From positions 89,156-153,155 of the forward strand of contig CACOBG010000003.1 in NCBI GenBank assembly GCA_902625415.1: DNA of 64,000 bases. Direction: 5' to 3'. Position numbers and translations under genes: made by a program. Numbering within the stretch: the first letter of the stretch is position 1; the number at the start of each line of letters is the position of its first letter. This stretch comes from an uncultured SAR86 cluster bacterium (GTDB lineage: Bacteria; Pseudomonadota; Gammaproteobacteria; Magnimaribacterales; AG-339-G14). Positions 1 to 64,000 of the stretch are shown here, one piece after another. The notes beneath the pieces were generated by a model that saw only the letters and a list, made by a program, of their open reading frames with translations, searched no databases and was not told the origin of the DNA.

Positions 1-758
1 ATCTAATTACTTTACAAGCAGAGCCACTTTTTTTTCTAGATTACCTTGTTACAGATAAAATAAATCTTAAAGTTTCAAAAGAAATAATTAAGGGAATTAC
101 AAAAGGTTGTAAGGATTCGCGGTGTTCTTTAATCGGTGGAGAGACAGCAGAACATCCTAATGCTTTTCCTAAAGGTAAGTTTGACTTGGCAGGCTTTTGT
201 GTTGGAGTTTTAGAGAAAAACTCAAAGAAACTTAAAAACCAAGTAAAAAAAGATGATGTTTTGATAGGTTTAAAATCTAATGGATTGCATTCCAATGGCT
301 TTTCTTTGGTTAGAAAACTCATTGAAAAAAAGAAGATTAGATTAAATCAAAAATTCAAAGGATCTACTCTAGGAAAAGCTTTATTAAAGCCCACGAAAAT
401 CTATGTAAAAGAAATTTTATTCCTTAAAGATAAGATTCATTTAAATGCCTTAAGCCATATAACTGGAGGAGGACTTACGGGTAATTTAGAGAGAATAATT
501 CCAAGTAGTCTTTCCGCAAATATTTCTATCGGATCGAAATATCCATTTCATGATGACCTTTTTAGTTTAATTGAATCAGAATCGAATCTAACTAAAATGG
601 AGATGCTATCAACATTTAACTGTGGCATTGGCATGATACTTTCGATAAGCAAAAGCAATTTAAAACAATGCAAGAATCATTTAAAAAAGTTAAAAATCTC
701 ATACTTTGAATTAGGTTTTATAGGTCCACGAAAATCAAATAAAAGAATCATTTTTTGA
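1..758 (+). CDS. purM: Phosphoribosylformylglycinamidine cyclo-ligase (PurM), 5' end truncated by the window edge
   Basis: Open frame from base 3 reads LITLQAEPLFFLDYLVTDKI...GGETAEHPNAFPKGKFDLAGFCVGVLEKN, typical of PurM; followed directly by purN. Confidence 0.95.
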   Translation, partial: LITLQAEPLFFLDYLVTDKINLKVSKEIIKGITKGCKDSRCSLIGGETAEHPNAFPKGKFDLAGFCVGVLEKNSKKLKNQVKKDDVLIGLKSNGLHSNGFSLVRKLIEKKKIRLNQKFKGSTLGKALLKPTKIYVKEILFLKDKIHLNALSHITGGGLTGNLERIIPSSLSANISIGSKYPFHDDLFSLIESESNLTKMEMLSTFNCGIGMILSISKSNLKQCKNHLKKLKISYFELGFIGPRKSNKRIIF

Positions 759-1406
759 ATGAGCAAAAAATTATCCCTAGCAGTTCTCTTATCAGGAAAT
801 GGTACAAATTTTCAAGCAATAGTTGATAGTATTGAAAATGGTCGTTTAAAAGCTGCTATAAAAATTGTTATTTCGAATAATAAGGATGCTTTTGGTCTGC
901 AAAGAGCAAAAAAACACAATATAAAAAATTTGTGTTTAGATCATAAAGATTTTGAGGACCGTAAGTCGTTTGATCAGAAACTTAAAGAATTAATAAAGCA
1001 AGAAAGTGTAGACTTTATAATTCTTGCAGGTTTTATGAGAATATTAGGGTCGAATTTTGTAAAGAATTTCCCTAACAAAATAATAAATATTCACCCTTCT
1101 CTTTTACCAAAATATCCAGGTCTTAATACTCATAGAAAAGTTCTTGAAAACAAAGATAAAGAACATGGGGTTACGGTTCACCTCGTAGATGAGGGGCTAG
1201 ATAGTGGTCCGATAATTGGCTACGTAAAAGTTAAAGTGAATGTTGAAGAAAAAGAAAACGATCTTATAGATAAAATTCATAAAATAGAACATTTTATTTA
1301 TCCACAAATATTAACTGAACTTCAGGAAGGTAGAATATCCATAATCGATAACAAAATAAAAATAGATGATGTCTATCATAAAGATGGTAAAGAATATTTT
1401 ATTTAA
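759..1406 (+). CDS. purN: Phosphoribosylglycinamide formyltransferase (PurN)
   Basis: LLSGNGTNFQAI, IINIHPSLLPKYPGLNTH, GVTVHLVDEGLDSGPII motifs; purMN order. Confidence 0.96.
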   Translation: MSKKLSLAVLLSGNGTNFQAIVDSIENGRLKAAIKIVISNNKDAFGLQRAKKHNIKNLCLDHKDFEDRKSFDQKLKELIKQESVDFIILAGFMRILGSNFVKNFPNKIINIHPSLLPKYPGLNTHRKVLENKDKEHGVTVHLVDEGLDSGPIIGYVKVKVNVEEKENDLIDKIHKIEHFIYPQILTELQEGRISIIDNKIKIDDVYHKDGKEYFI

Positions 1407-2043
1407 AGTACTATTTTGTTTTTTTTGTAATCAAATATTCTTATTTGATCTAAATCCTTATGAAAATTATTATTCATCAAAACCAGCTGGATCGGTAAAG
1501 GAAACATTAGAGAAAATATCTGAAAATAGTTGGAAAATTTCGTCCTTTGGTAAACACCCTCTTTTCACCATAAAACAAGAATCTATTTTTAGTATAGTTA
1601 ATGGAAATGTTGTTTTGGAATCTGGATTAAGAAAGTTAGATGTTTTAGGAGGACTTAGAAAAGATCATCAGACCTATAAAGTTGAAAAAGAAGGTGATCA
1701 AAAAATTATTATCTATTCTTTCGGTAAAAAGAAAGGTTCAATTGAAATTGAAGAAAATTTTTACGATAACCTCACTCTTCAGATTCAAATTAAAATGAAT
1801 TATCTTGAAAAGGACAAGTTTAAAATAAATTATTTCGACAAGGGAAAAATTAAAATAAAGTCTTTTTTCAACAAAAGAGAAGAAATTATTTATAAATCAA
1901 AACCTGTTGAAGTATTTGAGTTTACTGAGCAAAGAGAAGATAAAAGATACTTTAAATTTTTGATTCGAAACGATTCTGATAAAGAAACAATAAAGGTTTT
2001 CCAAGGCGGAAGAGGATTTAATGTTGATTGGGAATTAGATTGA
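1366..2043 (+). CDS. DUF3108-like exported protein
   Basis: ORF with N-terminal hydrophobic segment; follows purN, overlapping by about 40 nt (true start may be 1384); overall look of DUF3108. Confidence 0.7.
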   Translation: MMSIIKMVKNILFKVLFCFFCNQIFLFDLNPYENYYSSKPAGSVKETLEKISENSWKISSFGKHPLFTIKQESIFSIVNGNVVLESGLRKLDVLGGLRKDHQTYKVEKEGDQKIIIYSFGKKKGSIEIEENFYDNLTLQIQIKMNYLEKDKFKINYFDKGKIKIKSFFNKREEIIYKSKPVEVFEFTEQREDKRYFKFLIRNDSDKETIKVFQGGRGFNVDWELD

Positions 2044-2044
2044 G

Positions 2045-2617
2045 TTAAGCCTTAGGAAGAGTTACTCCTTTTTGGCCTTGATATTTTCCACCTCTGTCTT
2101 TATAACTTACCTCACAAACTTCATCTGATTGAAAAAATAACATTTGAGCTACGCCCTCATTTGCATAAATTTTTGCTGGAAGACTGGTTGTATTAGAAAA
2201 TTCTAAAGTTACGTGCCCTTCCCATTCTGGTTCAAGAGGAGTTACATTTACAATGATTCCACATCTTGCGTAGGTTGATTTACCAAGACAAATTGTAAGA
2301 ACGTCTCTTGGAATTTTGAAATACTCAATCGTTCTTGCTAGAGCAAATGAATTTGGAGGAATTATGCACTCATCTTGAATAACGTCAATAAAGCTAGAAC
2401 TATCAAATTTTTTTGGATCAACTGTTGCTGAATGGATATTTGTGAATACTTTAAATTCATTTGCACACCTTACGTCATACCCATAACTGGAAAGCCCATA
2501 GGAAATTAATTTTTCATTATTTTCTTCATTGGTTTTAACTTGGTTAGTTTGAAAAGGAGAAATCATGTCATTTTCTAGAGACATTTTTTTTATCCAGTTA
2601 TCTGATTTGATAGACAT
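2045..2617 (-). CDS. dcd: dCTP deaminase
   Basis: [60 protein letters not shown]. Confidence 0.96.
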
Positions 2618-2621
2618 GGTT

Positions 2622-3221
2622 CTATTTTAATTCAGTTCTAAAGGAAATTGCTCTTCTAAGAGTATTGTTATCAACATAGTTTAAGTCTCCACCCGCCGGA
2701 ACTCCCTGTGCGATTCTTGTAACAGTAACATCTTTCTTTTTTAATTTTTCCAATAAAAAATAAGCAGTGGCCTCACCTTCCAGTGTTGAATTCAATGCAA
2801 GAATGACCTCTTCTGAATTGAATTCCTCTATGAGATCTAATAATTTTTCTATTCTTAGTTCTTCTGCACCAATATTATCAATTGGAGAAAGAAGACCGTT
2901 AAGAACGAAATACCTACCATCAAATTCAGATGTTTCTTCAATTGAGTAAAGATCTGAAGTTGATTCTACAACACATATTGAATTGTTATTTCTATTCGCA
3001 GAGTTACAAATTTCACAAAGCTCTTGATCATTTAAAACATAGCATTTTTGGCATAATTGAATATTTAAAATTGCATCCTCGATAGATTTGGAAAGCAATA
3101 AACCAATTTCCTTATTTGAACTCAATAATGAAAGAGCCATTCTTTTAGCTGATTTTGGACCAATTCCAGGAAGAGATTTTAATGAATCAATTAATTCAGA
3201 AATTTTAGGACTAAGTTTCAT
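2622..3221 (-). CDS. recR: Recombination protein RecR
   Basis: [13 protein letters not shown] helix-hairpin-helix, C4 zinc finger CQKC..CEIC, Toprim region, [15 protein letters not shown]. Confidence 0.95.
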
Positions 3222-4692
3222 TTTTTTTATTAAATTTTACAGATTCAACTTTTAGTCCACCCATGATTTCATTGAAGTTTTTATCTTTTTCCATGGTTTT
3301 TTTTATATTTTTTCTAATTCCTTTATCTTTATTTTTTTTCTCATATTCCGGTGTAAGTTTTGAATCAACATCATCATCGTAGGTGAAAACTAGTTCCTTT
3401 TTTAGATAATCTGCAAAGCTTTTTTCAATATCTTTTTTTTGGTCTTCATTAATTATAGAAAGAACGTTTTTTGGAAAAGATAGTTTTAAATTATTTTCTT
3501 GTTGAATAACACTGGCTTGTTTGAGTAGATTTTTTGATATGCCATTTAGATTTAAATCAGAAAATATTCTTGGCCAATGTATTTCAAAGGCATCTTGTTT
3601 TTTAATTTTTAAAGAATTTTTTTTTTGATTTTCAGGAGAAAAGGCAATCATTTTTAGTAAGGTCATTTTAAGTATTGAAAACGAATCGTAGCCCAAACTA
3701 AAGTGCTTTAAATTGGAAAGTCCTAACTGATAAAGAAACTGCAGTTTACCAGGGTCGGTTTTTAAAAAATGATCGATATCATTTTTGGATCCTTTTTTTT
3801 CAAACTGACTAATTGCAATGTCTTGAATTAAATCCATTAAAGACTTTAATAAAAATTCATGATCTTCATATTCTCCATAATTTTCAAGAATTGATAGAGT
3901 CTCCGTTACATCTTCATCTAAAATTGATTTCAAAAGATTAGCAATAATTTCAGGTTCTGGAATTCCCAAAACATCTCTAACTTCAGTCTCTTTAAGGTTT
4001 CTATTGCAAAAGGATATTACTTTTTCAGAAATAGATAGAGCATCTCTAATACTTCCTTGTGCAGCTTCGGCAATAAGCTTCAAGGAATTTTCATCGTATT
4101 TTATTTTTTCTTTTGAAAAAATTTCTCCCAATTGATCTGAAATTACATTTATAGAGACAGAACTTAAATTTACTTGCAGGCATCTAGAAATTATTGTGGG
4201 TAGAATCTTTTTATATTCTGTAGTTGCAAACATAAATATGACATGGGGAGGTGGTTCTTCTAAGTTTTTCAGTAAAGCATTAAAACTCTCAGGGGTTAGC
4301 ATATGAACTTCATCAATCAAATAGATTTTATATTTTGATGATGAGGGCAAATATGAAATAGTTTCTAAAAGATTTTTAGTATCTTCGATACCTCTTCTGG
4401 ATGCCGCATCAATCTCAATAAAGTCAATCGTAGCTCCTTCATTTATGGATGTACATGATTCACAAGCATTACAAGGCTCTGAGTTATCAATTAAGTCAGA
4501 ACAATTAAGTGCTTTTGCTAAGATTCTAGCAATAGATGTTTTTCCGATACCTCGGGTACCTGTAAATAAATATGCGTGGTGAATGTTTTTTGAAGACACA
4601 GAATTTTTTAAAGCTGCAACTGCATGATCTTGGCCAACAACTTCTGAAAAATTAGATGGTCTCCATTTTCTTGCCAATACTAAATAACTCAT
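3211..4692 (-). CDS. dnaX: DNA polymerase III subunit gamma/tau
   Basis: YLVLARKWRPSNFSEVVGQDHAV, GTRGIGKTSIARI, zinc-binding CNACESC, IDEVHMLT; overlaps recR by 11 nt. Confidence 0.96.
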   Translation of the reverse strand: MSYLVLARKWRPSNFSEVVGQDHAVAALKNSVSSKNIHHAYLFTGTRGIGKTSIARILAKALNCSDLIDNSEPCNACESCTSINEGATIDFIEIDAASRRGIEDTKNLLETISYLPSSSKYKIYLIDEVHMLTPESFNALLKNLEEPPPHVIFMFATTEYKKILPTIISRCLQVNLSSVSINVISDQLGEIFSKEKIKYDENSLKLIAEAAQGSIRDALSISEKVISFCNRNLKETEVRDVLGIPEPEIIANLLKSILDEDVTETLSILENYGEYEDHEFLLKSLMDLIQDIAISQFEKKGSKNDIDHFLKTDPGKLQFLYQLGLSNLKHFSLGYDSFSILKMTLLKMIAFSPENQKKNSLKIKKQDAFEIHWPRIFSDLNLNGISKNLLKQASVIQQENNLKLSFPKNVLSIINEDQKKDIEKSFADYLKKELVFTYDDDVDSKLTPEYEKKNKDKGIRKNIKKTMEKDKNFNEIMGGLKVESVKFNKKNET

Positions 4693-5144
4693 TATTTAAA
4701 TAATTGGTTTATTTGATCAAATTCAAAACCTCTTTGTAAGAGAAATTTTTTTGCACGAGAAATATCTTCTTCAGCAAAGTTATCAACTGTAAATTTTTTT
4801 CTAAACTCTTTTTTAATAATTTCCGTCCAGTTTATTTCATCAGAATACACTATCTTGCTTATGAGGTTTTCACTTATTCCTCTAGATTTAAGCTCATGAG
4901 AAATCTTTTCAGGGCCAAAACCCTTTACACTTCTTGACCGAGTATAAGATTCAGCGAATCTCTCATCTGACTGCAGATTTTCTTCTTTTAACTTTGTTAA
5001 CTCTTCAAAAAGCTTTTCTTCTGAATCTACCCTATCCTTTAATTTATTGATTAATTCTTTAAAGGAATGTTCTCTCCTGGATAAAAGATCTAGTATCTTA
5101 AATCTAATCTTATCTTCTGTGATAAATGTTTTTTTAAATCCCAA
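4692..5144 (-). CDS. recX: Regulatory protein RecX
   Basis: LLSRREHSFKEL...DERFAESYTRSRSVKGFGPEKISHELKSRGI, RecX helical repeats. Confidence 0.85.
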   Translation of the reverse strand: MGFKKTFITEDKIRFKILDLLSRREHSFKELINKLKDRVDSEEKLFEELTKLKEENLQSDERFAESYTRSRSVKGFGPEKISHELKSRGISENLISKIVYSDEINWTEIIKKEFRKKFTVDNFAEEDISRAKKFLLQRGFEFDQINQLFK

Positions 5145-6417
5145 GAGCCTTATAAACCAATTTTTCTACCTTATTATTTATCCTTGGACTTCCCAAAACC
5201 TGTGACATGTTCACAAAAACCAAATCATTTTCAGGATCTACCCAAAATAAAGTTCTAGCTGCGCCTCCCCAAAAATAAGAATTATCTCCTCTTTTCATTC
5301 TCATTTTTTTTGAATTTAAAGCAACTCCAACAGTAACTCCAAAACCAAAAGCATCGAACTTGTATGGTTTAGCTTTTTTCTCAACTTGATTGGAAGTCAT
5401 TATCTCCACAGTTTCTGGATTTAAAATCCTCTTTCCATTAAAAGAACCTTTGTTTAAAAGCATTGTTGCAAATTTAAGATAATCTTTAGCAGTAGATACC
5501 AATCCAGATCCGCCATCCTCTATAGAAGCACCCTGAAAAAAGAAACTATCTTCTTTGGGATCTAGAAGTATTAATTTATTTTTTTGGCCTACAATTGAAT
5601 CTGGAATATCCACACCGTATTCTTTAAAACCTTTCTTGTGGGCATATAGATCAATCATTCTAGTTTGCTTTGAACCAGGAACCTCAAAAAATGTATCTTT
5701 CATTTCTAAAGGGTCAAAGATATTTTTCTTAAGAAAATCTCCAAAAGATTGATTGGATACCCTTTCAATTATGCATCCAAGAATGTCCATGCCAATAGAG
5801 TAAGTCCATTTTTCTCCCGGTTGATGAACCAGAGGTAATGTGGCGACCTTCTCAGAAAAAGTACAAATATCTGGGTAACTTTTTTTGGCAGGTCTTTCTA
5901 ACGAAACGTTATCCAAGAAGTAATAAGGATAAATTTTTTCTTGGTCATAAATTTCTTTTATCTTTCCTTTGTCAACGAATGAATATGTTAAACCAGAAGA
6001 ATGAGTTGCTAAATCCAACAAAGTTATAGACCTGTCTAGATTTTCTAATTGTTTGGTTTTTTTATTAAGAACTTTTGTTTTTTTGAACTCAGGGATATAT
6101 TTTTCTACAGGATCTGAAAGAGATAGTTTTCCTTGTTCAACCAAAACCATCAATGCAGCGCCTGTAATAGGCTTTGTCATGGAGTAAATTCTAAAAAGAG
6201 AGTCCTCTTTCAAAGGAATTTGTTCTTCAATATCAGAAAAACCTCTTGTATCAGAAAAAATTATTTCTCCATTTTGATAAATTAAAGTTACAAATCCAGG
6301 ATAGTTGCCTTTATTTATCTCTTTAGTTAAATATTTGGTGTATCCGGAGAAGTCATAATCTGCGGAAAAACTAAAAATTGAGAAAGATAAAAGACTTAAG
6401 TAAAAATATTTTTTCAA
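5134..6417 (-). CDS. Secreted serine hydrolase, beta-lactamase/class C (esterase) family
   Basis: Signal peptide; SMTK (SxxK) motif in LFRIYSMTKPITGAALMVLVEQGKLSLSDPV; YSIG motif. Confidence 0.88.
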   Translation of the reverse strand: MKKYFYLSLLSFSIFSFSADYDFSGYTKYLTKEINKGNYPGFVTLIYQNGEIIFSDTRGFSDIEEQIPLKEDSLFRIYSMTKPITGAALMVLVEQGKLSLSDPVEKYIPEFKKTKVLNKKTKQLENLDRSITLLDLATHSSGLTYSFVDKGKIKEIYDQEKIYPYYFLDNVSLERPAKKSYPDICTFSEKVATLPLVHQPGEKWTYSIGMDILGCIIERVSNQSFGDFLKKNIFDPLEMKDTFFEVPGSKQTRMIDLYAHKKGFKEYGVDIPDSIVGQKNKLILLDPKEDSFFFQGASIEDGGSGLVSTAKDYLKFATMLLNKGSFNGKRILNPETVEIMTSNQVEKKAKPYKFDAFGFGVTVGVALNSKKMRMKRGDNSYFWGGAARTLFWVDPENDLVFVNMSQVLGSPRINNKVEKLVYKALGI

Positions 6418-6430
6418 AGTTGAACCTCAG

Positions 6431-7150
6431 TTAATCGATGGTGTAAGTATTAAATAATAAACTATTTGCAGAGTAATTTTCATATTCTTCACAAGCATTT
6501 TGCAGTCCATTTTTTTTTATGAGATTAAGATCATTCATAACAAAATTTGTTTCTAGATAAATCAAAAAATTAAAATCTATCATGTTGAAATCAGGAGTAA
6601 GAACAACTTGGTTATAGGGTTTGTCTACAAAAATAGAATTTCTCTTCATCTCTGACATTAAGTAATTTAAATTAAATCCGTCTTTTAGTTGGCAAAATCC
6701 TACATAAGTCTGATCACCATCTAAAAAAACATGTTTATTCGTAACTTTAGTTTCATAAAATGTCTGTTTTTGAGAATCACAGATAATTATTTCATCTTTA
6801 CTACTCAACCAATTTTTGTGAATTTCAGAGTTTTCTGCAAATTCATAAAACGCTTTCTTTTCCAATTCATTTTCAAAAATATCTAACCAAGAAAAATCAT
6901 ATTTTTTTTGCTTGAAAGATGGATCCAAGTATTTTGTTTCTTTATAAAGTCCATGTTGATCCTTAAGATTTTTTAAGAATCCTAAATAAGATATTAATTC
7001 ATTATTCAAATCTTGAGCTTTAAAACCATCCTTATAACTACACCAGGAAAATTCATAAATTTTTTTGTCTTGCATTGAAATATTTTCATTTTGTTGGGAA
7101 CAGCCAAAAAGGATTAATAAAAACAAGCAAAAAACTACTATCGGCTTCAT
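6431..7150 (-). CDS. Hypothetical lipoprotein
   Basis: N-terminal signal with lipobox-like LILFGC; no recognised domain; possible internal duplication. Confidence 0.6.
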   Translation of the reverse strand: MKPIVVFCLFLLILFGCSQQNENISMQDKKIYEFSWCSYKDGFKAQDLNNELISYLGFLKNLKDQHGLYKETKYLDPSFKQKKYDFSWLDIFENELEKKAFYEFAENSEIHKNWLSSKDEIIICDSQKQTFYETKVTNKHVFLDGDQTYVGFCQLKDGFNLNYLMSEMKRNSIFVDKPYNQVVLTPDFNMIDFNFLIYLETNFVMNDLNLIKKNGLQNACEEYENYSANSLLFNTYTID

Positions 7151-7980
7151 GAAATATTAAGAGAAAAATCTATAGATTTAATATTTTTTGTGAGATCTCC
7201 TAAGGAAATGTAATGAATAGGAAGGTCTTTATATTTTTTAATGTCTTCAGGCTTCTTTATTCCGGAAACTTCAATCAGACATTTATTGTTGATTAGAGAA
7301 ATTGCCTTTTTTATTTCGCTAAGATTTAAGTTATCCAGCAATAAAATATCCGGTTTGCTTTTCAATGCTGTCTTGATTTGAGAAAGCTTTTCGATTTCAA
7401 TCTCTAAAAAATCTCCCCTTTTTAAAAATTTAATGTTTTTTATTTTTCTAATACCGCCAAATGCTTTTAGGTGATTATCTTTAAGCATAATTGCATCAAA
7501 AAGACCAAATCTATGATTTTTAGCTCCTCCAACAAAGGTTGAATACTTCTGTTCGTATCTGAGTCCGGGAAGAGTTTTTCTGGTATCTAATAATTCGATA
7601 TTGCTGTTTTTAAGAAGTTTTGAATATTTGTTCGTTTTGCTAGCTATCCCAGACATCATCTGTAAAAAATTTAAGGCTGTCCTCTCTCCTGAAAGAACTG
7701 ATTTTGAGCTAGCATTTATTTCAGCAATTATATTATCTTTTTTGAAGGCCTCCCCTTCTGCTACGTTCCATTTTATTTTTGCTTTCTTATCAATTTGCTT
7801 GAAGGATTCTTCAAACCAAAGACTACCACTTAAGATTCCATTTTCCCTGGATATAAGGGACGCTTTTAAAATATTCTTATGATTGATGTTTTTTGCCTTC
7901 AGAGAAAGATCGTTTTTATAGCCATCTTCAAGTAGAGCTCTCTTTACACTAGTACTGACTATAGTTTTTTTTAATTTCAA
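7147..7980 (-). CDS. nadC: Nicotinate-nucleotide pyrophosphorylase (carboxylating)
   Basis: SGERTALNFLQMMSGIAS, LLDTRKTLPGLRYEQKYSTFVGGAKNHRFGLFDAIMLKDNH. Confidence 0.96.
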   Translation of the reverse strand: MKLKKTIVSTSVKRALLEDGYKNDLSLKAKNINHKNILKASLISRENGILSGSLWFEESFKQIDKKAKIKWNVAEGEAFKKDNIIAEINASSKSVLSGERTALNFLQMMSGIASKTNKYSKLLKNSNIELLDTRKTLPGLRYEQKYSTFVGGAKNHRFGLFDAIMLKDNHLKAFGGIRKIKNIKFLKRGDFLEIEIEKLSQIKTALKSKPDILLLDNLNLSEIKKAISLINNKCLIEVSGIKKPEDIKKYKDLPIHYISLGDLTKNIKSIDFSLNIS

Positions 7981-7981
7981 T

Positions 7982-9019
7982 TTATTTGAAGTTGACCATT
8001 CTGTCTAAAGAAATCTTTGCTTCTTTCATTATTTTTTCATCCAAAGAAATTTCATTTGTTTTATTTTTAACAGCATCATATAAATTCATAATCGAATTCA
8101 TACCCATCCAAGGACACATGGAACAACTATTACAAGTTGCGCCATTTCCAGCAGTTGGAGCTTCATAAAATTCTTTTTCTGGATTATTTTTTAAAAGCTG
8201 GTAAAAAATACCTTTGTCTGTAGCAACAATAAATTTTTTTGCTTTGGATAAATTTGCATAATTTATCAATTGGGACGTAGATCCAACACTGTCCGCTAGA
8301 TCAACTACGGATGATGGTGATTCTGGATGAACTAGGATTTCTGCATCAGGATGAAGTTTTATTAGTTTCTTTAATCCTTCGTGTTTAAACTCCTCATGGA
8401 CAACACATGCTCCGTCCCACATGATCATGTCTGCTTTTGTTTTATTTCTTATATAACTACCAAGATGTTTATCTGGAGCCCATAAAATCTTTTTACCTTC
8501 TGAATCTAAGTAGTCTACAACTTCAAGAGCAATGCTAGAGGTGACTACCCAATCTGCTATAGCTTTAACCTCAGCCGAGGTATTGGCGTAAACAACTATT
8601 TCTCTATCAGGATAAGATTCACAGAATTTTTTAAAATCGTCAGCTGGACAGCCTAAATCTAAGGAGCATGTTGCTTCCAGTGTCGGCATTATGATTTTTT
8701 TTTCTGGGCTCAAAATTTTAGCTGTTTCTCCCATAAACTTTACTCCAGAAACAATAATTGTTTCCGAATCAGATGAAGATCCTGCTTTTGCCATTTGTAA
8801 CGAGTCAGAAACACATCCGTTTAATTCTTCTGTAATTTTTTGGATTTTTGGATCAGTATAATAGTGAGAAATAAGATAGATGTTTTCTTCTAAAACTATT
8901 TTTTTTATTTTTTCAATAATACTTTCTTCAGAAAAAGCTCTTTCTGAATTGCTTAATATTTTCTGCTTATGTTTCTTAAGCAGACTTTTTGGAACTAGGT
9001 TAATATTTGAAGATTCCAT
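7982..9019 (-). CDS. nadA: Quinolinate synthase
   Basis: [55 protein letters not shown]. Confidence 0.96.
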
Positions 9020-9075
9020 ATATTTTTTTATGTAAGAGTGATTTTAATGAATATAAGCAATTTATTGAAATAAAA

Positions 9076-9633
9076 ATGATTACTGAACTAGAAAATAGTT
9101 TCTTATATTTTTGTCAAACTGATGATGAAGAAAACTACTTTAAAAATGCTTTAATTTACTTATGTAAGAATGATAAAGAAGGTTCATTTGGAATTATAAT
9201 AAATAAGAAAGTAAAAATTAATTTAAAAGATTTTGCCTTACAACCCGATAAAGAACTTGAATCAATTCTTAATGCCGATAAGGTATTTTTAGGAGGTCCT
9301 GTTACCCCTTTTTCACCATTTGTTCTTCATAGTTTAGAAAAAAAATACGATGAAACTCATGCAATTACCACTGAAATCGGTATTTCTTCAAAGCCAGATA
9401 TAATCCAATCAATTCTCAATAAAAATTTTCCTGAAAAGTTTTTAGTTTCATTTGGATATACTGGATGGAGTTCTGGACAACTTGAAAAAGAAATCCAACA
9501 GGGTTCTTGGGTAATAATTCCTGCTAATGAGCAAATAATCTTTTCAACTAAGAGTGATAATAAAATTGAAGAGGCGAGTAAACTTGCGGGTTTTAATCTT
9601 AATTTAGTAAGTAGTAATTATGGCAAGGCTTAG
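9076..9633 (+). CDS. YqgE/AlgH family protein (DUF179)
   Basis: Internal ATG at 9076 of ORF 9007..9633; LIYLCKNDKEGSFGIIINKK, VFLGGPVT, SFGYTGWSSGQLEKEIQQGSWVII. Confidence 0.9.
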   Translation: MITELENSFLYFCQTDDEENYFKNALIYLCKNDKEGSFGIIINKKVKINLKDFALQPDKELESILNADKVFLGGPVTPFSPFVLHSLEKKYDETHAITTEIGISSKPDIIQSILNKNFPEKFLVSFGYTGWSSGQLEKEIQQGSWVIIPANEQIIFSTKSDNKIEEASKLAGFNLNLVSSNYGKA

Positions 9634-11632
9634 AATTCATCTAATCTTATTATTTCTATCATTAATTCTTTTAAGCTCTGAAGCTTTCTTAGAAAATAAA
9701 TACTTCGCCTCAAATTCGTCCTTTGAAGTCATCCCTGAAAAAAATGTAATTGCTAATGAAAGCGAAATCTTTTTAATTGTAAGATTTAATTTAGATAAGG
9801 ATTGGCATACCTATTGGATCAATCCTGGAGATTCGGGGGATCCTGCATCTTTCAATTGGGATCTTCCTGAGGGATTTAATATTTCTAAGCCAATTTGGCC
9901 TACTCCTGAGCTCATACCTTACCCACCTCTAACTACTTTTGGCTATACAGATGAACTTAAACTTCTCTTTAAACTGTCTCTTCCTGAACAATTTGACGCA
10001 ATCAATAAATTTTCTGTGATATCAAAATGGTTAGTATGTGCAGATGTTTGTATACCCCAAGAAGGGAAAGTTAACTTTGTACTTTCCAAAGGAAACAGTA
10101 ATGATTTTTCAATTCAAAACATTTTATTTGACGAAGTTAGATCATCTATTCCGCAATCAATAAAGCAAAAAGTAAGCTCTAAAATTGAAAGTGGAATACT
10201 TACCTTAAATTTAGGTGATTTTGGTTCTGATATAAAAGATGCTTATTTCTTTCCCTTTGAGGAAAACGTAATTGATTACTCGTTAAATCAAAAATTAGAA
10301 AAAAAATCTGATGAAATCAAGCTAAATATAAATCTTCTTGAAAGAAATAAAGCTGAAAGTTTGTCGGGCGGTGTTTTAAAAACAAATATGGGTGATTATA
10401 AAATTGAATTAGCTTCTGATTTTATCGCTACTGAATCAACTTTAAATCCTGAATTCATTTCTCTTTCAGCAGCAATTTTATTTTCCTTGATTGGTGGTCT
10501 TTTACTAAATTTAATGCCGTGCGTTTTTCCTGTAATCTCTTTGAAAATTCTAAATTTTGTCAATCATTCTGAAAATAAAACCCAAACTTCATTACATGGT
10601 TTTGCTTTTTCGTCTGGATCAATCTTAATGTTCGTTTTAATTGGCCTTTCCGTAGTTCTTTTGAAAGGGTTAGGTATGGATATTGGATGGGGATATCAAC
10701 TCCAGTCACCCTTAGTCGTAAGTTTATTAATTTTCCTCTTTATTTTCTTAGCCGGATTCTTTTTATTGAATGTTAATTTCTTAAATTCTTTGCTTAGTAT
10801 AGGTTCCTCTGGAGTTAGTACTCCTAGCTATATGAATTCTTTTGGTACTGGATTTTTAGCAGTAATTGTTGCTACCCCTTGTACTGCGCCATTTATGGGC
10901 TCTGCATTGGGTTTTGCTATCCTGCAGCCAGGCTTCTCATCATTTTTAATTTTTCTCTCTTTAGGAATTGGATTTGCTTTGCCTTATATTCTTTTATCAA
11001 TTTTTCCGAGCATGCTGTCCTTACTTCCAAAACCTGGAACTTGGATGGAAACTTTTAAGCAGTTTATGGCCTTTCCAATGATTCTTACTGCTTTATGGTT
11101 GGTATGGGTCTTAAGTAGCCAGATTGACTCTTTTCAGCTTGTTTTAGTACTTTTGGGGATTTCTTTAATCGTATTTTTTTATTGGTTAAACCAACTCAAA
11201 ATATCTTCTAAGATAGCATTGCAATTTAGAAATGTTATTTACCTATCAGTCTTAATTTCCTTATTCTTTACGTTACCAATACAAAAAGCTTCTTATCAGG
11301 AAGAAAGCAATATTTTTAGCGATGAAGAATTGGCAAAGAGGTTAGCAATTGGCCCAGTTTTTTTAAATTTCACAGCTGATTGGTGCATTACTTGCAAAGT
11401 GAATGAAAGAGTTGCTCTAAAGACTAAAGAAACTCTAAAGTTTTTTGAGAAAAAAAATATCTTCTATTTAGAAGCAGATTGGACAAATAAAAATGAATTG
11501 ATTGCAAAAAAACTTGCTAGTTTTGGAAGATCAAGCATCCCGCTTTATATTTATTATCCAGATGATAAAAGCGTACCAATTATTTTGCCGGAAATTTTAA
11601 CCGAATCGGTAATTCAAGATTACTTAAATTAA
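9620..11632 (+). CDS. DsbD-type thiol:disulfide interchange protein / cytochrome c biogenesis transmembrane protein
   Basis: N-terminal DsbD-alpha/ScsB-like domain, multi-TM region with NLMPCVFPV and ATPCTAPFMGSAL, C-terminal thioredoxin motif TADWCITCKVNE. Confidence 0.93.
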   Translation: MARLRIHLILLFLSLILLSSEAFLENKYFASNSSFEVIPEKNVIANESEIFLIVRFNLDKDWHTYWINPGDSGDPASFNWDLPEGFNISKPIWPTPELIPYPPLTTFGYTDELKLLFKLSLPEQFDAINKFSVISKWLVCADVCIPQEGKVNFVLSKGNSNDFSIQNILFDEVRSSIPQSIKQKVSSKIESGILTLNLGDFGSDIKDAYFFPFEENVIDYSLNQKLEKKSDEIKLNINLLERNKAESLSGGVLKTNMGDYKIELASDFIATESTLNPEFISLSAAILFSLIGGLLLNLMPCVFPVISLKILNFVNHSENKTQTSLHGFAFSSGSILMFVLIGLSVVLLKGLGMDIGWGYQLQSPLVVSLLIFLFIFLAGFFLLNVNFLNSLLSIGSSGVSTPSYMNSFGTGFLAVIVATPCTAPFMGSALGFAILQPGFSSFLIFLSLGIGFALPYILLSIFPSMLSLLPKPGTWMETFKQFMAFPMILTALWLVWVLSSQIDSFQLVLVLLGISLIVFFYWLNQLKISSKIALQFRNVIYLSVLISLFFTLPIQKASYQEESNIFSDEELAKRLAIGPVFLNFTADWCITCKVNERVALKTKETLKFFEKKNIFYLEADWTNKNELIAKKLASFGRSSIPLYIYYPDDKSVPIILPEILTESVIQDYLN

Positions 11633-11633
11633 G

Positions 11634-12149
11634 TTAGGCAACTATATATTCCTGCCAATCGGTTTCTATTTTTTTTGTTCCTATAGATTCTTGACCTTTT
11701 ATAAGGTCTCTCAAAGAAGGTGTTTTTACTTCTGGAGAAGGATCAATTATTTTATCCGCCTTTGATAAATTACAAGATTTACAACAGGTGGTTACATTTA
11801 ACCAATTGGTTTCTCCACCCTTACTTTTTGGAATTATATGATCAATTGTTAAGTCTTTTTTTTCAAAAACATTTTTACAGTATTGGCAGGTAAACATATC
11901 TCTCAAAAATACATTAGATCTTGAAAACTTAACTTTTTTTGAAAACTTGTAATACTTTCTAAGCATGACAATACTCGGTACTTTGAAAGATTGTGATGGT
12001 GATCTTACTTCCCAATCATCATGCTCTTTAATAACAATAACATTTCTAGTGAAAACTAATTTGACAGCAGTTTTCCAATCTACTGCCGATAATGGAAAAT
12101 AACTTAGAGGTTTTCCGTTTCCATTGAGTATCAAACAATCACTAGACAT
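11634..12149 (-). CDS. HNH endonuclease family protein
   Basis: FTCQYCKNVFEKKDLTIDHIIPKSKGGETNWLNVTTCCKSCNLSKADK (HNH with CxxC pairs). Confidence 0.92.
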   Translation of the reverse strand: MSSDCLILNGNGKPLSYFPLSAVDWKTAVKLVFTRNVIVIKEHDDWEVRSPSQSFKVPSIVMLRKYYKFSKKVKFSRSNVFLRDMFTCQYCKNVFEKKDLTIDHIIPKSKGGETNWLNVTTCCKSCNLSKADKIIDPSPEVKTPSLRDLIKGQESIGTKKIETDWQEYIVA

Positions 12150-12223
12150 AAATTCATCATACTAGAATTTTAAAAAATTATTAATTCCATAAAATAAATA
12201 ATTTAATGCTAGAATGGCTCGCC

Positions 12224-13231
12224 ATGGAGTTCCTAGGAAGCCACATTCTCTCCATAGATCAGTTTGAAAGAACTGACATAGAAAAAATATTTACAACCTC
12301 TGACGCTCTAGTTCCTTATGCAAATAGGGAAAGAATTACTCGTGTACTTCAAGGTGCGATTCTTTCAAATATGTTTTTTGAACCAAGTACCAGAACCAGA
12401 ATAAGTTTTGGGAGTGCTTTTAATATTCTAGGTGGAGAAGTAAGAGAGACTACAGGAATAGAAGCAACTTCATTGGCTAAAGGTGAATCTCTTTATGACA
12501 CTTCAAGAGTTTTAAGTGGCTACAGCGACATAATTGTCATGCGGCATCATGAGGCGGGATCAGTAAATGAATTTGCAGAAGCTTCTAGGGTTCCTGTTAT
12601 AAATGGAGGTGATGGTGACAATGAGCATCCGAGTCAGGCTTTGTTGGATCTCTATACAATAAAAAAAGAGCTAGAATCAAAGAATAAATCCATTGATGGT
12701 TTGAGAATTGCTCTGATAGGTGATCTGAAATATGGAAGAGCTGTACATTCTTTATGTAAGGTTCTTTGCCTATATAAAAATGTAACCATCAACTTAATTT
12801 CTCCAAAAAAATTAAAACTTCCTTCCTCTATTAAAGAAACTTTTAAGGAATCGTCTGTAAGTTTTTTTGAAACAGATGACATCACAAAAGGAATTTCTGA
12901 CGTCGATATTATATATATGACTCGAATTCAAGAAGAAAGATTTTCTAGTAAATTTGAGTCTGGAAAGTACAAAGGACTCATGTCTTTAAACCAAGAAATT
13001 TATACTAAAAACTGTGAACCTAATACCATAATCATGCACCCTCTTCCCCGCGATTCTCGTCCAGATGCAAACGAATTAGATCCTGATCTCAATCAGAATC
13101 CTAATCTTGCTATATACAGACAAACTGATAATGGTCTTTTAATTAGAATGGCGCTCTTTTCTTTAGTCTTAGGAGTTCAAAACAAAATTGAAGAGTCTAC
13201 TTCCAATGTAGCTTGGTTCTCTAATAAGTAA
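12224..13231 (+). CDS. pyrB: Aspartate carbamoyltransferase, catalytic subunit
   Basis: FFEPSTRTRISFGSAFNILGG, MRHHEAGSVNEFAEASRVPVINGGDGDNEHPSQALLDLYTI, HPLPRDSR; start 12206 also possible. Confidence 0.94.
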   Translation: MEFLGSHILSIDQFERTDIEKIFTTSDALVPYANRERITRVLQGAILSNMFFEPSTRTRISFGSAFNILGGEVRETTGIEATSLAKGESLYDTSRVLSGYSDIIVMRHHEAGSVNEFAEASRVPVINGGDGDNEHPSQALLDLYTIKKELESKNKSIDGLRIALIGDLKYGRAVHSLCKVLCLYKNVTINLISPKKLKLPSSIKETFKESSVSFFETDDITKGISDVDIIYMTRIQEERFSSKFESGKYKGLMSLNQEIYTKNCEPNTIIMHPLPRDSRPDANELDPDLNQNPNLAIYRQTDNGLLIRMALFSLVLGVQNKIEESTSNVAWFSNK

Positions 13232-13234
13232 GCT

Positions 13235-14497
13235 TTAATTAACCGCTAAAATATCTTGTAAGTTGGTCGTGTATCGAGGAGATTGTAATTCTCTTTTCAT
13301 TGACCATTCTTTTTTAATTCCTTGTGCAAGAAAACTCACAGGTCCTAAATTACTTTGGTTAATTTGATCGACTAAGCTCATCATCTTAAAGTCTCTGGTA
13401 TTTCTATCTTTTTGTTTGAACAAGTCTAGTTGATATACAGTTTCATCAAAAAAATCACTCAACATAATGCCAGCTTTATTGTAGTTAAAGTCTTTTCGAT
13501 ATAAGTCCTTTAGTAGAAGCTTTGCAGACTTAATCAAGTCTCTTGTATCGTTAGTTGGATATAAAAGAGAAGTTGATCTAATTTCCCTATGCTGGACATC
13601 TTGTTTTCTAAAAGGATTGGTTCTAATGAAGACAGAAATAATCTTGCAAGCCTTCCCTTCTTTTCTTAATTTTTCAGCTGCTCGGGCTGCATAATCACTG
13701 ACTGCTTCCTCTAAAAAATCTAATTCTGTGACACGTTTTCCAAAAGTCCGACTGACTACTATTTGTTTTTTTGGTGCAGGTGCATTATCCAAGGGAATAC
13801 AAGTCTCTCCTCTTAACTCTCTAATGGTGTTAACCAACATAATACTGAATTGTTTTCGTACTTGTCCTATATCCATTTGACTTAGATTAAATGCAGTTGA
13901 AACTCTTTGGGAAAGAAGACGCTTGTTCAATCTCCGCCCTACTCCCCATATTTCATTTACCGGCATTAGTTTCATGAGTTTTGTTCGTTTATGTAATGCA
14001 GTGACGTCTAGTACTCCTTGAGTAGTTGGATAACGCTTAGCGCCATAACTTGCAACCTTAGCCAAGGTCTTGGTGGGACCTATGCCAACACGAACTGGCA
14101 TTCCGGTATACTGCATAATTTTTTTTTGACAGACTCTACCGAACTCTTCTAAGTCCATGCAATTGGCTATACCGGTTAAATCAAGAAATGCTTCATCAAT
14201 ACTATAAATTTCTACTTTAGGAGCAAGCTCTTCTAAAATACTCATAATTCGAGATGAAATATCGCCATACAGCTCATAATTAGATGAGAATGCAATTCCA
14301 CCTTTTTGCTTGAATATTTTTTCGATTTTAAACCAAGGATCACACATCTTGATTCCAAGGCCTTTTGCTTCCTTAGTTAAGGCAACGACGCAACCATCAT
14401 TATTTGATAAAACAACTACTGGTTTTGTTCTAAGATCTGGTCTGAAAACTCTTTCACATGAAGCATAAAAACTATTGCAGTCTACTAAAGCAAACAT
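13235..14497 (-). CDS. umuC: DNA polymerase V catalytic subunit (Y-family)
   Basis: FALVDCNSFYASCERVFRPDLRTKPVVVLSNNDGCVVALTKEAK, YSIDEAFLDLTGI; adjacent umuD. Confidence 0.97.
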   Translation of the reverse strand: MFALVDCNSFYASCERVFRPDLRTKPVVVLSNNDGCVVALTKEAKGLGIKMCDPWFKIEKIFKQKGGIAFSSNYELYGDISSRIMSILEELAPKVEIYSIDEAFLDLTGIANCMDLEEFGRVCQKKIMQYTGMPVRVGIGPTKTLAKVASYGAKRYPTTQGVLDVTALHKRTKLMKLMPVNEIWGVGRRLNKRLLSQRVSTAFNLSQMDIGQVRKQFSIMLVNTIRELRGETCIPLDNAPAPKKQIVVSRTFGKRVTELDFLEEAVSDYAARAAEKLRKEGKACKIISVFIRTNPFRKQDVQHREIRSTSLLYPTNDTRDLIKSAKLLLKDLYRKDFNYNKAGIMLSDFFDETVYQLDLFKQKDRNTRDFKMMSLVDQINQSNLGPVSFLAQGIKKEWSMKRELQSPRYTTNLQDILAVN

Positions 14498-14498
14498 C

Positions 14499-14924
14499 TT
14501 AAAACTGATTTATTGCTGCAGTAACAACTCCCATTATGTCTAGCTCTTCTCCGTTCTTTAAAAAAATTGGCGGGTATTTAATGTTCTCCGACAATAAACC
14601 CAACTTAGGTGTTAACTGAAGACGCTTACAAGCATAAGCGCCATCGATGGAAGCGATAACAATATCACCATGTTTGGCTTCTAGACTCCTATCAACTATA
14701 AGTATTGCACCATTATTGATTCCTGCATTTAACATGGAATCTCCATTTGCTCTGACAAGATAAGTAGCAGCTGGAGCTTTTATTAAAAGTTGATGTAAAT
14801 CAATTGATTTTTCTATGTAGTCATCTGCAGGACTTGGCCAACCTACTTGAACGTACTCAGAAAACAAAGGTGTTTCTGAGTTTCTGTCAGAGTCTGCAAT
14901 CTGCCCTAAATGTTTTAAATTCAT
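14499..14924 (-). CDS. umuD: Translesion polymerase V autoprotease subunit UmuD
   Basis: PLFSEYVQVGWPSPADDYIEKSIDLHQLLIKAPAATYLVRANGDSMLNAGI, HGDIVIASIDG; umuDC pair. Confidence 0.96.
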   Translation of the reverse strand: MNLKHLGQIADSDRNSETPLFSEYVQVGWPSPADDYIEKSIDLHQLLIKAPAATYLVRANGDSMLNAGINNGAILIVDRSLEAKHGDIVIASIDGAYACKRLQLTPKLGLLSENIKYPPIFLKNGEELDIMGVVTAAINQF

Positions 14925-14946
14925 AAATATTAAGGTTAAATAATTA

Positions 14947-14968
14947 ATACTGTATATATATACAGTAT
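14947..14968. promoter_or_regulatory. LexA (SOS) operator upstream of umuDC
   Basis: 22-nt perfect palindrome ATACTGTATATATATACAGTAT containing CTGT-(AT)4-ACAG, 22 nt upstream of the umuD start. Confidence 0.93.
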
Positions 14969-15002
14969 ATTTACATTAGGAGAAAATGCAACTGGAATTT
15001 TA

Positions 15003-15518
15003 TTAGATAATTTTAGCTATCTTGACTGCGAAAGCTGAGCCGCCGCCTACTATTTTAGTCCAGATATTAATGAAAATACCTGGAGTTAAATTCTTCTTTT
15101 CAGCCGATTCAAGTTTATGATCAATTTCGTCATCCTGACATGACTGCAGAAGATCTATTAACTCTTGATTGGGATTTGGCTGAGCTCGAAGATATTCGAG
15201 TTGTTCTTCGTAGTGCTCTTCCACAAAAGCTTCAACAGCTTCTATAGTAGCAAAGACAATTTTTGGACCAAATAGCGTAGGAAGAAAACCGAGTAAAAAG
15301 CCAGCAACTTTCCACAACCAAACTAATTTGCTTCTATCTTCTTTTGGAAGCACTGCCTCAATCTTTTGAAGATGGGATTCTTCAGTTATTAAATGCCTTT
15401 TGGAAAAATTGACCAATTCAGGATCCCTGGCAATTTTAAGAATTCCTCTGTAAATATAAACAGCTCCTACCTCACCAGCGTGATCTGATCTTAAAAAGGC
15501 TTTTAATAAATTATCCAT
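15003..15518 (-). CDS. coq7: 2-polyprenyl-3-methyl-6-methoxy-1,4-benzoquinol hydroxylase (COQ7 family)
   Basis: LRSDHAGEVGAVYIYRGIL, EESHLQKIEAVLP, AFVEEHYEEQL, CQDDEIDHKLES diiron ligands. Confidence 0.93.
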   Translation of the reverse strand: MDNLLKAFLRSDHAGEVGAVYIYRGILKIARDPELVNFSKRHLITEESHLQKIEAVLPKEDRSKLVWLWKVAGFLLGFLPTLFGPKIVFATIEAVEAFVEEHYEEQLEYLRAQPNPNQELIDLLQSCQDDEIDHKLESAEKKNLTPGIFINIWTKIVGGGSAFAVKIAKII

Positions 15519-15560
15519 TAGAGAAAAATACCTAGAAACTTAGTTATAAAAAAATATCTT

Positions 15561-15824
15561 TTAAGCAACTTTAGCTTTTTTATATTCTCTGTAGTTATTA
15601 ACTATTCCGACATAATTAATATAAGCCCATATTGGCATGAAGGCTAATAACCACCAAAGTTGAGTAGCGATTAGTAAGTAAACTCCCGGAATAAAACCAA
15701 TAGTACCAATAATAAAGCCGTAAAAACGAGTTTTTGCGTTGATACTGGTTAGCAAATAAACACAAACGAAAGCAAAAATTTGATCAAAAATTTGTGCAGA
15801 ATTGAAAATATTGATTTCAAACAT
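15561..15824 (-). CDS. Small hypothetical membrane protein
   Basis: 87-aa ORF with several hydrophobic segments between coq7 and tRNA-Val. Confidence 0.6.
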   Translation of the reverse strand: MFEINIFNSAQIFDQIFAFVCVYLLTSINAKTRFYGFIIGTIGFIPGVYLLIATQLWWLLAFMPIWAYINYVGIVNNYREYKKAKVA

Positions 15825-15840
15825 ATTAACCTCAGAAATT

Positions 15841-15917
15841 TGGTAGACACGCCCGGATTCGAACCGGGGACCCCTACCATGTCAAGGTAGTACTCTAACC
15901 AACTGAGCTACGTGTCT
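15841..15917 (-). tRNA. tRNA-Val (anticodon GAC), CCA encoded
   Basis: Reverse strand AGACACGTAGCTCAGTTGGTTAGAGTACTACCTTGACATGGTAGGGGTCCCCGGTTCGAATCCGGGCGTGTCTACCA folds as a cloverleaf; anticodon loop TTGACAT. Confidence 0.97.
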
Positions 15918-17176
15918 AAATTCGGAACGAATTCTAACACAGTCGCATTGATACAATACCTTGGTTTGCCATTTGGACCGTCGTTGAATACGTGTCCTAA
16001 GTGAATGCCTGATGATTTAGATCTTATCTCAACACGAACCATGCCATAACTATAATCCATATGTTCAGTTACAGAATCCTCAATCGCTTCAGTAAAAGAA
16101 AGCCACCCTGTTTTAGAATTAAATCTGTGTTTGGTATCAAAAAGCGGAGCTCCACTTAATTTGTCAACAAATACTCCTTCGGGAGTATTTTTAAATAATT
16201 CATATTCTTTGCAATACGTGGGATCTGTACCTTGATTAAACGCTACATTGTAAGCTTCAGTTTTGCCGAGTTTGAATTTCCCTAGAAGCTCATAAAATTT
16301 ATCTTTAGCAAGGTATCCCTGGTGAGCAGAAATTTCTTTACCGTTTTCTAAAAAATAGATTGTTGGTGTAGCCCAGGTAGGAGTTTTTAAATCTAAGCCG
16401 TCTAATTCATTTGATGTTCGAAAAAATAACTCAATGGATCCTTTATAGCTATTTAAGACTTCTTTTCTTAGTTTGAAGCAGTAAGGACAGCCTTCAGCAT
16501 CAAGAATAAGTACTTTTTTGCCGGATGCTAAATTTTTATTATCTACAAAATCCTCAGTTTCTTTAGAAAAAATAATGCCTGTTGAATTATCTGGACAATA
16601 CCCATTAGGATTTTTTACTAAATAATCTTGGTGATAATCTTCTGCCAAATAAAAATTTGTATACTTTTTGATGTCTGTTGAAATTGGTCCGTAACCTTTT
16701 TTACTTAATAACTTCTGATAATTATCTCTAACTCCTTCAGAGATACTTATTTCGTCAATCGTATTAGCGAGAATCAAGGAGCGATATTGAGTCCCTATGT
16801 CGTTTCCTTGTCTGTTAATTTGGGTTGGGTCATGCATTTCAAAGAAAATCTTTACAAGACTTTCGAAGTCAGTTTGATTACTGTTATAAGTTACTCTAAC
16901 TACTTCAGCAAAATTATTTGGGTTGAACCTATTTTCTCTTTTGATTATTTCTTTGTAAACAGGCTTAATATTTTTTCCATCAGCATAGCCTGACTCAACA
17001 TTTACAACTCCGTAACTTTCCTGAAATTTTTTTTCAACACTCCAAAAACAACCCGCTCCAAAAATGATTGTTTTCAGGTGATTTGTTGAGTTCTCCGCAA
17101 ACAAGTTTGTATTTAAAAAAGAGATACAAAATAAACTAAAAATAAATTTATAAGAAAATGATGATATTTTGTTCAT
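15908..17176 (-). CDS. Exported MsrA - thioredoxin-like - MsrB fusion (peptide methionine sulfoxide reductase)
   Basis: Signal peptide; MsrA GAGCFWSVEKKF; central LDAEGCPYCFKLR thioredoxin-like domain; C-terminal MsrB GVFVDKLSGAPLF...SGIHLGHVFNDGPNGKPRYCINATVLEFVP. Confidence 0.92.
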   Translation of the reverse strand: MNKISSFSYKFIFSLFCISFLNTNLFAENSTNHLKTIIFGAGCFWSVEKKFQESYGVVNVESGYADGKNIKPVYKEIIKRENRFNPNNFAEVVRVTYNSNQTDFESLVKIFFEMHDPTQINRQGNDIGTQYRSLILANTIDEISISEGVRDNYQKLLSKKGYGPISTDIKKYTNFYLAEDYHQDYLVKNPNGYCPDNSTGIIFSKETEDFVDNKNLASGKKVLILDAEGCPYCFKLRKEVLNSYKGSIELFFRTSNELDGLDLKTPTWATPTIYFLENGKEISAHQGYLAKDKFYELLGKFKLGKTEAYNVAFNQGTDPTYCKEYELFKNTPEGVFVDKLSGAPLFDTKHRFNSKTGWLSFTEAIEDSVTEHMDYSYGMVRVEIRSKSSGIHLGHVFNDGPNGKPRYCINATVLEFVPNLDT

Positions 17177-17197
17177 ATATAAATATTATCCCATTAG

Positions 17198-17776
17198 ATG
17201 AAAATAATTCTTTTTATTGTTATAACCATAATAATTTTTTTTTCTTGGTTTTTTCTTGATACCACATCATCTTCGAATTCTCTCGAAACAACAAATAGTG
17301 CATACATTTCAGAGGAAGAGGCGTCTTCTAAAATAACCGATTTGACTTCTTTGAGCTCAAGAATATCAAAAAAAAATATCTATCTTAATCTAGAAGTTAT
17401 TGATAGTAAGGAAAACTTCTCTCCAGTCAAAAATTTATTTGCATTCAAAAAAGTTACTAATTTTGAAGAATCTTTTATCGACATAATTCCTGGAGATATT
17501 CTAAATATAAATTTATTTGGAAATAATTTTCAAAAAGAAATTAAAACGGTTAATAAATCCAACTCAAATAAAATTATTAGAACAAAGTCGCTCGATAACG
17601 AAAATGAGTCTTTTTTGGTTATAGGTAACGAGCTAGCTTTTGGAAAGTTTCATATCGATGGAAAAGTTTTTTTGCTTAACAAAAATGAAAACCTTACATA
17701 TATTACAAATACTTCTGAAGCAGATTTAGAAATCCCTCAATTCAGTGAAGAAGATTATTCTTTAGAAAAGAAATAG
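17198..17776 (+). CDS. Exported hypothetical protein, resembles a secreted metallopeptidase propeptide
   Basis: N-terminal TM/signal; PGDILNINLFGN...ESFLVIGNELAFGKFHIDGKVFLLNKNENLTYITNTSEADLEIP pattern. Confidence 0.55.
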   Translation: MKIILFIVITIIIFFSWFFLDTTSSSNSLETTNSAYISEEEASSKITDLTSLSSRISKKNIYLNLEVIDSKENFSPVKNLFAFKKVTNFEESFIDIIPGDILNINLFGNNFQKEIKTVNKSNSNKIIRTKSLDNENESFLVIGNELAFGKFHIDGKVFLLNKNENLTYITNTSEADLEIPQFSEEDYSLEKK

Positions 17777-17781
17777 TTCGC

Positions 17782-20700
17782 TTAATCAGGTATGCCATCT
17801 GAATTGGAATCTACAGATGCAGTTGGATCTAATTTAAATGCATCGGAGTTGTCTAAAACTCCATCATTATCATCGTCATCGTCCAATTTATTATCTATTC
17901 CATCGCCATCGGAGTCTGTACTTTCCAATTTCCATATCCTTCCTAAGTGATCGCGATACTGAATGATTCCCATCTCTGAATTTAACCAGAATACGGTATG
18001 CATTAAATATGGAGTGTCACTATATGGACTATTATTATTATCCCAGAGAGTAAAAACATATTTTATGGTGCTGAAACTTCCATAGGGAACGCTTATATTT
18101 TCACTTTTTATGAAGTGATTGAAATGAAAAACATCGTTATAAACGGGAGGGTCTCCATAGTGCGCATTACTGCAATCTCTTGCTAAATAATTTCCTATGC
18201 TTTGAAACGAATCGAAGAAAACACACAAATTGTTGTTGTTATAAAGAGTGTATTCATCTTGATTGGAAAACTTATAACCTGCCTCGTAATCAGTTCGGTT
18301 TATAAAGTATTTATTATCCTTTTCATAAAAATGATAAGCCATCTTAGGATTTCCGTTAGAAGAATTTTCCCATTTAAAGCTTTTATAAATCTGACCGTTT
18401 ATGTCGACATCGGAAAACTCAGTAACTTGGAAAATTCGTGTAGAACCAGCATTTGAAAAAGTAGAATTGCCTCCTGAAATCTTTGGAAAGAAGTTTTTTA
18501 TGTTGATTTTATTAGAAGTATTTGAATTGTCTAAGGAGCTAGCTGGCAGAATACTAGAAAATCTTGTTCCTAAATTATTGTACCATTTGGTATTGTCGCT
18601 AACATTTACCACACCACAAGCTAGGCCGTTTTTACATGACACGTTTGGATTTGAAAAATAATCGGGTGAGATATTGTTGTAACTCATGACAGTTCCCCAG
18701 TCGAAACTATCTGTGAAGTCACCGTCGGTATTTCCATCAACACGATGACCATAGGCATAAGACTGTCCAGTTTCTCCTGGCCAATGTCCTGATCCTAAAT
18801 TGTGTCCTAATTCATGGGCAAAGACTTTATCAGGAAAACATGGATTACATCCTGGTTCTGACCAATTGGGATCAACGGACCATGCTGATAAGTATCCATG
18901 GGCTGCATCCCAATCGGTTAAATTATCTATTGTTAAATCAATTGAAGCTGTTCCTCCAGTCTGTCCTTTTGCTGAATCCCATCTTGAAACAAGAATAAAA
19001 TAATCAGCTCCATACATGATTTGATCTTTTTTAATTTTTTCTCTACCAAGAAGAGAAGAAAAAATTGTATTCCCTGATTGGTTACTTACATCAACATCGT
19101 AAGGCAATAGTTTTAGTAAATTAAATTGAACCTCTGACTGACTCCTTTTTAGAGCATTGTTTGCAGATTCAATAAGATATAAAACTCTGGTCTCAACTCC
19201 ATTTTCCGAGGTGTGTTCAGATAACATATCAGGAGCGTAATAAACCAGAAGATCAACTTCATATAAAACATTGGAAATATTTATGACTAAATCTTTGCTG
19301 TCGGATAAAGCTCCATCATTCACTGAGACTGTCACTTCAAAAGAAGACTTGGTTTCATAATCTGGAGGATTTATAAAAGATAACTTACCTGAATTAGAAA
19401 TACTAAAATAGGCAGAATCAGTTCCTGACAAACTGTAGCTAAGAGGATCACCATCAGCATCACTGGCTACTATATCTACAACATTAATTTGATTTTCTGG
19501 AATTGTTATCTCAGTTGATGATATTGAAATGATTGGAGCATCAGGTAATGGTTGGACCGAGATATTTACAGATGCAGTGGAGCTTAAAGAGCCTTGTTCA
19601 AGAGTATATGAAAAGGAATCGTTACCATTGAAATTTGCATTTGGCTGATAAACCAAAATATTCAAATTATCCTTGCTTATAGTTCCATTGGCAGGCTGTG
19701 TAAATGAAATGTTATAACTTGATTGACTATCATAATCATCGTTTTCCAAAACGTTTATATTGAAAGTCTGATCTTCAAAAGAAGAAACCAAGTCAGAATT
19801 AGCTGTTATGGAAAAAGCTAAGTTTGATTCTGTTTGTCCAGATATCTCTGAAATGTAAGTAATTAAATCAAGACTGTATCTGGAATAAATATTTTCTTGA
19901 TCATTATTGGATGCAACTAAAACAAGATCATTAAAAAAAGTATTGGTAGCAAAATAAAATAAACCATGTGTAGCTGCTAAGTTAGGCTTAACTTGTATCA
20001 AAGGTATGAAAGCTTTATACATATTTTTTACTTTCGTCTTAATTTCATTTTCCAAAGAAAGAGAAAATTTTAAATTTACATCGTCGACCAATGCATCTAT
20101 GAAGGCCGAAGATTCTATATTTACCTCATTTTGAGAGCTTTGATAAATTTCTACCATTCGATCTAGGATTACTTGGAAAATTTCACTGCTATTGATGTCA
20201 GAAGTACTTAAATTATTGACTAATTTTGTAAAAGATAATGAAAGAGAGGTCAGTTGATTGGCTCTTTCATAGACCTCAGCATACATAAATCCATTATTCA
20301 AACTAGCTACATGATCAACAGTATTGACGTTTAAGTTTTGATCCAAGCCCAGAAGGTCATTTATGGTTGGTGTTATTGGGTTGGATAGTTTATTTAGAGA
20401 TTCTGAAAGAAAAAAATCTGCTGTCGTTAATGGCGAAATAATAAAATTCTGAGCAGTATTAGAAGATGCAAGTTCATCTATCTTGTAATTAATTAAAATC
20501 AAACCTTCTAAACTATTGTTTGTATCTAAATCAATGCCGCCAGAGGACTGAACTCTGTAGTCTGTTAGGCTTGTTGTTAAGCTAAATCTTCCTTGTAAGT
20601 TAGAAGACGTCTTTGTTTCTCCAATATTTGAAAAATCGTTTGTAGTTTCGATCCAAATATCAGCATTTCTGATGTATCCATCTACTACCAGACCATTAAT

Positions 20701-20820
20701 TGATTTTGGTTGACTCACGAAAGAACCTTCACTTGGAGGAGTGGCAGAGCTATTACCTCCCCCACAAGAGGATAGGACTAAAGTAAAAAGAAGTATTTTT
20801 AAAAAACTTGAATCTAGCAT
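17782..20820 (-). CDS. Secreted lipoprotein-like zincin metallopeptidase with cadherin-like repeats and a C-terminal thrombospondin type 3-like Ca-binding tail
   Basis: Lipobox-like LVLSSCGGG; tandem Ig/cadherin-like domains (NVLENDDYDSQSSY, YFSISNSGKLSFINPPDYETKSSFEVTVSVNDG); zincin KVFAHELGHNLGSGHW and downstream GTVMSYNN; DSDGDGIDNKLDDDDDNDGVLDNSDAF tail. Confidence 0.88.
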   Translation of the reverse strand: MLDSSFLKILLFTLVLSSCGGGNSSATPPSEGSFVSQPKSINGLVVDGYIRNADIWIETTNDFSNIGETKTSSNLQGRFSLTTSLTDYRVQSSGGIDLDTNNSLEGLILINYKIDELASSNTAQNFIISPLTTADFFLSESLNKLSNPITPTINDLLGLDQNLNVNTVDHVASLNNGFMYAEVYERANQLTSLSLSFTKLVNNLSTSDINSSEIFQVILDRMVEIYQSSQNEVNIESSAFIDALVDDVNLKFSLSLENEIKTKVKNMYKAFIPLIQVKPNLAATHGLFYFATNTFFNDLVLVASNNDQENIYSRYSLDLITYISEISGQTESNLAFSITANSDLVSSFEDQTFNINVLENDDYDSQSSYNISFTQPANGTISKDNLNILVYQPNANFNGNDSFSYTLEQGSLSSTASVNISVQPLPDAPIISISSTEITIPENQINVVDIVASDADGDPLSYSLSGTDSAYFSISNSGKLSFINPPDYETKSSFEVTVSVNDGALSDSKDLVINISNVLYEVDLLVYYAPDMLSEHTSENGVETRVLYLIESANNALKRSQSEVQFNLLKLLPYDVDVSNQSGNTIFSSLLGREKIKKDQIMYGADYFILVSRWDSAKGQTGGTASIDLTIDNLTDWDAAHGYLSAWSVDPNWSEPGCNPCFPDKVFAHELGHNLGSGHWPGETGQSYAYGHRVDGNTDGDFTDSFDWGTVMSYNNISPDYFSNPNVSCKNGLACGVVNVSDNTKWYNNLGTRFSSILPASSLDNSNTSNKINIKNFFPKISGGNSTFSNAGSTRIFQVTEFSDVDINGQIYKSFKWENSSNGNPKMAYHFYEKDNKYFINRTDYEAGYKFSNQDEYTLYNNNNLCVFFDSFQSIGNYLARDCSNAHYGDPPVYNDVFHFNHFIKSENISVPYGSFSTIKYVFTLWDNNNSPYSDTPYLMHTVFWLNSEMGIIQYRDHLGRIWKLESTDSDGDGIDNKLDDDDDNDGVLDNSDAFKLDPTASVDSNSDGIPD

Positions 20821-20835
20821 GGCGCTAGCTTTTTG

Positions 20836-22299
20836 TTAGGACTTCTTATTTGAAAACTGCAGATTGCCGTCTTCCATTTTTCCAAATTTAACGTCAAACC
20901 AATCTTTTAAATAGTCTTGATAGTTTACCCAGGGTTTTTTATTTCCTTGCTTGGCAAACTTGTGGATAGACCTTTGAATATATCCGGAGGACCAGTCTTC
21001 TAACCAGTCTTTAGACTCTACAACATCGGATGGGATTTCGGGACAACATTTTTTAAAATTATTCTTGTCCATATGTTTGATCAATCGACAAACATATTCA
21101 CTGGTAATATCTGCTTTTAAGGTCCATGAAGCATTGATATAGCCAAAAGAATTTACAAAATTGGGTATGCCGCTATACATCATGCTTTTGTAGGTCATAG
21201 TATCCGAAACCTTAACCATTGAATCATCAACTTTAACTTCTATTCCACCAAAGTTTTCAAGAACGATTCCAGTTGCAGTAATAATTACATCAGTTTTTAA
21301 AACCTCGCCAGACTTAAGCTCAATTCCTTCCTTAGTAAACTTTTCGATATGATCGGTAACAATGGAGACATCATCTTGTCTAATAGCTTCAAATAGATCA
21401 CTATTTGGAACCAAACACATGCGTTGTTCCCAAGGATTATAGGACGGAGTAAAGTGCTTTTGTATATTGTAGTTGGGGAGCTCTTCTTTGACCCTATCTA
21501 GTAAGAATTCCTTAACCTTTTCAGGGCGATTTCTGGCTCTTTTGTAAAGCCATTGTTGGAAAAGGACATTCCTAAGTCTTATGATACTGTAGACAAAACG
21601 TCTCGGTAAAAACTTGTTCAGAAAAAGAGCTATCGCGTCCTCATCTGGAGCAGAAGCATAATATGTGGGTGACCTTTGAAGCATTGTCACATGCTTTGCT
21701 TTTTTTGACATTGCTGGAACAATCGTCGCTGCGGTTGCGCCACTTCCAATCACGACAATATTTTTTCCCTCGTAATCAAAATCTTCTGGCCACTCCTGAG
21801 GGTGAATGATGTCGCCTTGAAATTCATCTCTTCCCTTAAATTCTGGCAAGTGTCCGCCCTTGTAGCTGTAGTAACCTGCACACATATAAAGAAAAGAAGA
21901 TTTAAAAAGCTTAGATTCTCCAGTATTTTTGTCCTCAACTTTTAAGGTCCAAAGATTTTCTGAAGAGGACCATTCGGCTTGATGCACGTAATGTCTATAT
22001 CTTATTTTATCTGTGAGTTCATACTCTTGAATTGTTTCTTCTAGATATTCCATTATGGAAGAGCCATCTGCTATGGATTTTTTGTGAAGCCAGGGCTTAA
22101 AACTAAAGCCCAGAGTATGCATGTCTGAATCTGATCTTATTCCTGGATATTTAAATAAATCCCAAGTTCCACCAAAATTATCTCTACCCTCTAAAATCAG
22201 GTATTTTTTGTTGGGACACTTCATACTAAGATGAGCGCCAGCACCAATACCAGAGATACCGGAACCAACAATCAGAACATCTAAAATTTCTTCATTCAT
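20836..22299 (-). CDS. Flavin-containing monooxygenase / Baeyer-Villiger monooxygenase-like
   Basis: VLIVGSGISGIGAGAHL (FAD Rossmann), FGGTWDLFKYPGIRSDSDMHTLGFSFKPW, IVVIGSGATAATIVPAM (NADPH site). Confidence 0.92.
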   Translation of the reverse strand: MNEEILDVLIVGSGISGIGAGAHLSMKCPNKKYLILEGRDNFGGTWDLFKYPGIRSDSDMHTLGFSFKPWLHKKSIADGSSIMEYLEETIQEYELTDKIRYRHYVHQAEWSSSENLWTLKVEDKNTGESKLFKSSFLYMCAGYYSYKGGHLPEFKGRDEFQGDIIHPQEWPEDFDYEGKNIVVIGSGATAATIVPAMSKKAKHVTMLQRSPTYYASAPDEDAIALFLNKFLPRRFVYSIIRLRNVLFQQWLYKRARNRPEKVKEFLLDRVKEELPNYNIQKHFTPSYNPWEQRMCLVPNSDLFEAIRQDDVSIVTDHIEKFTKEGIELKSGEVLKTDVIITATGIVLENFGGIEVKVDDSMVKVSDTMTYKSMMYSGIPNFVNSFGYINASWTLKADITSEYVCRLIKHMDKNNFKKCCPEIPSDVVESKDWLEDWSSGYIQRSIHKFAKQGNKKPWVNYQDYLKDWFDVKFGKMEDGNLQFSNKKS

Positions 22300-22334
22300 A
22301 TTTTTATTATAAATCCTTAATTTTTCTTTTGAAA

Positions 22335-22703
22335 TTATTCTTCAATTTCAAATCCCGCAGAAATCCAGTCCGTAATTCCTCCTTTTAAGGAATAAACGTT
22401 TTTAAATCCCATTTCATTAAGAGATTTGGAACCCAACACCGACCTGAAACCACTGGCACAATACAAAATAATTTCATCATCACTATTGGCAACTTCGAAG
22501 ATGCCTTTTTCAAGAACGCCTCTGCCAATATGAAATGCTGAAGGAATTCTACCAGAAACCCACTCTCGGTCTTCTCTGATATCAATTAGTCTTATTTGTT
22601 TATTACTTTCAATTTTTTCCTTAAGTTGATAAATATCAACTTCCGGAACATTTTTTAAAGCTTCTTGAACTAGGTCTTGAAAATTTTTCATTTTAACCAA
22701 CAA
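22335..22703 (-). CDS. Rhodanese-like domain protein
   Basis: LIDIREDREWVSGRIPSAFHIGRGVLE, IILYCASGFRSVLGSKSLNEMGFKNVYSLKGGITDWISAG. Confidence 0.93.
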   Translation of the reverse strand: MLVKMKNFQDLVQEALKNVPEVDIYQLKEKIESNKQIRLIDIREDREWVSGRIPSAFHIGRGVLEKGIFEVANSDDEIILYCASGFRSVLGSKSLNEMGFKNVYSLKGGITDWISAGFEIEE

Positions 22704-22906
22704 ACCTTTGCAGCCTCTAATCCTTCAACCTGAGTAACACAACCATCTTCATGGGCAATAATTATTGCACTTAAAATGATTCCTGCTGAAAGAAGAGAAG
22801 AGATCGCAATTAATCTTCCAAATTTTTGCACTAAGTAAGTTGTTAAGTAAGAAAAAATTAAAATGACTCCAATTAAGAAAAGAGAAATAATCAGGATTCT
22901 AATCAT
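22688..22906 (-). CDS. Small hypothetical membrane protein
   Basis: 72 aa, two hydrophobic segments; overlaps both neighbours. Confidence 0.6.
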   Translation of the reverse strand: MIRILIISLFLIGVILIFSYLTTYLVQKFGRLIAISSLLSAGIILSAIIIAHEDGCVTQVEGLEAAKVCWLK

Positions 22907-23112
22907 TAATTAAAGTATTTTTTTTTAAGAACTCTTACAAGAAAATAAATTGGAGAAATTATTAAAAAACAAATCAATAATTCAGCCCAAATGTTTAGTT
23001 GTGTGACGCTTCTTATGTAGCTTGCCGCGTATACGCTACCCAATCCCATAAAGCCATATATTATCCATAGAGATATGTCTATTTTCGAAATAACATTTTT
23101 AAAAAATTTCAT
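22906..23112 (-). CDS. Small hypothetical membrane protein
   Basis: 68 aa, two hydrophobic segments; overlaps both neighbours. Confidence 0.6.
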   Translation of the reverse strand: MKFFKNVISKIDISLWIIYGFMGLGSVYAASYIRSVTQLNIWAELLICFLIISPIYFLVRVLKKKYFN

Positions 23113-24131
23113 TTTTTATAGTTTTTAATCCATGTTTCAATCAGTCTTATTCCTTCACTGTGTGCAAGTGTTCTCCCAGATTCAGGCATCATGATACCTG
23201 GATCTTGAGATTTCATTCGATATAACAATATAGATTTTTCTGGCTTACCTAGAACAATTGAATACATCAAGTTTCCACTCGCTCGACCAGCGGCTACTGG
23301 CGGTTTATTTACTCCGAGTTTTCTAATATCTTTTTCATGGACAGTTAAATATAAACCGGTTGTGTCAGCTGAGCCTCCCGGCATATGGCAATGTCCACAA
23401 TTCACATCTAGATAAGCTCTAGCCCTGTCATTTAATGATTCTTCAGTATTTTTCCAGTCAGCAACTACTTTTTGGGGATTGTGGTTTTCAACTAGACCAT
23501 TTTCTATCCAATAATCAATTTGATTAATGCTTTCATTATGCTGAATTACCTCAAAGTTTAGATTTCTAGATTTTGGTCCTATCGGCATAATTTTGTCACC
23601 AGCTAAATGACATTCCTTACATTGGTTCTGATTTGGAACTCGATAATCTACTTTTTTTAAGTTGCCCTCGTGAAGAAATTCAATTCCTTCAATAGTTTTT
23701 CCAGAGACCTTAAGAATTGCATCCTCCTGATTATCATCCCAAACATAAGTATGAGCAGACCAACCTGTTTCCTGTAAAAGAAGTAATCTGGTTTCCAACA
23801 AAACTTTATTTTTGTTTGATGCCATCTCATAGGAGAAGGTTTTAACTAATGCCGACCCAATTGGAAACTCATAAACCCGATCAATAGAATGAATTGCTTT
23901 TTTTTCTTCAGGAATATAAACAAATCTGTCTTTTAAAGAGTAATCAGAAAATAAGGGAGTTTGAAGAAAATATTTATGAACATTGTCATTGGGAATTTGC
24001 TCTTTAGGCGATTTAAAAAAATCATAGTCTGAAAGCTTAGCTTCGGGCTTTTTTGAGAGAATAGCTTCATCGTTTACGGCAAAAATTAATTGCGATAAGA
24101 GTGCAACTATTAAAAGAAGTTTTTTTACCAT
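23109..24131 (-). CDS. Exported diheme c-type cytochrome-like protein (SO_2930/HNE_0200-like family)
   Basis: Signal peptide; two CxxCH motifs (QNQCKECHLAG, VNCGHCHMPGG); paired with beta-helix gene. Confidence 0.85.
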   Translation of the reverse strand: MVKKLLLIVALLSQLIFAVNDEAILSKKPEAKLSDYDFFKSPKEQIPNDNVHKYFLQTPLFSDYSLKDRFVYIPEEKKAIHSIDRVYEFPIGSALVKTFSYEMASNKNKVLLETRLLLLQETGWSAHTYVWDDNQEDAILKVSGKTIEGIEFLHEGNLKKVDYRVPNQNQCKECHLAGDKIMPIGPKSRNLNFEVIQHNESINQIDYWIENGLVENHNPQKVVADWKNTEESLNDRARAYLDVNCGHCHMPGGSADTTGLYLTVHEKDIRKLGVNKPPVAAGRASGNLMYSIVLGKPEKSILLYRMKSQDPGIMMPESGRTLAHSEGIRLIETWIKNYKK

Positions 24132-25351
24132 TCAGTAATTGGATCAAGGTTTTTTACTTCTGAGAAATAATCTTTTCCATTAAATTCTGGACTGTGAAAA
24201 AAAGACATCACAAAATACCAAAATAAATCAAGATTTAAGAACTTAGCATCATTATTTGTATCAAGAACAAGTCTTTCTCCTTTTTTTTGACCGAAGACGT
24301 TTTGCCAAAATGGTAAAATACCATCCCACATAATATCTGGTTGAAAGCCATTGGAGATTTCTACCAACAAAGGAGAAAGCTCTCCTCGGTTAAAATCTGG
24401 ATCGTAACCTGAATTTTTAAAATAATTATCATAAATTTGAATATTTCTCGGATAAGGATCGTAAGAATCGTCTCCAGACTCCAAATCTCCAGCAACTAAG
24501 GCAACACCGATTGTGGAATTATTTTCAAAAGTATTCTTAAAAACTTCTACATGACGATTGGCTCTAATGACTAATCCAGTTCCTTTTGGTACTTGTCCGA
24601 CAATGTTTCCTTCTGGAGCAAAATTTTCTGTATTGTTGTTGGATGAAATATTTTTAAAAACTCTGACAAATTTTCCTCCTTGTTTAGGTAAATCTGGTAA
24701 ATCAAAAACTAAAATTCCTGCAGTATTATTTTCAGCAACATTGTCATAAACATCGGCATAGTAAGAATTTTCAATTTCAATTCCAGCAACATTGAAATAA
24801 GCTTCAGTATTTCTAACTATAATATTTTCAGATTGTCCAACATATACCCCAGCATCAGATGCTCCAATAGCAATGCAACCATCAATTAGCACGTTCTTAG
24901 ATTCGACAGGATAGAGACCATAAGCACCGTTTTTAGTATCTGGTCCATTTGTCCATTCGGTTCTAAGGTTTAAAAATTTGATGTTTTTTGAACCTTTGGA
25001 TTTTATAGCATCTCCCTTAGCATTTTCCACGGCAAAATCTTTTAGAGTTATATTATTGGAAGTTACAAGAAGTCCTTGTGCACCAGTTTTTTGCTCTGAA
25101 AAGTTTAAGACAGTTTTTTTGTGGCCTTCACCTTTTAAAGTAATGTTATCGACATCGAGAGATAAACCGTGGTTCAAATTATAGATTCCTGCCGCTAAAG
25201 AAATAGTGTCTCCTTCTTGAGCTAAAATCATTGCTGATTGGATGTCATCTTGTGCTGTATCACTCGGAGATATTTTCCATTCCTCTAAAAAAATAAATGA
25301 GGAAATAAATAAACAAGAAAGAATTGAAAACTTTTTAATTAAAAAACCCAT
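24125..25351 (-). CDS. Exported parallel beta-helix repeat protein
   Basis: Repeats such as NITLKDFAVENAKGDAIKSKGSKNIKFLNLRTEW, GCIAIGASDAGVYVGQSENIIVRNTEAYFNVAGIEIENSYYADVYDNVAENNTAGILVFDLP. Confidence 0.87.
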   Translation of the reverse strand: MGFLIKKFSILSCLFISSFIFLEEWKISPSDTAQDDIQSAMILAQEGDTISLAAGIYNLNHGLSLDVDNITLKGEGHKKTVLNFSEQKTGAQGLLVTSNNITLKDFAVENAKGDAIKSKGSKNIKFLNLRTEWTNGPDTKNGAYGLYPVESKNVLIDGCIAIGASDAGVYVGQSENIIVRNTEAYFNVAGIEIENSYYADVYDNVAENNTAGILVFDLPDLPKQGGKFVRVFKNISSNNNTENFAPEGNIVGQVPKGTGLVIRANRHVEVFKNTFENNSTIGVALVAGDLESGDDSYDPYPRNIQIYDNYFKNSGYDPDFNRGELSPLLVEISNGFQPDIMWDGILPFWQNVFGQKKGERLVLDTNNDAKFLNLDLFWYFVMSFFHSPEFNGKDYFSEVKNLDPITEW

Positions 25352-25396
25352 CTGTTTATTTTACTTTAAATTCTTCATGATAGACTTATTTTCACT

Positions 25397-26164
25397 ATGA
25401 GTAATAAAGACTTAAAAACCAAATTAGAAAATCATATTGGTTATGTTTCAATCAATAGACCGCCCAACAACCATTTTGATGCCGAACTTATTGGTCAAAT
25501 TGCAGATTTCCTTGAGGAAATGGATAACGAAAGTGAATGCAGGAGTATTATTTTATCTTCAGAAGGAAAACATTTTTGTGCTGGAGCTGACTTTACGAGA
25601 TCCTCCTATAAGGAAGAATCAGATCCTTATGAAAGATTGTATCAAGAGGCAGTCAGGCTTTTTAAAACTAAAAAACCTGTCATAGCAACCATTCAGGGAG
25701 CAGCGGTAGGAGGTGGATTAGGTGTAGCCCTTTCTGCTGACTTTAGAATAGCTTGTGAAGAATCTAGGTTCAGTGCAAATTTTTCTAAATTAGCTTTTCA
25801 TCAAGGATTTGGTACCACGGTAACTCTTCCGCGAGTCGTTGGAAATCAAAAAGCAAAATGGATGCTGCTCACTAGCGCTAGAGTAAAAGGTAAGGAAGCT
25901 TTTGAAATAGGTCTTGCTGATTTTCTTGTACCTCAAAATGAATTAATGTCAAAAGCAGAAGAACTTGCAAAAGAAATTAATGCTGCAGGTCCTTTGGGAG
26001 TGCAAGCTATAAGAGAGACAATAAAAGGCGACTCAGTTAAAAAAATTGAAGAGATAGTCAAATGGGAACTTTCTGAACAAAATAGATTAAGAGAAACGAC
26101 TGATTTCCAAGAGGGTATCAAAGCTTCCCTAGAAAGAAGAAATCCTGACTTTACAGGTAATTAA
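25397..26164 (+). CDS. Enoyl-CoA hydratase/isomerase family protein
   Basis: GYVSINRPPNNHFDAELI, SEGKHFCAGADF, IQGAAVGGGLGVALSADFRIA. Confidence 0.93.
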   Translation: MSNKDLKTKLENHIGYVSINRPPNNHFDAELIGQIADFLEEMDNESECRSIILSSEGKHFCAGADFTRSSYKEESDPYERLYQEAVRLFKTKKPVIATIQGAAVGGGLGVALSADFRIACEESRFSANFSKLAFHQGFGTTVTLPRVVGNQKAKWMLLTSARVKGKEAFEIGLADFLVPQNELMSKAEELAKEINAAGPLGVQAIRETIKGDSVKKIEEIVKWELSEQNRLRETTDFQEGIKASLERRNPDFTGN

Positions 26165-26631
26165 GTTTTAATCTTGAACCTTAAATCAAAATCCAATTCA
26201 CCGAGAGTATCGTTTTCTTCTTTCATCTGAAGAACTTTATTAAAAGAGTCATCTGGCATAGGGCACGACTTTCTTTTTTTCATGTCGATGTGAATAAGAA
26301 GAATTTCTTCTATGGCACTAAGTTCTTTATCATTATTAAGAAGAATCCCAACATGATGGATCAATTTTCTATTCACATTAACAATTCTGTAATGAGTGGA
26401 AATCTTATCTCCCAATAGATTTTCTTTTACGTATCTAAGATTTTGTTCAAGAGTGAAAGTGCTAAAACCAGAGTTTATATAATCGAATCCCATTCCGAGT
26501 TGATTGAACATTTCATAGGAACCCTCTTCAAAAATTTTGGTATAAAAGGTCACATTCATATGACCGTTTAGGTCACACATTTCTTCAGTGACCTCTTTTG
26601 CAATACCTGGATAAGGAAATTTATTTTTCAT
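26161..26631 (-). CDS. Hotdog-fold acyl-CoA thioesterase-like protein
   Basis: DLNGHMNVTFYTKIFEEGSYEMFNQLG... typical 4HBT-like. Confidence 0.85.
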   Translation of the reverse strand: MKNKFPYPGIAKEVTEEMCDLNGHMNVTFYTKIFEEGSYEMFNQLGMGFDYINSGFSTFTLEQNLRYVKENLLGDKISTHYRIVNVNRKLIHHVGILLNNDKELSAIEEILLIHIDMKKRKSCPMPDDSFNKVLQMKEENDTLGELDFDLRFKIKT

Positions 26632-26696
26632 AGCTATTTAAATAATGAATAGTTATTAATTGAATAAAAAAGTTTTAAATAAAGTAAATTAAAAGA

Positions 26697-28187
26697 ATGA
26701 GTGATGATACTTTATTAATAATTCTTGGCAATCAACTTTTCGAAAAAAAATATCTTTCACAGGCAAAGACCAAAAATATTTTTATGGCAGAAGACTTTGG
26801 ACTGTGCACAGAAGAAAAATATCACAAACAAAAAATATTTTTCTTTTTAAGTGCTATGCGTTGTTTCAAGGATGAAGTATCTGACCTTGGTTACGAAGTT
26901 TTTTACAACAAACTTGATGAAAAGAACAAAAATAAGGATTTTCTAACCCTCCTAAGCAATTTTTTAGATAAAAATAAATTTAAAACTCTTAAATTTTTTG
27001 AAATAGAAGATAAATTCTTTGAAAAAAAAATATTTGATTTTTTAAAACAAAAAGAAATTGATTTTGAAATCATACAATCTCCCATGTTTCTCTGTTCAAG
27101 AGATAAATTTACTAAATTTGCGCAAAGCAAAAAAAATCTCAGGATGGTAAGTTTTTATCAGCTGATGCGAAAAGATTTAGATATCTTAGTTTCAGATGGT
27201 AAACCAATAGGAGGTAAATGGTCTTACGATGAAGAAAACAGAAAAAAAATTCCCAAAGATTTAGAACTTCCTAAATTAGAAATGTTTTCAAATAACGCTC
27301 ATGGAGATAATGTAAAACAAGACGTTCAAAAGTATTTTGATAATCATCCTGGAGAGTTAAATTCTTGGCTGCCAGATAATAGAAAAGACGCCAGACAAAG
27401 TTTAAAAAAATTTTTAGAACATAGATTTAAGTTTTTTGGCACTTATGAAGATGCCATGCAAGAACAACAAAATTTTTTATTTCATAGCATGCTATCGCCT
27501 CTTTTGAATGTTGGACTTTTAACGCCCAAGGAAGTTATAGATTCAGCTCTAACCCATGCTGAATCAAATGATGTTCCCTTGAACTCTCTAGAGGGTTTCG
27601 TCAGACAAATTATTGGATGGCGAGAATTTATAAGAGGTGTCTATCAAGAAAAAAGTGAGATTGAGTTTAAAAGTAACTATTGGGATCATAAAAATAAAAT
27701 AAATTCAAATTGGTACGATGGCTCTACAGGACTTGACCCTTTGGATGATGTAATAAGAATGGTGAATGAGTATGGTTATACTCATCACATCCCCCGATTG
27801 ATGATACTTTCAAATATTTTTACTCTTTGTGAAATTGACCCTAAAGATATCTACAGATGGTTTATGGAGATGTTTGTCGACTCTTCTGAATGGGTAATGG
27901 TGCCTAATGTCTTTGGCATGGGTACTTTTGCCGATGGAGGGATAATGTCCACTAAGCCTTATACATGCGGTTCAAATTATGTCTTAAAAATGAGTAATTA
28001 TAAAAAAGGACCTTGGTGTGAGGTTTTAGATGGTCTTTATTGGAGATTTACGGAAAAACATCGTGATTTCTATGAATCAAACCCTAGATTATCAATTTTG
28101 ACACGCTCTCTAGATAAGATGAATCCAGAACGAAAGGAAAGAATTTTTGGTCTCGCTGATGAATTTATCAAAAAAAATTCGCTATGA
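26697..28187 (+). CDS. Cryptochrome/deoxyribodipyrimidine photolyase-related protein
   Basis: LLIILGNQL...[107 protein letters not shown] (PF04244-type). Confidence 0.93.
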
Positions 28188-28318
28188 AAAACAAAGAGGA
28201 AAAAATTTGTAAGGTATGTAGAAAACCTTTTTCATGGCGAAAAAAATGGGAAAGAGATTGGGAAAATGTTTTGTACTGTAGTGAACGTTGTAAAAGAAAC
28301 AAGTCTAAGACATTGTAA
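28184..28318 (+). CDS. Small zinc-ribbon protein, DUF2256-like (not in the supplied ORF track)
   Basis: 44 aa [48 protein letters not shown] overlap with photolyase stop; CxxC...CxxxC. Confidence 0.9.
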
Positions 28319-29312
28319 CTGTAACTTTTCCCACTAATTTTCTATCTCTTAAATATTCCAGGCCTTCCTTTGAATTTTTTAAAGGAAATTCTTTACAAAT
28401 ATGGGGTTTGAGTTTTCCCGATTCGGCTAATTCCATAATGATTTCATTATTCTCTCTTCCTTTTTCAGGATCTCTTCTACCAAATTCACCTGCCCTTACG
28501 CCAATAACTGAAAATCCTTTAATGAGAGGATAATTGACTGGAACTGTTGGAATTCTGCCACTAGTAAAACCAATTATTAATAACCTGCCTCCCCAATTTA
28601 TACATCGAATAGATTCATCAAATACATCGCCACCGACTGGGTCGTAAATTACATCTGCACCTTTTCCATTCGTTAGATTTTTTACCTCTTCTCTGAAAGA
28701 AACAGAACCCTCTAATCCTGTATTGATGATTTCATCTGCGCCCCAAGTTTTTACAACTTTTAATTTTTCATCCGAAGTACCGCTTGCAATTACTTTTGCG
28801 CCATAAAGTTTGCCCATTTGCACCGCAGCCATTCCTACGCCGCCTGAAGCACCATGAACAAGAAGTGTCTCGTCCTGCTTTAATTCGCCTCTTCTGATCA
28901 AGCCAACATAAGCAGTCAAATAAGCTGTTTTAAAAGAGGCTGCTTCAGAAAAGTTTAATGATTTAGGTTTCAAAGAGACCAATCCTTCTGGGAGAATGAT
29001 TGATTCGGCAATTGCACCATGTCCCCAACCGCCAAACATAACTTCATCACCTTCTTTTAAAGAAGAAACTCCAGGTCCAACCTTTTCAACTATTCCTGCT
29101 CCTTCCATACCAAGAGCAAATGGAAGATTAGGTCTATTTTGATATTTACCCTGAGTCATGAGTAAATCAGGGAAATTAAGTGAAGCGGCCTTAATTTTAA
29201 TTTTGACCGAATTATCCTGAAAGGAATCTAATTTGAGTTCTCCTAAATTTGTCTTAGACAAATCTTCGGAGAGCTCAGAGCAGACTAATCCATACGTTGT
29301 ATGATCAGTCAT
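28305..29312 (-). CDS. NADPH:quinone oxidoreductase / zinc-type alcohol dehydrogenase-like (MDR family)
   Basis: [63 protein letters not shown]. Confidence 0.92.
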
Positions 29313-29318
29313 TAAAGA

Positions 29319-30575
29319 TTAGCTTGGTCTGCCGATATATTCTTCTGCTTTTGCTTCTTCAGCTTGATGTTTACCAAGTTCCAATCTCGCAACTGTTCTT
29401 CTGTGAACTTCATCAGGCCCATCAGCTAAACGAAGAGTTCTCATTCCAGCATAAAGCCTTGCAAGAGGAGTATCTTGAGAAACTCCTGCGCCACCATGAA
29501 TTTGAATCGCTTTATCAATTACACGAAGTGCCATATTAGGAACAGCAACTTTGATTTGTGCAATTTCACTTTTAGCAATTTTGTTACCAACTGTATCCAT
29601 CATATAGGCAGCTTTTAAAGTAAGAAGCCTGCACATATCAATTTCTATTCTGCAATCAGCAATGACGTCATAGTTTCCACCCAATTCGGAAAGCGTTTTT
29701 CCAAACGCCGTTCTATTTAGAGATCTTTTACATAACAAGTCTAAAGCTCTTTCGGCAGCTCCAATTGTTCTCATACAGTGATGGATTCTTCCTGGGCCTA
29801 AACGACCTTGGGCTATTTCAAAACCTCTGCCTTCTCCTAAAAGAAGATTTTCTTTAGGTACTTCAACATCTGTAAATTTCATATGAGCATGTCCGTGAGG
29901 AGCATCGTCGTTTCCAAACACAGTCATCATTCTTAAAACTTCCACTCCAGGAGTATCCATTGGGACAAGAATCTGAGATTGTCTTTGGTGTTTAGGGTTA
30001 TCAGGATTTGTTACTCCCATGAATATAATGATTTTACAACGAGGATCGCCAGCGCCAGAAGTCCACCATTTCTCACCATTGATGACATATCTATCCCCCT
30101 TATCCTCAATTCTGCTACCGATATTTGTTGCATCCGATGAAGCAACATTCGGTTCAGTCATCCCAAAAGCTGATCTGATTTCACCATCAAGCAGAGGCTT
30201 TAACCATTGTTCTTGTTGCTCAGGGTTTCCATATTTATCTATTACTTCCATATTTCCAGTGTCTGGTGCTGAACAATTGAATACTTCTGATGCGATTCCA
30301 CATCTTCCCATTTGCTCAGACAAAGGAGCATATTCTAAGTTTGTCAGTCCAGGTCCCCATTGAGAGTCAGGCAAAAATAAGTTCCACAAGCCTTCAGCCT
30401 TTGCTTTTGCTTTAAGCTCATCTAATACTGGAGGAACTTGCCAGGGGTTTCCTTGATTTCTAAATTCTGCCATTTGATCCGCGTACACTTTTTCACCTTC
30501 ATAAACGTGATCGTCCATAAACTTTGTTACGCGTTCTAATAAATCTTTTACTTTATCCGTATGTTGAAATTCCAT
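29319..30575 (-). CDS. Acyl-CoA dehydrogenase family protein
   Basis: [75 protein letters not shown]. Confidence 0.95.
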
Positions 30576-30624
30576 ATATATCCTCTTGATTTAAGAAAAA
30601 AAATATTAACAAGTTTTTAAAAAA

Positions 30625-30645
30625 TTTGACACCCTATATGTCAAA
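30625..30645. promoter_or_regulatory. Inverted repeat in divergent promoter, candidate operator
   Basis: TTTGACA-CCCTATA-TGTCAAA (7-bp arms, 7-nt spacer) between divergent acyl-CoA dehydrogenase and VOC genes; arms contain TTGACA in both directions. Confidence 0.5.
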
Positions 30646-30659
30646 ATAATACATCTCAT

Positions 30660-31499
30660 ATGATTAAATCCATCGATCACATATTAGTTGCTGTAGAAGA
30701 TTTAGATAAAGCTGTAGAAGACTATTCACTTGTTTTTGGCTTTGGTCCTACTTGGCAAGGAAATCATCCATCTCTGGGAACTAAAAACGCCCTATTTCCC
30801 CTAGACAATCTGTATTTTGAATTGATTGCTGTAAATGATGACGGGCTCCTTGCAGAAACTGTTAAAGAACATTTAGAAAAAAATGGAGAGAGTGTTTTTG
30901 GCTTAGCCTTGGAGACAGATGATATTGAAAAAGCCAAAAATGAACTTTCGGCAAGCTTTGATACAGATTTAGAAATATCAGATGGAAAAGGTGTAAATAA
31001 TATTTCAAATGAGGAAAGACATTGGAGAAACATTTTTATCCCTAGAAAGTTTTCAAGAGGAATATTTACTCTTTTCATTCAACACACAAAAGGCAACCTT
31101 CCAAAAAACGAAATATCTGACGAATCATCTATTTCAAGAATGGATCATGTAGTTATTAATTCAAACGATCCTGATGGTTTGGTCGATCTTTATAAGGAGA
31201 AGTATGGAATTAGGCTCGCTTTAGACCAATTTGTAGAAAAATGGGGAGGTCGAATGCTCTTTTTTAGGACCAACCACACTACTATTGAAGCTATTGGAAT
31301 TAAAAAAGATGGACCGCCAGAGGATTCACTGTGGGGCCTAGCCTGGACAACAAAAAATATAAAAAAAACGCACAAGAGATTGCTTGATGCGGGTATAAAT
31401 ATTACTGATATTAAAGATGGTAGAAAACCTAATACTCTTGTTGCAACAATCAAATCTCACTGTTCGAATGTTCCAACTTTACTGATTGAGCATCTTTAG
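30660..31499 (+). CDS. VOC/glyoxalase-like domain protein
   Basis: IDHILVAVEDLDKAVEDYSLVFGFGPTWQGNHPSLGTKNALFPL; second half MDHVVINSNDPDGLVDLYKEKYGIRLAL. Confidence 0.87.
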   Translation: MIKSIDHILVAVEDLDKAVEDYSLVFGFGPTWQGNHPSLGTKNALFPLDNLYFELIAVNDDGLLAETVKEHLEKNGESVFGLALETDDIEKAKNELSASFDTDLEISDGKGVNNISNEERHWRNIFIPRKFSRGIFTLFIQHTKGNLPKNEISDESSISRMDHVVINSNDPDGLVDLYKEKYGIRLALDQFVEKWGGRMLFFRTNHTTIEAIGIKKDGPPEDSLWGLAWTTKNIKKTHKRLLDAGINITDIKDGRKPNTLVATIKSHCSNVPTLLIEHL

Positions 31500-31511
31500 T
31501 TGCTAATTTTT

Positions 31512-31596
31512 TGGTGCGGATAGAGGGAGTCGAACCCCCACACCTTTCGGCACTAGAACCTAAATCTAGCGTGTCTACCAGTTCCACCATATCCGC
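31512..31596 (-). tRNA. tRNA-Leu (anticodon TAG), CCA encoded
   Basis: Reverse strand GCGGATATGGTGGAACTGGTAGACACGCTAGATTTAGGTTCTAGTGCCGAAAGGTGTGGGGGTTCGACTCCCTCTATCCGCACCA; loop TTTAGGT; long variable arm. Confidence 0.97.
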
Positions 31597-31615
31597 GTGA
31601 AAATAAGTATATTGA

Positions 31616-32248
31616 TTAGTTTTCTATTGGCAAGGAATTACTTTCTGAGTTCTCCTTATTGGAAATAGATCTTGAAAGCTCATCTTTTAATTTGAGGATA
31701 GATTGATTGGTTTGCCTTCTAAAAGAATCCATAGAGTTCACCGCCTCCTCTAAATCTTTTATACGCAGCTCATAATCAGGAGTGCTCAAAGAGGATGTAT
31801 CTATTTTAGCGACTCTGGTTTTTATATCGGAAATAGACTTTGAAAATTCTTTTGAAATCAATCTTATTTCTTGAGATTGAGTGAAAATTTCTTTAATAGA
31901 GCTATCAATTGAATTGAGCTGATCTTCAAGAGTAGCAATTCTTTGTTTATTTCTTTTATTACTTAAATCCCATAACTTCCTTATCTCTCTATTAACTTCC
32001 TTAAGGTCATCTGAAAGAGTTTCAACAGTAACTTCTGACGACTGAACAGATTGTTGAACTTGTTGTTCCAAATCAATCAATCTGGAATTCATGTTTATGA
32101 GATTTTCTTGCTGAGATGAAGTTCTAAATAACATAAAGGAAATCAATATGATGAAAACCAAAAGAAAGACTCCATATGATATTACTGAGCTTGGCGGTAC
32201 CTGACTGGAAGGAAATATTCTTCTAGTAGAGATTGGATTTTTTTTCAT
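31616..32248 (-). CDS. Hypothetical membrane-anchored coiled-coil protein
   Basis: One N-terminal TM segment followed by heptad-rich sequence. Confidence 0.55.
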   Translation of the reverse strand: MKKNPISTRRIFPSSQVPPSSVISYGVFLLVFIILISFMLFRTSSQQENLINMNSRLIDLEQQVQQSVQSSEVTVETLSDDLKEVNREIRKLWDLSNKRNKQRIATLEDQLNSIDSSIKEIFTQSQEIRLISKEFSKSISDIKTRVAKIDTSSLSTPDYELRIKDLEEAVNSMDSFRRQTNQSILKLKDELSRSISNKENSESNSLPIEN

Positions 32249-32321
32249 TTACTTTAGATTGGTTATTTTGTTTATTTTAATTCATGGTTAGAATAGAAAG
32301 CTATTATTTAAAGGAGAACAA

Positions 32322-33434
32322 ATGAATTTTAATTTTTCTGAAGATCAATTGTTGATGAAAGAAGAGGTGAAAAAACTTCTTGATAAAGAGAATTCTGTAA
32401 AAAGAAATAGAAATGTTTTAGAGGGAGAAGAAAAGTTTGATAAAGAACTTTGGAACCAGCTAGTTCAAATGGGCTTAACGGCTACTACCATTCCTGAAGA
32501 ATATGGTGGAATAGGTATGGGCTTTTTAGAATTGTGTGTCATTGCTGAAGAACTTGGTAGAGGAATAGCTCCAGTTCCCTTCTCTTCAAGTGTTTATCTT
32601 GCTACTACAGCAATTCTAAATTCCTCAAATGAAGATATTAAAAAGGAATTTCTCCCAAAATTAGCTAGCGGCGAAATTATAGGTACTTTTGCGCATTCAG
32701 AAAAAACAACATTTCCTAGCGAGTCTGGAATAAGTGTTGCTGCTAAATCTGGAAAAATCACTGGAAAAAAAGTTGCTGTGCCTGATGGAGATATAGCAAA
32801 TTTTGCTCTGGTATCCGCAACTTCAGGTAAAAATAAAATTGGCCTTTATCTAGTTGATTTATCTGCCGATGGGGTGGAAATTGATTCTTTAGAGACTTTT
32901 GATCCTTCTAGATCTCATGCTGATATATCTTTTAAAAATACACCTGCTCAAGAGCTAAGCGCAGATGCTTGGGAAGACATAGAAAAACTTCTAGATCAAT
33001 CTGCGGTTTTATTTGCTTTTGAACAAGTAGGTGGTGCTGAAGCTGCAATGAATCAAGCTAAAGATTATGCTATGGGTAGATATGCCTTCGGAAGAGCTAT
33101 TGCTTCCTTTCAAGCTATCAAACACAAAGTAGCTGACATGTATATTTCACTTCAATTGGCTCGTTCCAATTGTTATTACGGTGCCTGGGCTTTGAGTAAT
33201 GATGCCCCTGAACTTCCAACTGCTGCAGCTACTGCCCGAGTAAGTGCTACAAAAGCATTTTATGAATGCTCAAAAGAAAATATTCAAACTCATGGAGGAA
33301 TGGGCGCTACTTGGGAATTTGATTGTCATCTTTTCTACAGAAGAGCAAGATTGCTTTCCAGCAACATAGGCAGTCAAGGAATATGGAAAGATAAATTAAT
33401 TACATCACTAGAAAAAAGTAATTCACCAACATAA
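32322..33434 (+). CDS. Acyl-CoA dehydrogenase family protein
   Basis: MNFNFSEDQLLMKEEVKKLL, GLTATTIPEEYGGIGMGFLELCVIAEELGRGIAPVPF, GRYAFGRAIASFQAIKHKVADMY, NIQTHGGMGATWEFDCHLFYRRA. Confidence 0.94.
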   Translation: MNFNFSEDQLLMKEEVKKLLDKENSVKRNRNVLEGEEKFDKELWNQLVQMGLTATTIPEEYGGIGMGFLELCVIAEELGRGIAPVPFSSSVYLATTAILNSSNEDIKKEFLPKLASGEIIGTFAHSEKTTFPSESGISVAAKSGKITGKKVAVPDGDIANFALVSATSGKNKIGLYLVDLSADGVEIDSLETFDPSRSHADISFKNTPAQELSADAWEDIEKLLDQSAVLFAFEQVGGAEAAMNQAKDYAMGRYAFGRAIASFQAIKHKVADMYISLQLARSNCYYGAWALSNDAPELPTAAATARVSATKAFYECSKENIQTHGGMGATWEFDCHLFYRRARLLSSNIGSQGIWKDKLITSLEKSNSPT

Positions 33435-33458
33435 AATTATACAAATCGGAGGATAAAC

Positions 33459-34699
33459 ATGGATTTTAATGATACTAAAGACGAAGCAAAATTTAGAGAT
33501 GAGGTAAATTCTTGGTTATCTGCTAATGCAGATAAAAAAGAACATGCCAAAGACATTTACCGTCCTGCAGAAATGAGTGGTGAGGGCGAATCTGGAGAAT
33601 CAAGCGCGCTTAAAGATGCTAAAGCTTGGCAAGCAAAAAAATACGATGCTGGCTGGGCATGTCTTCATTGGCCTAAAGATTATGGTGGACGTGATGCGAC
33701 TCCAATGGAAAGAGTAATTTGGGGACAAGAAGAATCCAAATTTAAAGTGCCAGGTGGTTTTTTTGAGATTGGCCAAGGCATGGCAGGTCCAGTATTAATG
33801 CTTTATGCAACAGAAGAACAGAAAAAAAGATATCTCCCTCCAATGGCTAAAGGTGAGGAAATTTGGTGTCAGTTATTTAGTGAGCCTGGAGCTGGTTCTG
33901 ATTTAGCGGGTATTAAAACTAAAGCTGAACTAGATGGTGATACTTGGACTATTAATGGTCAAAAAGTATGGACTTCAGGAGCCCACTACAGTGATTATGG
34001 AATCATTGTCACTAGAAGTGATTTCTCAGCTCCTAAACATAAAGGCCTTACCTACTTCTTTCTGGATATGAAGTCTCCCGGAGTTGAAGTTAGACCAATC
34101 AAACAAATCACAGGTGGAGCAAACTTTAATGAAGTTTATTTTACCGATGTAAAAATTCCTGATTCACAACGTCTTGGTGAAATTGGAGACGGATGGAAGG
34201 TTTCTTTAACTACTCTTATGAATGAGAGACTCGCTGTCGGTGATGCATCTGGAGTAGATTTCCAAGAAATTTTTGAACTTGCTAAAGATCAAGATTTCAA
34301 TGGTGATTCTGCCATTTCAAATGGTGCTGTTAGAGAAAAACTTGCTGATTGGTATTGTGAGCAATCCGGCTTGAAGTACACAAAAATGAGAAACATCTCA
34401 GCTTTATCGCAAGGAAGTACTCCTGGTCCTGAAGCTTCTATAACTAAGATAGTTAGTGCAAACAAACTTCAAGATATTGCAAACTATGGCATGGATCTAA
34501 TGGATAATGCCTCCATTGCAAGAGATGAAGAAACTGCAATTTTTCAAGGAAGCTTACTTGGAGCTCCTCTTATAAGAATTGCTGGTGGAACTGACGAAGT
34601 ACTTAAGAATATTATTGCTGAGCAAGTCCTTGGAATGCCGCAAGATATTAGGGTAGATAAAAACGTTCCGTTTAACGAAATACCTACAGGTTCAAAGAA

Positions 34700-34703
<4 letters not shown>
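33459..34703 (+). CDS. Acyl-CoA dehydrogenase family protein
   Basis: QLFSEPGAGSDLAGIKTKAELDGDTWTINGQKVWTSGAHYSDYGIIVTRS, SLLGAPLIRIAGGTDEVLKNIIAEQVLGMP. Confidence 0.95.
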
Positions 34704-37998
<3,295 letters not shown>

Positions 37999-37999
<1 letters not shown>

Positions 38000-40431
38000 T
38001 AACTTGCGGCCATTTTAAGAGCTTCATCAACATCTACAGAAACCAATCTTGATACACCAGGTTCCTGCATGGTAACACCCATAAGGTGTTTACTTTTTTC
38101 CATTGAAATTTTATTGTGCGTTACAAAAATAAATTGAACCTTTTCGGACATTTCTTCAACCATATTGATAAATCTTGAAGTATTAAAGTCATCCAGTGGA
38201 GCATCTATCTCATCAAGAATACAAAAAGGCGCTGGATTTAGAGAAAAAAAGCTAAATACCAATGCTATAGAGGATAAAGCTTTTTCTCCGCCCGACAACT
38301 GAGAAACATTTACATTCTTTTTTCCTGGAGGCATAGCCTTAAAAAGCACTCCGGATTCTAATAAATCTCTTTCAGTTAATTCTAATTTTGCGAAACCGCC
38401 GCCAAATAGTTTTGGAAAAAGCTCACCTAATTTAATATTTAGCTTGTCCAATGTATCCTTAAATTTTGTTCTTGATTCCAAATCAATTTTCTTAATCGCC
38501 CCTTGCAAGGTTTCCAGCGCACTATTCAATTCGGACATTTGAGTATCAATTTCAGAGTTTCTTTCTTCTTCTAATTTGTACTCTTCTGCAGCAGCTAAAT
38601 TTATCGGACCAATTCTTTCTATTGAAGTTTCAATTTTTGAAATTTCTTCTACCAATGACTCCTCAGTCATATTTTCGGTAATTTCATCAAGTAATCCTTG
38701 AATCTCATAATTGTCGTTTTTAAGTTGTTCTTCAAAAATTGCTGATTCAGAAATAAACCCTTGTCTTTCTAATTTATATTTTTGAATATCCCTATTAAAG
38801 TCTTCAAGACTGAGATCGGTTTCATGAATTCTTCGTTCGTTGGCTCTTATGTTTTCATTTAAATCATTAAAATGTTCTCTAAGTTTTGACAGGTTTCCCT
38901 CTACGTCTATTCTAGAGTCTAATAAGGGCTTAATATCTGCTTCAATTTTCTCTATCGGGCCTTCAATCTCATGAAGCTTTTCTTCAAGAGAGTTTTTTGC
39001 AGTAATAGTATTGAGCTTGGAACTTTCGATTGCAGATAATTTACTCTTAATTTCAGCTACTTTTACTTTGAAAGACGTAATTTCTGAACTCAAAGAAAGG
39101 AGTTCAGTTTTTTGAGCCTTAAACTTTTCTTCTTGATATTGAGATTGATGTTTAATTGATTCCTTTAGTTTTTCTAGCTTGTTCTTAATCTCAAGAGCAA
39201 AAGAATGAATTTCTTGGATATCGCTCACTGTTTTTGTTGAGAAATCCCTTGTAGTCTCTTCTAAAGAAACTGTTAGATTAGACACATCAAGAAAGATTTT
39301 TTCTACCAGAAAATCTGGAGACATTGCTCCCTCAAGTTTAGAAAAGCTTTCGTCTAGGGCTTGAAGTTCTGGTTCTTTTTTTGAAAGTTCTAATTCAGCG
39401 TCAGACAACTCTTTTGATAAATTATCTTTATCGGAAGAAAAACTATTTAAAGACTCTTCCATTTGGTCCTTTTCTAAAAGCAGATCCTTTCTCTTTTCTT
39501 TTAACAAAGATAATTCTTGCTCGGAACTACTAAGGTCCGCGCCACTAGAATAGTAATCCTGTTGAACTTTATCTATTTTTTGTTGAATTTCAGATTGAGT
39601 TACCTTGGATTTATCTATTTCGGAGTTGAGTGAGATTTTAAGAGTTCTTTCTTTTTCAAGGCTTGATTCAAGTTCTTTGATTGATAAATCTATATTTGAA
39701 ATTTTTTCTTTTCTTGTTTGCCATGATATTGCTTTCAAAAGGCCTTTTTTTGATTTTTCTTCAGCTTTTAATGCTTCGTATCTTTCAGCTGACTTTACCT
39801 GTCTTTTAAGTTTTAAAAGCTGTCTTTCAATCTCATCTTTAAGATCTTTAACTCGACTGAGATTCTCTTTAGTTTTCTTAATTCTTGATTCAGTTTCTTT
39901 TTTTCTTTCGCGATAAACAGAAATGCCTGCAACTTCTTCAATGTACATTCTTAGTTCTTCAGGTTTAGAACTTATTAGCTTAGTCGCCATTTCTTGTTCA
40001 ATGACTGCATAACTTCTAGGTCCGAGACCAGTACCAAGAAATATATCTGTAATGTCTTTTCTTCTGCATTCTGAGCCGTTTAAAAAGTAGATAGATCTCC
40101 CATCAATTTCTAAAACTCGTTTGACAGAGATTTCTGAATAGCTTGAATATTCTCCTCCTAATTTTCCTAAAGAATTATCAAATAAAAGTTCCACAGAAGC
40201 ACGACTCGATGGCGCTCTGGATGATGATCCGCTAAAAATAACATCGGCCATATTTTCGCCTCTTAAATTTTTAGCAGATATTTCTCCCATAACCCATCTA
40301 ACAGCGTCAATAATATTAGATTTACCGCAGCCGTTAGGCCCGACTACTCCGCTCATGCTGCTGGGGAAGGAAATTTTCGTGGGGTCCACGAAAGATTTAA
40401 AACCAGATAGGCTGATGTTTTTTAATCTCAT
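37999..40431 (-). CDS. smc: Chromosome segregation ATPase SMC, unusually short
   Basis: KNISLSGFKSFVDPTKISFPSSMSGVVGPNGCGKSNIIDAVRWVMGE Walker A; NVSQLSGGEKALSSIALVF signature; ILDEIDAPLDDFN Walker B; 810 aa. Confidence 0.93.
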
Positions 40432-40480
40432 CCTTGGATGTTTATTTTAACCGATTTAGGCTTTTAAAACCCTATTTTTT

Positions 40481-41029
40481 CTAATTTTTAAGCTCTTTTA
40501 ATGCAAGATTCATTGCAATAATCAAGGATTCTTTTTCTTTATTATTAGTAGAATTTTCAAGGGCTATTGACCAGCTTTTGAGGGCTTCCTCAAAGTTATT
40601 TTGTTGAAAATAATTTAAACCTTGAAGTGATAGAGCTCTTGTATCGGACGGATTTAAATATAAAGATTTTTCTAAATGGTTGACGACGTCGCTACTAAAT
40701 TTACCTTGTAATTCATAATATGACTCTGCAAGAAAAGAATGTACGCTAGAGTCAATCAAATCTGGATATTCATCTACCAAAAAATTAAAACTTTTAATTG
40801 CTAATTTAAATTTTTCGTCATAAAAAAACCTCTTACCAGAGAGCATTACTTCTGAAGCATTCAAGTATTTAAAATCTATCTGAATATCATGCGGCTTATC
40901 TGAAGTAAGAAACGTAAAGTAATCGTCCTGAAATGCAAATTTTTTTAAAGAGCCATAACCTTGGACCAGAAAAAAAAGAAAAAAAGAAAAAATGATTATT
41001 GTGAAGTAGCTAATAACTCTAAAATTCAT
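40481..41029 (-). CDS. TPR protein, CcmI-like (cytochrome c biogenesis)
   Basis: TM anchor plus TPR repeats (HLEKSLYLNPSDTRALSLQGLNYFQQNNFEEALKSWSIAL); end of ccm cluster. Confidence 0.75.
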   Translation of the reverse strand: MNFRVISYFTIIIFSFFLFFLVQGYGSLKKFAFQDDYFTFLTSDKPHDIQIDFKYLNASEVMLSGKRFFYDEKFKLAIKSFNFLVDEYPDLIDSSVHSFLAESYYELQGKFSSDVVNHLEKSLYLNPSDTRALSLQGLNYFQQNNFEEALKSWSIALENSTNNKEKESLIIAMNLALKELKN

Positions 41030-41394
41030 TTTTTTAAAAAATTGAAAAGAAAGAATATTCCAATAACGATCAGCAATAAAGGAAATCCATATAAAATTGA
41101 AATTGATATTTTATTTTCTGGCATAAATAAAATTCCCTCACCATAAAGTTTGATTAAATTACTTTTAATTTCTCTAGGAGTTTTGCCATTTTCAAGCTCA
41201 GTAAAAATGGCGTTTTTCAAATCATTTGCTATGTCTGAATCAGATTCTGCAATGGAGGATCCTGCACAAAGAGGACAACTTATTTCCTGTGATAACTCAA
41301 TAAAATCCTTTTCTAAATTTTCATTCGAAAAGTCATAAATATTCTTCGCTTCTAAAGAAAAAGATAGAAAAAAAACTGGTATCAAGAACAACAT
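41026..41394 (-). CDS. ccmH: Cytochrome c-type biogenesis protein CcmH
   Basis: FIELSQEISCPLCAGSSIAESDSDIANDLKNAIFTELENGKTPREIKSNLIKLYGEGILF. Confidence 0.9.
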   Translation of the reverse strand: MLFLIPVFFLSFSLEAKNIYDFSNENLEKDFIELSQEISCPLCAGSSIAESDSDIANDLKNAIFTELENGKTPREIKSNLIKLYGEGILFMPENKISISILYGFPLLLIVIGIFFLFNFLKK

Positions 41395-41396
41395 TT

Positions 41397-41906
41397 TTAT
41401 TTATCGATTAAGGGAATAAATTTATCTTTCCAAACTTTTTCAGACATGATGCCGATATGTTTTTGTAAAATTTTATCCTCTCTAAGAAGATAAGTTTCCG
41501 GTGCTCCAGATACTCCAAGATTAAAACCATATGCACCTTCTTGATCATAAAGATTTACGGAATAAGGATTTCCATATTGATCTAACCATTTAAGCGCTTT
41601 TTCTAAATCATCTTTATAGTTCAAACCAACAATGTTCCAACCTTCGGTTTTTTTTGCCATCAGAAATCCATGTTCTAACTTACAATTAATACACCACGTA
41701 GCCCAAACGTTTAATAAAGAAAATTCATTCCTTTTTAATAAACTTACATCCAGAAGATTTCCATCAAAAGTTTTTATCTCTCCTGAGGGTAGATTTTTTT
41801 CTGGAAAATTAAACTCGCCCTCTTCAAAAAGATTTGCAAAAAAAATAGAGAAGATAAATAAAGTCAAAATTAGAGAAAAATAACCTATATATCGTGTGAT
41901 TTTCAT
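41397..41906 (-). CDS. ccmG: Thiol:disulfide interchange protein CcmG/DsbE
   Basis: NVWATWCINCKLEHGFLM, GLNYKDDLEKALKWLDQYGNPY, GVSGAPETYLL. Confidence 0.92.
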   Translation of the reverse strand: MKITRYIGYFSLILTLFIFSIFFANLFEEGEFNFPEKNLPSGEIKTFDGNLLDVSLLKRNEFSLLNVWATWCINCKLEHGFLMAKKTEGWNIVGLNYKDDLEKALKWLDQYGNPYSVNLYDQEGAYGFNLGVSGAPETYLLREDKILQKHIGIMSEKVWKDKFIPLIDK

Positions 41907-43762
41907 AAGCTTTTGAATCTAAACAAACTTAAAAATCCTCCTAAAGCCATTATCAAAGCTCCCAGCCAAATGAGTCTAACAAAAGGCTTCAATTGAGCCT
42001 TTACCACCCAACCCTCTTCAACCTGGTCTCCAATAGAAATATACAAATCTTCTTTGATAGAAGGATATATTGCCGCTTCAGTCATTACTGATTTTGAAAC
42101 AGGATAATACCTTTTCTCAGCAATCAAATTAAACTCCTGATTTAAATTTTCCACTCTAAAACTTACTTCATCTGAAGAGAAATTTTTAGCAATATTTTTT
42201 TCTTCTCCAAGATAAGTGATTTTATAATTTTCCAATTCAAAAGGCTTTTCCTTGAAAGCGATTAATTCTTTTTGAGATTCTAAAGATGAAACAAGTCCTA
42301 TTCCTAAAATCATTATTGCTATTCCAAAATGTGAAAATCCCATTGATAAATTCACTTTTCTAGAATTTTTTATTTGTAAAAAAGCGTAATAAATTAGACC
42401 TGCCAAAATACTAGAGATCATTAAGTTCGTTACTGTGATTGATACTGAAATATTATTTAAAAAGAGAGCACTCAAACTAACAGTCAATAAAATCAAGATT
42501 ACAAAATAAAAGTACAAAGTTTTAGGCTTGGTTGTTCTTGACGACCAGTTGCTTAGAATTCCAAATCCTTGAAAAAAAGCCAAAAAGAATGCAATGGGCA
42601 CGGTTACTGAATCAAAATAAGGCTTGCCCACAGAAATATCTTTTCCTCCAGAAAAGATTTCATAGATTATTGGATAGATAGTCCCAAAAAGAATAGCAAC
42701 CGCCAAAATAATTAAAAAAACGTTATTGATTAAAAAGAAAAATTCTCTAGAAAGAATAGATCCATATGTATAACTTAAATCGGTTAGTTTTGAGCTTGAG
42801 TAGATAATCAAAGAAAAAATCAATACAAATAAAATTATAAAAAGAAGAATTAAACCTCTTTCAGGATCTAGGGCAAAGGTGTGAACTGAGGTAACAACCC
42901 CAGACCTAACTAGAAATAAGCCAATGTAGCTAGATAAAATTGCACCTAAAGATAAAAGCACCGTCCACTTAGAAAAAATATTTCTCTTTGAAGTGGCTAT
43001 TGCAGAATGAATTAAAGCTGTTGCAATAAGCCAAGGTATTAAAGAGGAATTTTCAACTGGATCCCAAAACCACCAACCTCCCCAACCAAGTTCATAGTAA
43101 GCCCACCAACTTCCCAGTGCGATACCCAAAGTTAAAAATGACCAAGAAATTACTGACCAATTTTTTAAATCGCTTGCCCAATTTTTATAACTTGGGTCTA
43201 TGCAACGCGCCATAGCAATAGCAAACGGTAAAGTTAGAGCGGTATAGCCAAGATAAAGAGTTGGCGGATGAATGGTAAAAGCAAAATCTTGCAGCAAAGG
43301 ATTTAAGTCCAAACCTCCTTCGGGAGAGAAAGGAAGTAATCTTTCGAAAGGATTTGAAGTAAAGATTACAAAACCTGAAAAAAGGGAAAATATGACGAAT
43401 AGAAAAAATATGCCAAAACTAGATTGAGATTTTAAGTAGAAAATCAAAGTCCAAAGACTAAGAAATAAAAGATACAAAAGCATAGAACCTTCATGACCAC
43501 CCCATAGTGCAGCAAATTTATAATAATCAGGCAGATTTTCATTAGAGTTATTTGCCACATACAAAACACTAAAATCGTCAGTTAAAAAACTTATTTCAAG
43601 ACATATAAAACTCAATAGAACACTGAAAAAGAATAGATAAACTATTTTAGGAGAAATAATGAAATTGTTATTTCTATAAAATGAGAAAGAGTTGCCGAAG
43701 ACATAAAAACTAGAAATGGTAAAAGCTAACACTAAAAATAATAAACCTATTTCTGGAATCAT
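41903..43762 (-). CDS. ccmF: Cytochrome c-type biogenesis protein CcmF
   Basis: KFAALWGGHEGSMLLYLLFLSLW, FTIHPPTLYLGYTALTLPFAIAMA, YYELGWGGWWFWDPVENSSLIPWL. Confidence 0.97.
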   Translation of the reverse strand: MIPEIGLLFLVLAFTISSFYVFGNSFSFYRNNNFIISPKIVYLFFFSVLLSFICLEISFLTDDFSVLYVANNSNENLPDYYKFAALWGGHEGSMLLYLLFLSLWTLIFYLKSQSSFGIFFLFVIFSLFSGFVIFTSNPFERLLPFSPEGGLDLNPLLQDFAFTIHPPTLYLGYTALTLPFAIAMARCIDPSYKNWASDLKNWSVISWSFLTLGIALGSWWAYYELGWGGWWFWDPVENSSLIPWLIATALIHSAIATSKRNIFSKWTVLLSLGAILSSYIGLFLVRSGVVTSVHTFALDPERGLILLFIILFVLIFSLIIYSSSKLTDLSYTYGSILSREFFFLINNVFLIILAVAILFGTIYPIIYEIFSGGKDISVGKPYFDSVTVPIAFFLAFFQGFGILSNWSSRTTKPKTLYFYFVILILLTVSLSALFLNNISVSITVTNLMISSILAGLIYYAFLQIKNSRKVNLSMGFSHFGIAIMILGIGLVSSLESQKELIAFKEKPFELENYKITYLGEEKNIAKNFSSDEVSFRVENLNQEFNLIAEKRYYPVSKSVMTEAAIYPSIKEDLYISIGDQVEEGWVVKAQLKPFVRLIWLGALIMALGGFLSLFRFKSL

Positions 43763-44181
43763 TTTTCAAGAGCCTTTTTTACTTCTTTGGGAACATAGTT
43801 TTCATCATGCTTAGCTAAAATTTGATAAGCATCAAGACTCATCTTGCTTTTATCAAAGTAGCCTGTAGCAACTACTCCAGCGTTTTCTTTAAATAAATCT
43901 GGAAGAATGCCTGTGTAATTTACTGCAATAGATTTTTTTAAGTCAGTAATTATGAATTCAATTTCTAAAGAGTCTGTTGCTCTCCTTACACTTCCAATTT
44001 CAACCAAACCTCCTGCTCTGATTGCATTTCTTCCTTGAGGTGGATTCTCAAACAAATCTGATGGTGAGTAGAATAAATTTACATTGTCTCTGATGGCAAG
44101 ATAAACCAAAACAAAAGCAAGGGCTGAACAAAAAACTATGAACAGAACTCCATAAAGTCTTTTTAATCTATGTTGTTTCAT
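43759..44181 (-). CDS. ccmE: Cytochrome c maturation protein CcmE
   Basis: IRAGGLVEIGSVRR, YTGILPDLFKENAGVVATGYFD, LAKHDENYVPKEV (heme-binding H..Y). Confidence 0.96.
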   Translation of the reverse strand: MKQHRLKRLYGVLFIVFCSALAFVLVYLAIRDNVNLFYSPSDLFENPPQGRNAIRAGGLVEIGSVRRATDSLEIEFIITDLKKSIAVNYTGILPDLFKENAGVVATGYFDKSKMSLDAYQILAKHDENYVPKEVKKALEK

Positions 44182-44305
44182 TATTTTTTATCTTGGATTC
44201 GTTCTTTTTTATTTTTACTAGAGGCAAATAAATTAAAAGCAAGCAAATAAATCCCGTTATTGAAACAACCGACCAGATATGAATATTAAATTCTCCAAAA
44301 TCCAT
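44168..44305 (-). CDS. ccmD: CcmD-like small membrane protein (not in the supplied ORF track)
   Basis: 45 aa MDFGEFNIHIWSVVSITGFICLLLIYLPLVKIKKNESKIKNNETT located between ccmC and ccmE; overlaps ccmE start by 14 nt. Confidence 0.85.
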   Translation of the reverse strand: MDFGEFNIHIWSVVSITGFICLLLIYLPLVKIKKNESKIKNNETT

Positions 44306-44307
44306 AG

Positions 44308-45057
44308 TTAATTATTGCTTGAAAGTTTTTTGAACCATTCCTTGTTTTGCTCTCTGGAAGATATTTCTGCTCTCATAAAAAGGAGTCCAGTAAAAAAAAC
44401 AAACAAATAAACTCCTAAAATTGAGAGTAGTAATGGGATAAGCATTTCACTGGAAATAGAGGACCCACCGGAAATAGATATTGATGCAGGTTGATGAAGG
44501 GTATTCCACCAATCAACTGATTTTTTTACTATCGGAAGATTTACAACCCCAACCAGGGTTATTATAGAAACTGCAGTGTCAGCAGACTTTCTAGAGGTAA
44601 AAGTCGATTGCATGCCAATGATTGCCAAATAAAATAAAAAAAGTACTAAAGTAGAGGTCAGGCGAGCATCCCATACCCACCAAGTTCCCCAAGTTGGCTG
44701 TCCCCAGATAGCTCCGCTTAGCAATCCAATAAAGGTAAAAGCTGCACCTATTGGAGCAAGGCTTTTAATATAGACTCCTGCCATTTTCATTCGCCAAATT
44801 AAAAAAACTGCTGCCGCAACAGACATTGAATAATAGATGACTTGAGATACAGATACCGCTGGAACATGAAAATATATTATTCGATAAACATCTCCTTGAA
44901 CCGCATCAGTAGGAGAGAAAAATAAGCCCCAAATAGAAGAAATGACTATTAATGAAATACTGAAAAATCCCACAATTGGAATTACTTTGCCAGAGATTTT
45001 GTAAAACCAAGGAAAAGATCCAAGTTTATGATAAAAATTCTTTAATACCTGAAACAT
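44308..45057 (-). CDS. ccmC: Heme ABC transporter permease CcmC
   Basis: DAVQGDVYRIIYFHVPAVSVSQVIYYSM, GAIWGQPTWGTWWVWDARLTSTLVLFLFYL. Confidence 0.97.
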   Translation of the reverse strand: MFQVLKNFYHKLGSFPWFYKISGKVIPIVGFFSISLIVISSIWGLFFSPTDAVQGDVYRIIYFHVPAVSVSQVIYYSMSVAAAVFLIWRMKMAGVYIKSLAPIGAAFTFIGLLSGAIWGQPTWGTWWVWDARLTSTLVLFLFYLAIIGMQSTFTSRKSADTAVSIITLVGVVNLPIVKKSVDWWNTLHQPASISISGGSSISSEMLIPLLLSILGVYLFVFFTGLLFMRAEISSREQNKEWFKKLSSNN

Positions 45058-45059
45058 AT

Positions 45060-45719
45060 CTAATTAAAATGAAGTTTCAATGCCCCTACCGAAGCAAACA
45101 AAATAATTGGCAACAAAAAAATAAGTATTGCTGTAAGTAACAAAATATTTGAAGAAAAGTTAATGCCGTTCAATGAGTAATTAATCGCCTGAGTTCCTAA
45201 TATTAAGACTGGCAAACTCAAAGGCAACATTAGTGCGGGTCCAGTGATGCTGTTTTTTCCAAGAGAAAGTGCTCCAGCTAGCGCCCCAAACAAACAAATG
45301 GTGGGAGTTCCAATTAACAAACTTATGATTAAAGGTTTTAAGCCTTCCTGAGGAAAATAAAGTAAAAAAACAGACAAAACAGAAAGGATGATGATTGGTA
45401 AACAACTAAAAATCCAATTCACAAAAATTTTTATCAAAACAATCAATGAAAGATTTTGTCCAGAAGCCAATAAAAGCTCAATGCTTCCATCTTCATAGTC
45501 TTCGGAAAATATATTTTGAAAAGATATTAAAGTGGATAACAGGACAGTAATCCAAATTAAACCAGGGGCTAAATTTTTTAATATATCTGGATCGTTGGAA
45601 ATTCCAATTGGATACAAAGAAATAGAAATCAAAAAAAAGACTACTGGGCTAATGAAAGACGAAGACTTTCTTGAATAGATAAGAAATTCCTTTTTAAGTA
45701 TTTTTATAGGATAGATCAT
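45060..45719 (-). CDS. ccmB: Heme exporter protein CcmB
   Basis: FQNIFSEDYEDGSIELLLASGQNLSLIVLIKIFVNW; between ccmA and ccmC. Confidence 0.94.
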   Translation of the reverse strand: MIYPIKILKKEFLIYSRKSSSFISPVVFFLISISLYPIGISNDPDILKNLAPGLIWITVLLSTLISFQNIFSEDYEDGSIELLLASGQNLSLIVLIKIFVNWIFSCLPIIILSVLSVFLLYFPQEGLKPLIISLLIGTPTICLFGALAGALSLGKNSITGPALMLPLSLPVLILGTQAINYSLNGINFSSNILLLTAILIFLLPIILFASVGALKLHFN

Positions 45720-46297
45720 CAGTTAAAAAGATTCATATCAATTAAAGGAAAATCATCACTAGATCTATCATGAGATGAAAAAATAATTTTTGCTCCAGCA
45801 TTTATTTTCAAATCAAAGATTTCTAGAAGAAGATCAGTCGTTTTGCGATCTAAATTATTGAAAGGCTCATCAAGAAGATAGAGATTAGCTGCTGAAAGAA
45901 TAAAACTTGCAAGATTTATTTTTCGTTTTTGCCCTTCTGAAAGATATGCTGACTGAATATCAGCATGATCAATAAGGTCTAGTTTATCGAGAACAGAATT
46001 AATCTGGGAATGAGAAATTTCAGGCAATCTGATATCAAAATAAATGTTCTCTCTAGGTGATAAATTATTTTTTAATCCGGTTTTATGACCCGAATAAAAT
46101 ACTAAATTATCATCTGGAAAAGATAATTCTCCTTCATAATTTTTATAGATGCCTGAAAGAATTTTCAGCAAAGTTGATTTGCCAGAACCATTGTCTCCTA
46201 CGAGCTTAAAAACACTGTCGTTTGCGAATTCAAAGCTCAGATTTGAAAAAATATATTTATCATCAAACTTGTATGATAAATTTGCTGTTTTTAGCAT
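45719..46297 (-). CDS. ccmA: Heme exporter ATP-binding protein CcmA
   Basis: LVGDNGSGKSTLLKILSGIYKNYEG, LSEGQKRKINLASFILSAANLYLLDEPFNNLD. Confidence 0.95.
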   Translation of the reverse strand: MLKTANLSYKFDDKYIFSNLSFEFANDSVFKLVGDNGSGKSTLLKILSGIYKNYEGELSFPDDNLVFYSGHKTGLKNNLSPRENIYFDIRLPEISHSQINSVLDKLDLIDHADIQSAYLSEGQKRKINLASFILSAANLYLLDEPFNNLDRKTTDLLLEIFDLKINAGAKIIFSSHDRSSDDFPLIDMNLFN

Positions 46298-46380
46298 CTA
46301 AATATGCGGTTATTACTAAAATTAATTAAATTCGGTCGTTATTATAACTATAATATCTATTCAAAATTTGAGTATTAAAT

Positions 46381-46833
46381 ATGGACTTTGGAAAGAGAAT
46401 AAGTATAGAAGCCGTAGAAGAAGGTAATGAATTCATGCCTAAGTTCGATGGTCAGGGTCTTATTCCTGTAATAACTTTGGAAGAAAGCTCAAATCTGGTC
46501 TTGATGCACGGTTATCTCAACAAGGAGGCTTTAAAACTCTCTATTGAGACTAAACAAGCCCATTATTGGAGTAGAAGCAGAGAGCAGTTGTGGAAAAAAG
46601 GCGAAACAAGCGGTCTTTATCAAAATATCAAAGAAATTCTTGTTGATGACGATCAAGATTGTGTGATTTTTAAAGTAGAAGTAGAAGGCTCAGGAGCGAG
46701 TTGTCACGTAGGTTATAAATCCTGTTTCTACAGATCAGTAGAAAACCTTAAAGACTTAGAGTTTGTAGAAGAAGAGAAACTATTTGATCCTGAGGAAGTC
46801 TACGAAGGACTAGAAAATCCTACCAAACTTTAA
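46381..46833 (+). CDS. hisI: Phosphoribosyl-AMP cyclohydrolase
   Basis: LMHGYLNKEALKLSIETKQAHYWSRSREQLWKKGETSG, DDDQDCVIFKVE, SCHVGYKSCFYR. Confidence 0.95.
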   Translation: MDFGKRISIEAVEEGNEFMPKFDGQGLIPVITLEESSNLVLMHGYLNKEALKLSIETKQAHYWSRSREQLWKKGETSGLYQNIKEILVDDDQDCVIFKVEVEGSGASCHVGYKSCFYRSVENLKDLEFVEEEKLFDPEEVYEGLENPTKL

Positions 46834-46838
46834 ATTTA

Positions 46839-46914
46839 GCCCTTGTAGTTTAATCGGATAAAACGGCCGCCTCCTAAGTGGCAGCTCCAGGTTCGATTCC
46901 TGGCAGGGGCACCA
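46839..46914 (+). tRNA. tRNA-Arg (anticodon CCT), CCA encoded
   Basis: GCCCTTGTAGTTTAATCGGATAAAACGGCCGCCTCCTAAGTGGCAGCTCCAGGTTCGATTCCTGGCAGGGGCACCA; loop CTCCTAA. Confidence 0.96.
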
Positions 46915-46926
46915 AACAGTGAGTTA

Positions 46927-47166
46927 TTAAGTTCTAGGTTTAGCTTCGTTAACTGTTAGTTTTCTACCTTCAAGATCAGAGTCATTCATGGCTTCAATCG
47001 CTTCTGGACCTCCAGATTCTAGTTCAACAAAGCCAAAGCCTCTTGATCTTTTAGTATCTCTGTCCGTAATGACATTTGCTGATATGACACTACCAAATTC
47101 AGAAAATAATTCTTCTAATTGAGAGTTGTCGACACTCCATGGGAGATTTCCTACATATAATTTCAT
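46927..47166 (-). CDS. RRM-domain RNA-binding protein
   Basis: KLYVGNLPWSVDNSQLEELFSEFGSV...DRDTKRSRGFGFVEL (RNP2/RNP1). Confidence 0.95.
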   Translation of the reverse strand: MKLYVGNLPWSVDNSQLEELFSEFGSVISANVITDRDTKRSRGFGFVELESGGPEAIEAMNDSDLEGRKLTVNEAKPRT

Positions 47167-47258
47167 ATTTACCTTTAAGTTAAAGCATTAAATACTATAT
47201 AAAAATTATTAACAGGTTTATTTAGAAAATTCTCTGAAAAAATTAAGTATATAACTAG

Positions 47259-47292
47259 AAAAAATTATCCCTCCTGTTTCCAAGAGGGATAA
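47259..47292 (-). terminator. Intrinsic terminator downstream of metY
   Basis: 9-bp stem TTATCCCTC/GAGGGATAA (47265-47273, 47284-47292) followed on the minus strand by T6. Confidence 0.8.
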
Positions 47293-47301
47293 ATATTTTT
47301 T

Positions 47302-48609
47302 TTATTTTGAAGCTTTGTCTATAGCTTGTGAAATATCTGCAATGATATCTTCAGCATTTTCAATACCGATTGATAATCTTACATATCCAGGTGTCACCCC
47401 AGCAGATTCTTGTTCTTCAGGAGCAAGCTGGCTGTGAGTTGTAGTTGCTGGATGGATAGCAAGAGATCTTGAGTCTCCAATATTTGCAACATGATATAGA
47501 AGCTCTAGGGAGTCAATAAATTTACTTCCAGCTTCTTTTCCACCTGGTAACTCAAATCCAACAAGTGCACCATAACCACCGGTCATGTATTTATCAGCCT
47601 TTTCTTTTTCAGCACCTTCGAAAAGGCCTGGATAAGTGACTGATTGAACTTTTTTGTTGGAGGCTAAAAATTCAGCAACTTGTTGTGCATTGTTGGCATG
47701 TTCACGCATTCTCAAAGGCAGTGTCTCTAATCCTTGAATAAACATCCAAGCATTAAAGGGACTCATAGCTCCGCCTAAGTCTCTAAGAAGTGTAGTTCTT
47801 AATTTAAGTAAGTAAGCAAACGGTAAGCCCATGTTTTTGGTCACTTGCTCATCCCAGACAACTCCGCCATAACAAGGATCAGGAGTATTTAAGGCAGGCT
47901 GTCTATCTGCTCCAGCTTTACCCCAATCAAAATTACCGCCATCAAGGATAAGTCCTCCGATAGTTGTTCCATGTCCGCCAATGTATTTCGTAGTTGAATA
48001 AGTGGTTACCGCAGCACCGTGGTCAAACGGACGACAGAGAACTGGTGCAGCAGTATTGTCTACGATCAAAGGTATGCCATGATTTCTTCCTATTTCTGCA
48101 ACTTCACCAATTGGAAATACTTGAAGTTTTGGATTGGGCAGAGTTTCTGCAAAATAAGCTCTGGTTTTATCGTCAGTAGCTTTTTCAAAATTAGCTGGAT
48201 CTGTTGGATCAACAAATCTAACTTCTATTCCCATTTCTTTAAGGTTGTTTTTAAACTGGTTGTATGTTCCGCCATACAAGTGTGAAGAAGAGACAATGTT
48301 ATCCCCTGCTCTAGCAACATTTTGAATTGAGTATGCCGATGCGGTTTGTCCTGAAGAAACAGCTAATCCTGCTGCTGCTCCATCTAAAGCAGCCATTCTT
48401 TGCTCAAGAACATCACAAGTTGGATTCATGATTCGGGTGTAAATATTTCCGAATTCTTGCAACCCGAATAAGCTTGCTGCATGAGCTGTATCGTTAAACT
48501 GGTAACTTGTAGTTTGGTGAATGGGAACGGCTACTGAACCAGTAGTTTCATCATTACGCCACCCTGCGTGCAGAGCAATCGTTTCTAAATTTTTTCCTTC
48601 ATATGCCAT
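47302..48609 (-). CDS. metY: O-acetylhomoserine sulfhydrylase (aminocarboxypropyltransferase)
   Basis: TIALHAGWRNDETTGSVAVPIHQTTSYQFNDT, FGNIYTRIMNPTCDVLEQRMAALDGAAAGLAVSSGQTA, YSTTKYIGGHGTTIGG. Confidence 0.96.
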   Translation of the reverse strand: MAYEGKNLETIALHAGWRNDETTGSVAVPIHQTTSYQFNDTAHAASLFGLQEFGNIYTRIMNPTCDVLEQRMAALDGAAAGLAVSSGQTASAYSIQNVARAGDNIVSSSHLYGGTYNQFKNNLKEMGIEVRFVDPTDPANFEKATDDKTRAYFAETLPNPKLQVFPIGEVAEIGRNHGIPLIVDNTAAPVLCRPFDHGAAVTTYSTTKYIGGHGTTIGGLILDGGNFDWGKAGADRQPALNTPDPCYGGVVWDEQVTKNMGLPFAYLLKLRTTLLRDLGGAMSPFNAWMFIQGLETLPLRMREHANNAQQVAEFLASNKKVQSVTYPGLFEGAEKEKADKYMTGGYGALVGFELPGGKEAGSKFIDSLELLYHVANIGDSRSLAIHPATTTHSQLAPEEQESAGVTPGYVRLSIGIENAEDIIADISQAIDKASK

Positions 48610-48629
48610 GGTTTATCTCCATAAATTAT

Positions 48630-48663
48630 TAAAAAAAAACCTGTTTGCTTTCGCTAAACAGGT
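48630..48663 (-). terminator. Leader attenuator upstream of metY
   Basis: Minus strand ACCTGTTT-A-GC-GAAA-GC-AAACAGGT hairpin followed by T9, in the 5' leader of metY. Confidence 0.88.
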
Positions 48664-48671
48664 CAAAAAAA

Positions 48672-48724
48672 ATCCTGTTTAGCAAATTTTATAAAGCGTT
48701 TGCAAGTCGGTTAAATCAACGCTA
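48672..48724 (-). promoter_or_regulatory. SAM-II (SAM_alpha)-type riboswitch aptamer upstream of metY
   Basis: Minus strand TAGCGTTGATTTAACCGACTTGCAAACGCTTTATAAAATTTGCTAAACAGG: P1 AGCGT/ACGCT, conserved GATTTAA, TTGCAA and GCTAAA blocks; aligns without gaps to the SAM-II crystal construct as I remember it. Confidence 0.9.
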
Positions 48725-48766
48725 TAAATGCAATATACACAAAAATATCAAAAAAGAGAAAAAAAA

Positions 48767-49627
48767 ATGAAAGATTTTGAAAGTTTGAAAACTTCTATAA
48801 AAAATAAAGTTTTGACGGTTGTCTTTAATAGGCCTGAAAAAATGAATACCTTTTCTGGACAAATGTTAAAAGATATCTTGGAGCTTCTTGATGAGGCTGA
48901 AAAGGATGATGACATTCGAGCAGTTATTTTTACTGGTTCTGGAAAAGCTTTTTGTGCAGGAGCTGACCTATCTTCAGGTGAGGATACGTTTGATATGTCC
49001 GACAAAGGCAAGGCTAAGACTGAAGTTAAAAGAGATACTGGTGGAATACTTACTTTAAGATTGTTTGATTTTAAAAAACCATTAATTGCAGCAATAAATG
49101 GAGCGGCTGTAGGAGTAGGTGTGACTATGACACTTCCTATGGATGTCAGAATATGTTCTGAGAAGGCTAAATTTGGATTCGTGTTTGCTAAAAGAGGCAT
49201 CGTTCCTGAAGCTTGTTCAAGCTGGTTTCTGCCTAAAATTGTCGGTATTTCTAATGCTCTGCAGTGGTGCCTGTCTGGAAAAATTTTTATGCCTCAAGAA
49301 GCTCTAGACAAGGGATTGGTTACGGAAGTTACTCCAGAAGATAAATTACTAGAAAAAGCCGAAGAAATAGCAACCGATTTTGTAGAAGCTACTTCTAGCC
49401 TTTCAGTAACTCTTATCAGGCAAATGCTATGGAAAATGTTAGGCGCTGATCATCCTATGGAAGCTCATAAAATTGACTCTAGAGGAGTATATTCACTTGG
49501 TAAAACCGGTGAAGCCAGTGAAGGCGTTATGTCTTTTTTAGAAAAGAGAGAGCCAAACTTTCCTGGAAAAGTTAGCAAAGATTTGCCTGAATTTTACCCA
49601 TGGTGGGATGACAAAGAATTCAAATAA
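48767..49627 (+). CDS. Enoyl-CoA hydratase/isomerase family protein
   Basis: VVFNRPEKMNTFSGQM, FTGSGKAFCAGADLSSG, AAINGAAVGVGVTMTLPMDVRI; ORF extends to 48728 but ATG 48767 is the better start. Confidence 0.93.
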   Translation: MKDFESLKTSIKNKVLTVVFNRPEKMNTFSGQMLKDILELLDEAEKDDDIRAVIFTGSGKAFCAGADLSSGEDTFDMSDKGKAKTEVKRDTGGILTLRLFDFKKPLIAAINGAAVGVGVTMTLPMDVRICSEKAKFGFVFAKRGIVPEACSSWFLPKIVGISNALQWCLSGKIFMPQEALDKGLVTEVTPEDKLLEKAEEIATDFVEATSSLSVTLIRQMLWKMLGADHPMEAHKIDSRGVYSLGKTGEASEGVMSFLEKREPNFPGKVSKDLPEFYPWWDDKEFK

Positions 49628-51165
49628 TGTCCTGGAAAAAAGAAATTTCTCAAATTAAGCTTAGGGAAAAGCTAGCTAAGCAACAAGGTGGTCCTGAAGC
49701 GGTTAAATTACAGCACAATAAAGGACGTCTTACTTTACGCGAGAGAATAGACCTTTTGCTTGATAAAGAATCTTTTGAAGAGATTGGAAAAGTTGCTGGA
49801 GGAGCTGAATACGATGATGAAGGAAATCTAACCTCCCTCACCCCGGCAAATTTTATTTTAGGCTTTGGAAAAATTGATGGACAAGATGTAATAGTTGGCG
49901 GTGAAGATTTTACAGTTAAAGGTGGTTCTCCTAACGCTGCAGGTTTAAGAAAAAGTGTTTATACGGAAGATCTAGCAGTTAAACATAAATTTCCATTGGT
50001 GAGACTTCATGAAGGTGGCGGAGGCTCAGTTGCAGGACCAAGTAAAGAAAAAAAAGGTTATGGCGGAGATCCAGTTTTTGCTAGATCGAGATTTAAGTCC
50101 GTTGCGCAAACTCTTAAAGAAGTTCCAGTTGTTTCTGCCGCCCTAGGCCCTGTCGCAGGACTGCCAGCCTCTCGTTTTGTAGGCTCTCACTTCAGATTAA
50201 TGGTCAAAGACAACGCTCAAATTTTAGTTGCAGGTCCAGCTGTGGTCTCTAGAGCTTTTGGTAAAGATTTTACAAAAGAGGAGTTGGGAGGCTCTGACGT
50301 TCACAAGAAAAATGGTGTTACAGATAACATTGCTGAATCTGAAGAGGACGCTTTTAATCAAATTAAAAAATTTCTATCTTTCTTTCCACCCAATATTTAT
50401 GAACTTCCGCCAAAAAAAGAATCAAAAGATGACATAAATAGATCGGAAAAAATTCTTGAAGAAATCATTCCTAAGGACAGAAAAAAAACTTATGAGATGA
50501 GAGAGATAATCAAAATGGTAGTTGATGACAAAAATTTTTTTGAAATATCTAATTTTTTTGGTAGAGGAATCATTACAGGATTTGCTCGACTTAATGGTTT
50601 TTCAGTTGGTATTTTTGCAAATGATAGTAACTTTTATGCTGGTTCAATGACTGCTGATAATGCAAAAAAAACTACTCGTTTTATTAAACTGTGCGATCAA
50701 TTTAATATTCCAATTTTAACAATTGTTGACGAACCTGGTTTCTTAATTGGCAAAAAAGCTGAAGAAGATGCAACCATACTTCATGGAACGGAGGCAGTTT
50801 TGGCTGCTGCAGATTCCACTATTCCATGGTGCACTCTCTTGGTAAGAAAATCTTTTGGTGTTGCTGCTGCAGCTCACTTTGGAGAAGATCCTTATGTTTT
50901 AGCTTGGCCCTCTTCTGAAGCAGGCGCGCTACCTTTAGAGGGAGGAGTTGCTGTTGCTTTCGGAAAAGAAATTGCCAAAGCAAAGGATCCCGAAAAAAAG
51001 AGGAAGGAAATAGAGGAAAAATTAGCAAAGTCTCAAAGTCCCTTCCCCAGAGCAGAGGCTTTTTCGGTGCATGAAATTATTGACCCGAAAGACACAAGGC
51101 AGTATCTTTGCTCATGGATTACTAGAGTCCAAAAAAGTTTAGAAGTAAAATTACTAGATAAATAA
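49627..51165 (+). CDS. Acyl-CoA carboxylase carboxyltransferase subunit (PccB/MmdA-like)
   Basis: KLQHNKGRLTLRERIDLLLDKESFEEIG, FNIPILTIVDEPGFLIGKKAEE, GAEAVLAAADSTIPW-type region. Confidence 0.92.
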   Translation: MSWKKEISQIKLREKLAKQQGGPEAVKLQHNKGRLTLRERIDLLLDKESFEEIGKVAGGAEYDDEGNLTSLTPANFILGFGKIDGQDVIVGGEDFTVKGGSPNAAGLRKSVYTEDLAVKHKFPLVRLHEGGGGSVAGPSKEKKGYGGDPVFARSRFKSVAQTLKEVPVVSAALGPVAGLPASRFVGSHFRLMVKDNAQILVAGPAVVSRAFGKDFTKEELGGSDVHKKNGVTDNIAESEEDAFNQIKKFLSFFPPNIYELPPKKESKDDINRSEKILEEIIPKDRKKTYEMREIIKMVVDDKNFFEISNFFGRGIITGFARLNGFSVGIFANDSNFYAGSMTADNAKKTTRFIKLCDQFNIPILTIVDEPGFLIGKKAEEDATILHGTEAVLAAADSTIPWCTLLVRKSFGVAAAAHFGEDPYVLAWPSSEAGALPLEGGVAVAFGKEIAKAKDPEKKRKEIEEKLAKSQSPFPRAEAFSVHEIIDPKDTRQYLCSWITRVQKSLEVKLLDK

Positions 51166-51180
51166 TTAAAGAGGATAAAT

Positions 51181-52614
51181 ATGAAAGTTTGTGAAGAGTT
51201 TTATATAAATGGCGAATGGGTAAAACCCGTTAATGACTTAAAAACTTTAGATGTTATTAACCCTGCTACAGAGGAAGTCTTCGGAAGAATTGCTTTGGGA
51301 GATAAAGACGATGTTGATGCAGCAGTAGAAGCAGCATATACAGCTTTTGAAAGCTTTGGTTATAGTTCGGTTGACGAACGAGTGAGTTTACTTGAAAAAA
51401 TATTAGAAATTTATCAGGGTAAATATGACGAAATTGCAGAAACTATTTCTTCAGAAATGGGTGCTCCGATAGGTTTATCTAAAGCTGCTCAAGCAGCTAC
51501 CGGTCTTGGTCACTTTAGTACGGCTTTAGAAACTCTAAAAAATTATAAATTTGAAGAAGTTAAAGGTTCTGCTCTCATAAGAAAAGAGCCAATTGGTGTA
51601 GTTGGAATGATCACTCCTTGGAATTGGCCAATAAACCAAATTTCTTGCAAAGTCGGCCCTGCTCTTGCAGCTGGATGTACTATGGTTCTAAAACCGACTG
51701 AAATTGCTCCATTCAATGCAATTCTTTTAGCTGATGTTCTTCATGAAGCAGGAGTTCCAAAGGGGGTGTTTAATTTAGTAAACGGTGATGGACCTTCTGT
51801 TGGTGAAGCAATGTCTGCTCACCCTAAGATTGATATGATGTCTTTCACAGGATCTACCAGAGCTGGAGTTGCAGTTGCCAAAGGTTCAGCAGATACTGTT
51901 AAAAGAGTTCATCAAGAATTAGGTGGAAAATCAGCAAATATTATTTTAGACGATGCTGATTTTGGTAAGGCTGTTACAAAAGGTACAGCTCATATGTTCA
52001 ACAATACTGGGCAGTCATGTAATGCACCTTCAAGAATGCTTGTTCCTGCCTCCAGACAAGATGAAGCTAAAGAAGCAGCAAAAGCAGTTGCCGAAGGAAT
52101 AGTTATCGGAGATCCCTCTGACGAGTCAACTAATATGGGACCTGTTGTTAGTGATGTCCAATTTAATAAAATTCAAGGTCTTATTGAGAAAGGTATTGAA
52201 GAAGGCGCTGAGGTAGTAGTTGGAGGACCTGGAAAGCCTGAAGGCCTAAATCAAGGTTATTTTGTCAAACCAACTGTCTTTGCAAACGTTTCCAACGATA
52301 TGACCATAGCTAGAGAAGAAATTTTCGGGCCTGTTTTATGTATCATTCCTTACAAAGATGAAGATGATGCTATAAAGATTGCAAACGATACTCCTTATGG
52401 GCTATCGGGTTACGTATCTTCTGAAGATCCTGAACATGCTTTAAGCGTAGCTAGGAAAATTAGAAGCGGAAATGTTCATATCAATAATAAACCTACAGGA
52501 ATTGATGCCCCTTTTGGTGGATTTAAGCAATCTGGAAATGGAAGAGAATGGGGAGAATTTGGCTTTGAAGAGTTTTTAGAAATAAAAGCTGTAATGGGCT
52601 ACGCCTCAAAATAA
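51181..52614 (+). CDS. Aldehyde dehydrogenase family protein
   Basis: EFYINGEWVKP, MITPWNWPINQI, FTGSTRAGVAVAK, ELGGKSANIILDDADF, NNTGQSCNAPSRMLVP, EEIFGPVLCI. Confidence 0.96.
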   Translation: MKVCEEFYINGEWVKPVNDLKTLDVINPATEEVFGRIALGDKDDVDAAVEAAYTAFESFGYSSVDERVSLLEKILEIYQGKYDEIAETISSEMGAPIGLSKAAQAATGLGHFSTALETLKNYKFEEVKGSALIRKEPIGVVGMITPWNWPINQISCKVGPALAAGCTMVLKPTEIAPFNAILLADVLHEAGVPKGVFNLVNGDGPSVGEAMSAHPKIDMMSFTGSTRAGVAVAKGSADTVKRVHQELGGKSANIILDDADFGKAVTKGTAHMFNNTGQSCNAPSRMLVPASRQDEAKEAAKAVAEGIVIGDPSDESTNMGPVVSDVQFNKIQGLIEKGIEEGAEVVVGGPGKPEGLNQGYFVKPTVFANVSNDMTIAREEIFGPVLCIIPYKDEDDAIKIANDTPYGLSGYVSSEDPEHALSVARKIRSGNVHINNKPTGIDAPFGGFKQSGNGREWGEFGFEEFLEIKAVMGYASK

Positions 52615-52629
52615 TAAACTAAAAATAAA

Positions 52630-53598
52630 ATGACTATCTTGGTAACCGGTGGAGCTGGTTACATAGGTAGTCATTTTGTAAGGCACTTAGAAAGAAGAAA
52701 AATTGAATATGTCATAGTAGACAATTTTTCAACAGGGCATAAAAAATTTGTAAAAAATAAAAAGTTTTTTGAACTCGATCTTAAAGACCCTGAAGAGATT
52801 AGAGTAAATCTTCAAGATCAAGAAATCACATCTATAGTTCATTTTGCAGGATTATCGATTGTTTCAGACTCTCAAAAAAAGGAAAAAGAGTATTATGAAA
52901 ATAATGTTCTAGCTTCAATGAACTTAGCAAAGTTTGCTTTAGAAAAAAAAATAAGAAAATTTATTTTTTCCTCTTCTGCTGCAGTCTATGGTATCCCTGA
53001 AGAAGTTCCTATAAAAGAAAATCATCCAACAAAACCTATAAATAATTATGGTAAAAACAAGTTGGAGATTGAAAATATCTTAAAAAAATTATCTATGGAA
53101 TATCCTCTTGATGTTGTTTGCTTAAGATACTTTAATGCTGCTGGTGCAGATGAAGACGGAGATATAGGAGAAGAACGAAATCCTGAGACACACCTTATAC
53201 CCAATATTATCAAATCAGTTTTACAATCAAACGAATTTTTTATTCATGGTGATACTTACGATACCAAAGACGGAACTTGTATTAGAGACTATATCCATGT
53301 AAATGATTTAGCGAGCGCTCATTTATCATCTCTTAAATTTTTGGATTCTAATAAAGGATTTCATATTTTTAATTTAGGTTCTGAACAAGGTTTTTCTGTC
53401 ATGGAAGTAATCGATGAGTGTCAAAAACTTATGAAGACAGCCATAAAATTTAAAATTGGTTCAAAAAGAGACGGAGATCCAAACATCTTAGTTGCAGACA
53501 ATAAAAAATCGATAAGTAAATTAGGTTGGAAATTAGAAAATAACTCTCTTAAGTCTATAATTTCATCTGCAATTAATTTTCATAAAAATGCCCTTTAA
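52630..53598 (+). CDS. galE: UDP-glucose 4-epimerase family protein
   Basis: ILVTGGAGYIGSHFVRHL, FSSSAAVYG, NNYGKNKLEIE (YxxxK), RYFNAAGADEDGDIGE, GTCIRDYIHVNDLA. Confidence 0.94.
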   Translation: MTILVTGGAGYIGSHFVRHLERRKIEYVIVDNFSTGHKKFVKNKKFFELDLKDPEEIRVNLQDQEITSIVHFAGLSIVSDSQKKEKEYYENNVLASMNLAKFALEKKIRKFIFSSSAAVYGIPEEVPIKENHPTKPINNYGKNKLEIENILKKLSMEYPLDVVCLRYFNAAGADEDGDIGEERNPETHLIPNIIKSVLQSNEFFIHGDTYDTKDGTCIRDYIHVNDLASAHLSSLKFLDSNKGFHIFNLGSEQGFSVMEVIDECQKLMKTAIKFKIGSKRDGDPNILVADNKKSISKLGWKLENNSLKSIISSAINFHKNAL

Positions 53599-55036
53599 CT
53601 TACTCGTAAAAGTTTTCGTGATTGGAACATTATCGTTATCAGCTTTTGCAGATCCATGGCTTAGTGGAAAAGACGAATTTGAAGTAAAAAAATTGGAATA
53701 TTTTTCAATTAAAAATCAATTTTCTATCGATTCATCTGCCTACCCCATTCCCTTGGCGCTTGTGAGAAATCCCAATGAAGATATGTTCAATAACATGTCA
53801 TTAATGAATGAGTATATTGAAGTTGCAGATAAAATTATTCAAAGAGAATCAAAAAAATTTATCAATGAGATTGGATTCTCATCAAACTCCGAGTTCAATC
53901 CATTTAGGTTTATAGATAGTAAATTTAAAGACAAAAATTCTTTATTCTTTTCTACTTCTTATCTAGGAGAAAGGTTTGCATCAAAAGTTTCAATCACAAC
54001 TTTTGAAAACCCTTATCAAGAAAAAAAATATGATTTTAGTGATTCTTATCTTGCCTTAGTTTCAGGAAATTTTATTTTAGGTGTTGGAAACTATGATAGG
54101 TGGTGGGGTCCTTCTCACCATGCAAGTTTGATTCTCTCAAATTATTCCAAATCTTCTCCTGGATTATTTATTAGATCGCTTGAGGGTTTTACTTCCCCCC
54201 TCCCCTTGATTAGAAGTTTTGGAAAGTTGAATTTCTCCTTTTTTGCAAATCAATTAGAAAGTAAAAGAGCAATAAAAAATCCTTTTTTAATTTCTGGAAG
54301 ATTATCGTTTAATCCAATAAGTGGCCTAACTATAGGCCTGACAAGATCAATAATGTTTGGTGGTGATGGTAAGGATAATAGCTTGAAAGCCCTTTGGGAC
54401 TCTATTAGGGGTGATGCGTCAACTTATAAAGGAAATTCAGATACAAATATAGATAATGAGTTAGCTGGGTTTGATATTAAATATAGTTTTAATGTCAATG
54501 ATCTTGTATGGAGTTTTTATGGTCAATATATTGGTGAGGATGGAACAGATTACTGGCCCTGGCGAACTTTTTATTTAGCCGGAACAGAATTTATTTATCT
54601 AAAAGGTGGCCAGTTGAATAGCGTTGTAATTGAATACGTTGATACCTATTACAACGGCCAAGATACCGGGACTAACGTAATTTATGAACATGGCTCCTAT
54701 GTAAGTGGATACAGATATAAAGGAAGTCCGATTGGAGCATTTATCGATGGAGACTCAAATTACATGCATTTATCTCTTAATAGCGAAATTAATAACGTTA
54801 CAAATATTGAATTTTCTTTGCTCTATGGAAATTTAAATAAAGATAATAGTGGAACCAAAAATTCTTGGGGAGCTACAAATAAAGACTTTTATGGAATTGT
54901 TTTAAACTTTGATTTCAAGATCAATTCTAAAATAGACTTAGGGTTGAATCTTACCAGCCTAAGTGAATCACTTTCATATAGAGGGAAAACTCTAGATAAA
55001 AATATTTTAGGTATAGATTTTAGATACCGTTTTTAA
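53588..55036 (+). CDS. Wzi-like outer-membrane capsule assembly family protein
   Basis: Signal peptide; GNFILGVGNYDRWWGPSHHASLILSNYSKSSPGLFIRS; beta-barrel-like C-terminus ending GIDFRYRF. Confidence 0.82.
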   Translation: MPFNLLVKVFVIGTLSLSAFADPWLSGKDEFEVKKLEYFSIKNQFSIDSSAYPIPLALVRNPNEDMFNNMSLMNEYIEVADKIIQRESKKFINEIGFSSNSEFNPFRFIDSKFKDKNSLFFSTSYLGERFASKVSITTFENPYQEKKYDFSDSYLALVSGNFILGVGNYDRWWGPSHHASLILSNYSKSSPGLFIRSLEGFTSPLPLIRSFGKLNFSFFANQLESKRAIKNPFLISGRLSFNPISGLTIGLTRSIMFGGDGKDNSLKALWDSIRGDASTYKGNSDTNIDNELAGFDIKYSFNVNDLVWSFYGQYIGEDGTDYWPWRTFYLAGTEFIYLKGGQLNSVVIEYVDTYYNGQDTGTNVIYEHGSYVSGYRYKGSPIGAFIDGDSNYMHLSLNSEINNVTNIEFSLLYGNLNKDNSGTKNSWGATNKDFYGIVLNFDFKINSKIDLGLNLTSLSESLSYRGKTLDKNILGIDFRYRF

Positions 55037-55302
55037 CGCCCAAATTTACCTTGTCTGTCGCATCTGTGACGACCAACTTTAAAATTTCTAACTGCTCCAT
55101 GCTTGGTTTTTCTGCCATTGACTCTTTTTCTCCAAAGTCTGAAGCTAGATGGTTTTAGGTTATTTCTCATGATATTTATGAGCTCTCCATGGTTTATTGA
55201 GAATTCTTTTTCAATAACTTCGAATGGAGTCCTATCTTCCCAAGCCATTTCGATTATCCTATTAGTACTTTCTAGATCAATGTTTTTTAAGGCTTTCTTC
55301 AT
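55033..55302 (-). CDS. DUF2805/TIGR03643-like small basic protein
   Basis: RIIEMAWEDRTPFEVIEKEFSINHGELINIMRNNLKPSSFRLWRKRVNGRKTKH. Confidence 0.88.
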   Translation of the reverse strand: MKKALKNIDLESTNRIIEMAWEDRTPFEVIEKEFSINHGELINIMRNNLKPSSFRLWRKRVNGRKTKHGAVRNFKVGRHRCDRQGKFGR

Positions 55303-55564
55303 TATTATCCCAATGTGAAATTATCTTTTGATTATCCTCAATCCATCTTTCAAGCTGAAGAATTACATAGTCTTGACCCATAACAAGATCAAAATTTTCT
55401 TGCGGCATTAAGTCCTTTTCTTTTGACATTAATTCGGCCAAAGCTAAAAGATTTTCTGTCTGTTCTTCGTACTCTGCAAGCATCGGATTCTTTTTATCCT
55501 TGAAGGCATTTTGAATTTCATCAAGAAGAGCTGTTTTGAGTTCTTGCAATTCTATAGCATCCAT
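55277..55564 (-). CDS. Hypothetical protein
   Basis: 95-aa ORF upstream of and overlapping the DUF2805-like gene. Confidence 0.6.
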   Translation of the reverse strand: MDAIELQELKTALLDEIQNAFKDKKNPMLAEYEEQTENLLALAELMSKEKDLMPQENFDLVMGQDYVILQLERWIEDNQKIISHWDNNEESLKKH

Positions 55565-55631
55565 TACTCATTATAAGAAATAATATTTAGTTTATTTAAA
55601 GATTTTAATTAATTATGAATTTATTTCTAAA

Positions 55632-56849
55632 CTAAGAAGCAACTGCTTCAAAAGCATTTGAAGCAATCCTGACGATTTCATCTATTTCTTCTTCGCCATG
55701 GGCTACTGATAAAAAATGGTTATGATAACTTGTCAGATAAAGACCGCGCGAAAGGCATTCGTCTGTCCATTGAATATGAAAATCTTTATTTTGATCTTCA
55801 ATTCTAAAATATGGCATCGAAGGTACCCCAGTGACTTTCATTTTTAGTCCAAATTCATCTCCGGCAGAAATCAGATCTTTTTTTAACTTTTCTCCATTAG
55901 CGTTCATGATTTTTATGGCATTTACTCTTTGCAACTCTTCTAATGTTGCTTTGGAAGCAGCCATAGGAGCTGAATTAAAAAACTGTGTTCCACTAAAATA
56001 AACTCTGTTTGCTGCATCTTTTAAGGAATCTTTCCCAACCAACGCAGAGATTGGATAACCGTTAGCCATAGCCTTACCCAAACAAACCAAATCAGGACTG
56101 AAACCAAAAGCATTATGAGAACCTTGAAGATCAATTCTAAATCCGGTTCTTACGTCATCAACAATGATAATTATGTTGTGTTCCCTACACTTTTTTTGAA
56201 TGTGTTCCCAATATCCATCATCAGGGAGAGAGTTATCTTTCGATGTTGGATGGTCATATGGACTTGAAATAAAACATGCGATTTCACTACCAAAAGAAGA
56301 AATCATCTCATCAAATTCTTTGGTGCTGTTCCACTCAACCGAAAGCACTTCATCACTATCTGAATCAATAACTCCAGCATTGCTGCTATTTTGCATCCAT
56401 CCATTAGCTCCGTGATAACCATTATTAATTTTTAGAATTTTTGATTTTCCCGTTTCTGCTCTTGCGACCATAACAGCTAGCTGAGTACTGTCTCCCCCAT
56501 TTTTTCCAAAAAGAGCCCAATCAGCAATATCGATCATATCCGTTAATGTTTCTGCTAGCTCTATCATTACTGGAGAAGCTACACTTACCGTATTACCTAA
56601 ATCGTATTGCGATCGTGCAGCTTGATCTATTTTTGGATTGTTATAGCCAAGAATCATTGGACCCCAGCCACAAATTAAATCTAAATACTTATTTCCGTCT
56701 ACATCCCAAAAATATGCGTCTTTTGCTTTTGAAAAGAATTTAGGGCCTTCTTCTCTAACTGCAAATTTATAATGACCAAAAATTCCACCTGGAATTAATT
56801 CTTGGGCTTTTAAAAATAGCTTGTCAGATTTTTTTTGATTTAATTTCAT
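55632..56849 (-). CDS. Class III aminotransferase, glutamate-1-semialdehyde aminomutase-like
   Basis: LIPGGIFGHYKFAVREEGPKFFSKAKDAYFWDVDGNKYLDLICGWGPMILGYNNP, IIIVDDVRTGFR, DLVCLGKAMANGYPISALVG (PLP lysine). Confidence 0.9.
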   Translation of the reverse strand: MKLNQKKSDKLFLKAQELIPGGIFGHYKFAVREEGPKFFSKAKDAYFWDVDGNKYLDLICGWGPMILGYNNPKIDQAARSQYDLGNTVSVASPVMIELAETLTDMIDIADWALFGKNGGDSTQLAVMVARAETGKSKILKINNGYHGANGWMQNSSNAGVIDSDSDEVLSVEWNSTKEFDEMISSFGSEIACFISSPYDHPTSKDNSLPDDGYWEHIQKKCREHNIIIIVDDVRTGFRIDLQGSHNAFGFSPDLVCLGKAMANGYPISALVGKDSLKDAANRVYFSGTQFFNSAPMAASKATLEELQRVNAIKIMNANGEKLKKDLISAGDEFGLKMKVTGVPSMPYFRIEDQNKDFHIQWTDECLSRGLYLTSYHNHFLSVAHGEEEIDEIVRIASNAFEAVAS

Positions 56850-56875
56850 TTTAATAACTACTCTATCAATAAATA

Positions 56876-56966
56876 TGGCGGAGAGGGAGGGATTCGAACC
56901 CTCGATGCAGGATTACCACATACTCCCTTAGCAGGGGAGCGCTTTCAACCACTCAGCCACCTCTCC
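56876..56966 (-). tRNA. tRNA-Ser (anticodon GCT), CCA encoded
   Basis: Reverse strand GGAGAGGTGGCTGAGTGGTTGAAAGCGCTCCCCTGCTAAGGGAGTATGTGG...GAGGGTTCGAATCCCTCCCTCTCCGCCA; loop CTGCTAA; long variable arm. Confidence 0.97.
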
Positions 56967-56968
56967 TT

Positions 56969-58183
56969 TTACTTTTCAAGATTAAAAGCATCATGTAAAG
57001 ACTTAACTGCTTCATGAGCCAGATCTTCTTGAACCACAACAGATATTTTAATCTCAGATGTTGAAATCATTTCGATGTTGATATTTTTTTCAGCCAAAGT
57101 TTTAAACATGGTAGCGGCTACTCCGGCATGTGATTTCATCCCAACTCCAACTAAAGAAACTTTACTAATATCCTCATTCAACTCAATTTCTCCACCACCA
57201 AATTCTTTAGATAAATTTGAGAGAATTTTTTTTGTTTCTTTGGATTTTTCGCGTTTTACAGTGAAAGTAAAGTCTGTAGTTTTATCTTCAGAAACGTTTT
57301 GGATAATAATATCTACTTCAATACCTTTTGAACTTATGGGGTCTAAAATCTTTGCCGCAATACCTGGAATATCAGGTACTTTTCTAATAGTTAACTTAGC
57401 ATCATCACTGGTATGCGTTACTCCAGAAATTAAAGCATCTTCCATGTTTTCTTCTCCATTAATAAGTGTTCCTTCATCATTAGTAAAACTAGATTTTACC
57501 CTTATTGGCATATTATATTTACTGGCAAATTCTACAGATCTAATTTGCAAAACTTTAGCTCCTAAGCTTGATAATTCCAACATTTCTTCAAAAGTTAATT
57601 TATCTATCTTTTTGGCTTTTTTATAAACATTAGGGTCAGTTGTATATACACCATCCACATCAGTGTATATCTGACATTCTTCTGCTTCCAAAGCAACAGC
57701 TAAAGCAACTGCCGAAGTGTCAGAGCCGCCTCTTCCCAGCGTGGTAATGTCTCCTTCTTCATTGATTCCCTGAAAACCTGTTATTACCGGAGTTATGTCT
57801 AAAGAAATATCTTCAAGAATATTTTTTGTATCAATCGAATTAATTCTAGCTTTTCCATGATAATCATCTGTTCTGAGGCCAAGTTGAAAAGCAGTATAAG
57901 ATTTTGAGTTAACTTTTTCATTTCTTAATGTCATAGCTAATAAAGCCACTGACACCTGCTCGCCTGAAGAAATCAATGCATCGTATTCTCTGGGGTCAGG
58001 AATTTCTTGAACTTCTTTTGCTAAATCAATAAGTCTTTGGGTTTCACCTGCCATGGCTGATACAACGGCAACGACTTTTTTTCCTTTTTTAGATGTATCT
58101 TTGATAATTTTCGCTACGGCTTTAAATCTGTCAGTATCAGCAAGCGAAGTTCCACCAAATTTTTGGACAACTATATTAGACAT
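56969..58183 (-). CDS. lysC: Aspartate kinase
   Basis: VVQKFGGTSLADTDRFKAVAKII, ITGFQGINEEGDITTLGRGGSDTSAVALA, two ACT domains. Confidence 0.97.
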   Translation of the reverse strand: MSNIVVQKFGGTSLADTDRFKAVAKIIKDTSKKGKKVVAVVSAMAGETQRLIDLAKEVQEIPDPREYDALISSGEQVSVALLAMTLRNEKVNSKSYTAFQLGLRTDDYHGKARINSIDTKNILEDISLDITPVITGFQGINEEGDITTLGRGGSDTSAVALAVALEAEECQIYTDVDGVYTTDPNVYKKAKKIDKLTFEEMLELSSLGAKVLQIRSVEFASKYNMPIRVKSSFTNDEGTLINGEENMEDALISGVTHTSDDAKLTIRKVPDIPGIAAKILDPISSKGIEVDIIIQNVSEDKTTDFTFTVKREKSKETKKILSNLSKEFGGGEIELNEDISKVSLVGVGMKSHAGVAATMFKTLAEKNINIEMISTSEIKISVVVQEDLAHEAVKSLHDAFNLEK

Positions 58184-58191
58184 TGGTATTT

Positions 58192-60783
58192 TTAAATCTC
58201 AGTTAGAATTTTCTCGGCAGAAATTAATATTTCATCAAGTTTATCTGAAGCAGGTCCACCTGCTTGTGCAAAGTCCGGCTTTCCTCCTCCTTTCGCTCCT
58301 ATAATTTTGGAAAGCGAGTCTAACAAATTTCTTGCATCATAAGTAGCAGTAATATCATTTGATACTGAAACCAATATTGTTGACTTGTTTTCCATAGATC
58401 CAACGAGAACAATGATTAGATTGCTTAATTCTTTTTTTAGACTATCTAAACTGCCTCTTAGTTTAGATAAATTAAAATTATCTATTCTCTTAACGACTGT
58501 TTTTATATCACCCAAAGATTTAACGCTTGACTTCATTTCTTCTAATAATCTTTGGAGAATTTTTTGTTCTATTTTTTTAAAATTTTGGTTATAGGCGTTT
58601 AATATTTTTGATTTATCCTCTAGATACCCAGGCAAGTCTTTTACAGAAACACTGAAAGTTTTGGCAGTATTGATTAGTTCTGACTTACTTTCAGTTTTAT
58701 TTTTAATTGCGAGATCTCCAGAAATAGCCTCTATTCTTCTCACTCCTGAAGATATGCTTGTTTCAGACATTATTTTGAAACTTTTAATTTCTGAACTATT
58801 TTTTACATGTGTCCCACCACATAGTTCTACAGAATAATCATCGCAGATCTTTAAAACTCTAACTCTTTCACCGTATTTTTCTCCAAAAAAAGCCAAAGCG
58901 CCTAATTTTTGAGATTCTTCATAGGTAGTTTCTATAACTTGAGTATCTTTGGCAGAGTTAATCTCATAATTCACTTCTCGCTCTATTTTTAAGATTTCTT
59001 CTGGAGTAACTTTTTGTTTGTGGGAAAAATCAAATCTAAGCTTTTCTTCACTTACAAGAGATCCTTTTTGTTGAACATGCGTGCCTAAATTATTTCTCAA
59101 GGCTGAATGCATTAGATGTGTTGCCGAGTGATTGGAAGTTATTGCGTTTCTGCGATTTATATCTATCTCTGCATTGAGTTTTTGGTTTACTCTTACTTCT
59201 CCCTTTTCAATATGACAAATATGTAAATAAAAATTTCCTACTTTTTGAGTATCGGAAACGCGAACCTCATTATTTTTAGATATCAATTTTCCTGAATCTC
59301 CGACTTGTCCACCAGATTCACCATAGAAAGGAGTTTTATCGAGAATAATTACACAATCTCCACTAGCTACACAATCAACATTTTTGCCATTTTGAAATAT
59401 TAGTTTTATTTCTGATTTTGTCGAATCAAGTTCATATCCAAGAAATTCAGTTTCGTCATCTAAATCAATTGCGGATGGCAGAAGAGCTTCAAATCTACTA
59501 TTTTTTTGAGCATTTTTTCTTTGAATGCTCATCAGATTTTCATATTCCCTTAGGTCTAGCTCAAGATTGCTTTCTTTCGCTAAATCACTTGTTAAATCAA
59601 CAGGAAATCCATAGGTATCATAAAGTTTGAAAATAGCTTCACCAGAAATCTTTTTATTTTTAGATTTTTTTACTTCCTCCTCAAAAAGCCTCATTCCTTG
59701 TTTCAAAGTTTCTCTGAATTGATCTTCTTCGGATTTAAGTTCTTGCAAAATAAAAGTTTTGTTTGTTTTTATGTTAGGGTAAGCATCAAATAAAGACTCT
59801 CCTAAAGAATCATAAATATCTGAGAAGGAAAAATCTTTTAAACTGTTGACTTTATATGCATGTCTCAAAGCCCTTCTGATAATTCTTCTTAAAACATAAC
59901 CTCTTCCCTCGTTGCTAGGATTAACTCCATCGGAAATGAGGAATACGCTGGATCTTAAATGATCAGCAATAACCCTCAAAGAAGGGTTTTTAAGATCTTT
60001 TTCACCTAATTTGTCAGCAATTGAATTAATAATTTCTTTGAAAATGTCTGTTTCATAGTTATCACTAGTATTTTGCATAACGGCGGTAATTCTTTCTAAG
60101 CCCATCCCAGTATCTACGCATTGCTTTGGAAGATTTGAAAGTTTTCCGTTATGGTCTCGGTTATATTGCATAAAAACTAAGTTATAGATTTCCACAAACC
60201 TATCTCCAGTATCTAAACCTTCCTGTGGTGCTTCTCCCGGAAGATTTTCACCGTGATCATAAAATATTTCAGAACATGGACCACATGGGCCTGTATCTCC
60301 CATGGACCAGAAATTGTCTTCATTTAGCCTTGAAAGCCTTTCAGCAGGAAACTTAATTTTATTTAGCCAAATATCTTCTGACTCTTTATCATCAACATGT
60401 ACTGTTACCCAAAGTTTATCTTTATCAAGCTTAAATTTTTCTGTGAGAAGTTCCCAAGCTAACTCTATGGCTTTCTCTTTGAAGTAGTCACCAAAACTAA
60501 AATTTCCAAGCATTTCAAAAAAAGTATGGTGTCTGAGAGTAAAACCAACATTATCTAAGTCGTTATGCTTTCCCCCTGCTCTCACACATTTTTGAGATGA
60601 AGTTGCTTTATCAAAATTTACTTTCTCAGTGCCAAGGAATACATCTTTAAACTGATTCATCCCAGAGTTGGAAAACATTAAGGTGGGGTCATTGATGGGA
60701 ACAAGAGTGGAACTCGCTACTTCTTTATGCTCCTTCTGAACAAAAAAATCTAAGAAAGTCTTTCTTACTTCAGATGACTTCAC
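58192..60783 (-). CDS. alaS: Alanyl-tRNA synthetase
   Basis: LMFSNSGMNQFKDVFLGTE, RHHTFFEMLGNFSFGDYFKEKAIELAWELLT, SNHSATHLMHSALR, ELCGGTHVKNSSEI. Confidence 0.98.
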   Translation of the reverse strand: MKSSEVRKTFLDFFVQKEHKEVASSTLVPINDPTLMFSNSGMNQFKDVFLGTEKVNFDKATSSQKCVRAGGKHNDLDNVGFTLRHHTFFEMLGNFSFGDYFKEKAIELAWELLTEKFKLDKDKLWVTVHVDDKESEDIWLNKIKFPAERLSRLNEDNFWSMGDTGPCGPCSEIFYDHGENLPGEAPQEGLDTGDRFVEIYNLVFMQYNRDHNGKLSNLPKQCVDTGMGLERITAVMQNTSDNYETDIFKEIINSIADKLGEKDLKNPSLRVIADHLRSSVFLISDGVNPSNEGRGYVLRRIIRRALRHAYKVNSLKDFSFSDIYDSLGESLFDAYPNIKTNKTFILQELKSEEDQFRETLKQGMRLFEEEVKKSKNKKISGEAIFKLYDTYGFPVDLTSDLAKESNLELDLREYENLMSIQRKNAQKNSRFEALLPSAIDLDDETEFLGYELDSTKSEIKLIFQNGKNVDCVASGDCVIILDKTPFYGESGGQVGDSGKLISKNNEVRVSDTQKVGNFYLHICHIEKGEVRVNQKLNAEIDINRRNAITSNHSATHLMHSALRNNLGTHVQQKGSLVSEEKLRFDFSHKQKVTPEEILKIEREVNYEINSAKDTQVIETTYEESQKLGALAFFGEKYGERVRVLKICDDYSVELCGGTHVKNSSEIKSFKIMSETSISSGVRRIEAISGDLAIKNKTESKSELINTAKTFSVSVKDLPGYLEDKSKILNAYNQNFKKIEQKILQRLLEEMKSSVKSLGDIKTVVKRIDNFNLSKLRGSLDSLKKELSNLIIVLVGSMENKSTILVSVSNDITATYDARNLLDSLSKIIGAKGGGKPDFAQAGGPASDKLDEILISAEKILTEI

Positions 60784-60788
60784 GATAT

Positions 60789-61499
60789 TTAACTAAAAAT
60801 TTCTGATAAAAAGTCTTTAAAAATTTTCCAGGACCTCTGATCGGCATCCTGAGAATAAACCGTTCCGAAACTTGGATCATTGGCATCAGGATTTGTAAAA
60901 GCATGCATGGCATTACCAAAAGAATGTAATTGCCAATCGATATTTTTTTTGTTCATTTCTTCAGAAAAAGAGTCAATTTGATCTTGTCCTACCATAGGAT
61001 CTAAATGGCCATGAAGAACTAATAGTTTCGCGTTAATATCTTTGTCCTCAAGGTCTTCAGAACCAGATAAAAAACCATGAAAACTAACGGCCCCTTTTAA
61101 ATCCACTCCGCTTCTAGCAAGATCTAGAGAAACTAAGCCGCCAAAACAGTATCCCATAATGGCAATTTTTGAAGCATCTACTCCCTCAAGTTTTTTTGCT
61201 GCCTCATATGCGCCAACAATAATCTGAGACAAATTTTTTCTATCGTCTAATAAAGGTTGCATCATCGATTGATTCTCCTCATTAGATTTGCCAACCTTTC
61301 CGTCTCCATACATATCAATAGCAAATGCATTGTAGCCATCTTCAGCAAGCTTATTTGCTATACCTTCAACAAATCCATCTCTGCCTGCCCAAGTGTGAGC
61401 AATAAGAATACATGGAGCATTTTTAGCCTCTGGCTTTACATGCAAACCCTCAAACCTTTTGGAATTTACTTCATATGATACAAGTTCGTTATTCATCAA
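60789..61499 (-). CDS. Dienelactone hydrolase family protein
   Basis: AHTWAGRDGFVEGIANKLAEDGYNAFAIDMYGDGKVG, IMGYCFGGLVSLDLA, HGHLDPMV. Confidence 0.93.
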   Translation of the reverse strand: MMNNELVSYEVNSKRFEGLHVKPEAKNAPCILIAHTWAGRDGFVEGIANKLAEDGYNAFAIDMYGDGKVGKSNEENQSMMQPLLDDRKNLSQIIVGAYEAAKKLEGVDASKIAIMGYCFGGLVSLDLARSGVDLKGAVSFHGFLSGSEDLEDKDINAKLLVLHGHLDPMVGQDQIDSFSEEMNKKNIDWQLHSFGNAMHAFTNPDANDPSFGTVYSQDADQRSWKIFKDFLSEIFS

Positions 61500-62020
61500 T
61501 TTTCCTCCTTTAAACCTGACTTAAATCTCTTTCCATTTTGTGCATAATGTTCTGCTGAGCCTTTCAAAATAATTTTTAAATTTTCATCAACCTCTTTCTT
61601 AACCTTTCCAGGAGATCCCATAACAAGCGAATTATCTGGAATTTTTGTTCCCTCTGTAAGAAGAGTATTTGCACCGATTAAACAATTATTTCCAATTTCT
61701 ACATTGTTCAAGATGACAGAATTAATTCCAATTAACGAATTGTTTCCAATTGTGCAGCCATGAAGCATGACTTTATGGCCCACGGTGACATTTTCTCCAA
61801 TGATAATTGGACTTCCAGGATCAACATGCAAAACCGATAAATCTTGAATGTTTGAACCTTTACCAATGATTATTTTTTCTACATCGCCTCTGATTACCGC
61901 TCCAAACCAAACGCTTACATCTTCTCCGAGTTCTACTTGACCCAGAACAGTGGCATTCGGAGCAATATAAAAATTATCTCCTACCGTTTTAACCCTATGC
62001 TGATCTAAAGTATAAATCAT
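61496..62020 (-). CDS. Gamma carbonic anhydrase-like left-handed beta-helix protein (YrdA family)
   Basis: FYIAPNATVLGQVELGEDVSVWFGAVIRGDVEKIIIGKGSNIQDLSVLHVDPG, GHKVMLHGCTIGNNSLIGINSVILN. Confidence 0.94.
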   Translation of the reverse strand: MIYTLDQHRVKTVGDNFYIAPNATVLGQVELGEDVSVWFGAVIRGDVEKIIIGKGSNIQDLSVLHVDPGSPIIIGENVTVGHKVMLHGCTIGNNSLIGINSVILNNVEIGNNCLIGANTLLTEGTKIPDNSLVMGSPGKVKKEVDENLKIILKGSAEHYAQNGKRFKSGLKEEN

Positions 62021-62582
62021 CTATATCAATATCTATTTCAATTAACTCCAGAAATTGTAATGTAAAACCTAAAGTTAATCCCCAAATTTTCTGGTTTTCA
62101 TAATTTATAACTGGGGTCTCAAAGGTTTCACCACTTGCATTAGTAATTTTGTTTGATATCAGAGGATCTTCTTTAAGATAGTTTAAAGGAACAGAAAAAA
62201 TCGTTTCTACCTCTTTGGGGTCTTTTTTAAACTTTAAACTTCCTTCTGCGTAACCTACATAAGGCGTGACACTTATTCCAAATCTTGATTCTTGAGGATC
62301 CATCCGGCCAAGTATTCTAATTGAATTAGGTTCTACTCCAATCTCTTCATATGTCTCCCTTAAAACGGTTTCGATCAGGTTTCTATCTTCTTCTTCTTTT
62401 TTTCCGCCTGGGAATGCAACCTCTCCTGCGTGTGAAGGTAATTTTTTAGATCTTTCTGTGAAGACGATTGAATATTCGTTTTCATTATCAGTTATTAAAA
62501 TTAATACTGCTGCTTGAGGTAATTTTTCGTCTGACTTCTTCGGATTCAAATCATTTAGTCTTTTTTCTATGAAAGGGATCAT
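61995..62582 (-). CDS. NUDIX hydrolase, CoA pyrophosphatase-like
   Basis: LPSHAGEVAFPGGKKEEEDRNLIETVLRETYEEIGVEPNSIRILGRMD. Confidence 0.92.
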   Translation of the reverse strand: MIPFIEKRLNDLNPKKSDEKLPQAAVLILITDNENEYSIVFTERSKKLPSHAGEVAFPGGKKEEEDRNLIETVLRETYEEIGVEPNSIRILGRMDPQESRFGISVTPYVGYAEGSLKFKKDPKEVETIFSVPLNYLKEDPLISNKITNASGETFETPVINYENQKIWGLTLGFTLQFLELIEIDIDIDDLYFRSA

Positions 62583-62639
62583 TATGTTAATAAAAGGTAT
62601 TGAATTATACTTGCTTACTTAATTAAAGCAGGAAAAACT

Positions 62640-63173
62640 TTGAAATTTTGTACTCAATGCGGCGGTCCCGTATCTAAAAAGATACCCCAAGACGACAATC
62701 GAGAAAGATATGTATGTAACGATTGTGGATTTATTCACTATCACAATCCAAATGCGGTCGTAGGAACTTTACCCTACTGTGGAGATAAAATTCTTTTATG
62801 TAAAAGAGGAATAGAACCAAGAAAAGGTTTATGGACCTTACCAGCTGGTTTTTTAGAGTTGGGAGAAACATTACAAGAAGGAGCTTTAAGAGAAACCAAA
62901 GAAGAAACCAATTCAACTGTAAAAATAGATGATATATATTTTATGTTTGATATTCCTCAAATCGGACAATTTTATGTTCTTTATAAAGCTTCTATAGAAG
63001 AAAATTCTTATTCTCCAACTACGGAAAGTCTTGAGGTTGAATTGTTTTCCTATGATGAAATACCTTGGGATGAACTAGCCTTCCCTTTTGTGCCCATTGC
63101 TCTCGAGCAATTCTATGAGGATTTAAATGAGGGTTATTTTCCTCTTAGAATCAGAGAGTTAGTAAAGAAATAG
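62640..63173 (+). CDS. NUDIX hydrolase with N-terminal zinc ribbon
   Basis: KFCTQCGG...YVCNDCGFIHYHNPNAVVGTLPY; GLWTLPAGFLELGETLQEGALRETKEETN; TTG or ATG-type start not certain. Confidence 0.92.
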   Translation: MKFCTQCGGPVSKKIPQDDNRERYVCNDCGFIHYHNPNAVVGTLPYCGDKILLCKRGIEPRKGLWTLPAGFLELGETLQEGALRETKEETNSTVKIDDIYFMFDIPQIGQFYVLYKASIEENSYSPTTESLEVELFSYDEIPWDELAFPFVPIALEQFYEDLNEGYFPLRIRELVKK

Positions 63174-63174
63174 C

Positions 63175-64000
63175 TTAACTATAAAAATTCCTGGCATTTA
63201 AAAATAATTTAAACCAGGGGCTATGCTTTCCATTTTCATTTGTCCAGGATAATTGATTGTTTAAAAAACTTCTTTCAGGGTGCGGCATCATAATTAAAAA
63301 TCTCCCATCATCATTTGTCACCGCAGTAATGCCATGAATGGAACCATTGGGATTTTCTGGGAAATCTTTAGCTTCCATGCCTTTATTTGTACAAAATTGC
63401 ATGGGTGCTAGATTGTCGGAAATTATTTTTTTTGCGCTTAGGTGTTCAGGAAAAATCATTTTGCCCTCTCCATGATTTACAGGTACTAAAAGCTGAGAAC
63501 CTTCCATGCCATCAAAAAAATTAGAATTGGATTTGTTTATCTTTACTTGAACCATTCTCGCTTCAAATCTATTACTATTATTTCTTTCAAGTTTTGGCCA
63601 ATGTTGAGTGCCTGGAATCAATTCTTTAAGCTCTGACATAACCTGACACCCATTGCAGATTCCCAATGCAAAAGTATCTTGTCGATGAAAAAATTCAAAA
63701 AATTTATCTTTAAGCTTCGAATTAGATTTTATTGACTGCGCCCACCCTCTTCCTGCTCCAAGGATATCGCCATAAGAAAAACCCCCTGGAAAAGCAAGAC
63801 CTTGAAAATTATCCAAAGAACCCGAATTATCCAGAAGATCTCTCATGTGAACATCAATAACTTTGAAGCCAGCTTGGGAAAAAGCTGCTGCCATTTCTAA
63901 ATGAGAATTAACTCCTTGATCTCTCAAGATGGCTATTTTTGGAGCCTTACTTAGATATCTTTTATTAAATTTAAAATTAAATTTTTGGGTTAGCTTCGAC
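63175..64000 (-). CDS. purL: Phosphoribosylformylglycinamidine synthase, C-terminal glutaminase part, truncated by the window edge
   Basis: Frame open to the window end: KRYLSKAPKIAILRDQGVNSHLEMAAAFSQAGFKVIDVHMRDLL, AFPGGFSYGDILGAGRGWAQSI, FALGICNGCQVMSEL, MMPHPERSF. Confidence 0.96.
   Translation of the reverse strand, partial: SKLTQKFNFKFNKRYLSKAPKIAILRDQGVNSHLEMAAAFSQAGFKVIDVHMRDLLDNSGSLDNFQGLAFPGGFSYGDILGAGRGWAQSIKSNSKLKDKFFEFFHRQDTFALGICNGCQVMSELKELIPGTQHWPKLERNNSNRFEARMVQVKINKSNSNFFDGMEGSQLLVPVNHGEGKMIFPEHLSAKKIISDNLAPMQFCTNKGMEAKDFPENPNGSIHGITAVTNDDGRFLIMMPHPERSFLNNQLSWTNENGKHSPWFKLFLNARNFYS

Follow-up and report, generated by a model that had tools for sequence, protein, structure and literature searches.

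The metY gene of an uncultured SAR86 cluster bacterium carries in its leader what we consider, with a probability of roughly 0.9, to be a SAM-II (SAM_alpha, RF00521) riboswitch combined with a transcription-attenuation platform of OFF logic, as judged from sequence comparison and modelled folding. The leader most likely senses S-adenosylmethionine (SAM) and would stop transcription when SAM is plentiful. In the window, that is, the whole stretch of 64,000 nucleotides analyzed, the element runs on the minus strand from 48724 to 48630, with the same sequence as quoted in the first-pass annotation; it is 95 nt long and covers the region 20 to 114 nt 5' of metY, whose ATG at 48609 follows about 20 nt 3' of it (Table 1). 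The score of the encoded protein against TIGR01326 is to be read against a cut-off of 495.1 bits, and its closest relatives (98 to 99% identical) come from single-cell genomes of the SAR86 cluster, a gammaproteobacterial group of surface-ocean heterotrophs.

Table 1. Features of the metY leader and the gene it precedes (coordinates of the window)
Feature	Position	Strand	Basis
SAM-II stem-loop, P1 AGCGTT (48723-48718) with AACGCT (48700-48695)	48695..48723	-	covariance match, compensatory changes
Aptamer 3' strand GCTAAACAGG, also antiterminator 5' arm	48674..48683	-	covariance match, leader alignment, folding
Antiterminator hairpin GCTAAACAGG/CCTGTTTAGC, 10 bp, -13.5 kcal/mol	48653..48683	-	folding, leader comparison
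Terminator hairpin CCTGTTTAGC-GAAA-GCAAACAGG, one bulged A, -11.7 kcal/mol	48640..48662	-	folding, compensatory changes
U9 tract (T9) of intrinsic terminator	48631..48639	-	sequence; U-tract in every aligned leader
metY, O-acetylhomoserine sulfhydrylase, 435 aa, controlled gene	47302..48609	-	TIGR01326, 596.6 bits
Probable -10 box TATATT	48732..48737	-	inferred from sequence reading; same context in other genus members
Shine-Dalgarno GGAGA	48616..48620	-	sequence reading

The first-pass annotation had named the element a SAM-II-type switch and had suggested a search with the Rfam SAM-II/SAM_alpha model, folding of both states, and a comparison of related metY leaders. When an 801-base stretch around the locus was searched with all Rfam models, RF00521 matched over all 79 of its positions with 35.8 bits (E 2.6e-6), 0.2 bits short of the gathering score of 36, which is why the default Rfam scan of the window missed the locus and reported tRNAs only. 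In a search of the whole genome (1.22 Mb), the metY locus was the top RF00521 match (E 9.5e-7), followed by a weaker one of 26.3 bits on a different contig, and control genomes gave no match at an E value of 0.01 or below. The copies of the element in close relatives scored 36.0 to 39.9 bits. The SAM-II long-loop family RF01726 has the core in common with the element but was rejected, since its 26.6 bits were far under its gathering score of 44 and RF00521 fitted better. SAM-V (RF01826) reached at best 18.9 bits genome-wide against a gathering score of 41, and that elsewhere than at this locus; with SAM-V at chance level throughout the genome, both SAM-V and a Pelagibacter-like SAM-II/SAM-V tandem were rejected, as were the remaining Rfam near-matches at the locus (JA04, PyrR, and others), which were far under their cut-offs and chance-like.

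The stem P1 that had been described as AGCGT/ACGCT is present, with 6 bp rather than 5, and closes a loop containing the conserved GATTTAA and TTGC. The aptamer 3' strand forms the pseudoknot P2 with this loop, GC pairing with GC at 48703-48702 and GG with CC at 48710-48709; the roles of single bases in the GATTT..TTGC..GCTAAA ligand pocket we take to be those seen in the crystal structure. The complementarity over 10 nt between GCTAAACAGG (48683-48674) and CCTGTTTAGC (48662-48653) was confirmed exactly. A 10-nt complement was reached by 154 of 5,000 Markov resamples and is by itself weak evidence; it is the conservation across SAR86 that convinces. The GAAA-loop terminator ending in T9 was likewise found, with the correction that its stem has one bulged A, because of which a simple terminator scan had returned nothing. 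The Shine-Dalgarno sequence lies outside the aptamer, antiterminator, and terminator helices.

Among 40 genomes of the family to which the window belongs, 33 carry metY, and a match to aptamer plus terminator stands directly 5' of the gene in every one of them. Of the seven family genomes without metY, G036 alone has such a match, which there precedes an ompW-family gene; the other six have none. Across the order, a match was present in 87 of 203 genomes. The cores GATTT, TTGC, and GCTAAA are invariant in the 33 distinct leaders, the U-tract is kept, and double changes occur at 8 of 19 pairs. They amount to 42 cells, whereas shuffling gave 13.3 on average and did not attain the observed value in any of 500 shuffles. 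P1 is paired in 98.5% of cells, with compensatory changes at three of its six pairs, and the terminator stem is paired in 93%, with such changes at three of nine pairs. Two pairs of P2a show double changes, C-G becoming U-A in up to three leaders per pair, while P2b is invariant. The leader comparison thus found the cores in 33/33 and covariation in P1, P2, and the terminator. The complementary arms are retained in relatives as well, 93.3% of antiterminator cells being paired, but no double changes were found in the antiterminator among the 33 leaders, and a U-A to C-G change of the terminator in 7 leaders breaks one antiterminator pair. Little change is to be expected in a strand that pairs with three partners, so the lack of antiterminator double changes is compatible with a switch, though the conservation is no proof of the antiterminator.

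Folding of the two states agreed with the proposed anatomy. In the growing transcript of the window, the antiterminator takes over once the 5' terminator arm has emerged and stays at a probability of about 1.0, whereas with GCUAAACAGG held as a proxy for the SAM-bound pseudoknot, a constraint only, as the folding tool has no pseudoknot model, the terminator forms with a probability of 0.99. The same held for nearly all the leaders: terminator probability exceeded 0.8 in 31/33 when the strand was held, and antiterminator probability exceeded 0.7 in 32/33 before the 3' arm was made. At full length and equilibrium with the strand free, the terminator was preferred in 17 of the 33; because these leaders favour it even when free, their decision must be kinetic and fall while the RNA is still being transcribed, as it does in other attenuators. 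The anatomy and the constrained folds together describe an attenuator in which terminator and antiterminator have a strand in common, the antiterminator being in competition with the aptamer, and the mutual exclusion of the two hairpins, as it was originally drawn, is borne out by these folds and by the 33 leaders.

Given the probable -10 box, transcription would start around 48729-48725, directly at the aptamer; a sequence scan of the locus found no good -35 box for metY. An enoyl-CoA hydratase open reading frame (48728-49627 of the window, plus strand) diverges from metY, with a listed start that overlaps the promoter of metY; its true start is probably an ATG near 48767, which would give the two promoters roughly 40 bp between them. 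In the proposed mechanism, RNA polymerase would start at the aptamer, and when SAM is scarce, the free GCUAAACAGG would pair with the emerging CCUGUUUAGC before the terminator 3' arm exists, so that metY would be transcribed. When SAM is plentiful, GCUAAACAGG would be locked in the SAM-II pseudoknot and CCUGUUUAGC would pair with the terminator 3' arm; formation of the U9 terminator would then stop transcription, so that high SAM would mean metY off. SAM binding, termination, and regulation in vivo are all inferred for this leader.

It could be argued that this SAM-II aptamer works chiefly at the level of translation or RNA stability and that the hairpin with its U-tract terminates incidentally or constitutively (as a leaky terminator) instead of being switched. 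Such a reading would accommodate the 17 leaders that favour the terminator at equilibrium without a held aptamer, the lack of compensatory changes in the antiterminator, and the metY leaders of another SAR86 family (L054, L066, L068, and L069), which keep the aptamer without a U-tract. We nevertheless regard it as improbable, as the terminator 5' arm is complementary to both the aptamer strand and the 3' arm in 93% of cells each, the antiterminator is favoured in 32 of 33 leaders before the 3' arm exists, and the Shine-Dalgarno sequence is outside all these helices. The sub-threshold Rfam score would also fit a degenerate SAM-II relic or a chance likeness, with an ordinary terminator alone before metY; the presence of the element before all 33 metY genes of the family, and the invariance of GATTT, TTGC, and GCTAAA while P1 covaries, make this very improbable, more so than an action on translation or stability. 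SAM-dependent attenuation therefore remains our preferred reading.

The metY leader element belongs to an already known type of switch. The first-pass annotation had found a transcriptional attenuator surprising on the view that SAM-II is best known from translational control, and translational control as the rule was mistaken: papers of 2005 and 2007 report terminators as frequent on SAM-II, many representatives having putative intrinsic terminators and, immediately ahead of P1, a promoter (Corbino 2005, PMC1273637), and in Rhizobiales and Rhodobacterales metY was found to be the core target of SAM_alpha (Leyn et al. 2014, PMC4239095), so that the claimed surprise falls. The element is not unusual in Gammaproteobacteria either, as 25 of 369 sampled genomes of the class, which in GTDB may include former Betaproteobacteria, have SAM-II matches above the cut-off. 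Like the described RF00521 representatives (PMC1273637), it has a single stem plus pseudoknot, an invariant core, a downstream terminator, metY as target, and a promoter a few nucleotides before P1; it differs in its shorter, A+U-rich loop, its score 0.2 bits below gathering, and its gammaproteobacterial host. The Pelagibacter SAM-II/SAM-V tandem (PMC9481103, PMC2704228) also places SAM-II and then an intrinsic terminator before a methionine gene of a marine oligotroph, but the SAR86 genome has a single aptamer there and no significant SAM-V match genome-wide.

In a tree of 82 MetY proteins, SAR86 MetY is nested in alphaproteobacterial MetY, with PS1/OCS116 alphaproteobacteria as the sister group. 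A branch with 99/96 support sets apart the metY genes that have a SAM-II leader within 260 nt, SAR86 and PS1/OCS116 among them, the leaders having been labelled by a pattern search with a covariance check on a sample. This check confirmed all three PS1/OCS116-type leaders tested (54.9 to 62.6 bits) and found no SAM-II at those neighbouring alphaproteobacterial loci that it covered. SAM-II did turn up at L128, a distant locus from Ignavibacteria, where it lies further upstream; SAM-II may therefore have come to precede metY more than once. The PS1/OCS116 leaders (L102, L106, and L110) have the aptamer class, an orthologous metY (71 to 73% identity), and a terminator in common with the SAR86 element, and differ in their stronger match (55 to 63 bits), longer P2a, and unrelated terminator sequence. 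Since SAR86 MetY adjoins genes that also have SAM-II and terminators, the switch probably came with the gene. The simplest reading is that an ancestor of SAR86 probably acquired metY and the switch together from marine alphaproteobacteria, the direction of transfer resting on the nesting and a midpoint root.

Terminator-type SAR86 leaders also precede metX, gamma-synthase-type, peroxiredoxin-like, and ompW-family genes. In two of those before ompW-family genes (L041 and L052), a SAM-I/IV aptamer (about 61 bits) comes after SAM-II and its terminator, which would put an outer-membrane protein gene under double SAM control; this arrangement has been described before (PMC9481103). The four metY leaders lacking the U-tract terminator seem to have switched platform, perhaps to one acting on translation, and two SAM-II-like leaders before TonB-receptor-like genes (L064 and L067) have GAGCTTTGATCC in place of the usual core.

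The weaker RF00521 match in the genome of the window (C4:72703-72795; L155/L002) is a member of a second SAM-II-like subtype (also L149-L178), which was present in 64 of 203 SAR86 genomes, absent from the samples of 369 genomes of the class and 399 of the phylum except for the window's own genome, and not found in the viral contigs searched. It has the core ATCGTGATTTGATCCTATTGCCGCGAT..GCTAAAACGGAA, a nearly frozen sequence, and a conserved tail TTCCCAGGATTTAA, with no U-tract or terminator and no obvious masking of a Shine-Dalgarno sequence; covariation tests were uninformative because almost nothing varies. It precedes bhmT, metH-like, mmuM-like, desaturase/AlkB-like (PF00487), and lipoprotein genes; to our knowledge, the desaturase/AlkB-like and lipoprotein genes are not known members of a SAM regulon. 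In two genomes (L156 and L178, in G076 and G074), the subtype occurs twice in tandem before a desaturase/AlkB-like gene. Tentatively, and with the odds somewhat against it, SAR86 may have a genome-wide SAM-II regulon of two architectures, the terminator type and a seemingly SAR86-specific subtype acting on the targets just listed, in whose TTCCCAGGATTTAA tail the UCC and GGA segments could pair mutually exclusively. If true, this would make the tail an expression platform of a kind new to SAM-II. The second leader type is more unusual than the metY leader, though peripheral here.

The Rfam default cut-off misses the metY switch in this genome. Being compact and having two well-delineated states, the element is a convenient test of SAM-II transcriptional control. 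Its history suggests a riboswitch and its target gene travelling together, and in these abundant uncultured gammaproteobacteria of the surface ocean, methionine synthesis is predicted to be under an RNA switch of alphaproteobacterial type.
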